Assembly: GCF_010994095.1 (NCBI RefSeq)
Contig: NZ_WJYO01000001.1
Span: 434,001-498,000, forward strand
Direction: 5' to 3'
DNA: 64,000 bases
From: Mumia xiangluensis
GTDB taxonomy: Bacteria; Actinomycetota; Actinomycetes; Propionibacteriales; Nocardioidaceae
The position numbers and the translations under genes are program-made. The notes under the pieces were generated by a model. It saw nothing but the letters and a program-made list of their open reading frames with translations, searched no databases and was not told the DNA's origin. This document shows positions 1-64,000 of this stretch, piece by piece (position 1 is the first letter of the stretch; the number at the start of each line of letters is the position of its first letter).

Positions 1-480
1 CCCGACGACCGCGCCGACGCCGATTCCGACGAGGTTGTTGGCGAGGTCCTCGCCCGACATGCCGTGCCGGCCGCTCGGCATCACGGCCTGCCACCACTCC
101 GCCACGCACGGTGCGAGGACGGCGACGACCACCGGCCACCACCGATGCCGGTCCAGCGCCAGCAGGACGGCACCGATCCCGAGCGGCAGCCCGAGCCACA
201 CGTTGAGCGTGGCGGAGTCGACCCCGGTGACGAACGCGTCCCAGCGGGGCTCCGCGAGCGAGAGGTCGAGCGGGCTCCGCCAGTGCCACCCGTGAGACAG
301 CGAGTCCGGCAGCATGGTCACGGCGACGAACGTCCCGAGACCGGCGACGTACACCCACACGCGGACGGGTGCCGCGTACGCCGTCCGCACCGACGCCGCC
401 GCCAGCGCCGTCGCGACGCTCAGAGCGACGACGATGCCGACGCCGGCCATCGGCGTCTCGCGGAAGTAGGAGTCGAGCAC
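1..480 (-). CDS. VanZ-like membrane protein (partial, C-terminus off left edge)
   Basis: An open minus-strand frame of 160 codons runs from a GTG at 480 off the left edge with no stop. The translation has hydrophobic segments near residues 14-30, 42-58 and 95-125, and ends in a segment (LNVWLGLPLG, then AEWWQAV, then GEDLANNLVGIGVGAVVG) with the layout of VanZ-family proteins: a phase of helices, a WQ-type motif and a D-x-x-x-N-x-x-G ending. VanZ proteins are membrane proteins of uncertain function, one of them linked to teicoplanin resistance. The GTG lies just after the gluQRS stop (489), so the two genes may be co-transcribed. An internal ATG at 450 is an alternative start. Confidence 0.6.
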   Translation of the reverse strand, partial: MLDSYFRETPMAGVGIVVALSVATALAAASVRTAYAAPVRVWVYVAGLGTFVAVTMLPDSLSHGWHWRSPLDLSLAEPRWDAFVTGVDSATLNVWLGLPLGIGAVLLALDRHRWWPVVVAVLAPCVAEWWQAVMPSGRHGMSGEDLANNLVGIGVGAVVG

Positions 481-488
481 TCCTCGAG

Positions 489-1370
489 TCAACCAGTCGG
501 CGGCACGAAGACCCACGGCGTACGAGGCAGCGCCGCGGGGTCGAACTCGTCGAGCATGCCGACGGCGTCGCGGGCGGCCATCCCGAGGGAGTCCGCGATC
601 GCGGCCACGAGGTCGGCCGGGGTCCACCCGTACAACGCCAGGTCGGCGAGCGTGACCGCGCCGTCGCGCTTCGCGAGCCGCTTGCCGAGGCCGTTCACGG
701 CCAGCGCCACGTGGGCGTAGTGCGGGGGGACGGCGCCGAGCAGCGTCGCGAGGTACGCCTGGCGCGGAGCGGAGGCGAGCAGGTCGTCGCCCCGCACCAC
801 CTGGTCGACGTCCATCTCCGCGTCGTCGACCACGACGGCGAGGTTGTACGCGGGCACCCCGTCGTTGCGGACCAGGACGAGGTCGTCGACCGGGCCGGTG
901 TACGTCCCGTGGAGCAGGTCCCGGACCGTGAACTGGTCGACGCCCGAGGCGAGACGCAGCGCGGCCGGCCGCTCCGCACGACGCTCGGCACGCTGCTCCT
1001 CCGTCAGCCGCCGGCACGTCCCTGGGTAGTGGCCGGGGACGCCGTGCGGAGCCGATGCGGCCTCGGCGATCTCGCGGCGCGTGCAGAAGCACTCGTACGT
1101 GAGGCCGCGCGCCTCCAACGTCGACACGGCATCGGCGTACACCGCCAGGCGCTCCGACTGGAGGACGACCGGCGGGTCCCAGTCGATCCCGAGCGCGGCC
1201 AGGTCCGCGAGCTGCTGCTCCTGCGCGCCGGGGCGTACGCGGTCGAGGTCCTCGACCCGCATCCGGAAGCCGCGCCCGCTCGACCGGGCGAACATCCACG
1301 CGAGGAGCGCCGTACGCAGGTTGCCGACGTGCAGGTCACCCGAGGGGCTCGGGGCGTACCGGCCGAACAT
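489..1370 (-). CDS. gluQRS: Glutamyl-Q tRNA(Asp) synthetase
   Basis: This 293-residue protein is a short paralogue of glutamyl-tRNA synthetase that lacks the anticodon-binding domain. The family attaches glutamate to the queuosine base in the anticodon of tRNA(Asp). The class I signature appears as YAPSPSGDLHVGN near residue 5 (HIGH-like), and the KMSKS-like loop is GKRLAKRDG near residue 230. A zinc site typical of the family is visible as CFC followed by HYPGTC about 15 residues later. Length matches the family (about 290-300). It starts at ATG 1370, with a GAGG-type ribosome site upstream, and probably leads into the VanZ-like gene. Confidence 0.93.
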   Translation of the reverse strand: MFGRYAPSPSGDLHVGNLRTALLAWMFARSSGRGFRMRVEDLDRVRPGAQEQQLADLAALGIDWDPPVVLQSERLAVYADAVSTLEARGLTYECFCTRREIAEAASAPHGVPGHYPGTCRRLTEEQRAERRAERPAALRLASGVDQFTVRDLLHGTYTGPVDDLVLVRNDGVPAYNLAVVVDDAEMDVDQVVRGDDLLASAPRQAYLATLLGAVPPHYAHVALAVNGLGKRLAKRDGAVTLADLALYGWTPADLVAAIADSLGMAARDAVGMLDEFDPAALPRTPWVFVPPTG

Positions 1371-1516
1371 GTCACCGCCTCACACCAGGGAGCGGGAGGG
1401 CCCGCCCGTTGTGCCGGATCCTACGCAGCGCGGCGGGGCGGCGACGGTGTCGACGCACGGGCATGACGCACCGCACACCGCTCCGGTCCGTCGGTGCCGC
1501 GTGCCACGATCGGGGG

Positions 1517-2461
1517 GTGACCTCGCCTCGAGCCGCCCGCCCGGACGCCACCCGCACGTGGCATCCCGCCGGGCCGGTCGACGTGCGGCGCACGCTGGGG
1601 GCACTCGGCAAAGGCCCGTACGACCCGGCACACCAGGTGGCGCCCGACGGTGCGACCTGGCGCGCCAGCCGCATGGCGACGGGGGCGGTCACCTACCGCG
1701 TGAGCGCGGCTCGGGTCACCCCGGCGCCCCGTGAGATCACCGTCGAGGCGTGGGGCGACGGCGCCGAGGAGCTCGTGGCGGAGGCCCCCTTCCTGCTCGG
1801 CGGCGCCGACGACTGGTCCGACTTCGACCCGCGCATCCCGCTCGTGGCGCGGGCGCTCGCCCGTCACCCGGGCCTGCGTCTTCCCCGCCAACGCCGCATC
1901 TTCGAGACGCTGGTGCCGGCGATCATCGAGCAGCGGGTCCCCGGCGTCGACGCGTACGCGTCCTGGCGACGCCTGCTCCGCACCCACGGCGAGCCCGCGC
2001 CCGGCCCGACGCCCGTGCCGATGTGGGTCCCGCCGAGCGCGGAGGACTGGCGAGCGCTTCCGTCCTGGGCGTGGCACCGCGCCGGAGTCGACCCGGCACG
2101 CTCCCGTACGGCGGTGGCCGCGGCGCAGCGCGCCGCGGCGATCCAGCGCCTGGTCGACCGCCCGTACGCGGAGGTGGCTGCCGGGCTGCGGTCGCTGCCC
2201 GGCATCGGCGAGTGGACGGCGGCCGAGGTGCTGAGCCGGCTCGGCGATCCCGACGCCGTGTCCGTCGGCGACTACAACCTCGCGAAGGACGTCGGCTGGG
2301 CGTTCGACGGCGAGCCCGCCGACGACGCCAGGATGCTGGAGATCCTCGAGCCGTGGCGCGGCCAGCGCGGGCGCGTGATCCACCTCCTGTACGCCGACGG
2401 TGCCCTGCGGCGCCCCCGCCGCGGGCCGCGCCTGACCCGCATGGACCACCGGCGGAGGTGA
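1517..2461 (+). CDS. AlkA-type DNA-3-methyladenine glycosylase (HhH-GPD)
   Basis: The protein (314 residues from GTG 1517) carries a helix-hairpin-helix motif LPGIGEWTAAEVL near residue 218 and, about 20 residues on, the catalytic aspartate in VGDYNL. This is the HhH-GPD arrangement of AlkA-type base-excision glycosylases, which remove alkylated purines from DNA. The N-terminal ~100 residues form a beta-rich region as in AlkA. The GTG start is preferred because a -10-like CACGAT lies exactly 6 nt before it with no Shine-Dalgarno sequence, a layout repeated at several genes here. An in-frame ATG at 1463 is the alternative. It is transcribed divergently from gluQRS. Confidence 0.85.
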   Translation: MTSPRAARPDATRTWHPAGPVDVRRTLGALGKGPYDPAHQVAPDGATWRASRMATGAVTYRVSAARVTPAPREITVEAWGDGAEELVAEAPFLLGGADDWSDFDPRIPLVARALARHPGLRLPRQRRIFETLVPAIIEQRVPGVDAYASWRRLLRTHGEPAPGPTPVPMWVPPSAEDWRALPSWAWHRAGVDPARSRTAVAAAQRAAAIQRLVDRPYAEVAAGLRSLPGIGEWTAAEVLSRLGDPDAVSVGDYNLAKDVGWAFDGEPADDARMLEILEPWRGQRGRVIHLLYADGALRRPRRGPRLTRMDHRRR

Positions 2462-2522
2462 CCCGGCCGGCGCGATCGTGCACTTTTCTGCCGAGCGCGC
2501 CGATCGGAGCGATGATGGCTGC

Positions 2523-3041
2523 ATGCGGCGTTCGGGGGACGTCGCGTTCAGGGTCGCCGTCCTGGTGGTGGTCTGGATCGTCCTCGGGAGGGCGATCGGT
2601 CTGCTCACCGGCGGCACTCCGGATGCGACGATCGCATCAGCAGTCGTCACCACAGCGTTGTGGTACGCGACGGCGGGTGCTCTCGCGCTCCGCGACGGGC
2701 GACTCGCCCGGCCCCGGCCGTACCCGACCTGGTTCCTCGTGGGCCTGATCTCCGCCGTCGTCTGCGTCGGGTGGCAGTGGGCGTCCAGCGCGGTCTCGAC
2801 CGGTGACGTCGACCTGCTGCTGCTTCGCGACAGCCTCGTCGTGCTGACTCCGGGCCTGGCCGTCGGCGCGTGGGCCTGCGCCGCGGTCGGACTCGCCCTC
2901 GGCCGCCGCGACGCCGAGGCGCTCGACCGGCCGGAGCGCGAGCGCCCGCAGCGTCACCGGCCGCTGACGCGGTCCGCCATCCGAGCGATCCAGGACGTCG
3001 TCGCGCCACGGCTGTCCTCGCGACGGTCCGCCGCGCGGTAG
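2523..3041 (+). CDS. DUF3054-like four-helix membrane protein
   Basis: This 172-residue protein has four predicted membrane segments (about residues 6-28, 38-58, 72-92 and 112-135) followed by a basic, charged tail. The pattern resembles the DUF3054 family of small actinobacterial membrane proteins, whose function is unknown. The ATG at 2523 is chosen because GATGAT lies exactly 6 nt upstream and the residues before it are not hydrophobic; an earlier in-frame ATG at 2478 exists. The last 88 bp overlap the 3' end of the convergent oxidoreductase gene, which may mean the basic tail is under weak constraint. Confidence 0.65.
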   Translation: MRRSGDVAFRVAVLVVVWIVLGRAIGLLTGGTPDATIASAVVTTALWYATAGALALRDGRLARPRPYPTWFLVGLISAVVCVGWQWASSAVSTGDVDLLLLRDSLVVLTPGLAVGAWACAAVGLALGRRDAEALDRPERERPQRHRPLTRSAIRAIQDVVAPRLSSRRSAAR

Positions 3042-4357
3042 GCCGCGTACATCGCCTGCACGCCCAGCCACCGCAGCGGCTCGGGCTCCCACCTGCGGGT
3101 GCGGTGGCCGACCCACGGCAGCGCGGTGAGTGCCGTGGCGTCGCCGAGCACCAGGTCGCGGAGGGTCCGTCCGGCGAGGTTCGTCGTCGCGACACCGTGA
3201 CCGGTGTAGCCGCCCGCGGCCGCGAGGCCGGTCGTCCGGTCGAGCGTGACCGTCGCGCACCAGTCCCTCGGGACGCCCAGGACGCCCGCCCACGCATGGT
3301 CGATCCGGGCGCCGGCCGCCGACGGGAACCGCCGCGCCAGCACGTCACGGAGGCTGTCGACGGTCGCCGCCTGCGTGCTCCCGTCGTGGTCGGTCCGCGA
3401 GCCGTACCGGTAGGGGACGCCGCGTCCGCCGATCGCGATCCGGTCGTCGGCGGTCCGCTGCGCGTACATGTAGGCGTGCGCCTGGTCGCCGACCGTGTCG
3501 TACGCCGCCCAGCCGATCTCGTCCCACACGGCCGACCCGAGCGGTTCGGTGACGATCATCGCCGAGTTCATCGGCAGCCACGTACGACGCAGGCCGGGCA
3601 GCCCGGCCGTGAACCCCTCGGTCGCACGCACGACGTACGCCGCACGCACGGTCGCCGGACGCGCAGCCGCCACACCGGTGGCACGGACGCGCACCGCGCC
3701 GGGCTCGATCGCGGTGACCTCCGTCCCCTCGTAGATCTCGACTCCGAGCCGTTCGACCACGTCGGCCAGACCCGTGACCAGCTTCGCGGGGTTGATCCGG
3801 GCGCAGTGCGGCGTCCACATCCCGCTCACGGCGTCGGCTACCGCGACGCGTGCCGCGACGTCGGCAGCGTCGAGGAACTGGTGGTCGTGGTCGCCCCAGG
3901 ACTCGGCGTACGCGTGGTCGGCTCGGAGCCGCTCGTCCTGAGCGCGGCTGCACGCGACGGTGAGCTCGCCGCCCTTGACGACGTCCGCATCGATGCCCTC
4001 GGCGGCAGCGACCGCGATGACCTCGTCGACCGTCGCCTTCATCGCGTCGCTCAGCGCGACGACACCGTCGCGGCCGCCGGCCTTCGCGTACACCTCGGGG
4101 GACCCTGCCATCGCCGCGGTCAGCCAGCCGCCGTTGCGGCCCGACGCGCCGTACCCGCACATCTGCCGCTCGAGGACCGCGATCCGCAGGCTCGGGTCGG
4201 CCTTCGCGAGGTAGTAGGCCGTCCACAACCCCGTGTAGCCGCCTCCGACGATCGCCACGTCGACCTGGTGGTCCCCGGCGAGCACGGCGCGGGACGGCGC
4301 GGTGCGGCCGAGCTCGCTCATCCAGTACGAGATGCGGCCGTTGACACGCGGCTGCAT
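2954..4357 (-). CDS. FAD-dependent amine/amino-acid oxidoreductase (DAO family, PuuB-like)
   Basis: A 467-residue protein with an N-terminal FAD-binding motif, VDVAIVGGGYTGLWTAYYLA, near residue 30, then GASGRNGGWL near residue 65, which is typical of the DAO family close to gamma-glutamylputrescine oxidase. A second conserved glycine-rich segment (AAGGYTGHGVATTNLAGR) near the C-terminus closes the FAD site. These enzymes oxidise primary or secondary amines, yielding hydrogen peroxide; the substrate here cannot be read from sequence. The start is ATG 4357, or GTG 4363, which overlaps the stop of the upstream PhzF-like gene (GTGA). It is therefore translationally coupled and third in an HxlR-PhzF-oxidase operon. 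Confidence 0.85.
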   Translation of the reverse strand: MQPRVNGRISYWMSELGRTAPSRAVLAGDHQVDVAIVGGGYTGLWTAYYLAKADPSLRIAVLERQMCGYGASGRNGGWLTAAMAGSPEVYAKAGGRDGVVALSDAMKATVDEVIAVAAAEGIDADVVKGGELTVACSRAQDERLRADHAYAESWGDHDHQFLDAADVAARVAVADAVSGMWTPHCARINPAKLVTGLADVVERLGVEIYEGTEVTAIEPGAVRVRATGVAAARPATVRAAYVVRATEGFTAGLPGLRRTWLPMNSAMIVTEPLGSAVWDEIGWAAYDTVGDQAHAYMYAQRTADDRIAIGGRGVPYRYGSRTDHDGSTQAATVDSLRDVLARRFPSAAGARIDHAWAGVLGVPRDWCATVTLDRTTGLAAAGGYTGHGVATTNLAGRTLRDLVLGDATALTALPWVGHRTRRWEPEPLRWLGVQAMYAAYRAADRREDSRGATTSWIARMADRVSGR

Positions 4358-4359
4358 GG

Positions 4360-5199
4360 TCACAGGGCCACCGCCTTCCCGCTGACCCGGACCCGGGTGG
4401 TGTCGGCGCTCAAGGCCACGTGGATCAGGCTCGGCCTGCCCATGTCGACTCCCTGCTCGATCGAGAAGGCGGCATCGGGGGCGACGAGGCCGTGGTGCGC
4501 GAGGTAGGCGCCGAACGCCGCCGCTGCAGCGCCGGTCGCCGGGTCCTCGACGACACCGCCGACCGGGAACGGGTTGCGTGACTGGAACGTCCCGTAGTGG
4601 TCCGGCCAGACGAGCTGCAGCGTGGTGAGGTTCGCGCGCTGCATCACGTCGCGCAGTCGGTCGAACGGGTACGAGAGGTTCGCGAGTCGCTCGCGGGTCC
4701 GCGTCACGAGCACGAGGTGCCAGACGCCTGCGTTCGCGCACGACACCGGGTAGCGCGGATCGAGGTCGTCCCGAGACCACCCGAGCGTGTCCAGCACCTC
4801 GGCGACGAGCGTCACGTCTGCCGGGACGACCTGCGGCTCCACGCTCGTCAAGGTCGCCCACAGCCGGCCGTCCTGGTTCACCGTGTCGACGGCGATCGCA
4901 CCGGCACGCGTGTGGAAGGTCAGCGCACCCGCGCCGTGCTTCTCGGCGAGTGCGACACCGCTCGCCACGGTCGCGTGCCCGCAGAAGGCCACCTCGGCCT
5001 CCGGCGCGAAGTAGCGCACGTCGTACGCCCTCGGCTCGCCGTCGCGCGGGGCCAGGAAGGCGGTCTCGGAGTAGCCGACCTCGGCAGCGGTCGCGAGCAT
5101 CTCGCTGTCTGACATGCCGGTGGCATCGAGCACGACCCCTGCCGGGTTGCCGCCGTCGGGGTCGTCGGAGAACGCGGTGTAGCGGAGGACCTCGGCCAT
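4360..5199 (-). CDS. PhzF-family isomerase-like protein
   Basis: A 279-residue protein of the PhzF/YddE family (two diaminopimelate-epimerase-like halves). Visible signatures are GYSETAFL near residue 42 with the conserved glutamate of PhzF, FCGHATVASG near residue 72, and GGVVEDPATGAAAAAFGAYL near residue 215. Phenazine PhzF isomerises DHHA, but most family members sit outside phenazine clusters and their substrates are unknown. No other phenazine genes are present, so phenazine synthesis is not implied. It begins 4 bp after the HxlR regulator stop and overlaps the start of the downstream oxidase. Confidence 0.87.
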   Translation of the reverse strand: MAEVLRYTAFSDDPDGGNPAGVVLDATGMSDSEMLATAAEVGYSETAFLAPRDGEPRAYDVRYFAPEAEVAFCGHATVASGVALAEKHGAGALTFHTRAGAIAVDTVNQDGRLWATLTSVEPQVVPADVTLVAEVLDTLGWSRDDLDPRYPVSCANAGVWHLVLVTRTRERLANLSYPFDRLRDVMQRANLTTLQLVWPDHYGTFQSRNPFPVGGVVEDPATGAAAAAFGAYLAHHGLVAPDAAFSIEQGVDMGRPSLIHVALSADTTRVRVSGKAVAL

Positions 5200-5203
5200 G
5201 GGG

Positions 5204-5896
5204 TCACGCTAGCCCGAGCTGCAGCCGTGACCGCACCGCGGGCGCGAACGGACTCCACAGGAACCAGCCCGGCAGCTGCCGCAGGAGCCAAGGCGGGCCC
5301 GACAGCACGACCTGGCCGGTCGCGCGCGCCGTACGGAGCGACACGATCCCGGAGAACACCCGCATCAGCGCGACCGGCTCGGCGCTCACGACCACGTCGG
5401 TGTCGAAGCCGGGGTGGCTCGTGCAGACCGACGGCTCCCCGCGGTCGAGGACGAGCCAGATCCTCGTCGGGTCCGGCCCCGTGTAGTCGAACTCGACCAC
5501 CACGCGCCGCTCGGACGGAATCCGGTCGAGGTCCAGGCGCCGCGACATCCACCACGTCAAGGTCACCGGCTCGACCTCCCGGGGCTCCGGCTCCGCGAAC
5601 ATCCACCGCACCGCCCACTCGCCGAAGGCCATGATCACGGCCTCGAGATCCCTGCCGGCATCGGTCAGCTCGTACTGGTGGCCGCCCTTCACCGGCACGC
5701 GGTCAAGCACCCCGCACTGCTCGAGGTGCCGCAGCCGGCGGAGCAGGAGCGTACGCGAGATGCCGGGCAGCGCCCGCGCGATGTCGTTGAACCGGCAGCT
5801 GCCGAGCACCAGCTCGCGGGCGATCAGTGGTGTCCACCGGTCGGCGAGCACCTCGCTGGCGAGGGCGACGGGGCAGTACTGGTTGTAGTCGCGCAC
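5204..5896 (-). CDS. HxlR-family regulator with C-terminal SCP2-like domain
   Basis: The 230-residue protein starts YNQYCPVALASEVLADRWTPLIARELV, the winged-helix signature of HxlR regulators with its conserved N-terminal cysteine (family members often sense aldehydes, quinones or oxidants through it). Residues 1-100 form the DNA-binding domain (recognition region SRTLLLRRLRHLEQCGVL). Residues 125-225 resemble an SCP2 sterol-carrier fold, a fusion seen in actinobacterial members. It is the first gene of the minus-strand operon with the PhzF-like and oxidase genes, and divergent from a methyltransferase 135 bp away. The GTG start at 5896 has GACACT exactly 6 nt upstream; a GGAGG there is too close to act as a normal ribosome site. 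Confidence 0.85.
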   Translation of the reverse strand: MRDYNQYCPVALASEVLADRWTPLIARELVLGSCRFNDIARALPGISRTLLLRRLRHLEQCGVLDRVPVKGGHQYELTDAGRDLEAVIMAFGEWAVRWMFAEPEPREVEPVTLTWWMSRRLDLDRIPSERRVVVEFDYTGPDPTRIWLVLDRGEPSVCTSHPGFDTDVVVSAEPVALMRVFSGIVSLRTARATGQVVLSGPPWLLRQLPGWFLWSPFAPAVRSRLQLGLA

Positions 5897-6031
5897 GCCT
5901 CCAGTGTCGTCCGCCTCCCCCTCCGCGACTAGTACTGAACGTGTACCGGCCTGGTCCCGTTCGTGCACTAGGAGGACGCGGTGCGCCGCTGCTGTCGTGG
6001 AGGAGCCCCCACCCGACCGAGGAGGAGCCCG
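5897..6031. promoter_or_regulatory. Divergent promoter region between HxlR regulator and methyltransferase
   Basis: The 135-bp gap contains two related half-sites in inverted orientation, ACTAGTAC near 5929-5936 and GTGCACTAG near 5964-5972, flanking an inner GTAC repeat. An HxlR-type autorepressor acting on both genes could bind here; this is inference from position and partial symmetry only. A ribosome site (GAGGAGG) precedes the methyltransferase. Confidence 0.35.
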
Positions 6032-6892
6032 ATGACCACGACGACGTTCGACGCTGCGGCGTACAAGCGCACGACCCGCGCCCAGTGGGAGGAGGCGGCT
6101 GACGCCTGGGACCGCTGGGGCCCGAGGATCGAGGAGTGGCTCGGTGCCGCCACCGAGGTGATGCTCGACGCCGCGGCCGTCGCCGACGGCAGCGCGGTCC
6201 TGGACGTGGCCGCCGGAGCCGGCGGGCAGACGCTCGCCGCCGCGCGGAGGGTCGGGCCGACCGGGCGCGTCCTCGCCACCGACGTGTCCCCGGCGATCCT
6301 GGAGCACGCCGCACGCGCAGCCCGGGACGCGGGGCTGGACCAGGTCGAGACGCTCGAGGCCGACGGCGAGGACCTGTCCGCGGTCGAGGCCGGAGCGTAC
6401 GACGCCGTCATCTCGCGCGTCGGCCTGATCTACTTCCCCGACCAACAGGCTGCCCTGGCGTCGATGCGGCGCGCGCTGCGCCCGGGCGGCCGCGTGTCCG
6501 CCGTCGTGTACGCGGCGGCCGACCTGAACGGCTTCTTCGCGATCCCGGTCGGCATCATCCGCCGGATCGCCCAGCTGCCGCCGCCGCTCCCGGGCCAGCC
6601 CGGTCCCTTCAGCCTCGGCGCGCCCGGCGCGGCCGAAGCAGCCTTCACGGCTGCGGGCCTGAAGGACGTCACGGTCACGCGGGTTCCCTCACCGGTCCGG
6701 ATGGCGAGCGCTGCGGAGTGCGTGCAGTTCGAGCGGGAGTCGTTCGGAGCGCTGCACCAGATGCTCGCGAACGTCGGTCCTGCGGAGCGCGAGGCCGCGT
6801 GGGAGGAGATCGCCGACGCCCTGCGGGAGTTCGAGGGACCCGAGGGCTTCGTCGGTCCGTGCGAGATGCTCGTCGTGTCGGGAGTCAGCTGA
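6032..6892 (+). CDS. Class I SAM-dependent methyltransferase
   Basis: A 286-residue protein of the UbiE/Methyltransf_11 type. Motif I is VLDVAAGAGGQTLAAA near residue 58, the acidic residue after strand 2 is in VLATDVSPA, and motif III follows LRPGGRVSAVVYAA. Family members methylate small molecules; the substrate is not evident. The ATG at 6032 has a strong GAGGAGG ribosome site. It is divergent from the HxlR regulator and may share its control. Confidence 0.88.
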   Translation: MTTTTFDAAAYKRTTRAQWEEAADAWDRWGPRIEEWLGAATEVMLDAAAVADGSAVLDVAAGAGGQTLAAARRVGPTGRVLATDVSPAILEHAARAARDAGLDQVETLEADGEDLSAVEAGAYDAVISRVGLIYFPDQQAALASMRRALRPGGRVSAVVYAAADLNGFFAIPVGIIRRIAQLPPPLPGQPGPFSLGAPGAAEAAFTAAGLKDVTVTRVPSPVRMASAAECVQFERESFGALHQMLANVGPAEREAAWEEIADALREFEGPEGFVGPCEMLVVSGVS

Positions 6893-6935
6893 CCGCCTGC
6901 CATCCCGCCCCCGCCGGTCGAGGCGCCACCCCTCA

Positions 6936-7150
6936 CTGGTCGAGGCCGGAGCGCCAGCGGAGGATCGAGACCCGGTCTCGATCGCTCCGCGCCTCGACCA
7001 CCAAAAGGGGCCCGCCCAGACCACCAAAAGAGCGCCGCCCCGACCGCCCGAAAGGGGCCCCCGCAGGCAACCCCCCGCTGGTCGAGGCCGGAGCGCCAGC
7101 GGAGGATCGAGACCCGGTCTCGATCGCTCCGCGCCTCGACCACCAAAGGG
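6936..7150. repeat. Two copies of an imperfect-palindromic intergenic repeat
   Basis: The stretch 6893-7202 holds no gene. It contains two near-identical copies (6936-7010 and 7078-7150) of an element starting CTGGTCGAGGCCGGAGCGCC, centred on GATCGAGACC-CGGTCTCGATC and closing with GCGCCTCGACCACCAAA. Each copy can fold into a long hairpin. Shorter CCACCAAAAGGGGCCC pieces lie between and after them. The pattern TGGTyGAG..CGGAGCGA..CGArACC is shared with repeats near 50.8, 54.0, 57.3 and 59.1 kb, so they look like one REP-like family. Confidence 0.85.
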
Positions 7151-7202
7151 GCCCGCCCCGACCACCAAAAGGGGCCCGGCCCGGGCCAAGCCCGGCCCCG
7201 GC

Positions 7203-7553
7203 TCATCGCGGGACGTGTGCCATCCAGTCCGGGGGCACGCGCCCCGCAGGGCCGGGAGCAGGCTGGTCAGCAGGGTGCGACCCCGGGGGCGCCAGATCGG
7301 GCCCCGGCAGGATCGTCTGCTCCTCGAAGTCGTAGAACCAGTCCTCGCCAGGCTCGAACGACTGGATGTAGCGGTGTCCCGTGGCCCGCCAGTGCGCGGA
7401 CCCGTGGGCGCCGGGGGACGAGTCGCAGCACCCGACATGACCGCACTGCGCGCACCGCCGCAGGTGGAACCACCAGCCCTGCGGGTCGGCGGCCTCACAC
7501 TCCTCGCACGCCGTACCGCTCGGCGGCACCGTCACGTCGATCCCGTCGGTCAT
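7203..7553 (-). CDS. UBP-type zinc finger protein
   Basis: A 116-residue protein consisting mainly of a ZnF-UBP domain: CEEC near residue 16, CAQCGHVGCC near residue 34, then HGSAHWRATGH. These are the cysteine and histidine ligands of the three-zinc fold found in eukaryotic deubiquitinases and in many standalone actinobacterial proteins of unknown role. The C-terminal 40 residues are proline-rich and probably disordered. The start at ATG 7553 has a GGAGGGG ribosome site. It is divergent from the DsbA-like gene, and the repeat block lies at its 3' end. Confidence 0.85.
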   Translation of the reverse strand: MTDGIDVTVPPSGTACEECEAADPQGWWFHLRRCAQCGHVGCCDSSPGAHGSAHWRATGHRYIQSFEPGEDWFYDFEEQTILPGPDLAPPGSHPADQPAPGPAGRVPPDWMAHVPR

Positions 7554-7664
7554 CTCGGGTCCCCCTCCCGTTGCAGGCCGTCGTCTGGTCAGGCTACGTC
7601 GGGACAAGGCGCTCCGCACCTGCCGAGCGCGCCGCGATCCGAGCACCCGTGCCACGATGGCGGC

Positions 7665-8246
7665 ATGGGAGACGACTCGCGGCACGAGCACCCTCACGGC
7701 ACCATCGCCGGACCACGCGACGACGACTTCGTCGAGCGCTGGTCGTACGGGAATCCGGAGGCGCCGATCACCATCGTGGAGTTCGGCGACTTCGAGTGCC
7801 CGTACTGCGGCGCGGCGAAGCCGGTGCTCCACGACCTGATCGAAGGGTCGGACGGCCAGGTGCGTCTGGTCTGGCGGCACTTCCCGCTGTTCACTGTCCA
7901 CCCGTTCGCGCTCACCGCGGCGCTCGCGGCGGAGGCAGCCGGCCACCAGGGCGCGTTCTGGCCGATGGCGGGCCTGATGTTCAAGCACCAGGACCACCTC
8001 GACGACGCGTCCCTCGTCCGCTACGGCGAGCAGCTCGACCTCGACACGACCAAGCTGGTCGGCGACGCGGCGCAGAAGTACGCCGACGCGGTGCGGACCG
8101 ACTACCAGGACGGGATCGACGCCGGGGTGCACGGCACGCCGACGCTGTTCATCGACGGTGAGCCGTACACCGACGGCGTCAACGTGCGCGACCTGCGCGC
8201 CGCGATCGGGCTGTCACGCCGGGGCGCGCCACGGCCCGGTCGGTAG
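7665..8246 (+). CDS. DsbA-like thioredoxin-fold protein
   Basis: A 193-residue DsbA-family protein with the motif FGDFECPYCGAAKPVL near residue 40 (CPYC redox pair) and the cis-proline loop HGTPTLFIDG near residue 163. There is no signal peptide or membrane anchor, so it is probably cytoplasmic. Its sequence (RHFPLFTVHPFA, AAEAAGHQGAFW, LDLDT) closely resembles the domain fused to the C-terminus of some actinobacterial NhaA antiporters. Here it is a separate gene converging on nhaA, with 33 bp overlap. The ATG has CACGAT exactly 6 nt upstream and no ribosome site, suggesting a leaderless mRNA. Confidence 0.85.
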   Translation: MGDDSRHEHPHGTIAGPRDDDFVERWSYGNPEAPITIVEFGDFECPYCGAAKPVLHDLIEGSDGQVRLVWRHFPLFTVHPFALTAALAAEAAGHQGAFWPMAGLMFKHQDHLDDASLVRYGEQLDLDTTKLVGDAAQKYADAVRTDYQDGIDAGVHGTPTLFIDGEPYTDGVNVRDLRAAIGLSRRGAPRPGR

Positions 8247-9614
8247 CGGCGGCGGCCCTTCGTCCTCGTCGGCCGAGCACAGCGGCATCCGGTCGCCGAA
8301 GTAGCGCAGCACGACGGCGCCGATCACGGCCGACACCAGCGAGCCCACGAGGATGCCGATCTTGGCCTCGTCGCGCAGCAGCTCGTCGTCGAAGGCGAGG
8401 TCGCTGACGAAGAGGGCGATCGTGAACCCGATGCCGCAGAGGAACGCGCCGCCGACGAGGTGGCCGTACCGCACCTGGCCGGGCAGCCGACCGAGTCCCG
8501 TCTGCAGGGCGATCGCCGCGCCGGCGACGACGCCCACCGCCTTGCCGACGACCAGGCCGAGCACGACGCCCCACAGGATCGGGCTCGAGAAGGCCTCGCC
8601 CACAGCGCCGCCCGTGAGCACCACGCCGGCGTTGGCGAGACCGAACAGCGGGACGATCACGTACGAGCTGAGCGGGTGCAGCGCGTCCAGGACCCGGTCG
8701 CTCGTCGGGATCGCGGAGCGGGCGGCGTTGACCGCCAGCCGAGAGCGCGACGAGTCGAGCTCCTCGATCAGCGCCCGCCCGTAGAAGCCGAGGTATCGGC
8801 GGGTCTCGTCGTCGTGACCCCGGCGCCGGGTCGGGACCGACAGCCCGACGGCGACGCCCGCCAGCGTCGGGTGCAGGCCCGACTCGAGCACCGCGACCCA
8901 GAGGACGGCACCGGCCAGGAGGTACGGCGTGATCTGCCAGACCCCGATCCAGCGCATCACGAACAGCGCCACGATCAGCACGCCGGCGAGGACGAGCGCC
9001 TTCATCGAGACGTCGTCGGAGTAGAAGATGCCGAGGAGAGCGATGGCGCCGATGTCGTCGAAGATCGCGAGCGTCAGCAGGAAGACGCGCAGCTGGTCGG
9101 GGCAACGCGGTCCGACCAGGGCGAGGACCCCGATGACGAACGCGGTGTCGGTCGACATCGGGACGCCCCAGCCGGCGGCGTCGGGTCCCGACGGGTTGAT
9201 CAGGAGATAGAGCCCGATCGGTACGGCGAGGCCGCCGATCGCCCCGAACAGCGGAACCGACGCGGCACGGAACGACCGCAGCTCGCCGACGGTCAGCTCC
9301 CGGTTCACCTCGACACCGACGACGAGGAAGAAGATCGCCATCAGCCCGTCGTTGACCCAGTGGTGCAGGCTGAGGTGCAGGCTCCAGTCCCCCACCTCGA
9401 GTGAGGTCGGCGTCTCCCAGAAGTGGTGGTACGAGCCCTGGGCTACGTTCGCCCAGATCAACGCCGAGGCGGCGGCCAGCAGCAGGATCGTCGCGCCACC
9501 GCCCTCGGTCGCGAAGTACCGCCTGAGGCCGGGCGACAGCCGCGGGTACGGGACGACGACGCGTGGGCGCGGACCGGGCCTGGTCGGCACGCCGGTGGGG
9601 ATCGGGTCGGTCAC
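8214..9614 (-). CDS. nhaA: Na+/H+ antiporter NhaA
   Basis: A 466-residue, roughly 12-helix membrane protein. The NhaA signatures are present: STDTAFVIGVLAL near residue 153 (aspartate equivalent to E. coli D133), TLAIFDDIGAIALL near residue 182 (the ion-binding aspartate pair D163/D164) and GKAVGV (the conserved lysine region near K300). It exchanges cytoplasmic sodium for external protons, serving pH and salt homeostasis. The start is GTG 9614. A convergent DsbA-like gene, homologous to a domain fused to NhaA in relatives, overlaps its 3' end. Confidence 0.94.
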   Translation of the reverse strand: MTDPIPTGVPTRPGPRPRVVVPYPRLSPGLRRYFATEGGGATILLLAAASALIWANVAQGSYHHFWETPTSLEVGDWSLHLSLHHWVNDGLMAIFFLVVGVEVNRELTVGELRSFRAASVPLFGAIGGLAVPIGLYLLINPSGPDAAGWGVPMSTDTAFVIGVLALVGPRCPDQLRVFLLTLAIFDDIGAIALLGIFYSDDVSMKALVLAGVLIVALFVMRWIGVWQITPYLLAGAVLWVAVLESGLHPTLAGVAVGLSVPTRRRGHDDETRRYLGFYGRALIEELDSSRSRLAVNAARSAIPTSDRVLDALHPLSSYVIVPLFGLANAGVVLTGGAVGEAFSSPILWGVVLGLVVGKAVGVVAGAAIALQTGLGRLPGQVRYGHLVGGAFLCGIGFTIALFVSDLAFDDELLRDEAKIGILVGSLVSAVIGAVVLRYFGDRMPLCSADEDEGPPPLPTGPWRAPA

Positions 9615-9721
9615 GGGGTCCAGGGTGTCAGACCGTCGGCGAGACGGCGTGGCGCGATCCCTGCGCCGGGCGGCGAGAAACGCGTGGCGTCGTGTCGGTG
9701 CGGCTACGTATCGTCGATCGG

Positions 9722-10672
9722 GTGACCCTCCGCACGAGCCGCACCCCGGCCGACGACCCGACCGACACCCCGACCGACGCGGTCAAGCGCGATCTCTCCT
9801 TCGCCGCGCTCGGCCTCACCGTCGTCCTCTGGGCATCGGCGTTCGTGGGCATCCGTGCGGTGGGCGAGACCTACTCGCCCGGAGCGCTCTCGCTCGGGCG
9901 CCTGGCGGTCGCCGCACTGGCGCTGTCGGTGCTCTTCCTCCCGCGTCAGCTGACGACGTCGCGTCGCGAGCCGATGCCCCGGGGCCGCACCGCCTGGCTG
10001 ATCCTCGGCTACGGCGTCCTGTGGTTCGGCGGCTACAACATCGCGCTCAACGCCGGCGAGCGGCACATCGACGCCGGCACGGCTTCGATGCTGGTCCAGC
10101 TCGGCCCGATCATCATCGCGGTGATCGCCGGTCTGTTCCTCGGCGAGGGCTTCCCGCGCACGCTGATGATCGGCCTGGCGATCGCGTTCTCCGGCGTCAC
10201 GCTGATCGCGCTGGGCGGTGAGGGCTCCGGCAACGAGCTCGTCGGCGTCGTCCTCTGCGTGCTGGCCGCCGTCCTCTACGCCGCCGGCGTGCTGATGCAG
10301 AAGCCCGTCATGGGCACGGTCAGCCCGCTGATGGTCACGTGGCTCGGCTGCGTGATCGGCGTGGTGGTCTGTCTGCCATTTGTCGGCCAGCTCGTCGAGG
10401 AGACCCGCGACGCCTCGACGGGCGCGATCCTCGGCGTGGCCTACCTCGGTCTCTTCCCGACGGCGCTCGCGTTCACCACGTGGGCGTACGCGTTGCGTCG
10501 GGTCGGCGCCGGCCCGGCGAGCGCGACGACGTACGCCGCTCCCGCGACCGCGATCCTGCTGTCGTGGCTGTTCTTGGACGAGGTCCCGACCGCGCTCGGG
10601 TTCGCCGGTGGCGCACTGTGCCTCCTCGGAGTCGCCGTCACGCGGATGCGACGCCGGACGCCGGCGGCCTGA
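9722..10672 (+). CDS. EamA/DMT-family exporter
   Basis: A 316-residue protein with about ten membrane helices in two EamA repeats (about residues 22-150 and 165-300). The first repeat begins LGLTVVLWASAFVGIRAVG and the second contains the typical FTTWAYALRRVGAGPASATTYAAP segment. Drug/metabolite transporters of this kind export amino acids, metabolites or drugs; specificity is not predictable. The GTG start at 9722 is preceded by TATCGT at 7 nt and no ribosome site. It is divergent from nhaA and ends 45 bp before the convergent TetR gene. Confidence 0.85.
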   Translation: MTLRTSRTPADDPTDTPTDAVKRDLSFAALGLTVVLWASAFVGIRAVGETYSPGALSLGRLAVAALALSVLFLPRQLTTSRREPMPRGRTAWLILGYGVLWFGGYNIALNAGERHIDAGTASMLVQLGPIIIAVIAGLFLGEGFPRTLMIGLAIAFSGVTLIALGGEGSGNELVGVVLCVLAAVLYAAGVLMQKPVMGTVSPLMVTWLGCVIGVVVCLPFVGQLVEETRDASTGAILGVAYLGLFPTALAFTTWAYALRRVGAGPASATTYAAPATAILLSWLFLDEVPTALGFAGGALCLLGVAVTRMRRRTPAA

Positions 10673-10717
10673 CTCGCCGCCGCCTGACTCGCGGTCTGAG
10701 CACCACCGGCCTCGTCG

Positions 10718-11320
10718 CTACAGCAACAGCCCGCCGATGAGGCGGACGAGGACCTCGGTGCACTCGTCCTTCACCCGCGCGCGGTCCTCGGGCGCTGCCG
10801 CCGCGATCGCCATCCCGCACCCGCCGAGCATCGTGAACGTGATGGACGATGCGGTGGCGATCGGCAGCGGCGGGATCCGCCCCGCCGACACGAGCGCTGT
10901 CACGACCTGTTCGACGAAGCCCGCGGCGTACTGCTCCTCGCAGCGCTTCCACTCCTCCCAGCCGAGGGCGATGGGGCCCTGCCGCAGGACGATCTCCGCG
11001 TAGTCGCTGTCCATCGCGTGGTCGAGGAAGGCGTTGATCGCGGCGAACGCGCCGGCGACCGGGTCCTCGTGCAGGAGGTACGCGTCGTTGAGGCCGGCGA
11101 TCGCCTCGGTCTCGGTCCGCTCGAGCACCGCCCGGTAGAGGTCCTGCTTGTCCTTGAAGTGGTGGTAGACCGCGCCGCGCGTCACCTGCGCTGCGGAGGC
11201 CACCTCGGCCAGCGCCGTACCCGCGTAGCCACGCTCCACGAAGATCTGGGTCGCCGTCGTGAGCAACGCCTCACGGGTTTCGTCCGAGTACTGCTCGCGG
11301 CGGCTTCGAGGGGCTGGCAT
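10718..11320 (-). CDS. TetR-family regulator
   Basis: The N-terminal helix-turn-helix (ALLTTATQIFVERGYAGTALAEVASAAQVTRGAVYHHFKDKQDLYRAVL, residues about 17-66) is classic TetR. The remainder is an all-helical ligand and dimer domain, 200 residues in all. An upstream in-frame ATG (11338) lies inside a near-perfect palindrome, so I prefer ATG 11320: TATGCT sits exactly 6 nt before it, placing the palindrome just upstream of the -10. The regulator probably represses itself and perhaps the divergent hypothetical gene at 11423. The ligand is unknown. Confidence 0.88.
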   Translation of the reverse strand: MPAPRSRREQYSDETREALLTTATQIFVERGYAGTALAEVASAAQVTRGAVYHHFKDKQDLYRAVLERTETEAIAGLNDAYLLHEDPVAGAFAAINAFLDHAMDSDYAEIVLRQGPIALGWEEWKRCEEQYAAGFVEQVVTALVSAGRIPPLPIATASSITFTMLGGCGMAIAAAAPEDRARVKDECTEVLVRLIGGLLL

Positions 11321-11334
11321 ACTCGCAGCATAAG

Positions 11335-11351
11335 ACATACACTGTGTATGT
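11335..11351. promoter_or_regulatory. Palindromic operator, probable TetR binding site
   Basis: ACATACACTGTGTATGT is a 17-bp palindrome perfect except for the central base. It lies between the TetR gene and the divergent gene at 11423, immediately upstream of the TetR gene's probable -10 (TATGCT, 11327-11332). Size and position fit TetR autoregulation. Confidence 0.75.
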
Positions 11352-11422
11352 GACCGACAAGACGCAGGTCACCGTCACCGCGTCTGTCGGGGTTCGAGGC
11401 CCCGGTACGAGAGGACACATCG

Positions 11423-11911
11423 ATGACCACCTCGACGATCCACCGCTCCGCATGGGAGCAGACCACGAGCCGCCAGCGCGCGCTCCAGACCCTCACCACC
11501 ACGATCGCCAACGACCCCAGTGAGCTGCAGGACGCCGTGCGCCGCGCCCGCTCGGAGGAGTTCGGTCCGCTCGACTCCCTGCTCCACGAGGCGCACGCCC
11601 TCTGGATGCGGACCTTCGACGCACGGCTCGACGCCGTCCTCGAGCACGGCGGGTACGGCGACCAGGCCGCGACCGACGCCCTCTGGACCGAGGTGGGCCG
11701 CGCGCTCCCCGGCCTGGCGACGCTGCTCGACGCCTACGCGACGCACCCGACGGTCGTCCAGGCGCACGCCCTCCACGCCCGCCGCATGCGCCGGACGGTC
11801 GACGTGGCCCTGCCCTCGGGATGGGAGCCACCCGCCCCGGTGCGCCGGAGCCGTCGCCGTCCCGCGTGCTCGGGGCTCCGCCGGGCGAGGGCGTTGCTGG
11901 TCGCGCACTGA
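11423..11911 (+). CDS. Hypothetical protein, helical
   Basis: A 162-residue protein that I do not recognise. It is mostly alpha-helical and charged, with an N-terminal segment rich in Thr and Gln, a central region of alternating leucines, and an arginine-rich C-terminal 25 residues. No signal peptide or membrane helix is seen. The start at ATG 11423 has GAGAGGA upstream. It is divergent from the TetR gene, and the palindromic operator lies between them, so it may be the regulator's target. Confidence 0.6.
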   Translation: MTTSTIHRSAWEQTTSRQRALQTLTTTIANDPSELQDAVRRARSEEFGPLDSLLHEAHALWMRTFDARLDAVLEHGGYGDQAATDALWTEVGRALPGLATLLDAYATHPTVVQAHALHARRMRRTVDVALPSGWEPPAPVRRSRRRPACSGLRRARALLVAH

Positions 11912-11975
11912 GCCACCACCGGCCACCCAGCTCCTGACCGTCGCCGTGCCCCTCCTCCCTCCAGCGCGGCGGCGG

Positions 11976-12890
11976 TCAGGCTTCGTCCACACCGTCGAGC
12001 TTGTCGGGGTTGCGCACGATGTCGATCACGACGACGCGTCCGTCCGAGACCACGAACGACACGACGGACAGCACCCCCGCCCAGTCGCGGGCGAGCACCC
12101 CGAACGAGCCGTTGACGAGCACCGGCCGCATCTCCAGCGGCGGCTTCCGCAGGAACCCGAGAAGCACGCGAGCCACCTGCTCCGAGCCCTGCTGCACGCC
12201 CCGGAGCGACGACACCTTGCCGCCTCCGTCGGAGCGGAGCAGCACCTGCGGGTCGAGGACCGAGACGAGCGCCCCGAGATCGCCGCCGGCGCACGCGGCG
12301 ACGAACGCCTCGACGACCTCACGCTGCTCCGCGTCCGTGGCGTGCGCACGCGGCTGGTGACGGCGGACGTCCCTGCGCGCACGTGACGCGAGCTGGCGGA
12401 CGGCGGCCGGGCTGCGGCCGACCACGTCGGCCACCTCGTCGAACGGCATCCCGAAGACGTCGTGGAGCAGGTACGCGACGCGCTGCGCCGGCGACAACCG
12501 CTCGAGGACGACGAGCAGCGCGAGACTGAGCGACTCGTCGAGCGTGACCCGGTCGACCGGATCACCGAGCGCTCCGGTCGACGGCGGCGGCACGATCGGC
12601 TCCACCACCGGCTCGGGCAACCACGTCCCGACGTAGCGCTCGCGTCGCGCCTGGGCGCTCCCCAGCTGGTCGAGCGCGAGGTGCCCGACGGTCGTCGTCA
12701 ACCACGCGCGCAGGTCGCGGATCTCGTCGGCGTCGACGCGTTGGAGTCGCAGCCACGCCTCCTGGACGCAGTCCTCTGCTGCTGCCATCGACCCCGTGAC
12801 CGCGTACGCGACGTGCTCGAGGTGGCGGCGGTGCTCCTCGAACCGCGCTGCCAGGGCCTCGGCCTCCAGGTCGGAGCCGCCGCCGCTCAT
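11976..12890 (-). CDS. sigJ: ECF41-type sigma factor (SigJ-like) with SnoaL-like C-terminal domain
   Basis: A 304-residue sigma factor. Sigma2 (residues about 12-80) and sigma4 (about 125-180; SPAQRVAYLLHDVFGMPFDEVADVVG) are followed by a SnoaL-like domain. It has the three ECF41 marks: WLPEP in the linker near residue 90, DGGGK in the SnoaL domain near residue 222, and NPDKL near the end. ECF41 factors lack an anti-sigma gene and are controlled by the fused C-terminal domain. They usually act on a neighbouring carboxymuconolactone decarboxylase, oxidoreductase or epimerase (COE) gene. Here an NAD(P)-binding protein is immediately upstream with a 13-bp gap in the same operon. Confidence 0.92.
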   Translation of the reverse strand: MSGGGSDLEAEALAARFEEHRRHLEHVAYAVTGSMAAAEDCVQEAWLRLQRVDADEIRDLRAWLTTTVGHLALDQLGSAQARRERYVGTWLPEPVVEPIVPPPSTGALGDPVDRVTLDESLSLALLVVLERLSPAQRVAYLLHDVFGMPFDEVADVVGRSPAAVRQLASRARRDVRRHQPRAHATDAEQREVVEAFVAACAGGDLGALVSVLDPQVLLRSDGGGKVSSLRGVQQGSEQVARVLLGFLRKPPLEMRPVLVNGSFGVLARDWAGVLSVVSFVVSDGRVVVIDIVRNPDKLDGVDEA

Positions 12891-12903
12891 GCGCGCTGCC
12901 CGA

Positions 12904-13671
12904 TCATGCGTGCACCGACTCCTTCAGCCAGGCCTCGTACGAGCGTGCTCCGCGCAGGTCGGCTGACTCGTCGACGAGCGCACCGTCACGCGCAGCCCTC
13001 AGGGCGCCTCCCCACAGCGGGATCCGCAGCGGGACGCGTCCGCGTCCGGTCACCGTGCGCCGCACGCGACCGAGGTCGCGGAGGGTCATGACCTCCGGCC
13101 CCACGAGGTTGAGCGTTCGGCCACCGCCGGCGGCCTCGTGCGTCTCGGACGCCACCAGGTCGGCGATCGTGGCAGCGACGTCGCGGACGTCGACCGGCTG
13201 GACCGGGACGGCCAGCGAGGGGCGTACGCCGGCCTTCGCGGCGCCGGCGAAGAGGCCGTCGACGAACGGGTGGAACTGCGTGGCTCGCAGGATCGTCCAC
13301 GGCACGCTGCCGGCCTTGACGACCGCCTCCTGCGCGACCTTCGCGCGGTAGTAGCCGAACCCCGGCACCTTGTCGCACCCCACGATCGAGATGGCGAGAT
13401 GGTGCCCGACGCCGGCGGCGACCTCCGCCTCGAGGAGTCGCCGTGAGCCGTCGACCAGGACCGCCTCGGCCTGCTTGAGGCTGCTGCCGTTGCTGCAGTC
13501 GACCACGACGTCGCACCCCTCGAGCGCTGCGGCGAGGCCCTCCCCCGTGCTCAGGTCGACCGGGAAGTCACTGTGCCGGCTCAGCGCCCGCACCTCGTGC
13601 CCGCGGTCCTCGAGCGCGGCACTGGCAGCACTCCCCAGTGTGCCGGTGCCTCCGGCGACTGCGATCCTCAT
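12904..13671 (-). CDS. NAD(P)-binding NmrA/epimerase-like protein (ECF41 COE partner)
   Basis: A 255-residue Rossmann protein with MRIAVAGGTGTLGSAASAAL at its N-terminus (GxxGxxG), an atypical short-chain dehydrogenase or NmrA-like fold and a C-terminal helical region. It is the oxidoreductase/epimerase type that accompanies ECF41 sigma factors. The start at ATG 13671 has a GGAAGGAA ribosome site. Upstream is an ECF41-like promoter, and the sigma gene follows in the same operon. The reaction is unknown. Confidence 0.85.
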   Translation of the reverse strand: MRIAVAGGTGTLGSAASAALEDRGHEVRALSRHSDFPVDLSTGEGLAAALEGCDVVVDCSNGSSLKQAEAVLVDGSRRLLEAEVAAGVGHHLAISIVGCDKVPGFGYYRAKVAQEAVVKAGSVPWTILRATQFHPFVDGLFAGAAKAGVRPSLAVPVQPVDVRDVAATIADLVASETHEAAGGGRTLNLVGPEVMTLRDLGRVRRTVTGRGRVPLRIPLWGGALRAARDGALVDESADLRGARSYEAWLKESVHA

Positions 13672-13709
13672 GGCCGTTCCTTCCGTCCTCGATGTGCTCT
13701 CACCCTGGG

Positions 13710-13736
13710 GACGACGTGGCCGCCGCAGGTGTGACA
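13710..13736 (-). promoter_or_regulatory. Probable ECF41-dependent promoter
   Basis: On the minus strand TGTCACA (13736-13730) is followed after 16 nt by CGTC (13713-13710). This matches the published ECF41 promoter form, TGTCACA in the -35 and CGTC in the -10. It sits about 40 bp upstream of the oxidoreductase start and would drive both it and the sigma factor, giving positive autoregulation. Confidence 0.85.
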
Positions 13737-13753
13737 TCGGGAACCAACGCGGA

Positions 13754-14725
13754 TCACGCCGGCGGCGTCTCCGGGATGCCGAGCAGCGAGAAGAGCCGCG
13801 TGTCGAGGAACGTCGAGATGTTGGCGACTGCTCCGTCACGGACGTCGAGCACGTAGAGCGCCCACGGCACGTAGCCGCCCTCGGGAGCCGCACGCCACTG
13901 CGCGAGCCCGGGGGCTCCGTTGACGATCATCGGCACCATCCGCGAGCCGCGGCAGTGCTGACCGGGCCCGAGCATCCAGGTCCGGATGTCGTCACGGCCC
14001 TGGATCCACATCTCGTACGGCGGCATGCTCTGCGTCGCGTCCTCGCGGAGCAGCGTGACGAACGTGTCGATGTCGTACGCCTCGAAGGCGGCGACGTACT
14101 TCTCGAGGAGCTCCTGCTGCGCGGCGTCGAGCGGGTCGTAGGCGTCGCCGGACTCGGACTGGACGTTGCTCAACGTCGATCGTGCCCGCTGCAGCGCGCT
14201 GTTCACCGATGCCACCGACGTGTCGAGCAGGTCGGCGACCTCGGCGGCCTTCCAGCGGAGCACCTCGCGGAGGACGAGCACGACGCGCTGCCGGGGCGGG
14301 AGGTGTTGCAGAGCGGCCACGAAGGCGAGCCGGATCGACTCGCGCCCGACCGCGACGTCGGCCGGGTCGGCGGAGTCGGGGAGGATCCGCTCGTCGGTCA
14401 TCGGCTCCATCCACGCCTCGTTGGCGCGCTGAGCGGCGAGCGAGTCGGCGACCGGCTGCCACGCGGTCGCGGAGAGGTCCATGGGACGCGCGCGGCGCTG
14501 GCCGGACCCCAGCGAGTCCATGCAGACGTTGGTGGCGATGCGGTAGAGCCACGACCGCAACGAGGACCGGCCCTCGAACTTGTCGAGGCTGCGCCACGCG
14601 CGGACCATCGTCTCCTGGACCGCGTCCTCGGCGTCGAAGGCCGAGCCGAGCATGCGGTAGCAGTAGCCGGTCAGCTCGCGCCGGTACTCCTCGATGTCGA
14701 GCTCGGTCGTTGCAACAGCCGTCAT
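13754..14725 (-). CDS. sigG: SigG-type ECF sigma factor with SnoaL-like C-terminal domain
   Basis: A 323-residue sigma-70-family protein. Sigma2 spans about residues 12-75 (YCYRMLGSAFDAEDAVQETMVRAWR) and sigma4 about 130-185 (RLAFVAALQHLPPRQRVVLVLREVL). A SnoaL-like domain of about 120 residues ends LDVRDGAVANISTFLDTRLFSLLGIP. Both the RLAFVAALQHLPPRQR segment and the LDVR..FLDT..F ending match Mycobacterium tuberculosis SigG, so I assign that family. The start is ATG 14725. No anti-sigma gene is adjacent. It is divergent from the first alpha-rhamnosidase and ends just before the ECF41 promoter. Confidence 0.88.
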   Translation of the reverse strand: MTAVATTELDIEEYRRELTGYCYRMLGSAFDAEDAVQETMVRAWRSLDKFEGRSSLRSWLYRIATNVCMDSLGSGQRRARPMDLSATAWQPVADSLAAQRANEAWMEPMTDERILPDSADPADVAVGRESIRLAFVAALQHLPPRQRVVLVLREVLRWKAAEVADLLDTSVASVNSALQRARSTLSNVQSESGDAYDPLDAAQQELLEKYVAAFEAYDIDTFVTLLREDATQSMPPYEMWIQGRDDIRTWMLGPGQHCRGSRMVPMIVNGAPGLAQWRAAPEGGYVPWALYVLDVRDGAVANISTFLDTRLFSLLGIPETPPA

Positions 14726-14890
14726 GGTGCCCCCGTCCGTGGCAGCACAACACTGCCATCCCCACAGGAAACCGTACGCATCTGACAGTTCTGCGACAAC
14801 GGCGTTCTTGCGGCTCGGGCGCGTGACCGGAAGCGGACACATCTCTAGCAGTGTGATGCGGGTCACTCTAGGTTCGAGTTCGTCACCCGG

Positions 14891-14905
14891 TTTGAAACGT
14901 TCAAA
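14891..14905. promoter_or_regulatory. LacI-type operator upstream of first alpha-rhamnosidase
   Basis: TTTGAAACGTTCAAA lies 27 bp before the GTG of the rhamnosidase. Its core TTGAA-ACG-TTCAA has a 3-bp centre. A candidate -10 (TAGGTT, 14869-14874) lies upstream in the context GGTCACTCTAGGTTCGA, which is nearly repeated before the second rhamnosidase. Repression by a LacI-family protein is inferred. Confidence 0.75.
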
Positions 14906-14932
14906 CGTTCCACGCACAGCGAAGGAGCCACC

Positions 14933-17900
14933 GTGGTCGTCCGTACTCGCGCTCTTGCTCTCCTGGCCGCCGGCGCGGTGCTGGTCGGCATCCAAGCGCC
15001 TGCCACCGCACCCGCCGCCGGCGCACCGGCGCCGTCCGCGACATCGAGTCCCCCGGGCGTCGGCACCCTGCGCGCCAACAGCACCGAGAACCCGCTCGGC
15101 ATCGGCGGCGAGGCCCCGCGCCTGAGCTGGCGCCTCGACGCGGATCGACGCGGAGTCACCCAGTCCGCGTACCAGGTCCGCGTCGCCACCAGCGCGTCCC
15201 GGCTCGCCGACCCCGACGTCTGGGACAGCGGCAAGGTCGAGTCCGGCCGGTCGGTCGAGGTTCCGTACGACGGCCCCGCCCTCACCTCGCGCACCGGATA
15301 CGTCTGGTCCGTCCGCGCCTGGGACGACCGGGGCGCCGCCTCCGCGTGGAGCGAGCCGGCGACGTTCGAGACCGGCCTGCTGAGCGCCTCCGAGTGGGAC
15401 GCCTCGTGGGTCGGCGCCGCGCGCCCGCAGCTCGGCCAGGAGTGGAAGGACTACGCGGTCGAGTTCACGGCCTCGGAGATCTCCGGCGCCCTCGGCGTGT
15501 ACTTCCGCGGTCGCGACACCGAGCACGCCTACATGTGGCAGATCAGCGCCGCCGAGAGGTCGCTGCGCCCGCACGTGAAGGACGGCGCCTACCGCGTCCT
15601 CTCGGCCAAGCCCTTCCCGGCGGGCTTCGACTTCTCCGCCGAGCACCGCTACCGCATCGAGGTCGACGGCACCACGATCCGTACGTCGGTCGACGGCACG
15701 CTCCTCGACGAGCGCACCGACACGACGTTCACCGGTCCGGGATCGATGGGCTTCCGGACCAGCAACCCCGAGACGGGCACCGTCCACGACGTCACCGTGA
15801 CCTCGAAGGACGGCTCGACCCTCGTCGACACCACCTTCGACGAGGGCGACCGCACCTTCGCCGCGGGCACCGTCGCCGGCGGCGCGCTGAAGGTCGACAA
15901 CGCCGGACCCGAGGCGTGGCTGCGCCAGGACGACCCGGTGCCGCTGCTGCGCAAGGAGTTCGACCTCGCCGACAAGGAGGTCGCCCGCGCCCGCGTGTAC
16001 GCGTCGGCGCGCGGCGTCTACCGCCTCCACCTCAACGGGGAGCGCGTGGGCGACGACGAGCTCGCACCCGGCTGGACGGCGTACGACAAGCGCATCGACC
16101 ACCAGACGTACGACGTCACCGACCTCGTGCGCAGCGGTGACAACGCCTTCGGCGCCGAGCTCGCCCGCGGCTGGTACACCGGCAAGATCGCGATGTTCGG
16201 CCCCAACACCTACGGCACCGACACCTCGCTGATCGCGCAGCTGCAGGTCGACTTCACCGACGGCACGTCGACGACCGTCTCCACCGACGGCACGTGGAGC
16301 ACCACCGACGGACCCGTCCGCGAGGCCGACCTCCTCGACGGCGAGGCGTACGACCAGCGCCGCGCCGACGCGCTCGGCGACTGGGACGAGGCGTCGTACG
16401 AGCCCGAGGGCTGGTCCGACGTCGTCACGCGCGACGAGCCGGTGGACACCCTGGAACCGCAGACCGCGCCACCGGTCCGCGTCACCCAGGAGCTCACGGA
16501 CGCGAAGCGCATCGACTCGCCGACCGACGGCGTCTACCTGTACGACCTCGGCCAGAACATGGTCGGCCACGTCCGCGTCACCATCGACGGCGACGAGGGC
16601 GACACCGTCAAGATCCGGCACGGCGAGGTCCTCAACCCTGACGGCACCCTCTACACCGCGAACCTGCGCAGCGCGAAGGCGACCGACTACTACACGCTCG
16701 GCTCCGACGACGCCGAGACGTACGAGCCGGCGTTCACGTTCCACGGGTTCCGCTACGTCGAGATCAGCGGCGTGGACGAGGCGCCCGACGCCGAGGACCT
16801 CGTCGGCGTCGTCGTCGGCACCGACGGCGAGCTCACCTCCGAGCTCGACACGTCGTCGGACCTCGTCGACCAGCTGCACCGCAACATCGTGTGGGGCATG
16901 CGCGGCAACTTCCTCTCGATCCCGACCGACACCCCGGCACGCGACGAGCGGATGGGGTGGACCGGCGACATCAACGTGTTCGCCCGGACGGCCGTGTACG
17001 ACATGGATGCTCAGACGTTCCTCGACAAGTGGCTCCAGGACCTCCGCGACACCCAGCGGCCCAACGGGTCGCTCCCGGGCGTCGCGCCGATCATCCCCGG
17101 TCGCTTCGACGGCGGGTACGAGTCAGCGGGCTGGATGGACGCGGGCGTGCACGTGCCGTGGACGCTCTGGCAGGCGTACGGCGACACCCAGGTCATCCGT
17201 GACAACTACGCGATGATGCGCAAGTACGTCGACTTCCTCGCGGCCGACTCGACGAACCACATCCGCTCGGCCGGCGGCTACCTCGACTGGCTCAACCTCG
17301 ACGACAGCACCCCGGCCGACGTGCTGGACACCGCCTTCGTCGCGAAGAGCACCCGTGAGTTCGCGCAGATGGCCGAGGCGATCGGCAACGACGCCGACGC
17401 AGCGGCGTACCAGGAGCGGTACGAGGCGATCCGTACGGCGTACCAGGACGCGTTCATCAGCGCGGACGGCACGGTCAAGGGCGACAGCCAGACCGCGTAC
17501 ATCCTCACGCTGACGAACGACCTCGAGCCCGCCGACCGGCGCGATGCGCTCGTCGACCAGTTCGTCGAGACGCTCGAGCGCCGCGACTACCACCTGTCGA
17601 CCGGGTTCCTCGGCGTGGACGGGCTGCTGCCGGCGCTGACGAAGGCCGGCCGCACCGACATCGCGTACCGGCTGCTCCAGAACGAGGACTACCCCTCGTG
17701 GGGCTACGAGATCGGGAAGGGCGCGACCACGATCTGGGAGCGCTGGAACTCGATCAACCCCGACGGCACCTTCAACGACGTCGGCATGAACTCGTTCAAC
17801 CACTACGCGTACGGCGCGGTCGGCGAGTGGATGTACCGGACGATGGCGGGCGTCTCCGCCCTCGAGCCGGGCTACCGCAAGGTGCTCGTCGCGCCCGAGG

Positions 17901-19588
17901 CCGGCGACGGCATCGACCACGCGACGTACGCGGTCCAGACCCGGTACGGCACGGTCCGCAGCGCCTGGAAGAAGGTGGCGGGCGGCCTCGACCTCGAGGT
18001 CTCCGTGCCGGCGAACGCCACCGCACAAGTCCGTGTCCCGGCCCCGAACCGCTGGGCGGTCACCGAGGGCGGCGCACCCGCCGAGTCTGCCGAGAGCGTC
18101 CGGTTCGTGGAGATGAAGGACGGTCACGCGGTGTACGAGGTGGGGTCGGGCGACTACCACTTCGGCATCGACCGCGCGCTCGGCGAGCTCGGTGAGGCGG
18201 CGACCGGCGCCGACGTCCTCGCCGGTCAGGTCGACGCGCTCGCGACGCGCGGGCTGCTCACCTCGCTGCTCAAGCGTCACCTTCAGGGCGAGGTCGCGAC
18301 GCTCGACCGTCAGATCGAGCAGGCCCGTGCGGCCCAGTCCGCGGGGGACCGCGAAGGCGCGACCGCGCGGACGCACCAGGCCCTCGCGACCGTGTCCGCG
18401 CTCGAGCTGTGGGTCGACCTCCAGCGGGTGCTGCGGCTCGTCGACAAGCCGACCGCGGAGGCGTTGAAGGCGACGCTGGCGCGCATCGACGGCGACCTCT
18501 CGGCAGCGTCCGGCGTGATCGTCGGCGCGGTCGCGAAGGCCGAGCCGCAGGGCACCGTCCACCTCGCGGGCGACACCGTGCGGGTTGCGGTCACGCTGCA
18601 GAACACCGGCGGCAAGGCGCTGCCGAACGTCTCCAGCACGCTGCGGTCGGCGTCGGGCTGGTCGGTCAAGCCGGTCGGCTCCCGGCCCGGCTCGGTCGGC
18701 GCGGGCAAGACGGTCACGCACCTGTACGACGTGGCCGTCCCCGAGGGCACACCGGTCGGCACCTCGACGCTCGCCGGCACCGTCTCGTACCGGCAGAGCT
18801 GGGGCGTGGCGACCCTTCCCGTCGCCGCCGACGTGGTGGTGTCGCCGACGCTGACGCTCGACTCGGCATCGGTGGCGCCGGCCACCGCGACGGCGGGCGA
18901 CCGGGTGACGGTGACTGCGGTCGTACGCAACCACAGCGCGCGTGCCGCGAGCGGTTCGTTGAGCGTCGCCGGACCTGACGGCACGCTGTCGCCAGAGCCG
19001 ACGGCGTACTCGGTGCCCGCAGGCGAGACGCGCGAGGTGGCGGTCACGGCGGTCGTCCCGACCACGGTGGTCGCCGGCGCGCTGACGCTCACGGCGTCGA
19101 CGGGCGAGGTCGAGTCGCAGCAGGCCGCCACGAGCCTCGCGGTCACGCTGGCCACGCCGCCAGAGGGCGCGGTCGACCACGTGGACATCGGTCTCGCCGC
19201 GTCGGAGCAGGCGCACGGGCTCACGGCGTCGGAGCACTCCGGCACCAACGTCGAGGCCGGGCTGACGCGGCGCTACACGCACTCGTCGTACCCGGGCGGC
19301 TGGTTCGAGACGGACCTCGCGGTCCCGGCCGGCCAGGCGTTCGTGCTGCGGGCGATCGAGACGTACGACGGTGCGCGCCGCAAGACGTACGACATCGTCG
19401 TCGACGGGGTGGTCGTGCACAGCCACGACGCCCGACGTACGGAAGGTGGTGCGGGAGCGCAGACGTACCAGGTGCTCGTCGACCGTCCCGACCTGACGGC
19501 CGACGGCGTGGTCCGGGTCCGCTTCCAGGACACGGGGGCCGACTACGACCCCTCGATCGCGGACGTGTGGTCGCTGCCGGTCTCCTGA
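14933..19588 (+). CDS. Secreted GH78 alpha-L-rhamnosidase, large multidomain form
   Basis: A 1551-residue secreted enzyme that hydrolyses terminal alpha-L-rhamnose from polysaccharides or glycosides. A signal peptide (LALLAAGAVLVGIQAPATA) is followed by a fibronectin-like N-terminal domain (about 40-130), a concanavalin-like insert (about 150-300), the Bac_rhamnosid N-terminal and beta domains (about 340-620), and an (alpha/alpha)6 catalytic barrel (about 620-980). Catalytic residues lie in DTPARDERMGWTGD near residue 664, plus the glutamate of TIWERW near 935. The tail has a helical linker (about 1085-1180), two CARDB/NEW3-like beta domains (about 1190-1390) and a C-terminal beta domain to 1551, probably for substrate or wall binding. 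The GTG start has GAAGGAG upstream. A terminator follows. Confidence 0.92.
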   Translation: MVVRTRALALLAAGAVLVGIQAPATAPAAGAPAPSATSSPPGVGTLRANSTENPLGIGGEAPRLSWRLDADRRGVTQSAYQVRVATSASRLADPDVWDSGKVESGRSVEVPYDGPALTSRTGYVWSVRAWDDRGAASAWSEPATFETGLLSASEWDASWVGAARPQLGQEWKDYAVEFTASEISGALGVYFRGRDTEHAYMWQISAAERSLRPHVKDGAYRVLSAKPFPAGFDFSAEHRYRIEVDGTTIRTSVDGTLLDERTDTTFTGPGSMGFRTSNPETGTVHDVTVTSKDGSTLVDTTFDEGDRTFAAGTVAGGALKVDNAGPEAWLRQDDPVPLLRKEFDLADKEVARARVYASARGVYRLHLNGERVGDDELAPGWTAYDKRIDHQTYDVTDLVRSGDNAFGAELARGWYTGKIAMFGPNTYGTDTSLIAQLQVDFTDGTSTTVSTDGTWSTTDGPVREADLLDGEAYDQRRADALGDWDEASYEPEGWSDVVTRDEPVDTLEPQTAPPVRVTQELTDAKRIDSPTDGVYLYDLGQNMVGHVRVTIDGDEGDTVKIRHGEVLNPDGTLYTANLRSAKATDYYTLGSDDAETYEPAFTFHGFRYVEISGVDEAPDAEDLVGVVVGTDGELTSELDTSSDLVDQLHRNIVWGMRGNFLSIPTDTPARDERMGWTGDINVFARTAVYDMDAQTFLDKWLQDLRDTQRPNGSLPGVAPIIPGRFDGGYESAGWMDAGVHVPWTLWQAYGDTQVIRDNYAMMRKYVDFLAADSTNHIRSAGGYLDWLNLDDSTPADVLDTAFVAKSTREFAQMAEAIGNDADAAAYQERYEAIRTAYQDAFISADGTVKGDSQTAYILTLTNDLEPADRRDALVDQFVETLERRDYHLSTGFLGVDGLLPALTKAGRTDIAYRLLQNEDYPSWGYEIGKGATTIWERWNSINPDGTFNDVGMNSFNHYAYGAVGEWMYRTMAGVSALEPGYRKVLVAPEAGDGIDHATYAVQTRYGTVRSAWKKVAGGLDLEVSVPANATAQVRVPAPNRWAVTEGGAPAESAESVRFVEMKDGHAVYEVGSGDYHFGIDRALGELGEAATGADVLAGQVDALATRGLLTSLLKRHLQGEVATLDRQIEQARAAQSAGDREGATARTHQALATVSALELWVDLQRVLRLVDKPTAEALKATLARIDGDLSAASGVIVGAVAKAEPQGTVHLAGDTVRVAVTLQNTGGKALPNVSSTLRSASGWSVKPVGSRPGSVGAGKTVTHLYDVAVPEGTPVGTSTLAGTVSYRQSWGVATLPVAADVVVSPTLTLDSASVAPATATAGDRVTVTAVVRNHSARAASGSLSVAGPDGTLSPEPTAYSVPAGETREVAVTAVVPTTVVAGALTLTASTGEVESQQAATSLAVTLATPPEGAVDHVDIGLAASEQAHGLTASEHSGTNVEAGLTRRYTHSSYPGGWFETDLAVPAGQAFVLRAIETYDGARRKTYDIVVDGVVVHSHDARRTEGGAGAQTYQVLVDRPDLTADGVVRVRFQDTGADYDPSIADVWSLPVS

Positions 19589-19603
19589 CGGCACCACCCG
19601 ACG

Positions 19604-19637
19604 AAGGGTCCCCGAGCCGCCCGGCTCGGGGACCCTT
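19604..19637 (+). terminator. Rho-independent-like hairpin after first rhamnosidase
   Basis: A perfect 16-bp stem, AAGGGTCCCCGAGCCG paired with CGGCTCGGGGACCCTT around a CC loop, lies 16 bp after the stop codon. There is no clear U-tract, as is usual in high-GC actinobacteria. Confidence 0.8.
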
Positions 19638-19638
19638 C

Positions 19639-19720
19639 CCGCGTCGCGAGTCACCCTCTCCGCGCCGCGAGCCACCCTTCCCGCGCCGCGAGCCACACTT
19701 TCCGCGCCGCGAGCCACTCT
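19639..19720. repeat. 21-bp tandem repeat, four units
   Basis: Four contiguous 21-bp units (starting 19639, 19660, 19681 and 19702) share CCGCGyCGCGAGyCAC. They lie between the terminator and the second rhamnosidase promoter, outside any supported gene. Confidence 0.85.
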
Positions 19721-19776
19721 CCGTGGCCGGATGCGGTCAGATCCCTTCACGCGTGACCCAGGTCACCCTACGGTCG

Positions 19777-19792
19777 ATTGAAACGTTCAAAA
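19777..19792. promoter_or_regulatory. LacI-type operator upstream of second alpha-rhamnosidase
   Basis: ATTGAAACGTTCAAAA carries the same 13-bp core, TTGAA-ACG-TTCAA, as the first rhamnosidase site. A candidate -10 (TACGGT, 19769-19774) lies just upstream in a matching GGTCACCCTA context, so a bound repressor would block initiation or escape. Confidence 0.75.
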
Positions 19793-19833
19793 GACGTACG
19801 TTCAACCACCGTCCGACCCCACGAGAGGAAGCG

Positions 19834-22800
19834 ATGAGAACGAGGAGCATCACGGCCATCACCGGGACGTCCCTGGTCGCCGCGACGTGCCTGGTCACCG
19901 GCGCCGCCGTGGTCGCCGCACCAGCGGTGGCCGCCGCCGGCCACGCCCCCAGCGCGCCACGCACCCTGACCGTCGACGACACCCCGCACCCGCTCAATGT
20001 CGAGGGCGCGCCCGCCTTCGGCTGGTTCCCCCAGGATCGTGATCCCGGCGAGGTCCAGACGGCCTACCAGGTCAAGGTCAGCGACGACGACGGTCGTACG
20101 GTCTGGGACAGCCGCAAGGTCGAGTCCGACCAGCAGGCCTACGTCGCGTACGAGGGACCCGCGCTCGACGCCGGCTCCGAGTACACCTGGACGGTCCGCA
20201 CGTGGGACCGCACGCGGCGCTCGTCGCCGTGGGCGAAGGCAGCGACGTTCGAGACCGGCATCTCCGACGCCGACTGGGACGGCGCGCAGTGGATCCAGCG
20301 CCCACCGGGTGGTGCGGCACCGGTCGTCGTCGAGGACGGTCGCGCCCGCGTCACCGGCGGCGACGTCACGCTCGCGAAGAACAGCGCGGAGTGGACCGAC
20401 TACACGTACGAGGTCACCGTGCGCCCCCGCACCGGCGGCGCCGGGATCGTCTTCCGCAACGCGGACCGTCGCAACGGCTACATGTGGCAGCTGTCGACGG
20501 CCAACGGCTTCCGCGCGCACCTGCAGCGCAACGGCTCGCACACGGTCCTCGCCACGACGCCGCTCGCGATCGTCGCCGGACAGGACTACCGCGTACGGAT
20601 CGAGGTCCGCGGCTCGACGTTCACGACCTTCGTCGACGACGTCCAGGTCGACCAACGGACGGACGCGACGTTCGCCCCCGGCGGCATCGGCTTCCGCGAA
20701 GCCTCCAACGAGAGCGCGGACTTCGACGACGTCCGCGTCACCGCCGCCGACGGCACGGTCCTGCTGGCCGACGACTTCTCGGGTGGCCTCGGCGCCTGGG
20801 AGGTCGCGGCGCCAGGACGTCAGGCCGACGAGTGGACGCTGGCGCGCAAGGACGTCGCGCTGCAGGGACGCAAGGTCGTCCGCGCACGGGCGTACGTCGC
20901 GGCGAGCCACACCTACGAGCTCTGGATCGACGGGAAGCGTGCCGACCGCGGCCAGTCCTTCTCGTACCCGGGCGAGGGCTACTACCAGGCCAGCGACGTC
21001 ACCGACCTCGTCAAGGGCGAGCGTGAGGTCGGGCTCGGGCTCGTCGCGCACTGGTACGGCTCGGGTCAGGGCCGACCGGCCGGCGTCCCGGGTGTGCTCG
21101 CGCGCGTCGTCATCGAGTACGCCGACGGGTCCACGCAGACCGTCGTCACCGACGGCACGTGGAAGGTGACCGAAGGCCCGTACGTCCAGGCGGGCCGCCG
21201 CAACGGCGAGGGCGAGCAGATCGAGCACCTCGACGGCGTCCGCAAGGCCGCGCTGGAAGGGTGGGACGAGGACGGGTTCGACGACACCGGCTGGGCCGAC
21301 GCCGTCGTGCTCGGTACGCACCCCGCCGCGCCGTTCACGCACCTGCAGGGCCAAGAGACGCGCATCGACGAGTCGACAGCGCGTCCGGTGCGGATGCTGA
21401 CCGCCGACGACGGCACCGTGGTCGCCGACTTCGGGAAGGTCATCCCAGCGCGGCCGGTCGTCCGGTTCGACGACGGGGTCGCGGGTCGCGTCGTGCAGAT
21501 GCGGGCCGGGTACACCCTCAACGAGGACGGCCGCGTCGGCACGTCCACGCTGCAGACGCAGGGGACCAACATGGTGTACCCGTACACCCAGGTCGACGGC
21601 GAGCAGTCGTTCGAGGCGTTCACGCACCTCGGCTTCCGCTACCTCGAGATCCCGGCGGCCGGGGAGGAGATCGATCGCCGCGACGTGTCCGCCGTCGTCG
21701 TCCACACCACCGTGCCCGAGGGGCAGGAGGCCACGTTCGACAGCGACGACGAGACCCTCGACGCGGTGTGGGACATGATGCAGCGCTCGGCGCTGTACTC
21801 GGTCCAGGAGGCGTTCGTCGACACCCCGACCCGCGAGAAGGGACAGTTCCTCGGCGACGCCGCCAACATCTCGTACGCGACGATGCAGGGCTTCGCGGAG
21901 CGGGACGCGACGCAGCAGGCGATCCGCGAGTTCCTCGCCTCGGAGAAGCGGCACTGGAGCTCCAACCCGAACGATGCCGGCCGCTACAACGCCGTCTATC
22001 CGAACGGTGACGGCAAGCGCGACATCCCGGACTACACCGAGATGTTCGTCGACTGGGTGTGGCGCTACTACCAGGTCACCGGCGATCGGGCGCTGCTCGA
22101 GGAGGCGTACCCGTCGATCCAGCGGACCGCCGAGTACGTCCGCCGCCACATCCCCACGTCGGGGCCGACCGCGGGGCTGGTCACGAACCTGACCGGTGGC
22201 AGCGGGGCATACCAGTACGGCATCGTCGACTGGCCCGAGCCCGGACGCTTCGGGTACGACATGGGCACCGCCGCGCGGACCGTCATCAACGCCCTTGGCG
22301 TTGAGGTCCTGCGCCGTACGGCCGACATGGCGGAGGCGCTCGACCGGCCCGCCGCGGAGGCGGCGGCGTACCGGTCGGCGGAGGACGGACTCGTCGAGGC
22401 GATGAACGGGAAGCTCCGCCGTACGGACGGGGTGTACGTCGACGGCCTGCGCGCCGACGGGACGCAGAGCGACCACGCCGGACAGCACAGCACGTCGTTC
22501 GCGGTGGCGTTCGACGTCGCGCCGGCCTCGGACCTGCCGGCGCTGGCCGAGCACCTCGCCGGGATGGGGATGAAGCAGGGGCCGATGACCGTGCACCGCC
22601 TGCTCCAGGCGCTGGGGAAGGCCGACCGGCCCGACGCGGTGCTGCGGCTGCTGACGAATCCCGACGACCTCGGGTTCGCCAACATCCTCGCGCAGGACGG
22701 CACGTTCACCTGGGAGGCGTGGACGCTCGACGCCGGCTCGAACCACAGCCAGTCGCACGGCTGGGGAGCTCAGGCGGCGGTCGACGTGACGGAGACGCTG

Positions 22801-23118
22801 CTGGGCATCCGGCCGGACGGCGCGGGCGGGTCGACCGTCCGGATCGTCCCGCCGGCGTCCGGGCTCGACCGCGCGTCCGGCTCCGTGCCGACGCAGCGCG
22901 GCGAGGTCGCGCTGAGCTGGGAGCGCAAGCGGCACGGCGTACGCGCGTCGCTCGAGGTGCCGGTCAACGTGACGGCGCGGGTGGAGCTGCCGAAGATCGA
23001 CGGTGCGTCGTACAAGGCCGTCGGCAACACCGATGCACGACTGGTCGGGACGGTGGGTGACCGCGTGGTCTTCGAGGTCGGGGCAGGGAAGACGCAGTTC
23101 GTCCCGCTCCCCCGCTGA
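19834..23118 (+). CDS. Secreted GH78 alpha-L-rhamnosidase (second copy)
   Basis: A 1094-residue secreted enzyme of the same family as its upstream neighbour but without the long C-terminal tail. A signal peptide (to about residue 34, ending AVAAAG) precedes a fibronectin-like domain, a concanavalin-like insert (about 150-310), rhamnosidase N-terminal and beta domains, and the (alpha/alpha)6 catalytic barrel. The catalytic signature DTPTREKGQFLGD near residue 665 has the D-x4-E-x6-D spacing known from Bacillus sp. GL1 RhaB, and the second glutamate is in WEAW near residue 960. Differing active-site loops suggest a linkage or substrate preference distinct from the first enzyme. ATG 19834 has GAGAGGAA upstream. 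Confidence 0.92.
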   Translation: MRTRSITAITGTSLVAATCLVTGAAVVAAPAVAAAGHAPSAPRTLTVDDTPHPLNVEGAPAFGWFPQDRDPGEVQTAYQVKVSDDDGRTVWDSRKVESDQQAYVAYEGPALDAGSEYTWTVRTWDRTRRSSPWAKAATFETGISDADWDGAQWIQRPPGGAAPVVVEDGRARVTGGDVTLAKNSAEWTDYTYEVTVRPRTGGAGIVFRNADRRNGYMWQLSTANGFRAHLQRNGSHTVLATTPLAIVAGQDYRVRIEVRGSTFTTFVDDVQVDQRTDATFAPGGIGFREASNESADFDDVRVTAADGTVLLADDFSGGLGAWEVAAPGRQADEWTLARKDVALQGRKVVRARAYVAASHTYELWIDGKRADRGQSFSYPGEGYYQASDVTDLVKGEREVGLGLVAHWYGSGQGRPAGVPGVLARVVIEYADGSTQTVVTDGTWKVTEGPYVQAGRRNGEGEQIEHLDGVRKAALEGWDEDGFDDTGWADAVVLGTHPAAPFTHLQGQETRIDESTARPVRMLTADDGTVVADFGKVIPARPVVRFDDGVAGRVVQMRAGYTLNEDGRVGTSTLQTQGTNMVYPYTQVDGEQSFEAFTHLGFRYLEIPAAGEEIDRRDVSAVVVHTTVPEGQEATFDSDDETLDAVWDMMQRSALYSVQEAFVDTPTREKGQFLGDAANISYATMQGFAERDATQQAIREFLASEKRHWSSNPNDAGRYNAVYPNGDGKRDIPDYTEMFVDWVWRYYQVTGDRALLEEAYPSIQRTAEYVRRHIPTSGPTAGLVTNLTGGSGAYQYGIVDWPEPGRFGYDMGTAARTVINALGVEVLRRTADMAEALDRPAAEAAAYRSAEDGLVEAMNGKLRRTDGVYVDGLRADGTQSDHAGQHSTSFAVAFDVAPASDLPALAEHLAGMGMKQGPMTVHRLLQALGKADRPDAVLRLLTNPDDLGFANILAQDGTFTWEAWTLDAGSNHSQSHGWGAQAAVDVTETLLGIRPDGAGGSTVRIVPPASGLDRASGSVPTQRGEVALSWERKRHGVRASLEVPVNVTARVELPKIDGASYKAVGNTDARLVGTVGDRVVFEVGAGKTQFVPLPR

Positions 23119-23139
23119 CGCCCTCCCCGGGACGCTGTC

Positions 23140-23178
23140 CTGGCTCCCCGGGTCACCGCTGGTGACCCGGGGAGCCAG
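23140..23178. terminator. Bidirectional hairpin terminator between convergent rhamnosidase and rha operon
   Basis: A perfect 18-bp stem (CTGGCTCCCCGGGTCACC with its complement) around a GCT loop lies between the second rhamnosidase stop (23118) and the end of the minus-strand operon (23212). Its symmetry suits termination from both sides. Confidence 0.85.
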
Positions 23179-23211
23179 GGAGTGACCGCAGGACGCCAGG
23201 ACGTGGTCGGG

Positions 23212-23463
23212 TCAGATGAGGTCGCGGCGGACGGCCCAGACGACGGCCTCGATCGGCGTCGAGACGTCCAGGGTCGAGCACACCGCCCGCAGTCGTCGGC
23301 GCACCGTCCGCTCCGAGAGCAGCAGACGACGGCCGACCGCCTCCACGGTCAGGCCCTGCGAGACCAGGTCCAGCAGGACGAGGTCCTCGCGGTCGAGCGG
23401 GCTCGGACGACCGACACGCCGGACGTGGCCACCCCGCGTCATCGTTCCCCCCATCCCCCTCAT
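23212..23463 (-). CDS. Small LuxR/GerE-type helix-turn-helix protein
   Basis: An 83-residue protein that is little more than a LuxR-type DNA-binding domain: SPLDREDLVLLDLVSQGLTVEAVGRRLLLSERTVRRRLRAVCSTL, with the expected spacing, though VRRRL replaces the usual V-x-x-H segment. No receiver or sensor domain is attached. It lies 23 bp after the LldD-like gene as the last gene of the rhamnose operon. Starts at 23463, 23454 and 23442 are all possible. Its role in the operon is unknown; it could be a trimmed regulator or an auxiliary DNA-binding protein. Confidence 0.65.
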   Translation of the reverse strand: MRGMGGTMTRGGHVRRVGRPSPLDREDLVLLDLVSQGLTVEAVGRRLLLSERTVRRRLRAVCSTLDVSTPIEAVVWAVRRDLI

Positions 23464-23486
23464 CGAGGTCAGCCCCTCACCTGTGG

Positions 23487-24716
23487 TCAGCTCCTCGGCA
23501 GGAGCCGTTGCAGCTGCGTCACGTGTCCGGGCTCGAGCTGGTCGAGGCTGCTGACCCCGAGCAGTCGCATCGTCCGCTCGATCTGGGTGGAGAGGATCTC
23601 GATCGCCCGGTCCACGCCGGGGCGCCCGCCGGCCATCAGGCCGTACAGGTACGCGCGGCCGATCAGCGTGAAGTCCGCCCCGAGCGCGATCGCCGACACG
23701 ATGTCGGCACCGGACATGATCCCGGTGTCGAGGTGGATCTCCGTGGAGCCCTTGACCTCCCGTGCGACCTCGGGCAGCAGGTGGAACGGGATCGGCGCCC
23801 GGTCGAGCTGGCGGCCGCCGTGGTTGGACAGCACGATGGCGTCCACGCCCATCTCGGCGAGGCGCGAGGCGTCCTCGACGCTCTGCACACCCTTGACGAC
23901 GAGCTTGCCGGGCCACTGCTCCTTGATCCAGGCGAGGTCCTCGTAGTCGACCGTCGGGTCGAACATCGTGTCGAGCAGTTCCGCGACGGTGCCGGACCAG
24001 CGGTCGAGCGACGCGAACGCGAGCGGCTCGGTCGTGAGGAAGTTGATCCACCACGCCGGGCGCGGGATCGCGTTCAGCACGGTCCTCGGCGTCAGGGTCG
24101 GCGGGATCGTCATGCCGTTGCGGGCGTCACGCAGGCGCGCGCCGGCGACGGGGACGTCGACCGTCACGACCAGCGCCTCGAACCCGGCGGCCGCGGCGCG
24201 CTCGACCAGCGCCATGGAGCGGTCGCGGTCCTTCCACATGTACAGCTGGAACCAGTTGCGCCCGGCCGGGTTCGCGGCGCGGACGTCCTCGATGGAGGCG
24301 GTGCCCATCGTCGACAGCGCGAACGGGATGCCCGCCGCGCCGGCCGCCGACGCGCCGGCGTACTCCCCCTCGGTCTGCATCATCCGTGTGAAGCCGGTCG
24401 GCGCGATCCCGAACGGGAGCGCCGACGGGGCCCCGAGGACGACACGCGACGTGTCGACCTTGGAGACGTCGCGCAGGATCCGCGGGTGGAACGTCACGTC
24501 CTGGAACGCCTGACGTGCACGAGCCAGCGACAGCTCCTCCTCCGCGGCGCCGTCGGTGTAGTCGAAGGCCGGCTTCGGGGTACGCCGCTTCGCGATGGCG
24601 CGCAGGTCCTCGATCGTGAGCGCCGCGGCGAGCCGGCGCTTGCGCGGGCTCAGCACCGGCTTCTTGAACTTGAGCAGCGGTCCGAAGTCACGGGGACGGG
24701 GTACGCGGCGATCCAT
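23487..24716 (-). CDS. lldD: FMN-dependent alpha-hydroxy-acid dehydrogenase (L-lactate dehydrogenase-like)
   Basis: A 409-residue FMN TIM-barrel enzyme. The family signature SNHGGRQLD near residue 292 contains the catalytic histidine and substrate-binding arginine. [11 protein letters not shown] near residue 51, PTGFTRMM and FQLYMWKDR match the FMN and substrate sites of the LldD/glycolate oxidase family. The pathway context argues for L-lactate oxidation to pyruvate: upstream RhaEW yields L-lactate from rhamnose. The gene overlaps the rhaB stop by one base (TGATG), so it is translationally coupled. LldD itself is about 380 residues; this has a basic N-terminal extension. Another 2-hydroxy acid remains possible. 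Confidence 0.87.
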
Positions 24717-26173
24717 CAGAAGACCTTTCGAGCGACGAGCGGGTTGGTGCTGCGGAGCGGGCGAGGGCGGTAGTGCTTCTGCTCCAGCGTGCGCCCGACC
24801 AGGGCACGCAGCGCATCCAGGTCCCCCGAGACGGCGCCGAGGGTACGACCCTGGACGAGCGCGTTGCCCAGCGCGGTGGCCTCGACGGGGCCGGCGAGGA
24901 CCTCGAGGCCCGAACGGTCGGCGGTGAGCTGGCACAGCAGGGTGTTGAGGGCGCCGCCTCCGACGACCTGGATCCGGTGGATCCGGCGGCCAGCGAGCTC
25001 GGCGGCCCGGTGCAGCGTCGTCGCGAAAGCGTCGGCGAGGCTCTCCAGGATCGCCCGTGTCGTCTCGACGCGGTCCGCCGGCGGGCGCAGCCCGTGCTCG
25101 GACGCGTACGCCCGGATGCGCGCCGGGATGTCGCCCGGCGGCAGGAAACGGGGGTCGTCGACGTCGAACACGAGCGGCGCCTCCACCTCGGCCGCGGCCG
25201 CGAGCAGCGACGGCAGGTCGATCGCCCGGCCGTCCTCGCGCTCCCACGTGCGCACCGACTCGCTCAGGAGCCAGAGCCCCATGACGTTGTGGAGGAACCG
25301 GACCCGTCCGTCGACGCCGCCCTCGTTCGTGAAGCCGGCCTGGCGCGCCTCGTCCGCGAGGACGGGACGCTCGAGCTCCAGGCCCGCCAGCCCCCACGTC
25401 CCGCAGGACACGTACGCGTCGTCCGGCCCGAGCACCGTCCCGGCGATCGCCGAGGCAGTGTCGTGGGAGCCGACGGTCGTGACGGCGAGGTCGTGGCCAC
25501 CGAGCTCCGCAGCGACGTGCGGGAGCAGCCCGCCGAGCGTGGCGCCCGACGGCGTCAAGGGCGCCAGGATCTCCGCAGGGATGCCGAGCGTCGTGGCCAG
25601 CTCGACGTCCCACGACGCGTTCGTCACGTCGAGCAGGCCGGTCGTCGAGGCGTTGGTGACCTCGGCCCCGACGTAGCCGGTGAGCCAGTGCCCGATCAGG
25701 TCCGGGACGAGCAGCATCGTGTCGGCGTGCTCCAGGTGGGCGCCGTCGGCGACGAGCTGGAAGACCGTGTTGAACGGCAGGTGCTGCAGCCCGTTGCGGG
25801 CGTACAGCGCGGCCGGGTCCACCGCCGCGTGCACAGCCTCGACCGCGGCGGCGTTGCGGGAGTCGCGGTAGTGGAACGGCGTCGAGACCATCCGGCCGTC
25901 GCGCAGCAGGGCGTAGTCGACGGCCCAGCTGTCGACCGCCACACCGGCGACGTCGGGTGTCGAGCGTACGGCGAGCCGCAGGCCGTCGACGACCTCCCGG
26001 AACAGCCCGACGACGTCCCAGTGCAGGCCGTCGGTCAGGCGTACCGGGGTGTTCGCGAAGCGGTGCACGACGTCGAGCCGTACGCCGCCGGGGCCGACCT
26101 CGGCCACCACCACGCGTCCGCTGGTGGCACCGAGGTCGACCGCTGCGACGTGCACGGGACCGGGCTCAGCCAT
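24716..26173 (-). CDS. rhaB: L-rhamnulokinase
   Basis: A 485-residue FGGY-family sugar kinase that phosphorylates L-rhamnulose to L-rhamnulose-1-phosphate using ATP. The N-terminal phosphate-binding loop is [13 protein letters not shown]. The substrate and catalytic segment [12 protein letters not shown] near residue 234 has the catalytic aspartate, and the C-terminal adenosine motif is [23 protein letters not shown] near residue 83 is typical of rhamnulokinases. It sits 8 bp after rhaEW and overlaps the lldD-like gene by one base, all on one transcript. Confidence 0.93.
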
Positions 26174-26181
26174 GCCCGCCC

Positions 26182-28236
26182 TCAGCGGAGGAACGCGGCA
26201 GCGACGCCCGCGTCCACCGGGATGTGCAGTCCGGTCGTGTGGCTCAGCTCGGCGCTGCAGAGCACGAAGACCGCGTTGGCGATGTTCGACGGCAGCACCT
26301 CGCGCTTGAGGATGGTGCGCTGCGCGTAGAACTTGCCCAGGTCCTTCTCCTCGACGCCGTAGACCGCGGCACGGTTGGCGCCCCAGCCGCTGGCGAAGAT
26401 GCCGGAGCCCTGGACGACGCCGTCGGGGTTGACGCCGTTGACCTTGATGCCGTGCTCGCCCAGCTCGGCGGCGAGCAGCCGCACCTGGTGCGCCTGGTCG
26501 GCCTTCGCCGCGCCGTACGCGACGTTGTTCGGTCCCGCGAAGATCGAGTTCTTCGAGGAGATGTAGACGATGTCGCCGCCCATCTCCTGCTCGATCATCA
26601 CCTTCGCGGTGGCCTTGGCGACGAGGAACGAGCCCTTCGCCATCACGTCGTGCTGGAGGTCCCAGTCCTTCTCGGTGGTCTCGAGCAGCGAGCGCGAGAG
26701 CGAAAGGCCGGCGTTGTTCACGACGAGGTCCACGCCACCGAAGGCGAGGACCGCCGCCTCGACCATCGACTGGACGGCGTCGGCGCTCGACACGTCGACG
26801 TGGACGCCGACGGCGACGTCGGTGCTGCCGATCTCGGCGGCGGCCGCCTGGGCGTTCTCCAGCGACAGGTCGGCGATGACGACGCAGGCGCCCTCGGCGG
26901 CGAGCTTCTCCGCCGTGGCCTTGCCGATGCCGGATGCGGCGCCGGTGACGAGCGCGACGCGGGTGGCGAGCGGCTTCGGCTTCGGCATCCGCTGGAGCTT
27001 GGCCTCCTCCAGCGCCCAGTACTCGATGCGGAACTTCTCCGACTCGTCGATCGGCGCGTACGTCGACAGGCCCTCGGCGCCGCGCATCACGTTGATCGCG
27101 TTGACGTAGAACTCACCGGCGACGCGGGCGGTCTGCTTGTCCTTGCCGAAGCTGAACATGCCGACGCCCGGGACGAGCACGATGAGCGGGTCCGCGCCAC
27201 GGATGGCGGGGCTCTCCGGGGTGGCGTGCCGGTCGTAGTAGGCCTGGTAGTCCTCGCGGTAGGAGACCGCGAGCTCCTTGAGGCGGGCGATCGAGTCCTC
27301 GACCGAGGCGCCTGCGGGGAGGTCGAGCACGAGCGGCTTGACCTTCGTGCGCAGGAAGTGGTCAGGGCACGACGTGCCGAGCTCGGCCAGCCGCGGGTGC
27401 TCGGCATGGGCGAGGAAGTCCAGCACGACGTCGGCGTCGGTGAAGTGACCCACCATCGGCCGGTCCTGCGAGGCGATGCCGCGGATCGTCGGCGCCAGCG
27501 CGGCAGCCTTGGTCCGGCGGTCGGCCTCGGGCAGGGCGGCGTACCCGTCGAGGGCCGGGCCGAACGGCTCGGCCACGCTGTGCTCCTCGATGTACGCCGC
27601 GGCCGTGCGGATGATCCAGAGCGAGTTCTGCTCCGCCTCCTCGGACGTGTCGCCCCAGGCGGTGATGCCGTGGCCGCCGAGGATGCAGCCGATCGCCTGC
27701 GGGTTCTTGTCCTTGATCTCGGCGATGTCGAGACCGAGCTGGAAGCCGGGGCGGCGCCACGGGACCCACACGACCTTGTCGCCGAAGATCGTCTCGGTGA
27801 GCTTCTCGCCGTCGGCCGCGGTCGCGATCGCGATGCCGGAGTCGGGGTGGAGGTGGTCGACGTGCGCGGCGTCGACGAGGCCGTGCATCGCGGTGTCGAT
27901 CGACGGGGCGGCGCCGCCCTTGCCGTGCAGGCAGTAGTCGAACGCGGCGACCATCTCGTCCTCGCGCTCCACGCCCGGGTAGACGTTGACGAGCGAGCGC
28001 ATCCGGTCGAGCCGGAGGACGGCGAGGCCGGACTCCTTGAGCGTGCCGAGGTCTCCGCCGGAGCCCTTCACCCAGAGCAGCTCGACGGCCTCGCCCGTGA
28101 CGGGGTCGGTCTCCGTGCCCTTGGCGGACGTGTTGCCGCCGGCGTAGTTGGTGTTGCGCGGGTCGGCGCCGAGGCGGTTCGAGCGCTCGATCAGCGACTG
28201 TGCAGTCACGTTCGTGTGGGACTCGGTGGTGGTCAT
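26182..28236 (-). CDS. rhaEW: Bifunctional rhamnulose-1-phosphate aldolase / L-lactaldehyde dehydrogenase
   Basis: A 684-residue fusion. Residues 1-410 form a class II aldolase/adducin domain with zinc-ligand histidines in HLHPDSG near residue 125 and GHGITAWGD near 189, cleaving rhamnulose-1-phosphate to DHAP and L-lactaldehyde. Residues about 425-684 form a short-chain dehydrogenase with VTGAASGIGKATAE near 430 and the catalytic tyrosine and lysine of YGAAK near 568, oxidising lactaldehyde to L-lactate with NAD. The same fusion is known in Bacillus and other rhamnose utilisers. ATG 28236 has GGAG 9 nt upstream; an earlier ATG at 28251 overlaps the rhaI stop. Confidence 0.93.
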   Translation of the reverse strand: MTTTESHTNVTAQSLIERSNRLGADPRNTNYAGGNTSAKGTETDPVTGEAVELLWVKGSGGDLGTLKESGLAVLRLDRMRSLVNVYPGVEREDEMVAAFDYCLHGKGGAAPSIDTAMHGLVDAAHVDHLHPDSGIAIATAADGEKLTETIFGDKVVWVPWRRPGFQLGLDIAEIKDKNPQAIGCILGGHGITAWGDTSEEAEQNSLWIIRTAAAYIEEHSVAEPFGPALDGYAALPEADRRTKAAALAPTIRGIASQDRPMVGHFTDADVVLDFLAHAEHPRLAELGTSCPDHFLRTKVKPLVLDLPAGASVEDSIARLKELAVSYREDYQAYYDRHATPESPAIRGADPLIVLVPGVGMFSFGKDKQTARVAGEFYVNAINVMRGAEGLSTYAPIDESEKFRIEYWALEEAKLQRMPKPKPLATRVALVTGAASGIGKATAEKLAAEGACVVIADLSLENAQAAAAEIGSTDVAVGVHVDVSSADAVQSMVEAAVLAFGGVDLVVNNAGLSLSRSLLETTEKDWDLQHDVMAKGSFLVAKATAKVMIEQEMGGDIVYISSKNSIFAGPNNVAYGAAKADQAHQVRLLAAELGEHGIKVNGVNPDGVVQGSGIFASGWGANRAAVYGVEEKDLGKFYAQRTILKREVLPSNIANAVFVLCSAELSHTTGLHIPVDAGVAAAFLR

Positions 28237-28241
28237 CGTGT

Positions 28242-29405
28242 TCAGCTCCATCCGGCCTGGGTGCCGCCGACCCGCTCGGCCTCGATCTGTTCCTGGTACC
28301 CGCTGGCGAGGTAGGCCTGCATCGGGTTGCCCGGCAGCCCTCGTTCCTCGCGCCACGCGGCGAGATCTGTGCGCACGTCGGTGTAGAAGGCGTCCATGAA
28401 GATCTCGTTCGCGAGCAGGACGTCCCCCTCCTCCTGTGCCGCGGTCAGCGCGGCGGTGTCCACGAGCAGCGCGCGCGCCGTCATCTCCTGGACGTTGAGC
28501 ACCGAACGGATCTGCCCGGGGATCTTCTTCTCGATGTTGTGGCACTGGTCGAGCATGAAGGCGGTGTCGCCGTCGGTGCCGTACCCGCCGCCACGGATCA
28601 CCTCGAAGAGGATCCGGAACAGCTGGTACGGGTCCGCGGCGCCCACGATCAGGTCGTCGTCGGCGTAGAAGCGCGAGTTGAAGTCGAACGAGCCGAGCTT
28701 CCCGAGCCGCAGCAGCTGGGCGACGATGAACTCGATGTTGGTGCCCGGTGCGTGGTGGCCGGTGTCGAGGCACACCAGGGCGTTGTCGCCGAGCGCTGCC
28801 ACCTGGGTGTACGCGGTGCCCCAGTCCGGCACGTCCGTGTGGTAAAACGCCGGCTCGAAGAACTTGTACTCGAGGACGAGGCGCTGCTCGTCCGAGAGAC
28901 GCTCGTAGATCGTCGCGAGCGACTCCGCGAGGCGGTCCTGGCGTCCCCGGATGTCGGCCTGGCCCGGGTAGTTGCTGCCCTCGGCCAGCCAGATCTTGAG
29001 GTCGCGCGAGCCCGTCGCGTCCATGACGTCGATGCAGGCGAAGTGGTGGTCGATCGCCTTCTGGCGGATCTTCGCGTCGGTGTGCGTGAGGGCACCGAGC
29101 TTGTAGTCGTCGTCCTGGAAGGTGTTGCTGTTGATCGTGCCGAGCCCGATGCCCTGGTCCTCGGCGTAGCGGCGCAGCGCCGCGTAGTCGTCGACCTCGT
29201 CCCACGGGATGTGCAGCGCGACGCGGGGCGCGAGGCCGGTGAAGCGGTGTACGGCGGCCGCGTCGGCGATCTTCTCCTCGACCGTGCGCGGGGTGCCGGG
29301 CGAGCCGAAGACCTTGAACCGCGTCCCGGAGTTGCCGTAGGCCCACGAGGGGACCTCGATCTCCTGCTCCGCGAGCCGCGACGAGATGTCAGCGAAGTTC
29401 GTCAT
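28242..29405 (-). CDS. rhaI: L-rhamnose isomerase
   Basis: A 387-residue xylose-isomerase-like TIM-barrel enzyme converting L-rhamnose to L-rhamnulose. It is of the RhaI type found in actinobacteria, Bacillus and Pseudomonas stutzeri rather than the E. coli RhaA type. Metal-binding and active-site segments include LEYKFFEPAFYHTD near residue 185, CLDTGHHAPGTNIEF near 222 and FDFNSRFYADDDL near 255. It starts one base after the rhaM stop and runs up to the start of rhaEW, giving tight coupling. Confidence 0.93.
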   Translation of the reverse strand: MTNFADISSRLAEQEIEVPSWAYGNSGTRFKVFGSPGTPRTVEEKIADAAAVHRFTGLAPRVALHIPWDEVDDYAALRRYAEDQGIGLGTINSNTFQDDDYKLGALTHTDAKIRQKAIDHHFACIDVMDATGSRDLKIWLAEGSNYPGQADIRGRQDRLAESLATIYERLSDEQRLVLEYKFFEPAFYHTDVPDWGTAYTQVAALGDNALVCLDTGHHAPGTNIEFIVAQLLRLGKLGSFDFNSRFYADDDLIVGAADPYQLFRILFEVIRGGGYGTDGDTAFMLDQCHNIEKKIPGQIRSVLNVQEMTARALLVDTAALTAAQEEGDVLLANEIFMDAFYTDVRTDLAAWREERGLPGNPMQAYLASGYQEQIEAERVGGTQAGWS

Positions 29406-29406
29406 G

Positions 29407-29826
29407 TCAGTTGCTCTCTCCATGCGCACGGGTCTCGTACGCGCTCGTCTCTTCCGTCGGGATCTGTGCCGCCGGTGTCGTGGCCGCCTCGTGATGAGCG
29501 GCCAGCTGGTCCTCGAGGTGGAAGATCTCCTCCAGCTCGAGGAAGCCTTCGTCGGGCGCTCCGTCGAGGTCCTCGAAGAGCTCGCCCATCTCGGCCTGCC
29601 AGCGACGGTTCACGTCGGTGGCCGCCATCTGGGCCTGCGCCGCCTCGAGCGACTCCGTCTCCAGGTAGCCGATCAGGAGCCCGTCGGGCCGGAGGAACAG
29701 CGAGTAGTTGTGCCAGCCGGCGGCGTACAGCGCCTCGAGCATCTCGGGCCACACCGCGGCGTGGCGGCGCTTGTACTCGTCGATCCGGTCGTGCCGGACC
29801 TGCAGCTGGAAGCAGACGCGGCGCAT
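29407..29826 (-). CDS. rhaM: L-rhamnose mutarotase
   Basis: A 139-residue protein of the dimeric alpha-beta-barrel RhaM family, interconverting alpha and beta anomers of L-rhamnose. Expected active-site residues are visible: histidine in KRRHAAVWPEM near residue 22, GWHNYSLF near 42 and the tryptophan of NRRWQAEM near 75. Typical RhaM is about 104 residues; this has an extra C-terminal acidic and alanine-rich tail of about 30. It is the first gene after the hairpin that separates transporter from catabolic genes. Confidence 0.9.
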   Translation of the reverse strand: MRRVCFQLQVRHDRIDEYKRRHAAVWPEMLEALYAAGWHNYSLFLRPDGLLIGYLETESLEAAQAQMAATDVNRRWQAEMGELFEDLDGAPDEGFLELEEIFHLEDQLAAHHEAATTPAAQIPTEETSAYETRAHGESN

Positions 29827-29849
29827 CGTTCCTCCGAGTGGTGTGGTGT

Positions 29850-29893
29850 GTGGTCCCCGGCCGCCCCATGCCGCAGCGGCGGCCGGGGACCAC
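29850..29893 (-). terminator. Intercistronic hairpin between rhaS and rhaM
   Basis: A perfect 16-bp stem (GTGGTCCCCGGCCGCC and its complement) with a 12-nt loop occupies the only sizeable gap (29827-29940) in the rha operon. It may act as a partial terminator or as a 3' stabiliser of the transporter mRNA, setting transporter and enzyme levels apart. Confidence 0.75.
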
Positions 29894-29940
29894 GTTCGTC
29901 GCCAGGCGGTCAGCCTGGGCGGTCTGTCAACCTCGTCGAC

Positions 29941-30987
29941 TCAGAAGTTGAAGTCGTCGATGTTGTCCTTGTTGAACTCGAGCGGATCGCCGAGGATGAC
30001 GGTGTTGTCGGCGCCGACGGTGTACTCGCCGAGCTTGCCTGCCTCGAACGTGTCGCCCTCGTCGCCCTTGATGTCACCGTCGATGAGCGCCTTGGCCGCG
30101 AACGCCGTCAGGTAGCCGAGGTCCTCGGGGCTCCACAGCGCGAACGAGCCGACGGTGCCGTCCTTGACGTACTCACGCATCTGGTCCGGGGTGCCGAGAC
30201 CGGTCAGCGCGACCTTGCCCTTGTACTGCGAGTCCGACAGGTAGCGGGCCGCAGCGGCGATGCCGACCGTCGTCGGGGAGATGATCCCCTTGAGGTCGGA
30301 GTGCTTCTGAAGAAGCGCGGCGGTCTTGTCGAACGACGTCTGGTCGTCGTCGTCGCCGTAGACCGTCTCGACGAGCTCGATGTTCGGGTGGTTCGCCGCG
30401 AGGTCCTCCTCCATCAGCTTGATCCACTCGTTCTGGTTCGTCGCGTTCGCCGAGGCGGAGAGGATCGCGATCTTGCCCTCGTCACCGATCGCCTTGGCGA
30501 TGAGCTCGACCTGCTTGGTGGCGATGCCCTGCGCGTCGGCCTGGCTCACGAAGAGGTCGCGGTACTCCGGGTTGGTGTCGGAGTCGAAGGTCACGACCTT
30601 GGTGCCCGCGTCGCGAGCCTCCTGCAGCGCGTCGCCGATGGCCTCGGGGTCGTTGGCGGAGATCGCGATCGCGCCGACGCCCTGCTGGGTCAGCGTGTTG
30701 ATGTAGCTGACCTGCGAGTCCGGCGTCGACTCGGACGGGCCGACCTCCTTGAAGGTGCCGCCGAACTCCTCGACGGCGGCCTTTCCACCGGTCGAGGATG
30801 CGTCGAAGTACGGGTTGCCGAGGTTCTTCGGCAGGAAGGTCACCGACAGGTCACCGCCGCCGTCGCCGGAGCCGCCCTCGTCGTCGCCTCCGCCACAGGC
30901 CGTGAGCACCAGGCTCAGGCCGAGAACTGCGGCGACGGCCGGGACGAACCGGGCGAGGCCGCGTCGCCTCGGGGTTGCTGTAGTCAT
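29941..30987 (-). CDS. rhaS: Rhamnose ABC transporter substrate-binding lipoprotein
   Basis: A 348-residue periplasmic-binding-protein-type (ribose/LacI fold) lipoprotein. The lipobox LVLTAC places the lipidated cysteine at residue 31, followed by an acidic glycine-rich linker and the Peripla_BP_4 domain, whose second lobe includes GTPDQMREYVKDGTVGSFALW. It captures rhamnose outside the membrane and delivers it to RhaP/RhaQ. It is last in the transporter block; its start overlaps the rhaQ stop (ATGA). Confidence 0.92.
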   Translation of the reverse strand: MTTATPRRRGLARFVPAVAAVLGLSLVLTACGGGDDEGGSGDGGGDLSVTFLPKNLGNPYFDASSTGGKAAVEEFGGTFKEVGPSESTPDSQVSYINTLTQQGVGAIAISANDPEAIGDALQEARDAGTKVVTFDSDTNPEYRDLFVSQADAQGIATKQVELIAKAIGDEGKIAILSASANATNQNEWIKLMEEDLAANHPNIELVETVYGDDDDQTSFDKTAALLQKHSDLKGIISPTTVGIAAAARYLSDSQYKGKVALTGLGTPDQMREYVKDGTVGSFALWSPEDLGYLTAFAAKALIDGDIKGDEGDTFEAGKLGEYTVGADNTVILGDPLEFNKDNIDDFNF

Positions 30988-32141
30988 CGGTCATCTCTCT
31001 CTCGCTCGCCGACCGGTCCGTCCGTGTCGGTCAGGGTGTTGCCAGGCTCTGTCTGTCCGGATCCGGTCGTGCCGGATCCGGTGCTGTCGTGCTGGGGTTC
31101 GGGGGCGCCACGCCTTCGCCGCTTGCTGCTGATCCAGCCGAGGACGCTGGAGCCCACGACCGAGACGACCAGCAGCAGGCCGGTGACGATGTTGATGACG
31201 TCGGCGGTCTGGTCGGCGAGGCGCAGCGCGCTGCCGATCGCCCCGATGAGGAGCACACCGGCGATGACGCCGGGAAGTGCACCTCGTCCGCCGAAGATCG
31301 AGACTCCGCCGAGGAGCACCGCGGCGATGACCTGCAGCTCCATGCCGTTGGCGTTGTCGCCACGGGCGCTGCCGTAGCGGAGCGTGTAGTAGATGCCGGC
31401 CAGCGCGGACACCGCGCCGGCGAGCACGAACAGGATCAGCTTGGTGCGCTCGACCCGGATGCCGGAGAAGCGTGCCGCGCCCTCGCTGAGGCCGATCGCG
31501 TAGACGCCGCGTCCGAAGGCGGTGAAGTGGAGCAGGATGATGAACGCGATCGCGAGCACCGCGAACGGGATCATGATCGACGGGATGTCGGACTCGCCGA
31601 TGCGGCCCCGCGCCCAGTCGGTCCAGCCGTCCGGGAAGTCGGTGATCGCCGTCGTGCCGAGCAGGCCGACCGCGATGCCGCGGTAGAGGGCGAGCGTGCC
31701 GATGGTGACGGCCAGCGACGGCAGCCCGACCACGGTCACGAGGAACCCGTTGAACGCGCCGCACACGACGCCAACCAGCAGGGCGGCGACGGCCGCGAGG
31801 ACGATCGGCGCACCCTTGTCGTACAGGACGCCGAACGAGACGCTCGCGAGCGCCACGGTGCTCGCCACCGACAGGTCGATCTCGCCCGTGATGATCACCA
31901 AGGTCATCGGCAGCGCGATCAGCAGGATCGGCGCGACGTCGAGGAGCAGGTACGTGATGGTGATCGGCCGGTCGAAGAACGGCACGGTCGCCGACGCGTA
32001 CAGGTAGACGACGACCAGCGCCGCCCACACGGCCACGTCGCGGCTGAACAGGACCCGCTGCCACAGCGGGCGCTGGTGGTCGCGGTACGTCCGGGCGCGC
32101 TGCTGCGTGGAGGTGTCGGAGGGGTGGATCAGGCTGGTCAT
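30984..32141 (-). CDS. rhaQ: Rhamnose ABC transporter permease RhaQ
   Basis: A 385-residue inner-membrane permease of the CUT2 (BPD_transp_2) type with about ten helices. The conserved cytoplasmic loop near GLSEGAARFSGIRVERTK is the EAA-like contact with the ATPase, and LLGGVSIFGGRGALPG near residue 290 is typical. The C-terminal 45 residues are hydrophilic and rich in Ser, Thr and Gly. It overlaps rhaP and rhaS by ATGA at both ends. Assignment as RhaQ rather than RhaP follows gene order and is interchangeable. Confidence 0.9.
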   Translation of the reverse strand: MTSLIHPSDTSTQQRARTYRDHQRPLWQRVLFSRDVAVWAALVVVYLYASATVPFFDRPITITYLLLDVAPILLIALPMTLVIITGEIDLSVASTVALASVSFGVLYDKGAPIVLAAVAALLVGVVCGAFNGFLVTVVGLPSLAVTIGTLALYRGIAVGLLGTTAITDFPDGWTDWARGRIGESDIPSIMIPFAVLAIAFIILLHFTAFGRGVYAIGLSEGAARFSGIRVERTKLILFVLAGAVSALAGIYYTLRYGSARGDNANGMELQVIAAVLLGGVSIFGGRGALPGVIAGVLLIGAIGSALRLADQTADVINIVTGLLLVVSVVGSSVLGWISSKRRRRGAPEPQHDSTGSGTTGSGQTEPGNTLTDTDGPVGERERDDR

Positions 32142-33181
32142 TCGGCGTCCCTCTCTGCCAGCAGCTTCTTGTGCTGTCGGTCCTTGAGGACCTTGTCCAG
32201 CACGATCGCGACGATGATGAGCAGGCCGACCACGGCGCGCTGCCAGAAGTCCTGGATGCCGAGGATCGGCAGACCACGGTTGATGGTCATCAGGAGGTAG
32301 GCGCCGACCGCGGCCCCGAGGACGGTGCCGCTGCCGCCGAAGATCGCGACGCCGCCGATGACCGCGGCACCGACCGCCTCGAACTCGATGCCGAGACCGG
32401 CGCCGGAGCTGATGGTGCCGTAGCGCGCGACGTACAGGACGCCGGCCAGACCCGCGAGACCACCGGAGGCGGCGAACGCGACCAGCGTGCGCTTCGTCTT
32501 CTTGAGGCCGTAGAGCGTGGCCGCGTCGGGGTCCGAGCCGATCGCGTACATCTCGCGGCCGCCGCGGGTGCGGCCCATGAGGTACGCCCCGATGGCGAGG
32601 ACGATGAACGAGATCCAGGCGAGCGACGGGATCCAGAGGATCGACGACGTGCCGAACGAGAGCAGACCGCTCGGGATGTCGGAGGCGTTGATCCGGTCAG
32701 AGCCGGCCCACGACATCATCACGCCGCGGTAGACGTACAGCGTGCCGAGCGTGATGACCAGCGCTGGCACCTTCGCGAACGCGACCAGCGCGCCGTTGAT
32801 CAGTCCGAGCACGACGCCGAAGAGGACGCCGAGCAGCAGCACGACGAGGATCGGCAGGCCCGTGTCGACGAACATCCGGCCCGTCGCGTACGCCACCAGG
32901 CCAAGGATCGAGCCCACGGACAGGTCGACGTTGCGGGTGATGATGACGATGGCCTGGCCGACGGCGAGGACGACCAGGATCGACGGCGTCAGGAAGAGGT
33001 CGCGCCACCCGTCCTTGCTGAACAGGAACGACGGGTTGATCGCCGTGGTCACCGCGAGCACGGCGAGGAACGCGAGGACGATGCCGGTCTCACGCGCCTG
33101 CAGCAGCTTGCGGACCCGGTCGCCGGTGGTCGGCGGGGGCGGCGGCGCGGTGGTGGGCGCGGTGGGCGTGGCGGTGCTCAT
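32138..33181 (-). CDS. rhaP: Rhamnose ABC transporter permease RhaP
   Basis: A 347-residue CUT2-family permease with about ten membrane helices, starting after a proline/threonine-rich N-terminus. Typical segments are IITRNVDLSVGSILGL near residue 84 and GGVAIFGGSGTVLGAAVGAYLL near 280. It pairs with RhaQ to form the channel. The start (ATG 33181) overlaps the rhaT stop by four bases and its own stop overlaps the rhaQ start, so the four transporter genes are translationally coupled. Confidence 0.9.
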   Translation of the reverse strand: MSTATPTAPTTAPPPPPTTGDRVRKLLQARETGIVLAFLAVLAVTTAINPSFLFSKDGWRDLFLTPSILVVLAVGQAIVIITRNVDLSVGSILGLVAYATGRMFVDTGLPILVVLLLGVLFGVVLGLINGALVAFAKVPALVITLGTLYVYRGVMMSWAGSDRINASDIPSGLLSFGTSSILWIPSLAWISFIVLAIGAYLMGRTRGGREMYAIGSDPDAATLYGLKKTKRTLVAFAASGGLAGLAGVLYVARYGTISSGAGLGIEFEAVGAAVIGGVAIFGGSGTVLGAAVGAYLLMTINRGLPILGIQDFWQRAVVGLLIIVAIVLDKVLKDRQHKKLLAERDAE

Positions 33182-34695
33182 GCGGAAGCCCCCTGGGTGT
33201 TGGTCGCGGCATACATGACGGCTTCGGGTGTGGCGTCCTCGCGGTTGAGCTCGGCCGTGATGCGGCCCTCGTGGACGACGACGACCCGGTCCGCCATGCC
33301 GAGGACCTCGGGGAGCTCCGACGAGATCATCAGCACAGCCATCCCCTCGCCGGCGAGCTCGGAGAGCAGCCGGTGGACCTCGGCCTTCGTGCCGACGTCG
33401 ATGCCACGGGTGGGCTCGTCGACGATCAGCACGTCCGGGCGGGTGCTCAGCCACTTCGCGAGGACGACCTTCTGCTGGTTGCCACCGCTCAGGGTGCCGG
33501 CGAGCGTGTCGAGGGTGGTGGTCTTCACCTCGAGGCGCGATGCCCAGTCACGCGCGGTGGTGACCTCGGCGCCGGACGAGAGCAGTCCGGCGCGGCTGAG
33601 CCGGCGGCGGATCGCCATCGTGATGTTGCGGGTGATGGTGGAGTCCAGGACGAGGCCGTGCTTGCGGCGGTCCTCGGGGACGAGCGCGATGCCGAGCCGG
33701 ATCGCGGCCGCAGGGTCGTTCGGTGGCACCTTCTTGCCGTTGACCTTCACCGTGCCCGCGTCGTACGGGTCGACACCGAAGGCTGCCTGCACGATCTCGC
33801 TGCGGCCGGCGCCGACGAGGCCCGCGAGGCCGACGATCTCACCGCGGCGCACCTGGAGGTCGACGTCGTGGAAGAGTCCGGCGCGCGTCAGGCCGGAGAT
33901 CTCGAGGACGACCTCCCCGATCTCGGCCTCCTGCTTGGGATAGAGGTCGTCGACGTCGCGCCCGACGAGGCGGCGGACGATGTCGTCGACGGTCACGTCC
34001 GCGATGCGGTCGGTGGAGACGTACGCGCCGTCGCGCATGACCGTGATCGTGTCGCAGAGGCTGAAGACCTCGTCGAAGCGGTGCGAGATGAACACGAGTG
34101 CGCGACCCTCGTCGCGCAGCGCGCGGGCGATCGTCATGAGGCGCTCGACCTCGACGCCGCTGAGTGCCGCGGTCGGCTCGTCCATGATGAGGACGCGGGC
34201 GTCGAGGGAGATCGCCTTCGCGATCTCGATGATCTGCTGGTCGGCGATCGAGAGGCCGTCTGCGGGGCGCTCGGGATCGATCGGCACTCCGAGCCGCGCG
34301 AACAGCGCGCGCGCCTCGGTGTCCATCGCCTTGCGGTCGATGCGTCCGAGGCGGCCGCGGGGCTGACGGCCCATGAAGATGTTCTCGGTGACGCTGAGGT
34401 CGGGGAAGAGCGTCGGCTCCTGGTAGATCACGGCGATCCCGGCGTCCTTGGCCTCCGCGGTGGTGCGGAAGTCGACGGCCTCGCCGAAAAGGGCGTACGT
34501 GCCCCCGTCGGGGCGGTACAGTCCGGCGATGATCTTGACCATCGTGGACTTGCCGGCGCCGTTCTCGCCGACGAGAGCGTGGATCGACCCCGTCGTCACG
34601 GTCAGGCTGCCCGAGCTGAGGGCGACCACCTGTCCGAAGGTCTTGGACACGTCACGCAGCTCGAGCGCGACCGTCCCGGGGGCGGCTGTTGCCAT
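33178..34695 (-). CDS. rhaT: Rhamnose ABC transporter ATP-binding protein RhaT
   Basis: A 505-residue tandem ATPase of the CUT2 (RbsA-like) family. The first half has Walker A GENGAGKST near residue 43, Walker B VLIMDEPTAALS and a variant signature LSIADQQ. The second half has the usual degenerate Walker A (GLVGAGRSE), an intact LSGGNQQ signature and Walker B VLIVDEPTRGID. It powers uptake through RhaP/RhaQ. First gene of the operon, reading from the divergent promoter shared with the LacI-family regulator. Confidence 0.92.
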   Translation of the reverse strand: MATAAPGTVALELRDVSKTFGQVVALSSGSLTVTTGSIHALVGENGAGKSTMVKIIAGLYRPDGGTYALFGEAVDFRTTAEAKDAGIAVIYQEPTLFPDLSVTENIFMGRQPRGRLGRIDRKAMDTEARALFARLGVPIDPERPADGLSIADQQIIEIAKAISLDARVLIMDEPTAALSGVEVERLMTIARALRDEGRALVFISHRFDEVFSLCDTITVMRDGAYVSTDRIADVTVDDIVRRLVGRDVDDLYPKQEAEIGEVVLEISGLTRAGLFHDVDLQVRRGEIVGLAGLVGAGRSEIVQAAFGVDPYDAGTVKVNGKKVPPNDPAAAIRLGIALVPEDRRKHGLVLDSTITRNITMAIRRRLSRAGLLSSGAEVTTARDWASRLEVKTTTLDTLAGTLSGGNQQKVVLAKWLSTRPDVLIVDEPTRGIDVGTKAEVHRLLSELAGEGMAVLMISSELPEVLGMADRVVVVHEGRITAELNREDATPEAVMYAATNTQGASA

Positions 34696-34741
34696 CGACT
34701 AGTTCACCGACTTCCGTTCGCACGGCGCAGAGGGTTCCGCG

Positions 34742-34823
34742 TTTGAATCGTTTCAATTAACCTGGCGTTCACAACGTATATGACCTGGGACACATGGTCA
34801 AGAGAGATTTTGAAACGATTCAG
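34742..34823. promoter_or_regulatory. Divergent rha promoter with two LacI-type operators
   Basis: The AT-richer gap between rhaT and the regulator gene carries two copies of TTGAAACGATTCA in opposite orientation: 34742-34756 (TTTGAATCGTTTCAA, rhaT side) and 34808-34823 (TTTTGAAACGATTCAG, regulator side). Each core is TTGAA-ACGA-TTCAA with a 4-bp centre, one base longer than at the rhamnosidase promoters. One site faces each gene, consistent with repression of the operon and autoregulation. Confidence 0.8.
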
Positions 34824-34857
34824 TGGCAGACTTCTGTCACCCGTACGAGGAGTTCCC

Positions 34858-35883
34858 GTGGCAGCACAGCACCCCCACCCCGCGACCAGCCTGCGCGACG
34901 TCGCGGCGCGCGCCGGCGTCTCCGTCGGCACGGTGTCCAACGTGCTGAACCACCCGACCAAGGTCTCGGCCCAGACGGCGGAGCGCGTGTTCGCCGCGAT
35001 CGAGGAGCTCGGGTTCGTCCGCAACGAGGCCGCACGTCAGCTCCGCCAGGGCCGCTCCCGGTCCGTCGGGCTCATCGTGCTCGACATCCGCAACCCGTTC
35101 TTCACCGACGTCGCCCAAGGCGTCGAGGACGAGGTGACGGCGCGGCTGCGCAGCGTGCTGCTGGCCAACTGCGCGGAGGACGCCGCCCGCGAGTCCGCGT
35201 ACCTCGACCTCTTCGAGGAGCAGCGCGTCGACGGTGTCCTCATCTCCCCCGTCGGCGACGTGCTCGACCGGCTCGACCGGCTCCGCTCCCGCGGGATGGC
35301 CGTGGTCCTCGTCGACCGGCTCGCCTCGACCGAGTCGTACAGCTCCGTGTCCGTCGACGACGTCCTCGGCGGACGCCTCGCCGTGGCGCACCTGCTCGAG
35401 ACCGGCCGGCGGCGCATCCTCTTCGTCGGCGCGTCCACGGAGATCGAGCAGGTCCGGGACCGCCTCGAAGGCGCACGACAGGCGGTCGCGGAGTGCGCGG
35501 GCGCGACCCTCGAGTACCGCGAGATCGCAGGCATGCACCTCGAGCCGGCCCTGGCGGAGGGCCAGCGCATCGTCGCGCTCCCGCCCGACGAGCGCCCCGA
35601 CGCGGTATTCGCGGCCAACGACCTGATCGCGATCGGGATGCTGCAGGCGTTCACCCTCGGCGGCGTGAGCACCCCGCAGGACGTCGCGCTGATCGGCTAC
35701 GACGACATCGAGTACGCCGCTGCGGCGGCGATCCCGCTGTCCTCGATCCGGCAGCCGTCGCGCGAGATGGGCCGGCGCGCCGCGGAGATGCTGCTCGCCG
35801 AGATCGAGTCAGGCAGCGACGGCGAGCGACAGCACATCGTGTTCGAGCCCGAGCTCGTCGCGCGCGCCTCCACCCTCGGCTGA
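34858..35883 (+). CDS. LacI-family transcriptional regulator of the rhamnose locus
   Basis: A 341-residue regulator. The N-terminal helix-turn-helix and hinge (SLRDVAARAGVSVGTVSNVLNHPTKVSAQTAERVFAAIEELGF, residues about 10-60) precede a periplasmic-binding-protein-like effector domain ending GYDDIEYAAAAAIPLSSIRQP. Divergent from rhaT with operators between them, so control of the rhamnose operon is strongly implied; the inducer is probably rhamnose, rhamnulose or a phosphorylated intermediate. The GTG at 34858 has GAGGAG upstream. An earlier in-frame ATG at 34780 is unlikely, since the operator at 34808 would lie inside the gene. Confidence 0.9.
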   Translation: MAAQHPHPATSLRDVAARAGVSVGTVSNVLNHPTKVSAQTAERVFAAIEELGFVRNEAARQLRQGRSRSVGLIVLDIRNPFFTDVAQGVEDEVTARLRSVLLANCAEDAARESAYLDLFEEQRVDGVLISPVGDVLDRLDRLRSRGMAVVLVDRLASTESYSSVSVDDVLGGRLAVAHLLETGRRRILFVGASTEIEQVRDRLEGARQAVAECAGATLEYREIAGMHLEPALAEGQRIVALPPDERPDAVFAANDLIAIGMLQAFTLGGVSTPQDVALIGYDDIEYAAAAAIPLSSIRQPSREMGRRAAEMLLAEIESGSDGERQHIVFEPELVARASTLG

Positions 35884-35895
35884 CCCTCCCGTCCG

Positions 35896-35955
35896 CGATT
35901 TGTGGCATTCAGCAAGGAACTCCCGCCTCGATTCCTTGTCAAAGCCCACAAATCG
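35896..35955. terminator. Long AT-richer inverted repeat between convergent genes
   Basis: The outer arms CGATTTGTGG and CCACAAATCG and inner arms AAGGAA and TTCCTT form an interrupted stem about 24 bp long around a 12-nt loop. It lies between the regulator stop (35883) and the 3' end of the convergent kinase gene (35972) and could terminate both. Base composition is clearly more AT-rich than its surroundings. Confidence 0.65.
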
Positions 35956-35971
35956 GGGACGCGGCCGGTCG

Positions 35972-37408
35972 TCAGGTGGCCGGGGTGTCGTACGGGATGC
36001 GGACCGTGAAGCGCGTGCTTCCTGGCTCCGACTCCACCCGGAGGTCGCCGTGGTGCTTGCGGACGACGATGCGCCACGAGATGTCGAGACCGAGCCCCGT
36101 CCCCTCACCAACCGCCTTCGTCGTGAAGAACGGCTCGAAGATCCGGTCCCGGATGTCGGGCGCGATCCCGGGACCGGTGTCGCCGATCTCGACCTCGCAC
36201 CAGTCCTCGACGCGCCGCGTGGTGATCGTGAGCGTGCCCGACCCCTCCATGGCCTGCACGGCGTTGACGATCAGGTTGGTCCACACCTGGTTCATCTCCG
36301 CCGCGTACATCGGCACCTCCGCGATGCTCCGGTCGTACTCCTTCACGACCTGCAGACCCGTCAGCTTCTTCTGCAGCATGACGAGCGTGGCGTCGAGCAG
36401 CGTGTGCACGTCGGTGCGTACGAACGGCGCACGGTCGAGCTGCGAGTACTGCTTGGCGGCGTCGACCAGCGTCGAGACCCGGGTGGTCGCGTCCTCGATC
36501 TCGGCCATCAGCTCCTCGGTCTCGAGGGTGTACGAGAGCCAGTGCAGCGCACCTCCGAGGGCGTCGGCGTCGACCCGGTCCTCGACGCTGCGCAGCCACT
36601 CCTCGTCGAGTCCGCTCTGGACGAGCACCGGCGCGACGTCCCAGGCATCGGTGAGTCCGTGCTCGTCGAGCCAGTCGGCGATCCGGTCCTCGCGGTCGGT
36701 GGCCTCGAGCGCGCCCACGGGCTCCTGCTGCAGGGCCTTCGCCCGACGCTCGAGCGCCTCGTCCTGCAACCGCATGAGTGCGGCGATCGTCGCGCGGTCG
36801 TACGGGCCCTCGGCGATGAAGGCGAGCTTGCGCCGCATCGCCGCCACCCGCTCCCGCAGCGTCGACGTGGCACGCACCGCCGCCGACGCCGGATTGTTGA
36901 GCTCGTGGGTGAGCCCGGCCGACAGCTGCCCCAGGGCCTGGAGCCGCTCGCGCTGGCCGATCGCGGCCTGCGTGTTCTGCTGCCCGAAGAACAGGCCTTC
37001 GAGCAGGTGCACCGCCATGGGGAACCAGTCGTGCATGAGGGTCGAGAAGTCGGCAGCGTCGATGACGAAGAACCGCGACGGGGCGAGCACGCGGGTGGAA
37101 CCGCCGTACCCCTGGGGGGCGCGGTCACCGAGGTACGCCGACCACGCACCGGTGTACACACCCGGCTGCGTCGTGCGCGAGACCTCGACGTCGTCCCCGC
37201 CGACGGTGCGGAAGAGCGCGACCGACCCCTCGAGCATCACGTAGAAGCACGTGGCCGGGTCGCCTTCCCGGACCAGCCACCCGGGCTCGACCTGCTCCAC
37301 GTGCCCGTGCTCGCACAGCCACACCAGCTGCCAGTCCTCGAGCCGCTCGAACAGGAACATCGTGCGCAGCTCGGCGATGTCGCACGGGAGGTGTCCGGGC
37401 GTACTCAC
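35972..37408 (-). CDS. Sensor histidine kinase with N-terminal cyclic-nucleotide-binding domain
   Basis: A 478-residue soluble kinase. Residues about 15-130 form a cNMP-binding/Crp-like jelly roll (VEPGWLVREGDPATCFYVMLEGSVALFR). The H-box ALGQLSAGLTHELNNPASA near residue 160 carries the phospho-accepting histidine, and the HATPase domain has N-box MNQVWTNLIVNAVQAM near 375 and G-boxes GDTGPGIAPDIRD and GEGTGLGL. No membrane helices are seen, so it senses a cytoplasmic signal. The GTG start overlaps the stop of the upstream response-regulator/reductase gene (GTGA), and that protein is the obvious partner. Confidence 0.9.
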   Translation of the reverse strand: MSTPGHLPCDIAELRTMFLFERLEDWQLVWLCEHGHVEQVEPGWLVREGDPATCFYVMLEGSVALFRTVGGDDVEVSRTTQPGVYTGAWSAYLGDRAPQGYGGSTRVLAPSRFFVIDAADFSTLMHDWFPMAVHLLEGLFFGQQNTQAAIGQRERLQALGQLSAGLTHELNNPASAAVRATSTLRERVAAMRRKLAFIAEGPYDRATIAALMRLQDEALERRAKALQQEPVGALEATDREDRIADWLDEHGLTDAWDVAPVLVQSGLDEEWLRSVEDRVDADALGGALHWLSYTLETEELMAEIEDATTRVSTLVDAAKQYSQLDRAPFVRTDVHTLLDATLVMLQKKLTGLQVVKEYDRSIAEVPMYAAEMNQVWTNLIVNAVQAMEGSGTLTITTRRVEDWCEVEIGDTGPGIAPDIRDRIFEPFFTTKAVGEGTGLGLDISWRIVVRKHHGDLRVESEPGSTRFTVRIPYDTPAT

Positions 37409-39093
37409 AGCTGCTCCAGATAACGGTGCACCAGCATCACGGCCATCGCTCCTTCTCCCACGGCGGAGGCGACGCGCTTCGCCGACTCCGCGCGGACGTC
37501 GCCGGCCACGAAGACGCCGGGGACGCTGCTCTCGAGGTGGTACGGCATCCGGTCGAGGGTCCAGCCCGGCGGCCTCGCGCCGTCCTCGACGAGATCCGGC
37601 CCGGTGGGGACGAACCCGTGCGGGTCGCGTACGACGACGCCGTCGAGCCACTCGGTGCCTGGCACGGCGCCGATGAAGACGAACGCCCACCCGCACGCGA
37701 CCGTCGTCGTCTCGCCGGTCTTCACGTCGCGCAGGACCAGACCCTCGAGGTGGCCGTCGCCACACCCCTCCGCGACCTCCGTCGAGGTCATCACGCGGAT
37801 CCGCGGGTGCGCCTCGACCTGGTCGACGAGGTAGGCCGACATCGACTGTGCGAGCGACGGCCCACGGACGAGCAGGGTGACGCTGCGAGCCTCGCGCGCC
37901 AGCGCGATCGCTGCCTGGCCGGCGGAGTTCGCGCCGCCGACGACGTACACGTCCTGGTCGGAGCACGCGTTCACGTTGGTGAGCGCCGAGCCGTAGTAGA
38001 GACCACGCCCGCTCATGTCGTCGAGGCGCGGCCCGTCGAGGCGCCGGTACGCGACACCTCCCGCGAGGATCACCGTCTGCGCGTCGAGGCTGCTCCCGTC
38101 GGCGAAGCGTACGCTCCGCGCGGAGCCGTTGATCTCCAGGCCGACGGCGTCTCGGGTCGTGACGATCTCGGCACCGAACTTCAGCGCCTGCCGCCGCGCC
38201 CGGTCCGCGAGCTGGGCGCCCGAGACCCCGTCGGGGAACCCGAGGTAGTTCTCGATCCGCGAGCTCTGCCCGGCCTGCCCGCCGGTCGCGGTGCGCTCGA
38301 CCAGCACCGTCCGCAGACCTTCGGACGCGCCGTACAGCGCGGCGCTCAGGCCGGCCGGACCACCGCCGACGACGACGAGGTCGTAGAAGTCGGAGCTCGG
38401 CTGCGTCACCAGGCCCACCCGGTCGGCGATCTCCGCGTCGCTCGGCGCCTCGAGCACGTCGCCGGCCGGCGTGACGACCACCGGCAGCTCGGGGCTCTCG
38501 AGCTCGGCAGCGGCCACGAGCGCGCGACCCTCGGACGAGTCGGAGGCGAACCAGCGGTACGGGACCTGGTTGCGTGCGAGGAACTCGCGCACCTCCGACG
38601 AGCGGGCCGACCACCGGTGCCCGATCAGCTTGGTCTCGCCGACCGGGTGCCGTTCGCTGCGCGCCCACGCGGCGAGCTGGTCGTCGACCACCGGGTAGAG
38701 CTTCTCGTCCGGCGGGTCCCACGGCTTCAGCAGGTAGTAGTCGAGGTCGACCAGGTTGATCGCGTCGATCGCGGCCTCGGTGTCGGCGTACGCCGTCACG
38801 AGGACGCGACGCGCCGCCGGGAAGAGGTCCATAGCCTGCTCCAGGAACTCGATCCCCGTCATCCGCGGCATCCGGTGGTCGGCCAGCAGGACGGCGACCT
38901 CCTCGCCCCGCAGCTTCAGCTCACGGAGCGCTTCGAGCGCCTGGTCGCCGGACTCGGCGCGCACGATCCGGTGCGTCGAGCCGTACCGGCGACGCAGGTC
39001 CCGCGCGATCGAGCGCGAGACCGCAGGGTCGTCGTCGACTGTCAGCAGCGCCGGGCGCTGATCGTCTCCCCGGCGAGAGGACGTGTCCGTCAT
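37405..39093 (-). CDS. Response regulator fused to thioredoxin-reductase-like flavoprotein
   Basis: A 562-residue three-part protein. Residues about 12-135 are a receiver domain with the acidic pair in TVDDDPAV, the phospho-acceptor aspartate in LLADHRMPRMTG near residue 71 and the lysine in YLLKPW. Residues about 150-232 resemble a glutaredoxin fold, but the active-site cysteines are absent (WSARSSEV where CxxC is expected). Residues about 237-562 are a thioredoxin-reductase fold with FAD motif DLVVVGGGPAGLSAALYGA and NAD motif DVYVVGGANSAGQAA, but the redox CxxC is replaced by NACSDQD. It may therefore be a redox- or NAD(P)H-sensing output rather than a true thioredoxin reductase. It is translationally coupled to the cNMP-domain kinase. 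Confidence 0.9.
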   Translation of the reverse strand: MTDTSSRRGDDQRPALLTVDDDPAVSRSIARDLRRRYGSTHRIVRAESGDQALEALRELKLRGEEVAVLLADHRMPRMTGIEFLEQAMDLFPAARRVLVTAYADTEAAIDAINLVDLDYYLLKPWDPPDEKLYPVVDDQLAAWARSERHPVGETKLIGHRWSARSSEVREFLARNQVPYRWFASDSSEGRALVAAAELESPELPVVVTPAGDVLEAPSDAEIADRVGLVTQPSSDFYDLVVVGGGPAGLSAALYGASEGLRTVLVERTATGGQAGQSSRIENYLGFPDGVSGAQLADRARRQALKFGAEIVTTRDAVGLEINGSARSVRFADGSSLDAQTVILAGGVAYRRLDGPRLDDMSGRGLYYGSALTNVNACSDQDVYVVGGANSAGQAAIALAREARSVTLLVRGPSLAQSMSAYLVDQVEAHPRIRVMTSTEVAEGCGDGHLEGLVLRDVKTGETTTVACGWAFVFIGAVPGTEWLDGVVVRDPHGFVPTGPDLVEDGARPPGWTLDRMPYHLESSVPGVFVAGDVRAESAKRVASAVGEGAMAVMLVHRYLEQL

Positions 39094-39171
39094 GCAGATC
39101 CTTCACGAGTGGCGCACAGCATCGGATGTCCATCCTCTCCCCACCAGCCCAACCGGTCCAGGCGGGCCCGG

Positions 39172-40947
39172 TCACTCGGGATCGCCGGGAAGGGGTCTCG
39201 CCTTGAGCTCGAGGCTGATCTGATCGGCGTCGAGCATCCGCAACGCCTCGGACAGCGCTGCGGAGCTGTAGGTCCCCAGCGAGCGTGCGCGCAGGAGCGC
39301 GCGTCGTTCGGCCTCGAGCGTGCGCAGGCGCAGCTCCAGCATGTGCGCCCGCACCGTTGCCGTCTCGGTCGAGTCCTCCTCCTCACGGTCGATCTCGCGC
39401 CGCATGCGCTCGGTCGCCAGCCGAAGCACCTCGGCGTCGTACGGCGTGCCGTCGCTCGCCCGCAGGTCGGGCTTCTCGAGGAGCGCGACCGCCGCGCGGT
39501 TGAGCTCGGCCCGCAGCTGGGCCGCCTCCGCCGCCTCGCCCTCGTCGTCGTGGGCGAGGCCGAGGACGCGCACCACCCACGGGAGGGTGCCGCCCTGCAC
39601 CAGCAGCGTCCCTGCCGCCACCACGAATGCGATCAGGATGAGGAACGAGCGTTCGGGAGTGTCCTGCGGGAGCGACTGGGCCGCCGCCAGCGTCACGACG
39701 CCCCGCATGCCCGCCCAGACGAGCACGACGCCTTCCCGCCAGCCGAGCGGCACGGCCATCACGTAGTCGACGTCGGCCAGCAGCTGACGGATCCGCCGGC
39801 GTACGCGCTGCTCGTGCTCGGCGTCGCGCTGCTGCGCCCGAGGGTCGTCGGAGGATCGCTGGCGTCCGTGGCCCCTGCCGGGCCGCTCGGGGATGTTGCC
39901 CGCGTCGAGCTGGTCCTGCATCCCGGCGATCAGCTCACGCCGCTCGGGTGCCCTGCGCCGTCGGTTGCGCGCCGAGATCAGCAGCGGCAGCACGTACACC
40001 GCGCGGATCACCAGGATCATCGCGCCCGTGGCGACCCCGATGAGCAGCGCCCGCACCGTGCTGTCGTGCGCGTCGCGGACGTCCTCCAGCACGCCGTACA
40101 GCTCGAGCCCCATGAGCAGGAAGACGCCGCCTTCGAGGAGCAGCTCGATCGTCCGCCAGTTCGACGCCTCGTACATGCGGTCCTGGGGACGGAGGAACTT
40201 CGCGGAGCCCTGCCCTGTGACCAGACCCGCGGTGACCGCGGCGACGAGACCGGACGCTCCGAGGTGCTCGGCGGGGACGTACGCGACGAACGGGACGACG
40301 AACGAGATCGCGGTGCTGAGCGAGGGTTCGGCGATGCGTTTGCGCAGGATGAGGTTGATCCGTCCGATGATCGCCCCGATCACCGCCGCCGCGACGACCG
40401 CCCACACGAAGTCCAGGGCGACACCCCACAGCGTGACCGATGCGGCGGTGGCCACGATGGCCGAGCGCAGCAGCACCAGGGCCGAGGCGTCGTTGAGCAT
40501 GCTCTCGCCCTCGAGCACCGTGACGACCCGGGGCGACACTCCGAGGCGCTTGACGATCGACGTGGCGACGGCGTCGGTCGGGCTGACGATCGCGCCGAGC
40601 GCGATCCCGGTCGACAGCTCGATCCCCGGCACGACGGCGGTGAAGAACAGGCCGAGCAGCAGCGCACTGATGAGCACGAGCAGCACAGACAGTCCCGAGA
40701 TCGCCGTGAAGTCGCGACGGAAGTCCATCGTCGGCATCGACACGGCCGCCGAGTAGAGCAACGGCGGGAGCACGCCCGCCAGCACCAGCTCAGGGTCGAT
40801 CTCGATCGGCGGCACGACCGGCAGCAGGCTGATGGCGAACCCGAACAGGACGAGCAGGAGCGGCGCGGCCACGCCGATGCGCGGTGCGATCACCGTGACC
40901 CCGACGATGGCGACGATCGCCGCGATGCCGACGAGCAGGTAGTCCAT
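39172..40947 (-). CDS. CPA1-family Na+/H+ antiporter
   Basis: A 591-residue protein with about 12 membrane helices (residues 1-420, with a hydrophilic loop at about 325-390) and a charged cytoplasmic tail of about 130 residues. GAIVSPTDAVATSIVKRLGV near residue 118 and GESMLNDASALVLL near 147 hold the ion-binding acidic residues of the NhaP-like CPA1 group. It exchanges monovalent cations for protons. The start at ATG 40947 has a GGAGGAGGG ribosome site. It ends 79 bp before the response-regulator gene start, so it could share transcription with that module. Confidence 0.9.
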   Translation of the reverse strand: MDYLLVGIAAIVAIVGVTVIAPRIGVAAPLLLVLFGFAISLLPVVPPIEIDPELVLAGVLPPLLYSAAVSMPTMDFRRDFTAISGLSVLLVLISALLLGLFFTAVVPGIELSTGIALGAIVSPTDAVATSIVKRLGVSPRVVTVLEGESMLNDASALVLLRSAIVATAASVTLWGVALDFVWAVVAAAVIGAIIGRINLILRKRIAEPSLSTAISFVVPFVAYVPAEHLGASGLVAAVTAGLVTGQGSAKFLRPQDRMYEASNWRTIELLLEGGVFLLMGLELYGVLEDVRDAHDSTVRALLIGVATGAMILVIRAVYVLPLLISARNRRRRAPERRELIAGMQDQLDAGNIPERPGRGHGRQRSSDDPRAQQRDAEHEQRVRRRIRQLLADVDYVMAVPLGWREGVVLVWAGMRGVVTLAAAQSLPQDTPERSFLILIAFVVAAGTLLVQGGTLPWVVRVLGLAHDDEGEAAEAAQLRAELNRAAVALLEKPDLRASDGTPYDAEVLRLATERMRREIDREEEDSTETATVRAHMLELRLRTLEAERRALLRARSLGTYSSAALSEALRMLDADQISLELKARPLPGDPE

Positions 40948-41049
40948 GCGTCGTACCCTCCTCCGTCACCAGCTGCCGTCGGCCTGCCTCCGACGACCCG
41001 CCGCCGTCGACCCTGCACCATGCTGCCGCGCCGAGGGCGGCCATGCAGT

Positions 41050-41071
41050 GTTCACCCGTCGTTCGTGTCGG
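41050..41071 (+). promoter_or_regulatory. PHO-box-like direct repeat upstream of phoX
   Basis: Two adjacent 11-bp units, GTTCACCCGTC and GTTCGTGTCGG, match the form of actinobacterial PhoP boxes (direct repeats of GTTCACC type). They lie about 70 bp before the phosphatase start, with a TAGCGT -10-like hexamer near 41099. The first unit fits well, the second only partly. Confidence 0.6.
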
Positions 41072-41140
41072 GGTCGGAGCGACGACGCGTCAGATTCCTA
41101 GCGTGCCGAGAGATCGTGCATCTCGACATCAGGAGTCTCC

Positions 41141-43216
41141 GTGCCCCCCTTGCTCCCGTTCCTCAGCTCCGGATCGTCCGGCTCGCCCTGTGCGTCCGGC
41201 CGGTCTGCGCTCACGTGCCGCATGCGGTGCGGCGACGCGTGCGCCCATGACGAGCCGAACACCTCTGACAACGAGTACTTCGGCGACGTCGCCACCGGCC
41301 TGTCCCGTCGCGGGCTCCTCCGCACCGGAGCCGTGATCTCCGTCGCCGGCGTCGCCGCAGGCGCGTCGCTGGGTACGGCGGGCGCCGCTGCCGCCGCCCC
41401 CGCACCGGCCGTCGCCGGTCTGGGTGCGCGTCGCGGCCACGGCGGTGGCACCGGCCGTGGCCTCGACTTCGTGCCCGTCGAGCCGAACACCCTCGACCAG
41501 GTGACGACTCCGCCGGGCTACGCGCAGGCCGTCGTGATGGCCTGGGGCGACCCGCTCTTCAAGGGCGTGCCCGCGTTCGACGTCGACAAGCAGACGCCCG
41601 CGGCGCAGCGCAAGCAGTTCGGCTTCAACAACGACTTCCTCGGCCTTCTCCCGCTGGGTCGTGGCCAGCACCTCATGGTCGTGAACCACGAGTACACGAC
41701 CGAGCAGATGATGCACCGCGGCTACGACGCGGCCAACCCGACGCGCGACCAGGTCGAGATCGGCTGGGCCGCCCACGGGCTGAGCGTCGTGGTCGTCCAG
41801 GAGGAGCGCGGTACGGGCAACCTCAAGCCGGTCGTCGGCCACAGGCTGAACCGTCGCCTCCACACGCAGTCCGAGTTCGAGCTGACCGGCCCGGTCGCGG
41901 GCCACGCGCTCGTGCGCACCAAGGCCGACCCGCGCGGACGTACGGCGCTGGGAACCCTCAACAACTGCGGTGGCGGGCTCACCCCCTGGGGTACGTGGCT
42001 GACCGCCGAGGAGAACTTCAACCAGTACTTCGCCAACGGCTCGACGGTCACCGACCCGACCACGCTCGCGCGCCTCAAGCGGTACGGCGCCGCCAACGCC
42101 GCGACCGAGCGCAAGTGGGAGCGGTTCGACGACCGCTTCGACCTCGCCAAGGACCCGAACGAGATCAACCGGTTCGGCTGGATCGTCGAGATCGATCCGT
42201 ACGACCCGACGTCGACGCCGAAGAAGCGCACCGCGCTCGGCCGCTTCAAGCACGAGGCAGCGGAGCCGTTCATCACCGACGACGGCCGCGTCGCGATGTA
42301 CATGGGTGACGACGAGCGGTTCGACTATCTCTACAAGTTCGTCTCCGACGGCAAGGTCGCCCGCGGCAACGACGCGAACGCCCGTCGCCGCAACCGCGAC
42401 CTCCTGGACCACGGGACGCTGTACGTCGCGCGCTTCCTGGGCAACTCCTCGCAGGCGGAGATCGACGGCACGGGCGCCCTGCCGAGCGACGGCGCGTTCG
42501 ACGGAGCCGGCGTCTGGGTGCCGCTGGTCAGCGGTACGACCTCGTACGTCAAGGGCATGACGGCCGAGGAGGTGCTGCTGTTCACGCGGCAGGCTGCCGA
42601 CATTGTCGGCGCGACCAAGATGGATCGTCCCGAGGACGTCCAGCCGCACCCGAAGACCGGCAAGGTCTACGTGGCGCTCACGAACAACACCAACCGCGGT
42701 GCTGCCGGGCAGGCCGCTGCCGATGAGGCGAACCCGCGCAGCGCCAACAAGCACGGGCACGTCCTCGAGCTGAGCGAGCTCGGCGACGACGCCGCGGCGA
42801 ACGCGTTCACCTGGAACCTGCTCCTGGTGTGCGGTGACCCGAAGGACCCGAACACGTACTGGGGCGGGTTCGACCCGGTGCGCGTCTCGCCGATCTCCTG
42901 CCCGGACAACCTGGCCTTCGATCCGGACGGCAACCTGTGGATCTCGACCGACGGCAACGCGCTCGGATCGAACGACGGGCTGTTCGGAGTGCCTCTCGAG
43001 GGTTCGAAGCGCGGTCAGGTCAAGCAGTTCCTGACCGTCCCGGCGGGCGCGGAGACGTGCGGACCCTGGATCGACGAGGACCGGGTGATGGTGTGCGTCC
43101 AGCACCCGGGTGAGAAGACCGGCGCGAGCGTCGACAACCCGGCGTCACAGTGGCCCGATGGCCCGGGTTCCGTTCCGCGCCCGGGTGTCGTGGCGGTCTG
43201 GCGAAAGGGCCGCTGA
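41141..43216 (+). CDS. phoX: Alkaline phosphatase PhoX
   Basis: A 691-residue DUF839/PhoX-family phosphatase. The N-terminal SALTCRMRCGDACAHDEPNTSDNEYFGD segment is the actinobacterial PhoX signature. A twin-arginine motif, LSRRGLLRTGAVISVAGVAAGAS, lies near residue 56, so the folded enzyme is exported by Tat, with metal cofactors (iron and calcium in characterised PhoX) inserted inside the cell. The conserved CGGGLTPWGTWLTAEEN segment near residue 275 and MGDDERFDYLYKFVS near 390 belong to the catalytic propeller. It releases phosphate from organic phosphates. The GTG start has AGGAG upstream. The PHO-box-like repeat implies induction under phosphate starvation. Confidence 0.93.
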   Translation: MPPLLPFLSSGSSGSPCASGRSALTCRMRCGDACAHDEPNTSDNEYFGDVATGLSRRGLLRTGAVISVAGVAAGASLGTAGAAAAAPAPAVAGLGARRGHGGGTGRGLDFVPVEPNTLDQVTTPPGYAQAVVMAWGDPLFKGVPAFDVDKQTPAAQRKQFGFNNDFLGLLPLGRGQHLMVVNHEYTTEQMMHRGYDAANPTRDQVEIGWAAHGLSVVVVQEERGTGNLKPVVGHRLNRRLHTQSEFELTGPVAGHALVRTKADPRGRTALGTLNNCGGGLTPWGTWLTAEENFNQYFANGSTVTDPTTLARLKRYGAANAATERKWERFDDRFDLAKDPNEINRFGWIVEIDPYDPTSTPKKRTALGRFKHEAAEPFITDDGRVAMYMGDDERFDYLYKFVSDGKVARGNDANARRRNRDLLDHGTLYVARFLGNSSQAEIDGTGALPSDGAFDGAGVWVPLVSGTTSYVKGMTAEEVLLFTRQAADIVGATKMDRPEDVQPHPKTGKVYVALTNNTNRGAAGQAAADEANPRSANKHGHVLELSELGDDAAANAFTWNLLLVCGDPKDPNTYWGGFDPVRVSPISCPDNLAFDPDGNLWISTDGNALGSNDGLFGVPLEGSKRGQVKQFLTVPAGAETCGPWIDEDRVMVCVQHPGEKTGASVDNPASQWPDGPGSVPRPGVVAVWRKGR

Positions 43217-43246
43217 GCGGCGCGCCGAGCCTGACACCCATCCGAG

Positions 43247-43282
43247 GACGCCTGTCCGGTGCCACCCCACCGGGCAGGCGTC
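43247..43282. terminator. Hairpin terminator after phoX
   Basis: GACGCCTGTCCGGTG and CACCGGGCAGGCGTC form a 15-bp stem with one mismatch around CCACCC. It lies between convergent phoX and the ZIP-like gene and may serve both. Confidence 0.8.
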
Positions 43283-43295
43283 GTCGCGTTGCCGC

Positions 43296-44012
43296 TCAGG
43301 CGACGCCGACGAGCGCGACGCTCAGGGCGAACCCGGCGACCACCGGGAACGCACACAGCACGCCGAGGCGCGCGTACGAGGTCGGGACGAGGTGGGCGAC
43401 GATCGTCGACAGGACCACACCGCCGGCGAGCGAGAGGAAGACGGCGACGAGGTTGCCCGCGGCGGAGGACACGACGAGGTGTGCGACGACGGCCACGACG
43501 CCGCCGTACCCCATCAGCGCCACCCAGGTCTCCATCACCCTCCGGCGGCTGGCACCCTCCGCCCGCAGCGTCACCGTGCCGACGATCGCCTCCGGGACGC
43601 CGCAGAGGAAGACGGCGACGATCACGGCGAGGCTCAGGCCGTGCCCGAGCGCACCCACGATGATGACCACCTCTGACGCGACGGACAGCAGCAGCGTCGC
43701 GAACCGGTGCTGGAGAGCGGGGGCGCTCGTCACGGCGTCGGCGAAGGCCTGTCGGAGCCCGCCCCGCCCGACGAAGATGCCCGCCGCGAGGAGCGCCCCC
43801 GCGAGCAGGCCCGCTGCGACGACGAACGGCCGGCCGGCGTGCGCGCCGGCCTCGTCGATCAGCTCGTACGCGACCGCCCCGATGAGCGCGCCGGCGCCGA
43901 CGCCTGCACCGACGGCGATCCACGACGGACGCGGCGGACGTACGAGAGCGATCGCTCCACCCAGGACGAACGACGACGCAGCGACGACTCCCCAGATCAC
44001 AGCAGCGAGCAT
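43296..44012 (-). CDS. ZIP-like membrane protein
   Basis: A 238-residue protein with about seven or eight hydrophobic helices spread over its whole length. Segments such as GAVAYELIDEAG near residue 45 and FLCGVPEAIVGTVTLRAEGASRRRV near 130 resemble prokaryotic ZIP-family (ZupT-like) metal transporters, where E and H residues in helices 4 and 5 bind the metal, although the usual HxxxE histidines are not obvious. Metal transport is plausible but unproven. ATG 44012 has GACTGT exactly 6 nt upstream and no ribosome site. It is divergent from the GAP-family gene. Confidence 0.6.
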   Translation of the reverse strand: MLAAVIWGVVAASSFVLGGAIALVRPPRPSWIAVGAGVGAGALIGAVAYELIDEAGAHAGRPFVVAAGLLAGALLAAGIFVGRGGLRQAFADAVTSAPALQHRFATLLLSVASEVVIIVGALGHGLSLAVIVAVFLCGVPEAIVGTVTLRAEGASRRRVMETWVALMGYGGVVAVVAHLVVSSAAGNLVAVFLSLAGGVVLSTIVAHLVPTSYARLGVLCAFPVVAGFALSVALVGVA

Positions 44013-44144
44013 GGGGAGACAGTCCCACACCAATCGCGTCCGTGCGTGCGGACGTCCAGGGGTCGAGCACCCCCTACCAAGGGCGGGGGCTCCGATGGAC
44101 CTCTGGCCGATGTGCCGGCGCCGGGCGAAGGCCAGGCTGGGACC

Positions 44145-44846
44145 ATGACCCTCGAGCTCGCCGGTTTCCTCCTGGTCATGGCGCTGGTCGACAGCACCAG
44201 TATCGGGACGCTCGTGATCCCGGTCTGGCTGATCCTGGCGACCCGCCGCGGGCACCTCGGCAGGGTCGTGGTCTACCTGGTCACGATCGCGGTCTTCTAC
44301 CTCGTGCTGGGACTCGCGCTCGCCGCCGGCGCCCATGCACTGGTGCCCGTGCTCGGTGACCTCTTCACGTCGACCGCGGGGTACGCCGTGCTGACGGTCC
44401 TCGGTGTCGGACTGTTCTGGTTGAGCTACCGGATCGACCCGAAGGCGAAGGCGAAGCGGGGCCAGGACCCTGCGGAGTCCTCACGGCGCTGGCAGGCCCG
44501 CATCACGCGCGCCCTGGCGACGCCAGGCGGCATCGCCGGGCTCGCGCTCGTCGCGGGGGTCATCGAGGCGGCGAGCATGCTCCCGTACCTCGCGGCGATC
44601 GGCGCCCTGTCGGCGGCCGACCTCGGTGCAGCGACGACGGTGGCGACGCTGGCCGCATACTGCGTCGTCATGATCCTCCCAGCGCTCACGATCCTCGCGC
44701 TGCGGATCGTCGCGGCGCGGTGGGTCGATCGTCCCCTCGAACGTCTCGGCGCCTGGGCGGAGCGCAGCGCCGGCTCCGCGACGGCATGGACGGTCGGCAT
44801 CGTCGGGGTGCTGCTGGCACTCCACGGCATCGGCGGGCTGCTCTGA
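44145..44846 (+). CDS. GAP/Sap-family membrane protein
   Basis: A 233-residue protein with six hydrophobic segments in a LysE-like arrangement. The N-terminus (ELAGFLLVMALVDSTSIGTLVIPVWLIL) and the central cytoplasmic loop with a conserved GGIAGLALVAGVIEAASMLPYLAAIG second half match the GAP family (named for mycobacterial glycopeptidolipid- and sulfolipid-addressing proteins). These help move lipids or small molecules across the membrane. The ATG at 44145 has CAGGCT exactly 6 nt upstream. Confidence 0.75.
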   Translation: MTLELAGFLLVMALVDSTSIGTLVIPVWLILATRRGHLGRVVVYLVTIAVFYLVLGLALAAGAHALVPVLGDLFTSTAGYAVLTVLGVGLFWLSYRIDPKAKAKRGQDPAESSRRWQARITRALATPGGIAGLALVAGVIEAASMLPYLAAIGALSAADLGAATTVATLAAYCVVMILPALTILALRIVAARWVDRPLERLGAWAERSAGSATAWTVGIVGVLLALHGIGGLL

Positions 44847-44895
44847 CGGCGGGGGCGCCGCAGCCCTGTGACCGGCTTCACGCTTCCTCCTGCTA

Positions 44896-44923
44896 GCAGA
44901 CGCTTGCAATTGCAAGCGTCTGC
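44896..44923. promoter_or_regulatory. Perfect 28-bp palindrome upstream of HBHA-like gene
   Basis: Two 14-bp arms, GCAGACGCTTGCAA and its exact complement, abut with no loop. The site ends 60 bp before the HBHA-like start. A loopless palindrome this long is more like a repressor operator than a terminator; the core CTTGCAATTGCAAG could be the actual recognition site. Confidence 0.75.
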
Positions 44924-44983
44924 GCCAAGACTGGACACGTCCCAGTCAACCGACAGGGGCAGCCTGACCGAGGGGACATCAGC

Positions 44984-45484
44984 ATGGCCATCAAGGAACA
45001 GCTCACGAGCCCGACCCCGCTCTTCGCGGTCGTCGGCGCCGGCGACATCGTCGTCGCCAAGGTCCGCGCGTCCATCCCATCGGCCGACGAGGTCGACGGT
45101 TTCGTCGGCGAGGTCAAGGGTCTGCCCGAGCAGCTCAAGACCGTCCCGGAGCAGCTCAAGACCCTGCCCGACCAGCTGAAGGTGCTGCCGGAGAAGGCTC
45201 AGGCAGCCGCGCTCGATGCACTCAAGGGGCTCGAGTCCACCTACGCCGAGCTCGCCGTCCGCGGCGAGTCGCTGGTCGGCCGTATCCGCGCCCAGCGCGC
45301 GACCACCGACCTCGAGGACTCCGCCAAGGCGACCGCGGCGAAGGTGAAGGCCGCCTCCACCACCGCGAAGAAGTCGGCGAAGGCCACCAAGTCCGCCGCC
45401 AAGGGTGCCGCCACGTCGGCACGCAAGACCGCCGCCGCCGCGAAGAAGGCCGCGACGGCCGCCGCCGACAAGGTCGGCGACTGA
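44984..45484 (+). CDS. HBHA-like protein with lysine/alanine-rich tail
   Basis: A 166-residue protein. Residues about 20-100 are an amphipathic helix containing a heptad-type repeat (VPEQLKT, LPDQLKV, LPEKAQA). Residues about 108-166 are a Lys/Ala/Thr-rich tail (SAKATAAKVKAASTTAKKSAKATK), histone-H1-like in composition. The layout matches mycobacterial heparin-binding haemagglutinin, a surface adhesin, but the same tail binds DNA in nucleoid proteins. No signal peptide is seen, as in HBHA. A terminator follows directly. Function in a non-pathogen is open. Confidence 0.7.
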   Translation: MAIKEQLTSPTPLFAVVGAGDIVVAKVRASIPSADEVDGFVGEVKGLPEQLKTVPEQLKTLPDQLKVLPEKAQAAALDALKGLESTYAELAVRGESLVGRIRAQRATTDLEDSAKATAAKVKAASTTAKKSAKATKSAAKGAATSARKTAAAAKKAATAAADKVGD

Positions 45485-45485
45485 C

Positions 45486-45530
45486 CCGACGGGCGCGAGA
45501 TCGACCCTCCAACGGTCTCGCGCCCGTCGG
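45486..45530 (+). terminator. Hairpin terminator after HBHA-like gene
   Basis: CCGACGGGCGCGAGA and its exact complement form a 15-bp stem around a loop of about 15 nt, beginning 2 bp after the stop codon. Confidence 0.82.
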
Positions 45531-45593
45531 CCCTCCCCGTGGCGGCGCCCGGTGACGCGCGGCTTAGCCCTGCCCGCTGGGTAGCCTGAGCCC

Positions 45594-46187
45594 GTGGAGA
45601 CACCCGAGCAGCCGGCGCAGCACATGCGCGTGTCCGACGCGGACCGCGAGCGCGTCGCCGAGATCCTGCGCCAGGCCGCCGGGGACGGCCGCCTCGACCC
45701 GGACGAGCTGGACGAGCGGCTCGGCGCCGCGTACGGCGCCAGGACCGTCGGAGACCTTGCGCCGCTGACCGTCGATCTCCCGTCGGCACAGCCGTACGCC
45801 CCCGCTGTCCCCGTCCGGCGCGGCAACGTGGTCGTCCCGGGCAGCGAGCCGACCCGCGAGCGCGGGATCGCCGTGCTCAGCGGCTTCGAGCGGCGCGGCG
45901 ACTGGCTCGTCCCGCAGGAGCTCAAGGTCGTCGCCGTGATGGGTGGCGCGCACATCGACATGAGCCAGGCTCGCTTCAGTGCCTCCGAGGTCGTCGTCAC
46001 CGTCAACGCCGTGATGGGTGGTGCCGACATCGTCGTCGGTCCGACGACCCGTGTCGTGATCGAGGGCATCGGCATCATGGGCGGCTTCAGCGGCCCGCAC
46101 GACGATAGCCAGGTCACCCCGGACAGCCCGACGCTACGTATCCGCGGCGTGGCCTTCTGGGGCGGCGTGAGCGTGCGCCGCGACTGA
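45594..46187 (+). CDS. DUF1707 / LiaF-like C-terminal domain protein
   Basis: A 197-residue soluble protein. Residues 10-62 form a DUF1707 (SHOCT-like) domain (RVSDADRERVAEILRQAAGDGRLDPDELDERLGAAYGARTVGDLAPL). Residues about 90-195 are a beta-helix-like region with repeated VMGGAxID / VMGGADIVV / IMGGFSG, as in the LiaF C-terminal domain linked to cell-envelope stress responses. The GTG start follows TAGCCT by exactly 6 nt with no ribosome site, so translation is probably leaderless. A paralogue sharing the DUF1707 domain lies at 62617. Confidence 0.82.
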   Translation: METPEQPAQHMRVSDADRERVAEILRQAAGDGRLDPDELDERLGAAYGARTVGDLAPLTVDLPSAQPYAPAVPVRRGNVVVPGSEPTRERGIAVLSGFERRGDWLVPQELKVVAVMGGAHIDMSQARFSASEVVVTVNAVMGGADIVVGPTTRVVIEGIGIMGGFSGPHDDSQVTPDSPTLRIRGVAFWGGVSVRRD

Positions 46188-46242
46188 CGCCGAACGCCCC
46201 CCTCAAAATTCGCTTGCTCCTCCGTGCCATCCTGGAGGGGCG

Positions 46243-46254
46243 ATGAAGAACTGA
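46243..46254 (+). CDS. Possible three-codon leader ORF before ABC-F gene
   Basis: ATG-AAG-AAC-TGA (M-K-N) is preceded by a strong GGAGGGG ribosome site and lies 68 bp upstream of the ABC-F start. Antibiotic-inducible ABC-F genes often have such short leader ORFs that sense stalled ribosomes. This tiny size cannot be proved from sequence alone. Confidence 0.4.
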   Translation: MKN

Positions 46255-46322
46255 CTCCGAACCCGCTCGCGCCCGAGGCGATCCGCCCGGCGAGCCCCTC
46301 CGAACCCCCACGAGGTTCCTCG

Positions 46323-48008
46323 GTGTCTCAGTCCTTCTCCAGCCAGTCCTCCCGCACTCCCGCCGCTCCGGCGGCCGCCATCACGCGGGCTCTCGTCGCA
46401 CGAGGGATCACGGTCGCGTACGGCTTGCGTCCCGTCCTCGACGACCTCGACGTCACCGCCTCACCCGGCGAGCGCCTCGGCGTGGTCGGCGAGAACGGCG
46501 TCGGCAAGTCGACGCTGCTGCGTGTCCTCGCCGGCATCCAGGTCCCCGACCACGGCACGGTGACACGGCCGGCCCACGTGACGTACCTCGGTCAGGTCCC
46601 TGACCTCCCGCACGACGGCACGGTCCGGGACGCGATCGACGGCGCGCTGGCCGACTTCCGCACGCTCGAGCAAGAGATGCGCACGCTCGAGGCGGCGATG
46701 TCCGACGGCGACGCGGAGGCTCTCGAGTCGTACGGCGACGTGCTCGACGAGTACGACCGCCGCGACGGCTGGTCGGCGGACGCACGTGCAGCACGCGCGA
46801 TCGCAGGGCTCGGGCTCGCCGACCTTGCCGACGAACGTCCCCTCATGACTCTGTCGGGCGGCCAGCGTTCGCGCCTCGCGCTTGCTCTCGCCCTGGTGAC
46901 GTCAGCCGACCTGATGCTGCTCGACGAGCCGACGAACCACCTCGACGACGCAGCTGTGGACTACCTCGAGCGGGCCTTGAAGGAGCAGCACGGTGCGGTC
47001 GTCGTCGTCTCCCACGACCGCGCGTTCCTCGATGCCGCGTGCACGGCCGTGCTCGACCTGGACCCGACCCTGCACCTCGCCGCGGACGGCACGCCGTCGA
47101 CCGGGCCGGCCCGCTACACCGGCGACTACTCCGCGTACCTCGATGCGAAGGCCTCCGCACGCGTGCGCTGGGTCCAGGCGCGGGACGCGTGGGACGAGGC
47201 GTACGACGAGGCGAAGGCCACCCTCACGGGCGGGAGCCGCCAGATCGGGCACGGTTATCGGACGCCTCGCGACAACGACAAGTTCATTGGGCACTTCCTC
47301 GGCGAGCGCAAGGACGCGGCGGTGTCGCGACGGGTGCGGGACGCCGAGAACCGCCTGGCTCGCCTGGAGAAGAACGTCGTGCCACCGCCTCCGGAGCAGC
47401 GCGCGTTCGCAGGTCTCGCCTCCGCCACGCCGAGCGACGGCGTCCTCGTGTCGGTCCGCGACGTCGAGGTCCGTGGTCGTCTGAGGATCGAGGCGCTCGA
47501 CGTCACCGCCGAGACGCGCCTGCTGGTCGTCGGGCCCAACGGCGCCGGCAAGTCGACACTCCTCGGCGTCCTGGCTGGAGCGATCGAGCCGGATGAGGGT
47601 GCCGTACGACGGCAGCGGCGGCTGCGGGTCGGCTACCTGCCGCAGGAGGACCGGTACGCCGATCCGAGCGCGAGCGCGTTGGCGGTGTTCGCGGACGGGC
47701 ACGAGGGTCCGGCCGAGGAGCGGCGCGACGCGCTGCGGCGTACGGGGTTGCTGCATCCGCGGGATCTCGACAAGCCGGTCGGTGACCTGTCGGTGGGCCA
47801 GCAGCGACGACTCTCTCTCGCGCGGGTCGTGAGTGACTCCCCTCAGCTGCTGCTGATGGACGAGCCGACGAACCACCTGTCGGTCGCGCTCGTCGAAGAG
47901 CTGCAGGACGCGCTGGTGACGTCGAAGGTCCCGGTGGTGCTGGTCACGCACGACCGCTGGTGGCGTCGGCGCTGGGACGGCGCGACGCTGGCGCTCAACC
48001 CGACGTGA
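46323..48008 (+). CDS. ABC-F family ATPase (first copy)
   Basis: A 561-residue protein with two ABC domains and no membrane helices. NBD1 has GENGVGKST, LSGGQRSRL and [14 protein letters not shown]2 has [18 protein letters not shown] and [12 protein letters not shown] helical linker (about residues 250-340) would reach the ribosomal P-site tRNA. ABC-F proteins act on the ribosome, some giving resistance to macrolides, lincosamides or pleuromutilins. The start is uncertain: GTG 46323 gives a normal length, while upstream there is a long leader with a mini-ORF. A weak hairpin (48009-48045) follows. Confidence 0.88.
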   Translation: MSQSFSSQSSRTPAAPAAAITRALVARGITVAYGLRPVLDDLDVTASPGERLGVVGENGVGKSTLLRVLAGIQVPDHGTVTRPAHVTYLGQVPDLPHDGTVRDAIDGALADFRTLEQEMRTLEAAMSDGDAEALESYGDVLDEYDRRDGWSADARAARAIAGLGLADLADERPLMTLSGGQRSRLALALALVTSADLMLLDEPTNHLDDAAVDYLERALKEQHGAVVVVSHDRAFLDAACTAVLDLDPTLHLAADGTPSTGPARYTGDYSAYLDAKASARVRWVQARDAWDEAYDEAKATLTGGSRQIGHGYRTPRDNDKFIGHFLGERKDAAVSRRVRDAENRLARLEKNVVPPPPEQRAFAGLASATPSDGVLVSVRDVEVRGRLRIEALDVTAETRLLVVGPNGAGKSTLLGVLAGAIEPDEGAVRRQRRLRVGYLPQEDRYADPSASALAVFADGHEGPAEERRDALRRTGLLHPRDLDKPVGDLSVGQQRRLSLARVVSDSPQLLLMDEPTNHLSVALVEELQDALVTSKVPVVLVTHDRWWRRRWDGATLALNPT

Positions 48009-48045
48009 CAGACCTGCGCGCACGCGCGCAACCACGCGAGGTCTG
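48009..48045 (+). terminator. Weak hairpin after ABC-F gene
   Basis: CAGACCT and AGGTCTG, extended by GC-rich arms, form an imperfect stem directly after the stop codon at 48008. Confidence 0.5.
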
Positions 48046-48058
48046 ACGTTGGCGGCCA

Positions 48059-48563
48059 CTACTGCGGCCACCAGTCGAGGTGGTGCAGCTCCAGAACGGT
48101 GCCGGTGCACCCGGGGCTGGCGCAACGGCCGCCCTGGCGCAGGTGCACAGCGGTCCGCTGCGCCGGGGTCGCCAGCCGCGCCGGCTCCGCTCCGCGCGTG
48201 CCCTGCAGACGGTCGAGGTCGACGGTCACCTGCAGGTGCGGACGGATCCCCTTGCGGGTGGGCAGGCCATGGTCGAGGACGGCATCGAGCAACGCGCCCA
48301 GCCCGTCGAGGCGACGCTGCGCGGGAGTCCGGTCGTCGTCGCGGTCGACCGCGGAGCCGAGCGAGCTGAGCACCGTCTGCAGCTTGGCACCGGTGGGGAT
48401 GTCGAGGAATCCGTCGACGGCATGTCCGTCGCCCACCCGCGACACCTTCAGGTCGCGCTTCCATGCCGCTGATGTAGGCCTCGTCGAGCCGGTCGGGGTG
48501 GTCCTCGCCGAACACGATGGCGTCGTCTCCGCCCTTCTTGAGGGCCGACGAGAACTCGTGCAC
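48059..48563 (-). pseudogene. Remnant of a DUF222/HNH endonuclease (13E12-repeat type)
   Basis: Minus-strand coding traces lie in two frames. From GTG 48563 a frame reads HEFSSALKKGGDDAIVFGEDHPDRLDEAYISGM; near 48470 the match jumps frame to RDLKVSRVGDGHAVDGFL and on to VTVDLDRLQGTRGAEPARLATPAQRTAVHLRQGGRCASPGC, ending TAG after LHHLDWW. This is the HNH end of the actinobacterial 13E12/DUF222 family. Compared with usual members (400 or more residues) it lacks most of DUF222, has an internal deletion before TPAQRTA, a frameshift, and stops before the last HNH histidines. It is a decayed fragment. Confidence 0.8.
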
Positions 48564-48672
48564 AGGCTTCTCGCCATCCCCGCCCGACCCTCAGCCCGGA
48601 GTATGACGCCCCGCGCAGAGACCGGTCCACAGGTGGACGCGCGAAAGGGCGCGCCGTTCCTACGGTCGGTGC

Positions 48673-49404
48673 ATGACCTCACCGCTCGTCGCGTCCGACC
48701 TCGTCCAGACCTACGGCGAGGGCTCGACCGCCACCCACGCCCTCGCAGGCGTCAGCCTCACCGTGGCACCCGGCGAGTCGCTCGCGATCATGGGTCCGTC
48801 GGGTTCCGGCAAGACGACCCTCCTGCACTGTCTCGCCGGAGTCATCTCGCCCACCGCCGGGTCTGTCGTGTGGCGCGGAGCCGATCTCGCCGCCCTCGGC
48901 GACCGGCGCCGTACGGCATTGCGTCGTACGGACTTCGGGTTCGTCTTCCAGTCCGGCCAGCTCCTTCCCGAGCTGCCCGCGGTCGAGAACGCCGCCCTCC
49001 CGCTCATGCTCGCCGGCACGTCCCGAGTCGAGGCGACCCGCGTGGCCGCTGCGTGGCTGGCCCACCTCGACCTCGCAGGGATGGAGCGCCGTCGCCCCGG
49101 CGAGCTGTCCGGCGGCCAGGCGCAGCGGGTCGCGATCGCTCGGGCGCTCGCGACCGCACCCGGCGTGGTGTTCGCCGACGAACCGACCGGGGCGCTCGAC
49201 CAGGCGACCGGCGCCGACGTGCTGAACGTCCTCACCGGGGCCACCCGGTCGACCGGAGCGGCGCTGGTCGTGGTCACCCACGACGAGGCCGTGGCGCGGC
49301 ACTGCTCACGGATGGTCACGATGCGCGACGGCCGGATCACCGGCGCGTACGTGCACCACGACACCGCGGACCAGCCGGCGTACGACCCTCAGGCCGCACG
49401 ATGA
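48673..49404 (+). CDS. ABC transporter ATP-binding protein (LolD/MacB type)
   Basis: A 243-residue ATPase with Walker A GPSGSGKTT near residue 40, signature LSGGQAQRVAIARAL near 142 and Walker B VVFADEPTGALD near 165. This is the MacB/LolD class that pairs with FtsX-like permeases for export or mechanotransmission. The ATG at 48673 has TACGGT exactly 6 nt upstream and no ribosome site. The stop overlaps the permease start (ATGA). Confidence 0.9.
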   Translation: MTSPLVASDLVQTYGEGSTATHALAGVSLTVAPGESLAIMGPSGSGKTTLLHCLAGVISPTAGSVVWRGADLAALGDRRRTALRRTDFGFVFQSGQLLPELPAVENAALPLMLAGTSRVEATRVAAAWLAHLDLAGMERRRPGELSGGQAQRVAIARALATAPGVVFADEPTGALDQATGADVLNVLTGATRSTGAALVVVTHDEAVARHCSRMVTMRDGRITGAYVHHDTADQPAYDPQAAR

Positions 49405-50756
49405 GGGCCACCGTCGCCCTCTGGTCGATGCTTCGGACCCGCAGCTCGCGGAGCCGTGACCCGCAGCGCCTCACCGAGCTGCTCGCCGTGATCGCCTTCG
49501 CGACCACGACGGCGGTGCTGCTGATCGTCATCGGCGGCTTCCAGGCGTTCTGGGACCGGGCCGGCGGGGCAGACGGCATCCGTGCCGGGCTCGAGACGGC
49601 GGAGACGCCGTACGACGTCCAGTACCCGTTCCTCGCCGGCATCGCCGTCCTCCTCATCCTCGTGCCGCTCGGCACGCTCGGTGCCGCAGCCGCGCGCATG
49701 GCGGCCGCACGACGAGACGCCCGCCTCGCGGCGCTCCGCCTGTGCGGCGCCACGCGCAGCCAGGTCGCGGGTCTGACCGTCATGGACGCCGTCGCGCAGG
49801 CTGCCGTCGGAGCACTCGCGGGAACGATCGGGTACGCGCTGCTGGTGCCGGTGGTCGCACAGGTGCGGTTCCAGGGGCGTACGTTCGCGCTGTCCGAGCT
49901 CGTCGTCGGCGTGCCTGTCGTGCTGGGCTCGCTCGTCGCCGTGGTGCTCATCGCGGTGCTGTCGGCCTTCGCGAGCCTGCGGCGAGTGGCGATCACGCCG
50001 CTCGGTGTCGCTAACCGGGTGACGCCTCCGGCGATGCGCGCCGTGAGGCTCCTGAGCACCGTCGCCGCAGCGGCAGCGCTGATCGTCGGTCCCCAGCTCG
50101 CGGGGGGCTCGGCGGGTCTCGCGCTCGGCGTGCTCGTGGCGCTGCTCCTCATCACGTTCGCCACGATGAACGTCGTCGGCCCGTTCGTGCTCTGGGTGGT
50201 CGGGCGCATCACGGCGGCCGTCGCACGATCGGTCCCGACGCTGCTCGCGGGCCGACGGATCGCCGACGCTCCGAAGTCGGCGTGGAGGTCTGTGGGCGGC
50301 GTGGCTCTCGCCACCTTCATCGCCGGGCTCACGGCCACCTTCTCGCTCCTCGACCCCGCCGGCGGCGTACGACCCGACGAGGCCGCCTTCATCGCCGACC
50401 TCAAGACCGGAGGGTTCCTGACCCTCGCGATCGCCGGGCTCCTCGCCGCGGTCTCGACCGGCGTGATGCAGGCGGGACGCGTCATCGAGCAGCGCGAGGA
50501 ACACCGGGCGCTGGTGCTCGCGGGTACCGATCGCCGGACCCTCGACCGCGCCCGCATGCGGGAGACAGTCGTACCCCTCACCGCCAGCGTCGGCGTCGCC
50601 ACGGTCACCGTCCTGATGGTGATGGTCCCCGTCGTCGGGCTGCAGCCGGTGTCGGATCCCGGCGTGGTCGTCCAGTACCTGCTGTGCGTCGCTGCCGCGT
50701 CGGGACTGGTGCTCGCTGGCGCGGCGGCGGCAGGCAGGGTGGCGCGGGTGGGGTAG
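49401..50756 (+). CDS. FtsX-like ABC transporter permease
   Basis: A 451-residue membrane protein with about eight to ten helices and two FtsX-type regions (RMAAARRDARLAALRLCGATRSQVAGL near residue 100; QREEHRALVLAGTDRRTLDRARMRE near 365). It forms a transporter with the coupled ATPase; with no large extracellular domain it resembles antibiotic- or lipid-exporting actinobacterial systems. Its last codons (..VARVG, stop) run straight into a REP-like repeat; the same junction sequence ends the response-regulator gene at 53963. Confidence 0.87.
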   Translation: MRATVALWSMLRTRSSRSRDPQRLTELLAVIAFATTTAVLLIVIGGFQAFWDRAGGADGIRAGLETAETPYDVQYPFLAGIAVLLILVPLGTLGAAAARMAAARRDARLAALRLCGATRSQVAGLTVMDAVAQAAVGALAGTIGYALLVPVVAQVRFQGRTFALSELVVGVPVVLGSLVAVVLIAVLSAFASLRRVAITPLGVANRVTPPAMRAVRLLSTVAAAAALIVGPQLAGGSAGLALGVLVALLLITFATMNVVGPFVLWVVGRITAAVARSVPTLLAGRRIADAPKSAWRSVGGVALATFIAGLTATFSLLDPAGGVRPDEAAFIADLKTGGFLTLAIAGLLAAVSTGVMQAGRVIEQREEHRALVLAGTDRRTLDRARMRETVVPLTASVGVATVTVLMVMVPVVGLQPVSDPGVVVQYLLCVAAASGLVLAGAAAAGRVARVG

Positions 50757-50915
50757 GGGTTTCGACTCGCTGCGCTCGCTCAACCAGCGGGGGTGCTGCG
50801 CTCGCGCGGCCAGCGGGAACGGCGCTCGCGCGGCCAGCGGGGTTTCGACTCGCTGCGCTCGCTCAACCAGCGGGAACGGCGCTCGCGCGGCCAGCGGGGG
50901 TGCTGCGATCTCACC
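50757..50915. repeat. REP-like repeat cluster after ABC permease
   Basis: Two copies of GGTTTCGACTCGCTGCGCTC..GCTCAACCAGCGG (starting 50758 and 50841) alternate with copies of AACGGCGCTCGCGCGGCCAG. The block starts on the base after the TAG stop. Apart from it, 50757-51010 holds only the ribosome site of the next gene. Confidence 0.88.
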
Positions 50916-51010
50916 CGCTGCTCGCCCGGACCTCCCCCGTACGGGGGACCCGCAGGCCGTCTCCGATCGCGAGGCTCGAGAAGTCCCGATTCCTCTCCAA
51001 GGAGATCATC

Positions 51011-52159
51011 GTGCTCCACGACCTCGGTACGCGCGTACGCGCTCCGCTCGCGCTCGGCGCCACGTCCACGCTCGTCGGCATCCTCGCGGTGTGGTGGCTG
51101 GCCGCGCCGGACGACAACCCCTTCCGGCACACGGCTGGCGCCGTCTCGCTCGTCGGTCTGCTCCCCGGCTCCGCCTCAGCGGTCCTTCTCCTGGTCGCCA
51201 GCGCCCTCGGCCTTGCCGTCGCCGCCGGCCTCCGTCGCGGGTCCGCCCCGCGCGGGCTCCTCGTCCCGGCCGCGCTCGTGGCCGCGGCCCTCACGGCGTT
51301 CTGCATGGACACCCAGCTGATCTCGTTCGTCGGCTACCTCTGCGCGATGACCATCCCTCTCGTCGGCGTGATCCTCGTCGTGTCGGCACTCGGTCGCTCG
51401 ACCGCCGCACGCGTGACGGCGCTCGTCGCCGTCGGCCTCGTCATCTGGTGGGGCGTCGCCTCGGGCTCGCTCGCCCCCGACGCGATCGCGGAGCTGGTCC
51501 GCAACCTCGGCTCCGGGTACGCCCGCGTCGGCGCCCGGCCGTGGCTCCTCCTGGGGCTCGCCCTCGCGACTGCCCAGTGGCTGTCGCTCACCGCGACGCT
51601 CGCGTCACCGCTGACCGACCGCCTCGCCCGACCCTCCGCGCGCCTCGACCGGATCACGACGGTCGCCACTGTCGTCGCCGCGCTCGGCCCGCTCCCGTAC
51701 GTCGCCGTGCGTGCCACCTGGTTGCTTCCCGACGGGTTGTTCACGGGCCCCATCACGCCGGCCGACCTCGACCCGTCGACGCGTCTGTGGGGTCTCCTGC
51801 TGGGCGCCGCCGCGCTCGGAGGCTCGATCCTCACCGTCGGTCTCATCCGGCCGTGGGGGCGAGTGTTCCCCACCTGGATGCCGCACCTCGGCGGTCGGCC
51901 CGTTCCTGTCGCCGCGGCCGCCGTACCGGGCTACGCCGTCGCGTTCGTCCTCACCGCCTCCGCCCCGTCGATCGTGCTCCTGTCGTTCGAGCAGGCCGCC
52001 GACGGCGACCCGGACGCGCTCTGGATGCTGCTCCTGCTGCCGTTCTGGATGTGGGGCCCAGCGCTGGCGGTCGCCGTCTGGGGCTACGTGCGCCGCAGGA
52101 GGCTGGAAGCGCTGCCCGCTCCGCGGCCGACACCCACCCCGGGCAGGATGGCTGCATGA
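51011..52159 (+). CDS. Multi-spanning membrane protein of unknown function
   Basis: A 382-residue protein with about nine or ten predicted membrane helices and short loops, and no motif I recognise. GTG 51011 has a good AAGGAG ribosome site. Its stop overlaps the start of the histidine kinase (ATGA), so it is first in a three-gene operon with the two-component system and may be the sensed or regulated membrane partner. It could also act with the ABC transporter upstream, though a repeat cluster separates them. Confidence 0.7.
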   Translation: MLHDLGTRVRAPLALGATSTLVGILAVWWLAAPDDNPFRHTAGAVSLVGLLPGSASAVLLLVASALGLAVAAGLRRGSAPRGLLVPAALVAAALTAFCMDTQLISFVGYLCAMTIPLVGVILVVSALGRSTAARVTALVAVGLVIWWGVASGSLAPDAIAELVRNLGSGYARVGARPWLLLGLALATAQWLSLTATLASPLTDRLARPSARLDRITTVATVVAALGPLPYVAVRATWLLPDGLFTGPITPADLDPSTRLWGLLLGAAALGGSILTVGLIRPWGRVFPTWMPHLGGRPVPVAAAAVPGYAVAFVLTASAPSIVLLSFEQAADGDPDALWMLLLLPFWMWGPALAVAVWGYVRRRRLEALPAPRPTPTPGRMAA

Positions 52160-53319
52160 GCGCACGGACCGGGGCCAGGACGGCGCTGCTCCGTACGGTG
52201 TTCCTCCTCATCGGAGCGGCGCTGTTCCTGGCCTTCGGCCTGCTCGGCCTCAGCGTGGCGGCGACCGGTCGCGAGGCCGCCAACGCCGTCGTCGCGGTCG
52301 CCGGTGCTGCGTTGGTTCTCGCTCTGCTGGTGTCGGTCTCGTCGTTCCCGGGCGTCCGCGACATGGAGGTCGCCGCCGCGCGCATCCTCCTCGACCCGCC
52401 GGGCGAGCTGGTCGACGAGCCCGTGGACCGACGCGGCCACCGGTGGCGGACGACGGGGTTCGTCCTCGCGCACGTCCTCGCCGGTGGGGCGGTCGGCACC
52501 GCTGTCGTCGTCGGCATCCCGCTCGCCTACTCGGAGCTCCCCTGGTACGCCGCGACGGTCGCCGTCGTCGCCGACCTGGCGGTCGTGGTCGTCGCCGGCA
52601 TCGGGATGGCACGCCTGGCGGTCGTCTGCCTCGGACCGACCGACGCCGACCGGCTGGTCATCGCCGAGCAGCGAATCCGGCGCGAGCAGGCGCAGCGCGC
52701 GATCGCCCGCGACCTCCACGACGGGATCGGCCACGCGCTGAGCGTCATCTCGCTGCAGGCCGTGGGCGGCCGTCAGATGGTGTCGAGGGATCCCGAGCAC
52801 GCCGCGGAGTCGCTGCGGATCATCGCGGACACGGCACGCCAGGCGCTCGACGAGCTGGACCACGCGCTCGGTGTCCTGCGCGACGAGCCCGGCCCCTCCG
52901 GTCGAGTGCCCGTGCAGGGGCTCGACGACGTCACGCTGCTCGTCGCGTCGTACGTCGCGGGCGGCGCCGACGTCCGCGCCGACCTCGCGGACCCGGTCGG
53001 CGTCCCAGCGCTCGTCTCCCACGAGGCCTTCCGGATCGTCCAGGAAGGCCTCACCAACGCGTACGAGCACGGGGACGGCTCCGCCATCGACCTCGAGACC
53101 CGGGTCGCGGACGCTCTGGTCGTCTCCGTGCGCAACGGGGTGTCCCCCGACAGACCTCACGGTCGCGCCGAACGGTCCGCGGGGCGAGGTCTCGCCGGGC
53201 TGCGCGAGCGGGTCACGCTGCTCGGCGGCGAGCTCGACGTACGCCGCGACGCCGCGACGTGGCACCTCGTCGCGCGGCTCCCGCTCCCTCCCGGCCCCGC
53301 CGAGGAGGATGAGCGATGA
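52156..53319 (+). CDS. NarL-type sensor histidine kinase (HisKA_3)
   Basis: A 387-residue membrane kinase. Four N-terminal helices (about residues 12-35, 42-62, 98-120 and 125-148) are followed by the HisKA_3 dimerisation domain with H-box AIARDLHDGIGHALSVI near residue 180. The HATPase domain has EAFRIVQEGLTNAYEHG near 293 and GRGLAGLRERVTLLGGEL near 345. Short extracytoplasmic loops suggest it senses a membrane or intramembrane signal. It overlaps its neighbours by ATGA on both sides. Confidence 0.9.
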   Translation: MSARTGARTALLRTVFLLIGAALFLAFGLLGLSVAATGREAANAVVAVAGAALVLALLVSVSSFPGVRDMEVAAARILLDPPGELVDEPVDRRGHRWRTTGFVLAHVLAGGAVGTAVVVGIPLAYSELPWYAATVAVVADLAVVVVAGIGMARLAVVCLGPTDADRLVIAEQRIRREQAQRAIARDLHDGIGHALSVISLQAVGGRQMVSRDPEHAAESLRIIADTARQALDELDHALGVLRDEPGPSGRVPVQGLDDVTLLVASYVAGGADVRADLADPVGVPALVSHEAFRIVQEGLTNAYEHGDGSAIDLETRVADALVVSVRNGVSPDRPHGRAERSAGRGLAGLRERVTLLGGELDVRRDAATWHLVARLPLPPGPAEEDER

Positions 53320-53963
53320 GCGCGACGGTCCGCGTCCTTCTCGTCGACGACGAGCCGCTCGTACGCCGCGGCCTGCGAGCGATCCTCGAGAACGATCCAG
53401 GCATCGACGTGGTCGGCGAGGCGGGCGACGGCGCGGCGGCGTTGGCGGCAGCGCGGTCGCTCACCCCCGACGTCGTGTGCATGGACGTGCGCATGCCCGG
53501 CGTCGACGGCATCCGCGCGACCGAGCTCGTCCTCGCCCTCGACGCTGCACCGCGGGTGCTTGTCGTGACGACGTTCGAGAGCGACGACTACGTCTTCGAC
53601 GCCCTCCGGGCCGGCGCGTCGGGCTTCCTGCTGAAGCGAGCCGATGCTGACGAGGTCGTCGCGGCCGTGCGCGCCGTCGCCGCCGGCGAGAGCCTGCTCT
53701 TCCCCGAGTCCGTCCGCCGCATGGCCGTCCGCCACGCCCCCGCCCGCTCGACGTACGAAGGCCCGGCGCTGACGCCGCGTGAGACGGAGGTGCTCACCCT
53801 GGTCGCGCGTGGCATGTCCAACCCCGAGATCGCCCAGGAGCTCGTGCTGGGCGTCGAGACAGTGCGCACCCACGTCGCGAACGTGCTCGGCAAGCTCGGC
53901 GCGCGCGATCGTACGCAGGCGGTCGTGATCGCGTACGAGTCCGGGCTGGTGGCGGTGGGGTAG
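53316..53963 (+). CDS. NarL/LuxR-family response regulator
   Basis: A 215-residue regulator. The receiver domain (residues 3-120) has the acidic pair in LLVDDEPLV, the phospho-acceptor in VVCMDVRMPGVDG near residue 54 and the lysine in GFLLKRAD. A LuxR-type helix-turn-helix (LTPRETEVLTLVARGMSNPEIAQELVLGVETVRTHVANVLGKLG, about 150-195) completes it. Partner of the kinase it overlaps. The gene ends VAVG-stop directly at a repeat cluster. Confidence 0.92.
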   Translation: MSATVRVLLVDDEPLVRRGLRAILENDPGIDVVGEAGDGAAALAAARSLTPDVVCMDVRMPGVDGIRATELVLALDAAPRVLVVTTFESDDYVFDALRAGASGFLLKRADADEVVAAVRAVAAGESLLFPESVRRMAVRHAPARSTYEGPALTPRETEVLTLVARGMSNPEIAQELVLGVETVRTHVANVLGKLGARDRTQAVVIAYESGLVAVG

Positions 53964-54070
53964 GGGTTTCGACTCGCTGCGCTCGCTCAACCAGCGGGAG
54001 ACCGCGAGCCCCACCAGCGGGAGAGCGCGAGCCCCACCAGCGGGAGAGCGCGAGCCCCACCAGCGGGAGG
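53964..54070. repeat. REP-like element plus 23-bp tandem repeat
   Basis: A copy of the GGTTTCGACTCGCTGCGCTC element begins immediately after the TAG stop. It runs into tandem 23-bp units, CCACCAGCGGGAGAGCGCGA+GCC (54011-54033, 54034-54056, partial 54057-54070), with a diverged unit at 53988-54010. Confidence 0.88.
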
Positions 54071-54085
54071 ATCCACCTGCGACAG

Positions 54086-54111
54086 ATGGTTGCGTGCAAC
54101 AACCATTGACA
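54086..54111 (+). promoter_or_regulatory. Promoter with overlapping inverted repeat upstream of carboxypeptidase
   Basis: ATGGTTG (54086) and CAACCAT (54100) form an inverted repeat, with TTGC-GT-GCAA nested inside. Its right arm abuts a consensus -35, TTGACA (54106-54111); a weak -10 (AAGATT, near 54129) follows at normal spacing. A repressor or activator site for this gene is plausible. Confidence 0.5.
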
Positions 54112-54185
54112 CAAAGGGGTATCGCTGGAAGATTTCCGGCAGTACGTGCTTGCCCAAGCACGTCCTCATCCTGCGGAGGACCAGC

Positions 54186-57100
54186 ATGAGACGACCTGCT
54201 GCGATCTTGTTCACCACCGCCCTCGTCGGAGGACTCCTCGGAGTCATCCCGGCGACCGCATCACCCCCGACAGCCCCCACCGACTCTCCACCGGGCGACC
54301 TCGAGGTCTACACCGGCACCGTCGACGCCCGCGGACTCGACCTCCTGGGCGAGGCAGGCGTCGACCGCGGACACGACGTCCTCGGCGCCAGCAAGGACGG
54401 CAAGGCCAAGGTCGAGGTGGTCCTCCCGGAGAACGAGGCCGCGAAGCTCCAGGACCAGGGCGTCGACCTGACGCTCAAGAAGATCGACGGCGTGAAGTCG
54501 TCGACCCTGATGGCTCGCCAGGCGCGCGCCGGCTACGAGGTCTTCACCTCCTACAGCGAGGCCGGCGGCATCAAGGACGACATGGTCGCCACCACCCGCG
54601 CGAACCCGAAGCTCACCAAGCTCGTCAAGGCCGGCACGTCGGGCCAGGGCCAGGACATCCTCGCCGTCAAGGTCGGCAAGAACGCGTCCAAGACGAAGGA
54701 CGGCAGCAAGCCCGCCGTCCTGTACGGCGCCACGCAGCACGCTCGTGAGTGGATCACCCCCGAGATGGTGCAGCGCTTCATGCACTACGTCATCGACCAG
54801 TACGGCAAGGACAAGCGGATCACCAAGATCCTCGACACCACCGAGCTGTGGTTCCTCCCCGTCCAGAACCCCGACGGCTACGACTACACGTTCACCGAGG
54901 GCAACCGCCAGTGGCGCAAGACGCTGCGCGACAACAACGGGGACGGCCAGACCGCTGTCGGCGACGGCGTGGACATGAACCGCAACTTCCCCTTCAAGTG
55001 GGGCTACGACAACGAGGGCAGCTCGCCGCAGACCTTCAGCGACACCTACCGCGGCCCGTCAGCCGGCTCCGAGCCGGAGACGCAGGCGACGACCGGGCTC
55101 GTCGACAAGGTGGGCTTCGAGTTCTTCATCAACTACCACTCCGCCGCCGAGCTGCTGCTCTACGGCACGGGCTGGCAGGTCGAGACCCCGACGCCGGACG
55201 ACGAGATCTACACCGCGCTCGCCGGCAACGACGCGAACTCGGCGATCCCGGGCTACGACCCGGACCTCTCCGCCGAGCTCTACGTGACCAACGGCGACAC
55301 CGACGGTCACACCCACGAGGTGCAGGGGACGCTGGCCTTCACGCCGGAGATGTCGACCTGTCAGACGATCAGCAACCTCTACCCCGACGACGAGTGGGTC
55401 GCGGACGACTGCGCGAGCGTCTTCACCTTCCCCGACGACGAGGAGCTGGTGCAGGCGGAGTTCGAGAAGAACATCCCGTTCGCGCTGTCGCTGGCGGAGT
55501 CCGCGCACGACCCCGACGACCCGCGGTCTGCGATCGGTCTCAAGGCCGACGACATCACGCCGGACGCGTTCACGACGTCGTACGGCAAGAAGCAGACCGT
55601 CGCGGTCACGGCGAAGCGCAACCTCAAGGGCCTGCTGATGTCGTACTCGATCAACGGCCGCTTCCGTGGCATCGCTCCGATGAAGGAGTGGAAGGGCGGC
55701 GAGAAGTACGGAGGCGAGAACGACAAGTACTACGCCGAGTACCGCGCCACGGTGAAGGGGCAGAAGCCGGGCGACACGGTCAAGGTCACCTTCACGGGGA
55801 TCAACGTGAAGCCGTTGCGTGCTGCGAAGGAGTCGTTCAGCTACACCGTCGCGGACGACATCGGAGGTGACGTGCTGATCCTCGCCGCCGAGGACTACAC
55901 CGGTCTGTCGCCGGTGCAGGGCGTGACCGCGCCGAAGTACGTCACTGCGTACGCCGACGCACTGAACGCCGCCGGCTACAGCACCGACGTGTACGACGTC
56001 GACGCCAACGGCCGGAAGGCCCCGCACGACCTCGGCGTCCTGTCGCACTACGACGCCGTCGTCTGGGAGACCGGCGACGACATCATCCCGAGGAACGTCG
56101 GGCAGGTCGGCGGCACCGCAGCCAAGTGGGGGTACGACACGGAGCTTCGGGTCCGCGACTACCTCAACGAGGGCGGCAAGGCGCTGATCGCCGGCAAGTA
56201 CGGGCTGTACGCGCAGGCCGCGGACGGCTCCTACTACTACCAGCCGGACGAGGAGACGGCCGGATCGTGCACGACGCCTGAGGTGTACCCGTGCCTGCCG
56301 CTGGGCAACGACTTCCTCCAGTACTGGCTGGGGTCGTACCAGTACGTCGACAACGGCGGCACCCGTGACGACGGGACGACGTTCCCGCTGTCCGGGGACG
56401 AGGGTGGACCGCTGGAGGGCTTCGCGGCTCAGCTCGACGCCACCCAGGACCACACGGGCGCCTTCGTCTCGACGTCGTCGTTCCTGCCGGTCGACGAGTT
56501 CCCGCAGTTCGAGTCGAGCGCACCGCTGTCGTGGGATCGCGGCTTCGGTGACCCGTACGCGCCTTACACGGGCGACTGGTTCATGAGTGCGGGCTCGGCC
56601 GACTCGTCGTACAAGCGGTTGGCGACGACGGTGGACCTCGCCGGGAAGTCGTCGGGGCGGCTGGACTTCAAGTTCAGCGCCGACGTCGAGGCTCACTGGG
56701 ACGCACTGTTCGTCGAGGCCCGTCCGGTGGGCACCGACGAGTGGACCACGCTGCCCGACCTCAACGGTCACACGTCGCAGGACACCGGTGACAGCTGTGC
56801 CTCCGGCTGGGTGGACGAGATCCACCCGCAGCTGGGTCACTACATGAACGCGGCCTGCGAGCCCACGGGCTCGACCGGCGCCTGGAACGCGTTCAGCGGC
56901 AACTCCGCCGGCTGGCAGGACTGGACGGTCGACCTGACGCCGTACGCCGGCAAGCAGGTGGAGCTCGCCATCGTCTACGCCACCGACTGGAGCACCACCA
57001 ACCTCGGTGTCTGGATCGATGACGCCAAGGTGACCCTGGACGGCGCGACCGCCAAAGAGACCTCGTTCGAGTCCGACCTCGGTGCCTGGACGGTGCCCGG

Positions 57101-57278
57101 AGCACCGGCCGGGTCGCCGGGCAACCCGAACGACTGGGAGCGCGGACAGGCATCGGTCGACGAGGGCGCCGCGGTCATGACGCCCGACACGATGCTGTTC
57201 GGGTTCGGCCTCGAGGGTCTCGACGCGGCGTCGCGCCAGGATCTGCTGAGCCGGTCGATGGAGGCGCTGCTGGAGTGA
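54186..57278 (+). CDS. Secreted M14 zinc carboxypeptidase with immune-inhibitor-A-like C-terminal region
   Basis: A 1030-residue exported peptidase. The signal peptide (PAAILFTTALVGGLLGVIPATAS) is followed by a propeptide-like region (about 35-120) and an M14 domain (about 125-430). Zinc ligands are in TQHAREW (HxxE near residue 184) and NYHSAAE near 317; NRNF near 264 binds the substrate carboxylate; the catalytic glutamate is in TPEMST near 388. Residues about 550-760 and 790-1020 resemble the region shared with M6 immune-inhibitor-A proteins and a MAM-like beta sandwich. It would trim C-terminal residues from extracellular peptides. ATG 54186 has GGAGGA upstream. Confidence 0.9.
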   Translation: MRRPAAILFTTALVGGLLGVIPATASPPTAPTDSPPGDLEVYTGTVDARGLDLLGEAGVDRGHDVLGASKDGKAKVEVVLPENEAAKLQDQGVDLTLKKIDGVKSSTLMARQARAGYEVFTSYSEAGGIKDDMVATTRANPKLTKLVKAGTSGQGQDILAVKVGKNASKTKDGSKPAVLYGATQHAREWITPEMVQRFMHYVIDQYGKDKRITKILDTTELWFLPVQNPDGYDYTFTEGNRQWRKTLRDNNGDGQTAVGDGVDMNRNFPFKWGYDNEGSSPQTFSDTYRGPSAGSEPETQATTGLVDKVGFEFFINYHSAAELLLYGTGWQVETPTPDDEIYTALAGNDANSAIPGYDPDLSAELYVTNGDTDGHTHEVQGTLAFTPEMSTCQTISNLYPDDEWVADDCASVFTFPDDEELVQAEFEKNIPFALSLAESAHDPDDPRSAIGLKADDITPDAFTTSYGKKQTVAVTAKRNLKGLLMSYSINGRFRGIAPMKEWKGGEKYGGENDKYYAEYRATVKGQKPGDTVKVTFTGINVKPLRAAKESFSYTVADDIGGDVLILAAEDYTGLSPVQGVTAPKYVTAYADALNAAGYSTDVYDVDANGRKAPHDLGVLSHYDAVVWETGDDIIPRNVGQVGGTAAKWGYDTELRVRDYLNEGGKALIAGKYGLYAQAADGSYYYQPDEETAGSCTTPEVYPCLPLGNDFLQYWLGSYQYVDNGGTRDDGTTFPLSGDEGGPLEGFAAQLDATQDHTGAFVSTSSFLPVDEFPQFESSAPLSWDRGFGDPYAPYTGDWFMSAGSADSSYKRLATTVDLAGKSSGRLDFKFSADVEAHWDALFVEARPVGTDEWTTLPDLNGHTSQDTGDSCASGWVDEIHPQLGHYMNAACEPTGSTGAWNAFSGNSAGWQDWTVDLTPYAGKQVELAIVYATDWSTTNLGVWIDDAKVTLDGATAKETSFESDLGAWTVPGAPAGSPGNPNDWERGQASVDEGAAVMTPDTMLFGFGLEGLDAASRQDLLSRSMEALLE

Positions 57279-57290
57279 CGACAGGCTCCG

Positions 57291-57342
57291 CTGGTTTTCG
57301 ACTCGCTCCGCTGGTTGAGCGAGCGGAGCGAGTCGAAACCAG
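57291..57342. repeat. REP-like hairpin after carboxypeptidase gene
   Basis: Two inverted copies of the repeat core, CTGGTTTTCGACTCGCTCCG+CT and its complement, differing by one T, face each other around GGTTGAGCG. The stem of about 21 bp lies 12 bp after the carboxypeptidase stop and may serve as its terminator. Confidence 0.85.
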
Positions 57343-57397
57343 AGCGCGGGGCGCTGCAGCCGGGAAACCGGTTGCGGCGCCCCGTTAGCATGGGCAC

Positions 57398-57421
57398 GTG
57401 CAGTACTACTTCTTCATCTGA
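57398..57421 (+). CDS. Leader peptide ORF (MQYYFFI) upstream of ABC-F gene
   Basis: GTG-CAG-TAC-TAC-TTC-TTC-ATC-TGA encodes seven residues rich in aromatic amino acids. TAGCAT (57386-57391) lies exactly 6 nt before the GTG, so it would be translated leaderlessly from the first base of the mRNA. It lies 81 bp before the ABC-F start. Ribosome stalling on such peptides is the usual switch for antibiotic-inducible ABC-F genes; that role here is inferred. Confidence 0.65.
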   Translation: MQYYFFI

Positions 57422-57502
57422 CGGCTGACTCCGACGCGACCCCTGCGTCGTCGAGTCCCCTGGTCGCCTGCGCGACCCCCGTCATCTCGAGGAAGCACTC
57501 CT

Positions 57503-59125
57503 ATGAACGTACGCACCACCCTGCCCGCGCGCGCCCGTGCACAGCTCACTGCCGCCGACCTCCACGTCGTACGCGGTGGCCGAACCGTCCTGTCCGGTGT
57601 CGACGTCGCCGTGTCTCCCGGCACCCGTCTCGGTGTCGTCGGTGAGAACGGACGCGGCAAGACGACCCTGCTCCACCTCCTCGCGGGCCGGCTCGACCCG
57701 GACGCGGGCACCGTCGCCCGCGTCGGCACGCTAGGCATCGCCGAGCAGGAGATGCCCTCCGACGCGGGGCGCACGGTCGGCGACCTCGTCGACCTCGAGC
57801 TCGCCGACGCGCGTACGGCCCTGGCCGAGCTCGATGCCGCCACGCTCGCCCTCACCGAGGGGCGGCCCGGCGCGGACGACGCGTACGCCGCCGCCCTGCA
57901 CGCCGCCGAGACGCTCGACGCGTGGGACGCCGATCGCCGGGTCGACGTGGCCCTCGAGGCCCTCGGTGCGATCAGCGATCGTGCCCGCCCGCTCGAGACG
58001 CTGTCGGTCGGGCAGCGCTACCGGGTGCGGCTCGCGTGCCTGCTCGGCGCCGACCACGACCTGCTCCTGCTCGACGAGCCGACCAACCACCTCGATGCCG
58101 ACGGCCTGGCCTACCTGACGGAGCGTCTGCGGACGCACGCGGGCGGTGTCGTCCTGGTCAGCCACGACCGAGCGCTGCTCTCCGATGTCGTCACCACGGT
58201 GCTCGACCTCGACCCGAGCGTCGACGGCCGTCCGCGGACCTACGGTGGCGGGTACGCGGGCTACCGCGAGGGGCGCGACGCCGAGCGGGCGCGCTGGGTC
58301 GACACGTACGAGGCCCAGCGCGCCGAGCACGCGCGTCTGACCGCAGACCTCCAGACCGCGCAGGACCGCCTGGCGTCGGGCTGGAGGCCGGAGAAGGGCA
58401 CGGGCAAGCACACGCGTGCGACGCGGGCGCCGTCGCTGGTCCGCCAGGTCAACCGCCGGCGGGACGCGCTCGACGCGCACGCGGTCACCGCGCCCGCGCC
58501 CCCGCTCAGGCTGCAGGTCCCGACGCTCCCCGTACGCGCGGGCGTACGCCTCGTGCGGGCCGAGCGCGTCGCCCTGTCGGGTCGACTCGCCGGACCGGTG
58601 ACGTGCACCCTCGAGTCCGGTGACCGTCTCCTGCTCACGGGGCCGAACGGCGCCGGCAAGTCGACGCTGCTGCAGCTGCTCGCCGGCGAGCTCGCGCCGA
58701 GCGAGGGCGAGGTCCGCACTGCACGGCACGCCCGGGTCGGGCGGCTCCACCAGGAGTCACCGGCACCTTCTCCGCTCCGTGCGGCGGACGCCTACGAGCA
58801 GCACGTCGGCCGACTGGTCACCTCGGGCCGGCTCGCGGAGTCGGAGACGGTCGCGCTGTCGTCGCTCGGGCTGCTGACGTCGGCAGATCGCGCCCGTCGG
58901 GTCGCAGACCTGTCGACGGGCCAGCAGCGGCGGCTCGACCTCGCGCTGGTGCTGGCCGCGCGTCCGCACGTCCTGCTCCTCGACGAGCCGACCAACCACC
59001 TGTCGATCGCGCTCGTCGACGAGCTGACCGAGGCGCTCGGGGCGACCGGTGCCGCCGTCGTGGTCGCGACGCACGACCGGCAGATGCTGCGCGACCTCGA
59101 CGGGTGGGAGCGGCTCGAGCTCTGA
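57503..59125 (+). CDS. ABC-F family ATPase (second copy)
   Basis: A 540-residue soluble protein with two ABC domains: [18 protein letters not shown] and [11 protein letters not shown] in NBD1; [18 protein letters not shown] and [11 protein letters not shown] in NBD2. The two are joined by a basic helical linker (about residues 245-320). It is clearly related to the ABC-F at 46323 but diverged. It likely protects or modulates the ribosome, as antibiotic-resistance ABC-F proteins do. ATG 57503 has GAGGAAG upstream; the leader ORF and intervening GC-rich, foldable region suggest attenuation control. Confidence 0.9.
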
Positions 59126-59138
59126 GCGGGCTCACCCT

Positions 59139-59172
59139 CCGCTGGTTGAGCGAGCGGAGCGAGTCGAAACCC
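59139..59172. repeat. Single REP-like element
   Basis: CCGCTGGTTGAGCGAGCGGA..GCGAGTCGAAACC is one more copy of the repeat family, 14 bp after the ABC-F stop. It contains the internal inverted pair GCTcnGC-type arms typical of the other copies. Confidence 0.82.
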
Positions 59173-59250
59173 CGACCGGATCGGTCCGCGATGATCGGGT
59201 GAGAGGGTCCGCGTGCCTCGCAGACTGGGGAGCGAAAGGAGGACCCCTGA

Positions 59251-60123
59251 ATGATCGCTTCACTCAACTCGACCGTCGACGCCGTCGAGACGCGCCTGGC
59301 CACCGACCCGACGACCTCCGTCGACGCGGTCGACCTGGCGCGACGGCTCGGCACGACCGAGCACCATCTGCGGCGCATGTTCTCGTCGTTGGCCGGCATG
59401 CCGCTCTCGGAGTACGTCAGGCGGCGCCGTATGTCGCTCGCGGCCGCAGATCTTGTGTCCGGCGACGACGACCTGCTCACTGTCGCGGTTCGCTACGGCT
59501 ATGGCTCGACCGAGGCGTTCGGTCGTGCGTTCCGTGCCGTTCACGGCGCCGGCCCGGCCGACGTTCGTCGCGACGGGGGTCCGCTTCGCACACAACCACG
59601 GATCAGGTTCCAGCTGACCGTGCAAGGAGGAATCCCCATGGACACCCGCATCGCCGATCTTCCCGACGTTCGACTCGTCGGTCACGCCACTCGGGTGCCG
59701 CTCGTGCACGAGGGCGTGAACCCCTTCATCGCCGAGCACGTCGCCGCGATCCCTGCCGAGGAGACCGCTCGGCTGAAGTCTCTGAACGACACCGAGCCGT
59801 CGGGGGTCCTCGCCGTCAGCGACGACCTGGACCCCGACCGCGCCGAGGGCACCGAACTGACGTACCTCCACGGTGTGGCGACGACCGGCCGGCCTGACGG
59901 GCTCGACACCATCGAGGTCCCCGCAGGCACGTGGGCCGTCTTCCGCACCGAGGGCCCGCACCCGCAGGCGCTGCAGGATGCGTGGGCCGCTACTGCCACG
60001 GAGTGGTTCCCCTCCCAGCCCTGGCGGTTGCGGCCGGGCCCCGAGATCGTCGCGATGCTCGCGTTCGACACGACGACCGGCACCGCCACCTGCGAGCTCT
60101 GGCTGCCGGTCGAGCCAGACTAG
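59251..60123 (+). CDS. AraC-family regulator with GyrI-like effector domain
   Basis: A 290-residue protein. Residues 8-105 hold the paired AraC helix-turn-helices (VDLARRLGTTEHHLRRMFSSLAGMPLSEYVRRRRM and VAVRYGYGSTEAFGRAFRAVHGAGPADVR). Residues about 130-290 are a GyrI/AraC effector-binding (SOUL-like) domain (TYLHGVATTGRP, IEVPAGTWAVFRTEGPH, ATCELWLPVE), as in Rob or BltR-type multidrug sensors. A drug-like or hydrophobic ligand is likely. ATG 59251 has AAAGGAGGA. It converges with the NmrA-like gene. Confidence 0.9.
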   Translation: MIASLNSTVDAVETRLATDPTTSVDAVDLARRLGTTEHHLRRMFSSLAGMPLSEYVRRRRMSLAAADLVSGDDDLLTVAVRYGYGSTEAFGRAFRAVHGAGPADVRRDGGPLRTQPRIRFQLTVQGGIPMDTRIADLPDVRLVGHATRVPLVHEGVNPFIAEHVAAIPAEETARLKSLNDTEPSGVLAVSDDLDPDRAEGTELTYLHGVATTGRPDGLDTIEVPAGTWAVFRTEGPHPQALQDAWAATATEWFPSQPWRLRPGPEIVAMLAFDTTTGTATCELWLPVEPD

Positions 60124-60170
60124 CCACGGGCGTCCGAGGTGGCGATGCCGGTGCTGCGTTCGGTCGACCG

Positions 60171-61001
60171 TCACCGCGCGAGGATCGCGACGTCTCGCCG
60201 GGCCGCGTCGCGCAGCGAGGTCGCGGGCCTGCCGAGGACTCGCGCGATCGTGTCGGTGGTTGCGACGTTGCGGCCGTCCATCACCTCGGCGAAGAGCGCG
60301 CACAGGCCGTACGCCACCTCCGCCGGCTCGCCGACCGAGACCATGGCCGTGACGAACTCCTCGTCGGAGATCGCCTGGAACGCGCCCGGCCGGCCGTACG
60401 CGTCGCCGACGACTCCCCACGCCTCGCCGAAGGTCAGGGCCGCCGGTCCGGTCAGCTCGAGCACCCCGCCTGCGTGGGAGTCGTCCCCCAGGGCGGCGAC
60501 GACCACGTCGGCCACGTCGTCGAGGTCCACGAACGGCTCGGGCACCTCGGTCGGGACGGGGATCGCGAGCTCACCGCCGAGCGCGTCGAACGAGAAGGCG
60601 CCCTCAGTGAAGTTCTGCGCGAAGAACGCGCACTGCACGACGCTCGCGGTCGGGACCGACGCGAGGAGCGCTTCCTCGGACGCCCGCGCACCGACTTCAC
60701 CTCGGCCCGAGAGGAGGACGACGCGCTCGATCCCGTGATCGGCGATCCTGCGGGCGAGGGCACCCACCTGGTCGGACGCGCCGGGGAAGGAGAGGTCGGG
60801 GACGTACGTCAGGTAGACGGACGCGGCGCCGTCGAGCGCGGCATCCCAGGTGCCGGGGTCCGACCAGTCGAACGGGACGTCGGTCGTCCGCGAGACGGGC
60901 CTGGTGGCGACGCCGAGCGCGTCGAGGCGCGTGATGACGCGCCGCCCGGTCTTGCCGTGGCCTCCGACGACCAGGACGGGGGCTTCGTAGGTTCCTGACA
61001 T
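60171..61001 (-). CDS. NmrA-like NAD(P)-binding oxidoreductase
   Basis: A 276-residue atypical short-chain dehydrogenase. The dinucleotide motif is VLVVGGHGKTGRRV at the N-terminus; ADHGIERVVLLSGRGE, QCAFFAQNFTEG and FVDLDDVADVVVAAL are typical of the NmrA/QOR2-like group, some of which are redox sensors and some quinone reductases. It is divergent from an AraC-family gene whose product probably controls it. ATG 61001 has GGAGGA upstream. Confidence 0.85.
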   Translation of the reverse strand: MSGTYEAPVLVVGGHGKTGRRVITRLDALGVATRPVSRTTDVPFDWSDPGTWDAALDGAASVYLTYVPDLSFPGASDQVGALARRIADHGIERVVLLSGRGEVGARASEEALLASVPTASVVQCAFFAQNFTEGAFSFDALGGELAIPVPTEVPEPFVDLDDVADVVVAALGDDSHAGGVLELTGPAALTFGEAWGVVGDAYGRPGAFQAISDEEFVTAMVSVGEPAEVAYGLCALFAEVMDGRNVATTDTIARVLGRPATSLRDAARRDVAILAR

Positions 61002-61027
61002 GGGGTCCTCCTCGGATCGTGCTGTCT

Positions 61028-61042
61028 GATGAGGACTTCATC
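61028..61042. promoter_or_regulatory. Inverted repeat between NmrA-like and AraC genes
   Basis: GATGAGGACTTCATC has 5-bp arms (GATGA/TCATC) around a 5-bp centre in the 124-bp divergent region. It is a candidate operator; AraC proteins more often bind direct repeats, so support is weak. Confidence 0.35.
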
Positions 61043-61125
61043 CCATCGCGATCCGGCGAGACGATCCATGGCCAGGAAGGCCGTTGCCATATCCACGCGT
61101 CTCAGATCGGGTACGCTCGACGGCC

Positions 61126-62076
61126 ATGGACATCCTGGGCGGACTCCTCGACGGGCCACGGGCCGACGGCGCGTTCCTGCTGCGCTCGGTGTTCGCTCCG
61201 CCGTGGTCCCTCCGGATCCGCGACCGTGCGCCGCTGTCCGTTGTCGTGGTCGCCCAGGGTTCGGCGTGGGTCGTTCCCGGCTCGGGGCCGCCGACCCTCC
61301 TCGAGCCAGGCGACCTGGCCCTGGTCCGTGGACCCGACGAGTACACGATCGCCGACCTGCCCGAGACCCCTCCGCAGGTGTTCGTCGAGCCGGGCCAGCT
61401 CTGCACCGACGCCGAAGGCAACTCGATGTCGGAAGCGATGATGCTGGGCCTGCGGACGTGGGGCAACGCCGCGGACGGCGCGGCGATGCTGGTCACCGGG
61501 ACGTACGAGCGGGCGTCCGCGGTCAGCGATCGCCTCCTCCGCGCGCTGCCTCCGACCGTCGTCCTGCGCAGGGACGCGTGGAGCTCAGACCTGGTCACGC
61601 TGCTGTGCGACGAGATGCAGCGCGACATCCCCGGACAGGAGGTCTTCCTCGACCGGCTGCTCGACCTCGTGGTCCTCGCGGCCGTGCGGACGTGGCTGCG
61701 CGATCAGGAGGACGCAGCGCCGGGGTGGTACCGCGCCGCCGCCGATCCCGTCGTCGGTCCCGCGCTGGACGCGTTGCACCAGCGGGTCGCCGAGCCCTGG
61801 ACGGTTGCGACCCTGGCGGCGGAGGTGCAGGTGTCGCGGGCGGTGCTCGCGCGGCGCTTCACCGCGATCGTCGGCGAGCCGCCCATGTCGTACCTGACCA
61901 GCCTCCGTCTCGCCCTCGCCGCCGATCTCCTCGAGCGGTCCGACCGCACCCTCACGTCGATCGCGCACGGGGTCGGCTACGCGACGCCGTTCGCCCTGAG
62001 TGCTGCGTTCTCCCGCGAGCGCGGAGTCAGCCCGACGCAGCACCGGTCCCGAACGCGGGCCCTGCACCCTGCCTGA
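61126..62076 (+). CDS. AraC-family regulator with cupin domain
   Basis: A 316-residue regulator. Residues about 15-190 form a cupin_6-type sensor domain (SVVVVAQGSAWVVPGSGPPTLLEPGDLALVRGPDEY). Residues about 215-310 are two helix-turn-helices (WTVATLAAEVQVSRAVLARRFTAIVGEPPMSYLTSLRLALAADLL and GYATPFALSAAFSRERGVSPTQHR). Regulators of this type commonly sit beside and control short-chain dehydrogenase or NmrA-like genes, as here. TACGCT lies 8 nt before the ATG with no ribosome site. Its last 50 bp overlap the convergent Nudix gene. Confidence 0.9.
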   Translation: MDILGGLLDGPRADGAFLLRSVFAPPWSLRIRDRAPLSVVVVAQGSAWVVPGSGPPTLLEPGDLALVRGPDEYTIADLPETPPQVFVEPGQLCTDAEGNSMSEAMMLGLRTWGNAADGAAMLVTGTYERASAVSDRLLRALPPTVVLRRDAWSSDLVTLLCDEMQRDIPGQEVFLDRLLDLVVLAAVRTWLRDQEDAAPGWYRAAADPVVGPALDALHQRVAEPWTVATLAAEVQVSRAVLARRFTAIVGEPPMSYLTSLRLALAADLLERSDRTLTSIAHGVGYATPFALSAAFSRERGVSPTQHRSRTRALHPA

Positions 62077-62542
62077 GCAGGAACTCCCTCGCCAGCCGGA
62101 GGCGTACGACGCTGGTCTCGGTGAGGTCGCCGGGGACGTCGTCCCACGCGAACCACGCGACCTCGAGCGACTCGTCGTCGGCGACGTGCGCCCGGTCGGC
62201 GGCAGCGGCGTCCACCGGACGGCAGACGAAGCAGAGGTCGAGGTACTGGGCGAGGTCGCCGTTCGGGTAGCGGTGCGGTTCGGTCACCGTGACTGACGCG
62301 AGCGCCTCGACGGTCACGTCCACGCCGGTCTCCTCACGGACCTCGCGCACGATGCCGACCGCCGGCTCCTCGCCCGGGTCGAGGATGCCGCTGATCAGGG
62401 CCCACCGACCCGAGTCGGCACGACGACCGAGCAGCACGTGCTCGCCGGCGGCGTCGAGGACGAGCGCCGTGACGCCCGGCAACCAGAGCAGGTCGGTGCC
62501 GATGCGGGCGCGGAGCGCGGCGACGTACGGCGGGATCGGCAC
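62027..62542 (-). CDS. Nudix hydrolase
   Basis: A 171-residue Nudix protein with the box GILDPGEEPAVGIVREVREETGV near residue 52, matching GX5EX7REUXEEXGU. Adjacent RRADSGRWALISG is typical of MutT/NTP-pyrophosphohydrolase-like members. It would hydrolyse a nucleoside-diphosphate-linked substrate with magnesium; the exact one is unknown. The GTG start (62542) has TAGGCT exactly 6 nt upstream, suggesting a leaderless mRNA. Confidence 0.9.
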   Translation of the reverse strand: MPIPPYVAALRARIGTDLLWLPGVTALVLDAAGEHVLLGRRADSGRWALISGILDPGEEPAVGIVREVREETGVDVTVEALASVTVTEPHRYPNGDLAQYLDLCFVCRPVDAAAADRAHVADDESLEVAWFAWDDVPGDLTETSVVRLRLAREFLLRQGAGPAFGTGAASG

Positions 62543-62616
62543 GAGTCGAGCCTACGGTGGCAGCGAGCGCCACGGCGCGGGAGGACGGGTTCACGCTGCC
62601 CGCTACGGTGGGCGCC

Positions 62617-63204
62617 ATGGACCGCATCGACCCGCGCGACATGCGTGCCGGCGATCCCGATCGCGAGCACACCGCCGACATCCTGCGCCGCGCCGCCGGC
62701 GAGGGCCGGATCGACATCGACGAGCTCGAGGAGCGCCTCGAGCGCGCCTACCGCGCCAAGACCTACCGCGAGCTCTCGGCGCTCGTCGCCGACCTGCCGG
62801 ACGGCACCGCGCTGTCCCCCGCGGCAGCCGCACTCGCCCCGTCGACCCGCGCAGAGCCGCTCCAGCTCAAGGCGACGATGAGCGACGTGGAACGCTCCGG
62901 GACGTGGGCGGTGCCGCCCCGGATCCACGTCTCCCCGGCGATGGGAAACGTGAAGCTCGACTTCCGCAACGCCGACTGTCCTCACCGGCTGGTCGAGATC
63001 GAGGTGAAGGGCGGCACCGGCAACGTCGTGCTGATCCTCCCGAAGGGGTGGGCTGTCGACGCCGACCAGCTCCGTACGGGGTGGGGCTCGGTGAAGAACA
63101 GGCGCGAGGGCTCGCCGTCGCCGGACGGTGTGCTCGTCCGAGTCACCGGCGGCATCGGGATGGGGTCGCTGGTCGCGCGCGACCCCCACTTCTACGAGAA
63201 GTAA
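62617..63204 (+). CDS. DUF1707 domain protein (second copy)
   Basis: A 195-residue soluble protein. Residues about 10-65 are DUF1707 (MRAGDPDREHTADILRRAAGEGRIDIDELEERLERAYRAKTYRELSAL), closely similar to the domain in the protein at 45594. The C-terminal 110 residues differ: a beta-rich region with MGNVKLDF and GGTGNVVLILP repeats. Function is unknown. The ATG has TACGGT 7 nt upstream and no ribosome site. Confidence 0.8.
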   Translation: MDRIDPRDMRAGDPDREHTADILRRAAGEGRIDIDELEERLERAYRAKTYRELSALVADLPDGTALSPAAAALAPSTRAEPLQLKATMSDVERSGTWAVPPRIHVSPAMGNVKLDFRNADCPHRLVEIEVKGGTGNVVLILPKGWAVDADQLRTGWGSVKNRREGSPSPDGVLVRVTGGIGMGSLVARDPHFYEK

Positions 63205-63248
63205 GCGCCGCCCCGCGTGCAAGGCGATTGACCGTGACCCCCACGGGT

Positions 63249-63265
63249 GCCTAGCGTTCCTAGGC
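63249..63265. promoter_or_regulatory. Inverted repeat at PadR gene start
   Basis: GCCTAG-CGTTC-CTAGGC, with 6-bp arms, ends at the base before the PadR ATG and includes the -10-like TAGCGT. A PadR dimer bound here would block its own promoter. Confidence 0.6.
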
Positions 63266-63601
63266 ATGAAGGGAAACGTCCTCAAGGGACATCTCGAGAT
63301 GCTGGTGCTCTCCGTGCTCGCACGACAGCCTCGCCACGGCTACGCGATCATCGAGGACCTCCGCGTGTGGAGCGACGACGCGTTCGAGCTGCCCGAGGGC
63401 ACGCTCTACCCGGTGCTGCACCGCCTGGAGAAGAGTGGGCTGATCAGCGGGTCGTGGGACGACGTGGACGGACGGCGCCGCAAGTCGTACGCGCTGACCG
63501 ACGGCGGTCACGCCGCGCTCGACGAGCAGCGTCGGAGCTGGCACGAGTTCTCGGTGGCGGTCGAGTCCGTGATCGGAGGCGTGCCGTGGCCGAGTCGATG
63601 A
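63266..63601 (+). CDS. PadR-family regulator
   Basis: A 111-residue winged-helix protein: LEMLVLSVLARQPRHGYAIIEDL at residues 10-32, ELPEGTLYPVLHRLEKSGLISGSW with the recognition helix, and GRRRKSYALTDGG in the wing. This is the short PadR type (no long C-terminal coiled coil). It is followed by, and translationally coupled to, a HAAS-domain membrane protein, the standard pairing in which PadR controls a membrane or ABC system. Confidence 0.92.
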   Translation: MKGNVLKGHLEMLVLSVLARQPRHGYAIIEDLRVWSDDAFELPEGTLYPVLHRLEKSGLISGSWDDVDGRRRKSYALTDGGHAALDEQRRSWHEFSVAVESVIGGVPWPSR

Positions 63602-64000
63602 GAAGCGTGGGCACGCTGACCGAGACCGAGGACGGCACCACCGACTCCGTCGCCACGGGCAGCCCGATCGACGCGTACGTCGTCGCGCTGGGCGTCACGC
63701 TGCGCCGCCGCGGCGACCGGGACGACATCCTCGCCGAGACCGCAGACCACCTCTGGCTCACCGCCGAACGCCTCGTGTCCACCGGCGTCGCGCCGCTCGA
63801 CGCCGAGCGGGCCGCCGTCGAGCGCTTCGGCGACCCGGAGGTGCTGGCACGGGTGTGGGCGACGGTCCCCAGCAGGCACCGCCCCCTCCTCGCAGCACCT
63901 GCCGCGGTCTCCGGGCTCGTCGGAGCAGCTGCCCTCGCGGCATCCACGGCCGTCTACCAGCTCCGGGCGATGACCGGCGGCTGGGACCAGTCCGAGTACC
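63586..64000 (+). CDS. HAAS-domain (DUF1700-like) membrane protein, partial
   Basis: An open frame from GTG 63586 runs off the right edge (138 codons present). It contains an alpha-helical HAAS-type domain (IDAYVVALGVTLRRRGDRDDILAETADHLWLTAERL, then AERAAVERFGDPEVLARVWATV), followed by the start of a hydrophobic segment (LAAPAAVSGLVGAAALAA). GGAGG lies 6 nt before the GTG, which decides for it over the ATG at 63598 that overlaps the PadR stop. These proteins are regulated by PadR partners and are often membrane permease-like; the rest lies outside the window. Confidence 0.8.
   Translation, partial: MAESMRSVGTLTETEDGTTDSVATGSPIDAYVVALGVTLRRRGDRDDILAETADHLWLTAERLVSTGVAPLDAERAAVERFGDPEVLARVWATVPSRHRPLLAAPAAVSGLVGAAALAASTAVYQLRAMTGGWDQSEY

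Follow-up and report, generated by a model that had tools for sequence, protein, structure and literature searches.

Response regulators with enzyme outputs are represented by the CheB, PP2C, GGDEF and EAL types. Thioredoxin reductase (TrxR) contacts the 2'-phosphate of NADPH through an HRRxxxR clamp, and AhpF retains its pairs of cysteines and is not known to carry a receiver. The accessible sections of one report (PMC10294844) describe TrxR-like FNRs as proteins with the TrxR fold and no CxxC, which pass NAD(P)H electrons to proteins and many of which were once annotated as TrxR. Here we analysed a window of 64,000 nt (the whole stretch of DNA studied) from Mumia xiangluensis, in which a histidine kinase gene adjoins the gene of a response regulator, P0001, whose output is a flavoprotein unit (Table 1). 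RR-type and related sequences are already public; among the matches listed, our search of the literature, with subscription papers mostly outside its scope, found no study of a bacterial UBP zinc finger or of either form of the flavoprotein (RR-type or cNMP-type), and the term "cyclic nucleotide" occurs 0 times in the accessible part of a review of Deinococcus thiol reductases (PMC8945050).

Table 1. Coordinates of the features discussed, as positions in the window.
Feature	Position	Strand	Remarks
Histidine kinase, 478 aa	35972..37408	-	N-terminal CNB-like domain with C9, C32, C54; His168; HATPase
P0001 response regulator, 562 aa	37405..39093	-	Receiver, Grx-derived domain and TrxR-fold flavoprotein
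Receiver domain, about aa 15-135	38689..39051	-	Pfam Response_reg 17-128; D20, D21, T100, K123
Asp72 codon	38878-38880	-	
Glutaredoxin-derived domain, about aa 150-232	38398..38646	-	CxxC replaced by S162..S165; assigned by homology to L146/L147, where Pfam Glutaredoxin matches
TrxR-fold FAD/NAD(P) unit, aa 237-562	37408..38385	-	CATC replaced by G368-SA-L371; C377; MSxYL motif
CPA1 Na+/H+ antiporter	39172..40947	-	78 nt upstream of P0001
UBP-type zinc-finger protein, 116 aa	7203..7553	-	Sole match in genome
DsbA-like thioredoxin-fold protein	7665..8246	+	Head-to-head with zinc-finger gene; candidate associate

Results

The coupling of a kinase to a receiver-flavoprotein, as read in the first-pass annotation, is borne out: both genes are in place, and the kinase begins at a GTG at 37408, overlapping the P0001 stop by 4 nt, the open reading frame 35972-38722 being too long for it. 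A kinase lies directly downstream on the same strand in 126 of the 138 loci that carry a receiver-type protein. Among 296 Actinomycetota genomes, all 36 that bear the kinase (E<=1e-40) also have the flavoprotein family (E<=1e-60), which is present in 70 (Fisher p 4e-27, relatedness not corrected); the genome studied here carries two paralogues. Beyond the Actinomycetota, the system was found in Deinococcota, Burkholderiales and cyanobacteria, and the kinase is adjacent in three (Deinococcus, Caballeronia and Gloeothece) of the four receiver-type records examined there (H35, H37, H38 and H39, with H36 and H40 left out); in Nostoc it lies 2.6 kb off.

The receiver of P0001 (Pfam Response_reg, E 1.2e-13) is a normal one, as had been proposed. 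A true response regulator is defined, in the accessible part of PMC12632262, by five conserved receiver residues, and all five are present (D20, D21, D72, T100 and K123), the phospho-acceptor being Asp72 and not Asp71 as first numbered. These residues are intact in 131/131 sequences that have a kinase gene no more than 6 kb away, against 0/35 for which no kinase was found, a comparison excluding five receiver-type rows with short flanks; D72 itself is kept in 131/131 versus 17/35. On a tree that retained the 49 kinase-linked rows below 78% identity, leaving out the other 82 of 131 and the fragments L122, L219 and L252, the D72-less state is confined to rows without a kinase found (19/40) and requires 11 changes. 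Apart from L255 and L039, the rows without a kinase all fall in a single clade of 38, so that the contrast of 131 with 0/35 is far from 166 independent observations. Within this pseudo-receiver clade the core is kept while the receiver is decaying. At the level of sequence, it is supported that kinase and receiver evolve together, and this coevolution, with the co-occurrence above, leads us to infer that the kinase and P0001 constitute a dedicated two-component pair.

The remainder of P0001 shares its core with two glutaredoxin-thioredoxin-reductase fusions (L146 and L147; 35% and 32% identical; Pfam Glutaredoxin and Pyr_redox_2) which, unlike P0001, keep both CxxC sites, have neither a receiver nor a CNB domain, and occupy loci in which no kinase was found. 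The first-pass reading of a glutaredoxin-like fold without CxxC holds as to the loss of the cysteines, the site being S162-A-R-S165 by alignment to CxxC-bearing relatives, whereas the fold is assigned by homology: no Pfam glutaredoxin match is found in the window protein at E<=1, and we identify the domain as glutaredoxin-derived because L146 and L147 match PF00462 over the same stretch (E 1.5e-10 and 3.9e-10). With serines at the active site and no PF00462 match, the domain is not a true Glutaredoxin.

The CxxC of the TrxR-fold unit (Pfam Pyr_redox_2, E 9e-29) has indeed been replaced, by G368-S-A-L371 in the same kind of alignment. An alignment of homologues (232 profile hits, of which 4 and then duplicates were removed, 228 to 190; three partial blast rows had been set aside at an earlier step) shows that the cysteine loss is family-wide: Cys is absent at 364-373 in 171/171 receiver-type sequences, and S162 and S165 stand in 127/131 and 120/131 kinase-linked ones; two of these 131 carry a CxxC at another place, around residue 430. 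As both disulphide sites are missing, the usual mechanism for reducing thioredoxin or glutaredoxin would be closed to P0001. The FAD motifs, said earlier to remain together with the NAD motifs, are conserved among kinase-linked sequences (G.GPAGL 125/131, GGQ 131/131), as are several on the nucleotide side (GG.NSAGQA 120/131, Arg410 130/131, MSxYL 131/131), but the canonical HRR clamp is cut to its first Arg (R410), so that NADPH may bind weakly or not at all. The unit is predicted to bind FAD and probably binds NAD(P)H.

"Fused response regulator/thioredoxin-disulfide reductase" is, we presume, an NCBI product name. Sister proteins share the CxxC-less core with P0001, and some adjoin UBP zinc-finger genes, but they carry a CNB-like domain fused directly where P0001 has its receiver; their NCBI name, "cyclic nucleotide-binding domain-containing thioredoxin-disulfide reductase", is misleading. 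This name, and the fact that the best solved relatives of P0001 are thioredoxin reductases, might suggest that P0001 is itself a thioredoxin reductase of the ordinary kind with a receiver attached. That reading is highly improbable and is rejected at the sequence level, given the cysteine-free site throughout the family, an NCBIfam TRX_reduct score (196.2 bits) that misses the equivalog threshold of 343.45, and the presence in the genome of another relative, L004, which has the length of a TrxR and a site that reads Cys-Ala-Thr.

The kinase has a HATPase_c domain (E 2e-24) and a phospho-acceptor His in 99/99 kinase rows, which together identify it as a histidine kinase, its HisKA score being under the cut-off (17.9 versus 26.9 bits). 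The Crp-like cyclic-nucleotide domain described in the first-pass annotation stands as a fold, with a Pfam cNMP_binding match of 31.5 bits, above the cut-off of 27.5 (these Pfam scores come from a 439-aa piece missing the first 39 residues) and with chain 5j3u, named Protein Kinase A, as its best solved match (E 2.5e-6), followed by DNR (2z69, E 1.4e-4). The ligand is another matter. The phosphate-binding cassette of Crp carries a Glu and an Arg; the Glu position is Ala in 88/99 kinases, on which ground we keep the cyclic-nucleotide reading for the fold only, although the Protein Kinase A match tells against this restriction. The residue preceding the conserved Ser/Thr of the cassette is likewise not Arg, although this absence is less sure, as the register was set by eye and an Arg is conserved nearby (two residues past that Ser in 83/99, upstream in 71/99). 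The kinase also has conserved cysteines (C9, C32 and C54). What its sensor domain detects is less likely to be a cyclic nucleotide than redox state or some other cue.

Regarding neighbouring genes, the UBP zinc-finger protein is a likely partner and the best candidate, because its gene adjoins that of the kinase at 64 of the 77 loci examined elsewhere; in the window it stands 30 kb from the pair. The DsbA-like protein is a possible associate of the system. The CPA1 antiporter does lie directly upstream, as noted at first, but this is mainly a trait of the genus: it precedes the intact pair in 4/6 congeneric genomes and in few other genera, and in M. quercus (L027) no CPA1 gene was found next to the pair, for which reason we rejected it as a general member of the system. 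A fusion of CPA1 with a UBP zinc finger occurs in L194, L195, L197 and L198, and three of these come from genomes (G046, G177 and G235) with no flavoprotein match at E<=1e-60; the zinc finger therefore joins CPA1 and the flavoprotein by association only. Upstream, a scan for DosR/DevR boxes gave no excess over shuffles, and a Streptomyces promoter-like motif was not found in the window within 3 mismatches.

Discussion

We favour, with moderate confidence, the reading of P0001 as a phosphorylation-gated FAD/NAD(P)H protein that works without disulphide chemistry under a dedicated kinase. The first-pass interpretation is supported in part; it did not mention the UBP zinc-finger neighbour, the CxxC-bearing fusions, the cNMP-fused sisters, the clade of pseudo-receivers that lack a kinase or the two paralogues in the genome. 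Co-occurrence and coevolution suggest that the kinase would autophosphorylate on His168 and then phosphorylate Asp72 of the receiver, which would most likely open or close electron transfer from NAD(P)H to the flavin, the electrons passing to an acceptor that is not a disulphide; the best candidate partner is the UBP zinc-finger protein. The output unit is homologous to the glutaredoxin-thioredoxin-reductase fusions with both disulphide sites gone, and since the CxxC pair that thioredoxin reductase needs is lost, the sites for flavin and NAD(P)H probably serve another purpose.

Less probable, yet the most serious of the alternatives, is that the flavoprotein is no enzyme but a sensor or scaffold, in which occupancy by FAD/NAD(P)H and phosphorylation of the receiver are the two inputs setting the shape, and whose effect comes from binding to the zinc-finger protein or to some other target. 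Loss of both redox sites with the cofactor folds kept, MSxYL in the place of the HRR clamp, the conserved zinc-finger neighbour, and kinase-less relatives that keep the core as their receiver decays would all fit; the FAD motifs, however, are conserved at the level expected of an enzyme, and the partner is only a candidate. More doubtful still is that thiol chemistry persists by another route, through C377 or through partner cysteines, from the zinc finger, a thioredoxin or the DsbA-like protein, that meet the flavin directly. The earlier description of P0001 as having no redox cysteines is right for both CxxC sites, but three cysteines remain (377, 444 and 467), and C377 is Cys in 124/131 kinase-linked sequences, which leaves room for a thiol role; furthermore, in Gloeocapsa the core is preceded by genes for thioredoxin and DsbA, on a Rhodococcus opacus plasmid trxA stands ahead of a core match that is unannotated, and a DsbA-like gene faces the zinc-finger gene in the window. 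Against this, position 377 is Met or Leu in 30/35 kinase-less relatives and Val in Deinococcus, and C377 stands six residues beyond where the second Cys was lost, a distance along the helix that is probably too great. An extended version of the gated flavoprotein, a cytosolic circuit for redox homeostasis in which C9, C32 and C54 of the kinase would sense the redox state of thiols or metal centres and the UBP zinc finger would relay to targets including CPA1 Na+/H+ antiporters, thereby coupling ion balance to the NAD(P)H state, seems to us unlikely.

If the phosphorylation-gated reading is right, this would be a two-component system with an output of flavoprotein oxidoreductase fold from which disulphide chemistry has been removed and in which the cofactor motifs are kept, and the CxxC-bearing relatives, the cNMP-fused sisters and the pseudo-receiver paralogues would serve as natural controls.

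Compared with known systems, P0001 shares with the low-Mr thioredoxin reductase TrxB the FAD/NADPH fold, the GGQ region and the GD region at the C-terminal end, but has no CxxC, shows R..SMSxYL in place of the HRR clamp, and bears additional N-terminal glutaredoxin-derived and receiver domains. AhpF likewise places a thioredoxin-fold part N-terminal to a TrxR unit, and 1hyu and 4o5q match P0001 across the TrxR part. The lack of CxxC is shared with the TrxR-like FNRs as the accessible text of PMC10294844 defines them, whereas the receiver and glutaredoxin-derived domains are additions. TrxR-like FNRs have a C-terminal helix with a FAD-stacking residue; compared there by sequence, P0001 ends where the TrxR L004 ends, and seven of nine rows named ferredoxin-NADP reductase align up to profile position 474 only, short of the C-terminus. 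Finally, P0001 is reminiscent of the enzyme-output response regulators in that a receiver controls an output that does not bind DNA, but unlike the CheB, PP2C, GGDEF and EAL types, this output has the fold of a flavoprotein oxidoreductase.

Genes of the window discussed in this part, with window positions
Feature	Position	Strand	Remarks
UBP zinc-finger gene	7203-7553		sole zinc-finger match in the window genome, 30 kb from the kinase
UBP zinc-finger and DsbA-like thioredoxin-fold genes	7203-8246		head-to-head
Kinase gene	35972-37408	-	start GTG 37408, sharing 4 nt with the RR stop in the window sequence
RR protein gene	37405-39093	-	562 aa; Pfam receiver and Pyr_redox_2
CPA1 antiporter gene	39172-40947	-

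Kinase and receiver as probable partners

As read from the sequence, the kinase and the receiver flavoprotein (RR protein) form a complete two-component system, with a predicted output devoid of thioredoxin or glutaredoxin reductase sites. In 126 of the 138 loci that encode a receiver-type protein, the kinase lies directly downstream on the same strand, and among 296 sampled Actinomycetota genomes all 36 that encode the kinase (E<=1e-40) fall within the 70 that encode the flavoprotein family (E<=1e-60, a threshold that takes in cNMP-type and some CxxC-bearing members, e.g. L146 and L147). Outside the phylum, an adjacent kinase, recognized by eye, accompanies three of the four receiver-type records examined (Deinococcus aetherius, Caballeronia NK8, Gloeothece PCC 7822); in Nostoc edaphicum a kinase with a receiver-like sensor part is found 2.6 kb away, beyond genes for a transposase and a bestrophin. 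In L202, L203, L266, L267 and L268 (genomes G168, G233, G264, G274, G285), a single RR-TrxR gene has two or three CNB-like kinases in tandem beside it.

With a kinase profile score >=30 within 6 kb as the dividing line, 131 receiver-type proteins were kinase-linked, 35 had more than 1.5 kb downstream and no match in the stretch examined, and five had a shorter flank. The receiver quintet D20, D21, D72, T100 and K123 was fully intact in 131/131 kinase-linked but 0/35 kinase-less sequences, a contrast to be read with caution because the latter belong mainly to one clade; on the tree they comprise a single clade of 38 plus L255 and L039 (the last with a short flank). D72 alone, the phospho-acceptor that the first-pass annotation had misnumbered as Asp71, is kept in 131/131 and 17/35, respectively, and the tree requires two changes for the kinase label, one for the quintet and 11 for D72. 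By the definition in PMC12632262, the kinase-less proteins are pseudo-receivers.

The window genome (4.6 Mb, 9 contigs) carries two further RR-TrxR paralogues (L136, locus positions 6038-7699; L137, 6616-8370), one 52% identical and with its own kinase, the other 43% identical, its receiver altered and no kinase detected for it. In congener G002 all that remains of the operon is a deletion scar containing receiver and kinase fragments (L218, about 8454-8793), upstream of which CPA1 matches at full length; the module is dispensable in this congener.

Loss of the active-site cysteines

We compared 190 distinct sequences including the window's own, 171 with a receiver and 19 receiver-less or cut. 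The TrxR active-site stretch (364-373) held Cys in 0/171 receiver-type sequences, so that the alignment of homologues bears out a family-wide loss. At the Grx site, kinase-linked sequences have S162 in 127/131 and S165 in 120/131, with Cys at 165 in two. The initial description "no redox cysteines" holds for the CxxC stretch but is too broad, as C377 is kept in 124/131 kinase-linked rows (vs 2/35 kinase-less). Furthermore, 26 of the 131 have an additional Cys at 363, outside the motif, and two a CxxC elsewhere, near residue 430.

The fusions L146 and L147 lack a receiver and combine a Pfam glutaredoxin (CPDC or CGDC) with a CATC-bearing TrxR part. In a quick tree of the flavoprotein core, with these and L004 (a TrxR-length relative from the window genome) as outgroup, 12 of the 13 receiver-less CxxC-less rows clustered together (SH-aLRT 92), as did 89 receiver rows on a branch of their own (SH-aLRT 91), with L145 and L255 paired apart. 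All 13 are labelled "cNMP", the Pfam domain being confirmed in both scanned (L138, L140), as it was in the Rhizobium protein L273; by eye, 10/13 contain an FxGE stretch resembling that of Crp, in which the cassette Glu persists but Arg is missing from its usual place. Cores of 404 to 430 aa that lack both receiver and CxxC are likewise present in Gloeocapsa, Burkholderia and Paraburkholderia. Cysteine loss is therefore not bound to the receiver. Core matches also lie beside chaperone or heat-stress genes: dnaK, clpB and trxA on a Rhodococcus opacus plasmid (L274), where the match is unannotated, and Clp, Hsp20 and HdeD in Paraburkholderia dioscoreae (L283).

The kinase sensor

Pfam matched HATPase_c in the kinase and placed cNMP_binding barely above the cut-off, which leaves the proposed cyclic-nucleotide domain recognizable as a fold, but the cassette Glu is replaced by Ala in 88/99 kinases. 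In a register set by eye, the Arg found just before the conserved Ser of the reference Crp cassette is absent, but an Arg stands nearby, two residues past that Ser, in 83/99. The best solved-structure matches were 5j3u, a chain designated Protein Kinase A (E 2.5e-6), and then DNR (E 1.4e-4), a haem-based NO sensor. Numbered from the GTG as 1 (entry P0002 runs one higher), C9, C32 and C54 are all present in 69/99 kinases, the first two only in 17, the third only in 7 and none in 6. The second kinase of the window genome (beside L002) lacks all three equivalents, and a cysteine signal is thus not universal.

Genomic neighbourhood

Of 77 usable genome-contig loci, 64 carry a UBP zinc-finger gene no more than 500 nt 3' of the kinase (80 taken, less two with short flanks and one without kinase; opposite strand in L064), and the flavoprotein family is present in 48/68 zinc-finger genomes (p 2e-22), both figures overstating independence because many of the species are related. 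CPA1, first recorded directly upstream of the pair, keeps this place in 4/6 congeners but not in G004, where the pair is present and no CPA1 match lies close by. Outside the congeners it neighbours either the pair or the zinc finger in L064, L166, L172, L196, L203 and L268, and in L194, L195, L197 and L198 a CPA1-type antiporter is fused to a C-terminal UBP-type zinc finger (confirmed by Pfam for L194).

The 14-mer CGAACATACGATGG, which contains a -10-like TACGAT, has 21 exact copies in 2.43 Mb of collected loci, every one about 100 nt before an RR-TrxR gene (16 Streptomyces loci, L044, L047, L053 and others, plus L107 and L109-L112); it is absent from the window.

One Streptomyces record names the three genes "FAD-dependent oxidoreductase", "ATP-binding protein" and "UBP-type zinc finger domain-containing protein"; a sister protein without CxxC at the site is called "cyclic nucleotide-binding domain-containing thioredoxin-disulfide reductase". 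Among the papers listed by a literature search that covered few subscription articles, none dealt with the RR-type protein, the cNMP-type protein or a bacterial UBP zinc finger.

A putative mechanism

Compared with L004, the RR-type core retains the GGQ-type and C-terminal GD regions, but in place of HRR it has V-R410-G/A, together with an insertion of two residues and an MSxYL motif. MSxYL is found in 131/131 kinase-linked, 13/13 receiver-less and 40/40 other receiver rows (one with Thr for Ser). Among the best 60 matches listed, no solved chain spans the reductase part plus the receiver or Grx part. Judging by the kept motifs and by TrxR-like FNRs, which also lack CxxC (PMC10294844), the RR flavoprotein may transfer NAD(P)H electrons to an acceptor other than a disulphide.
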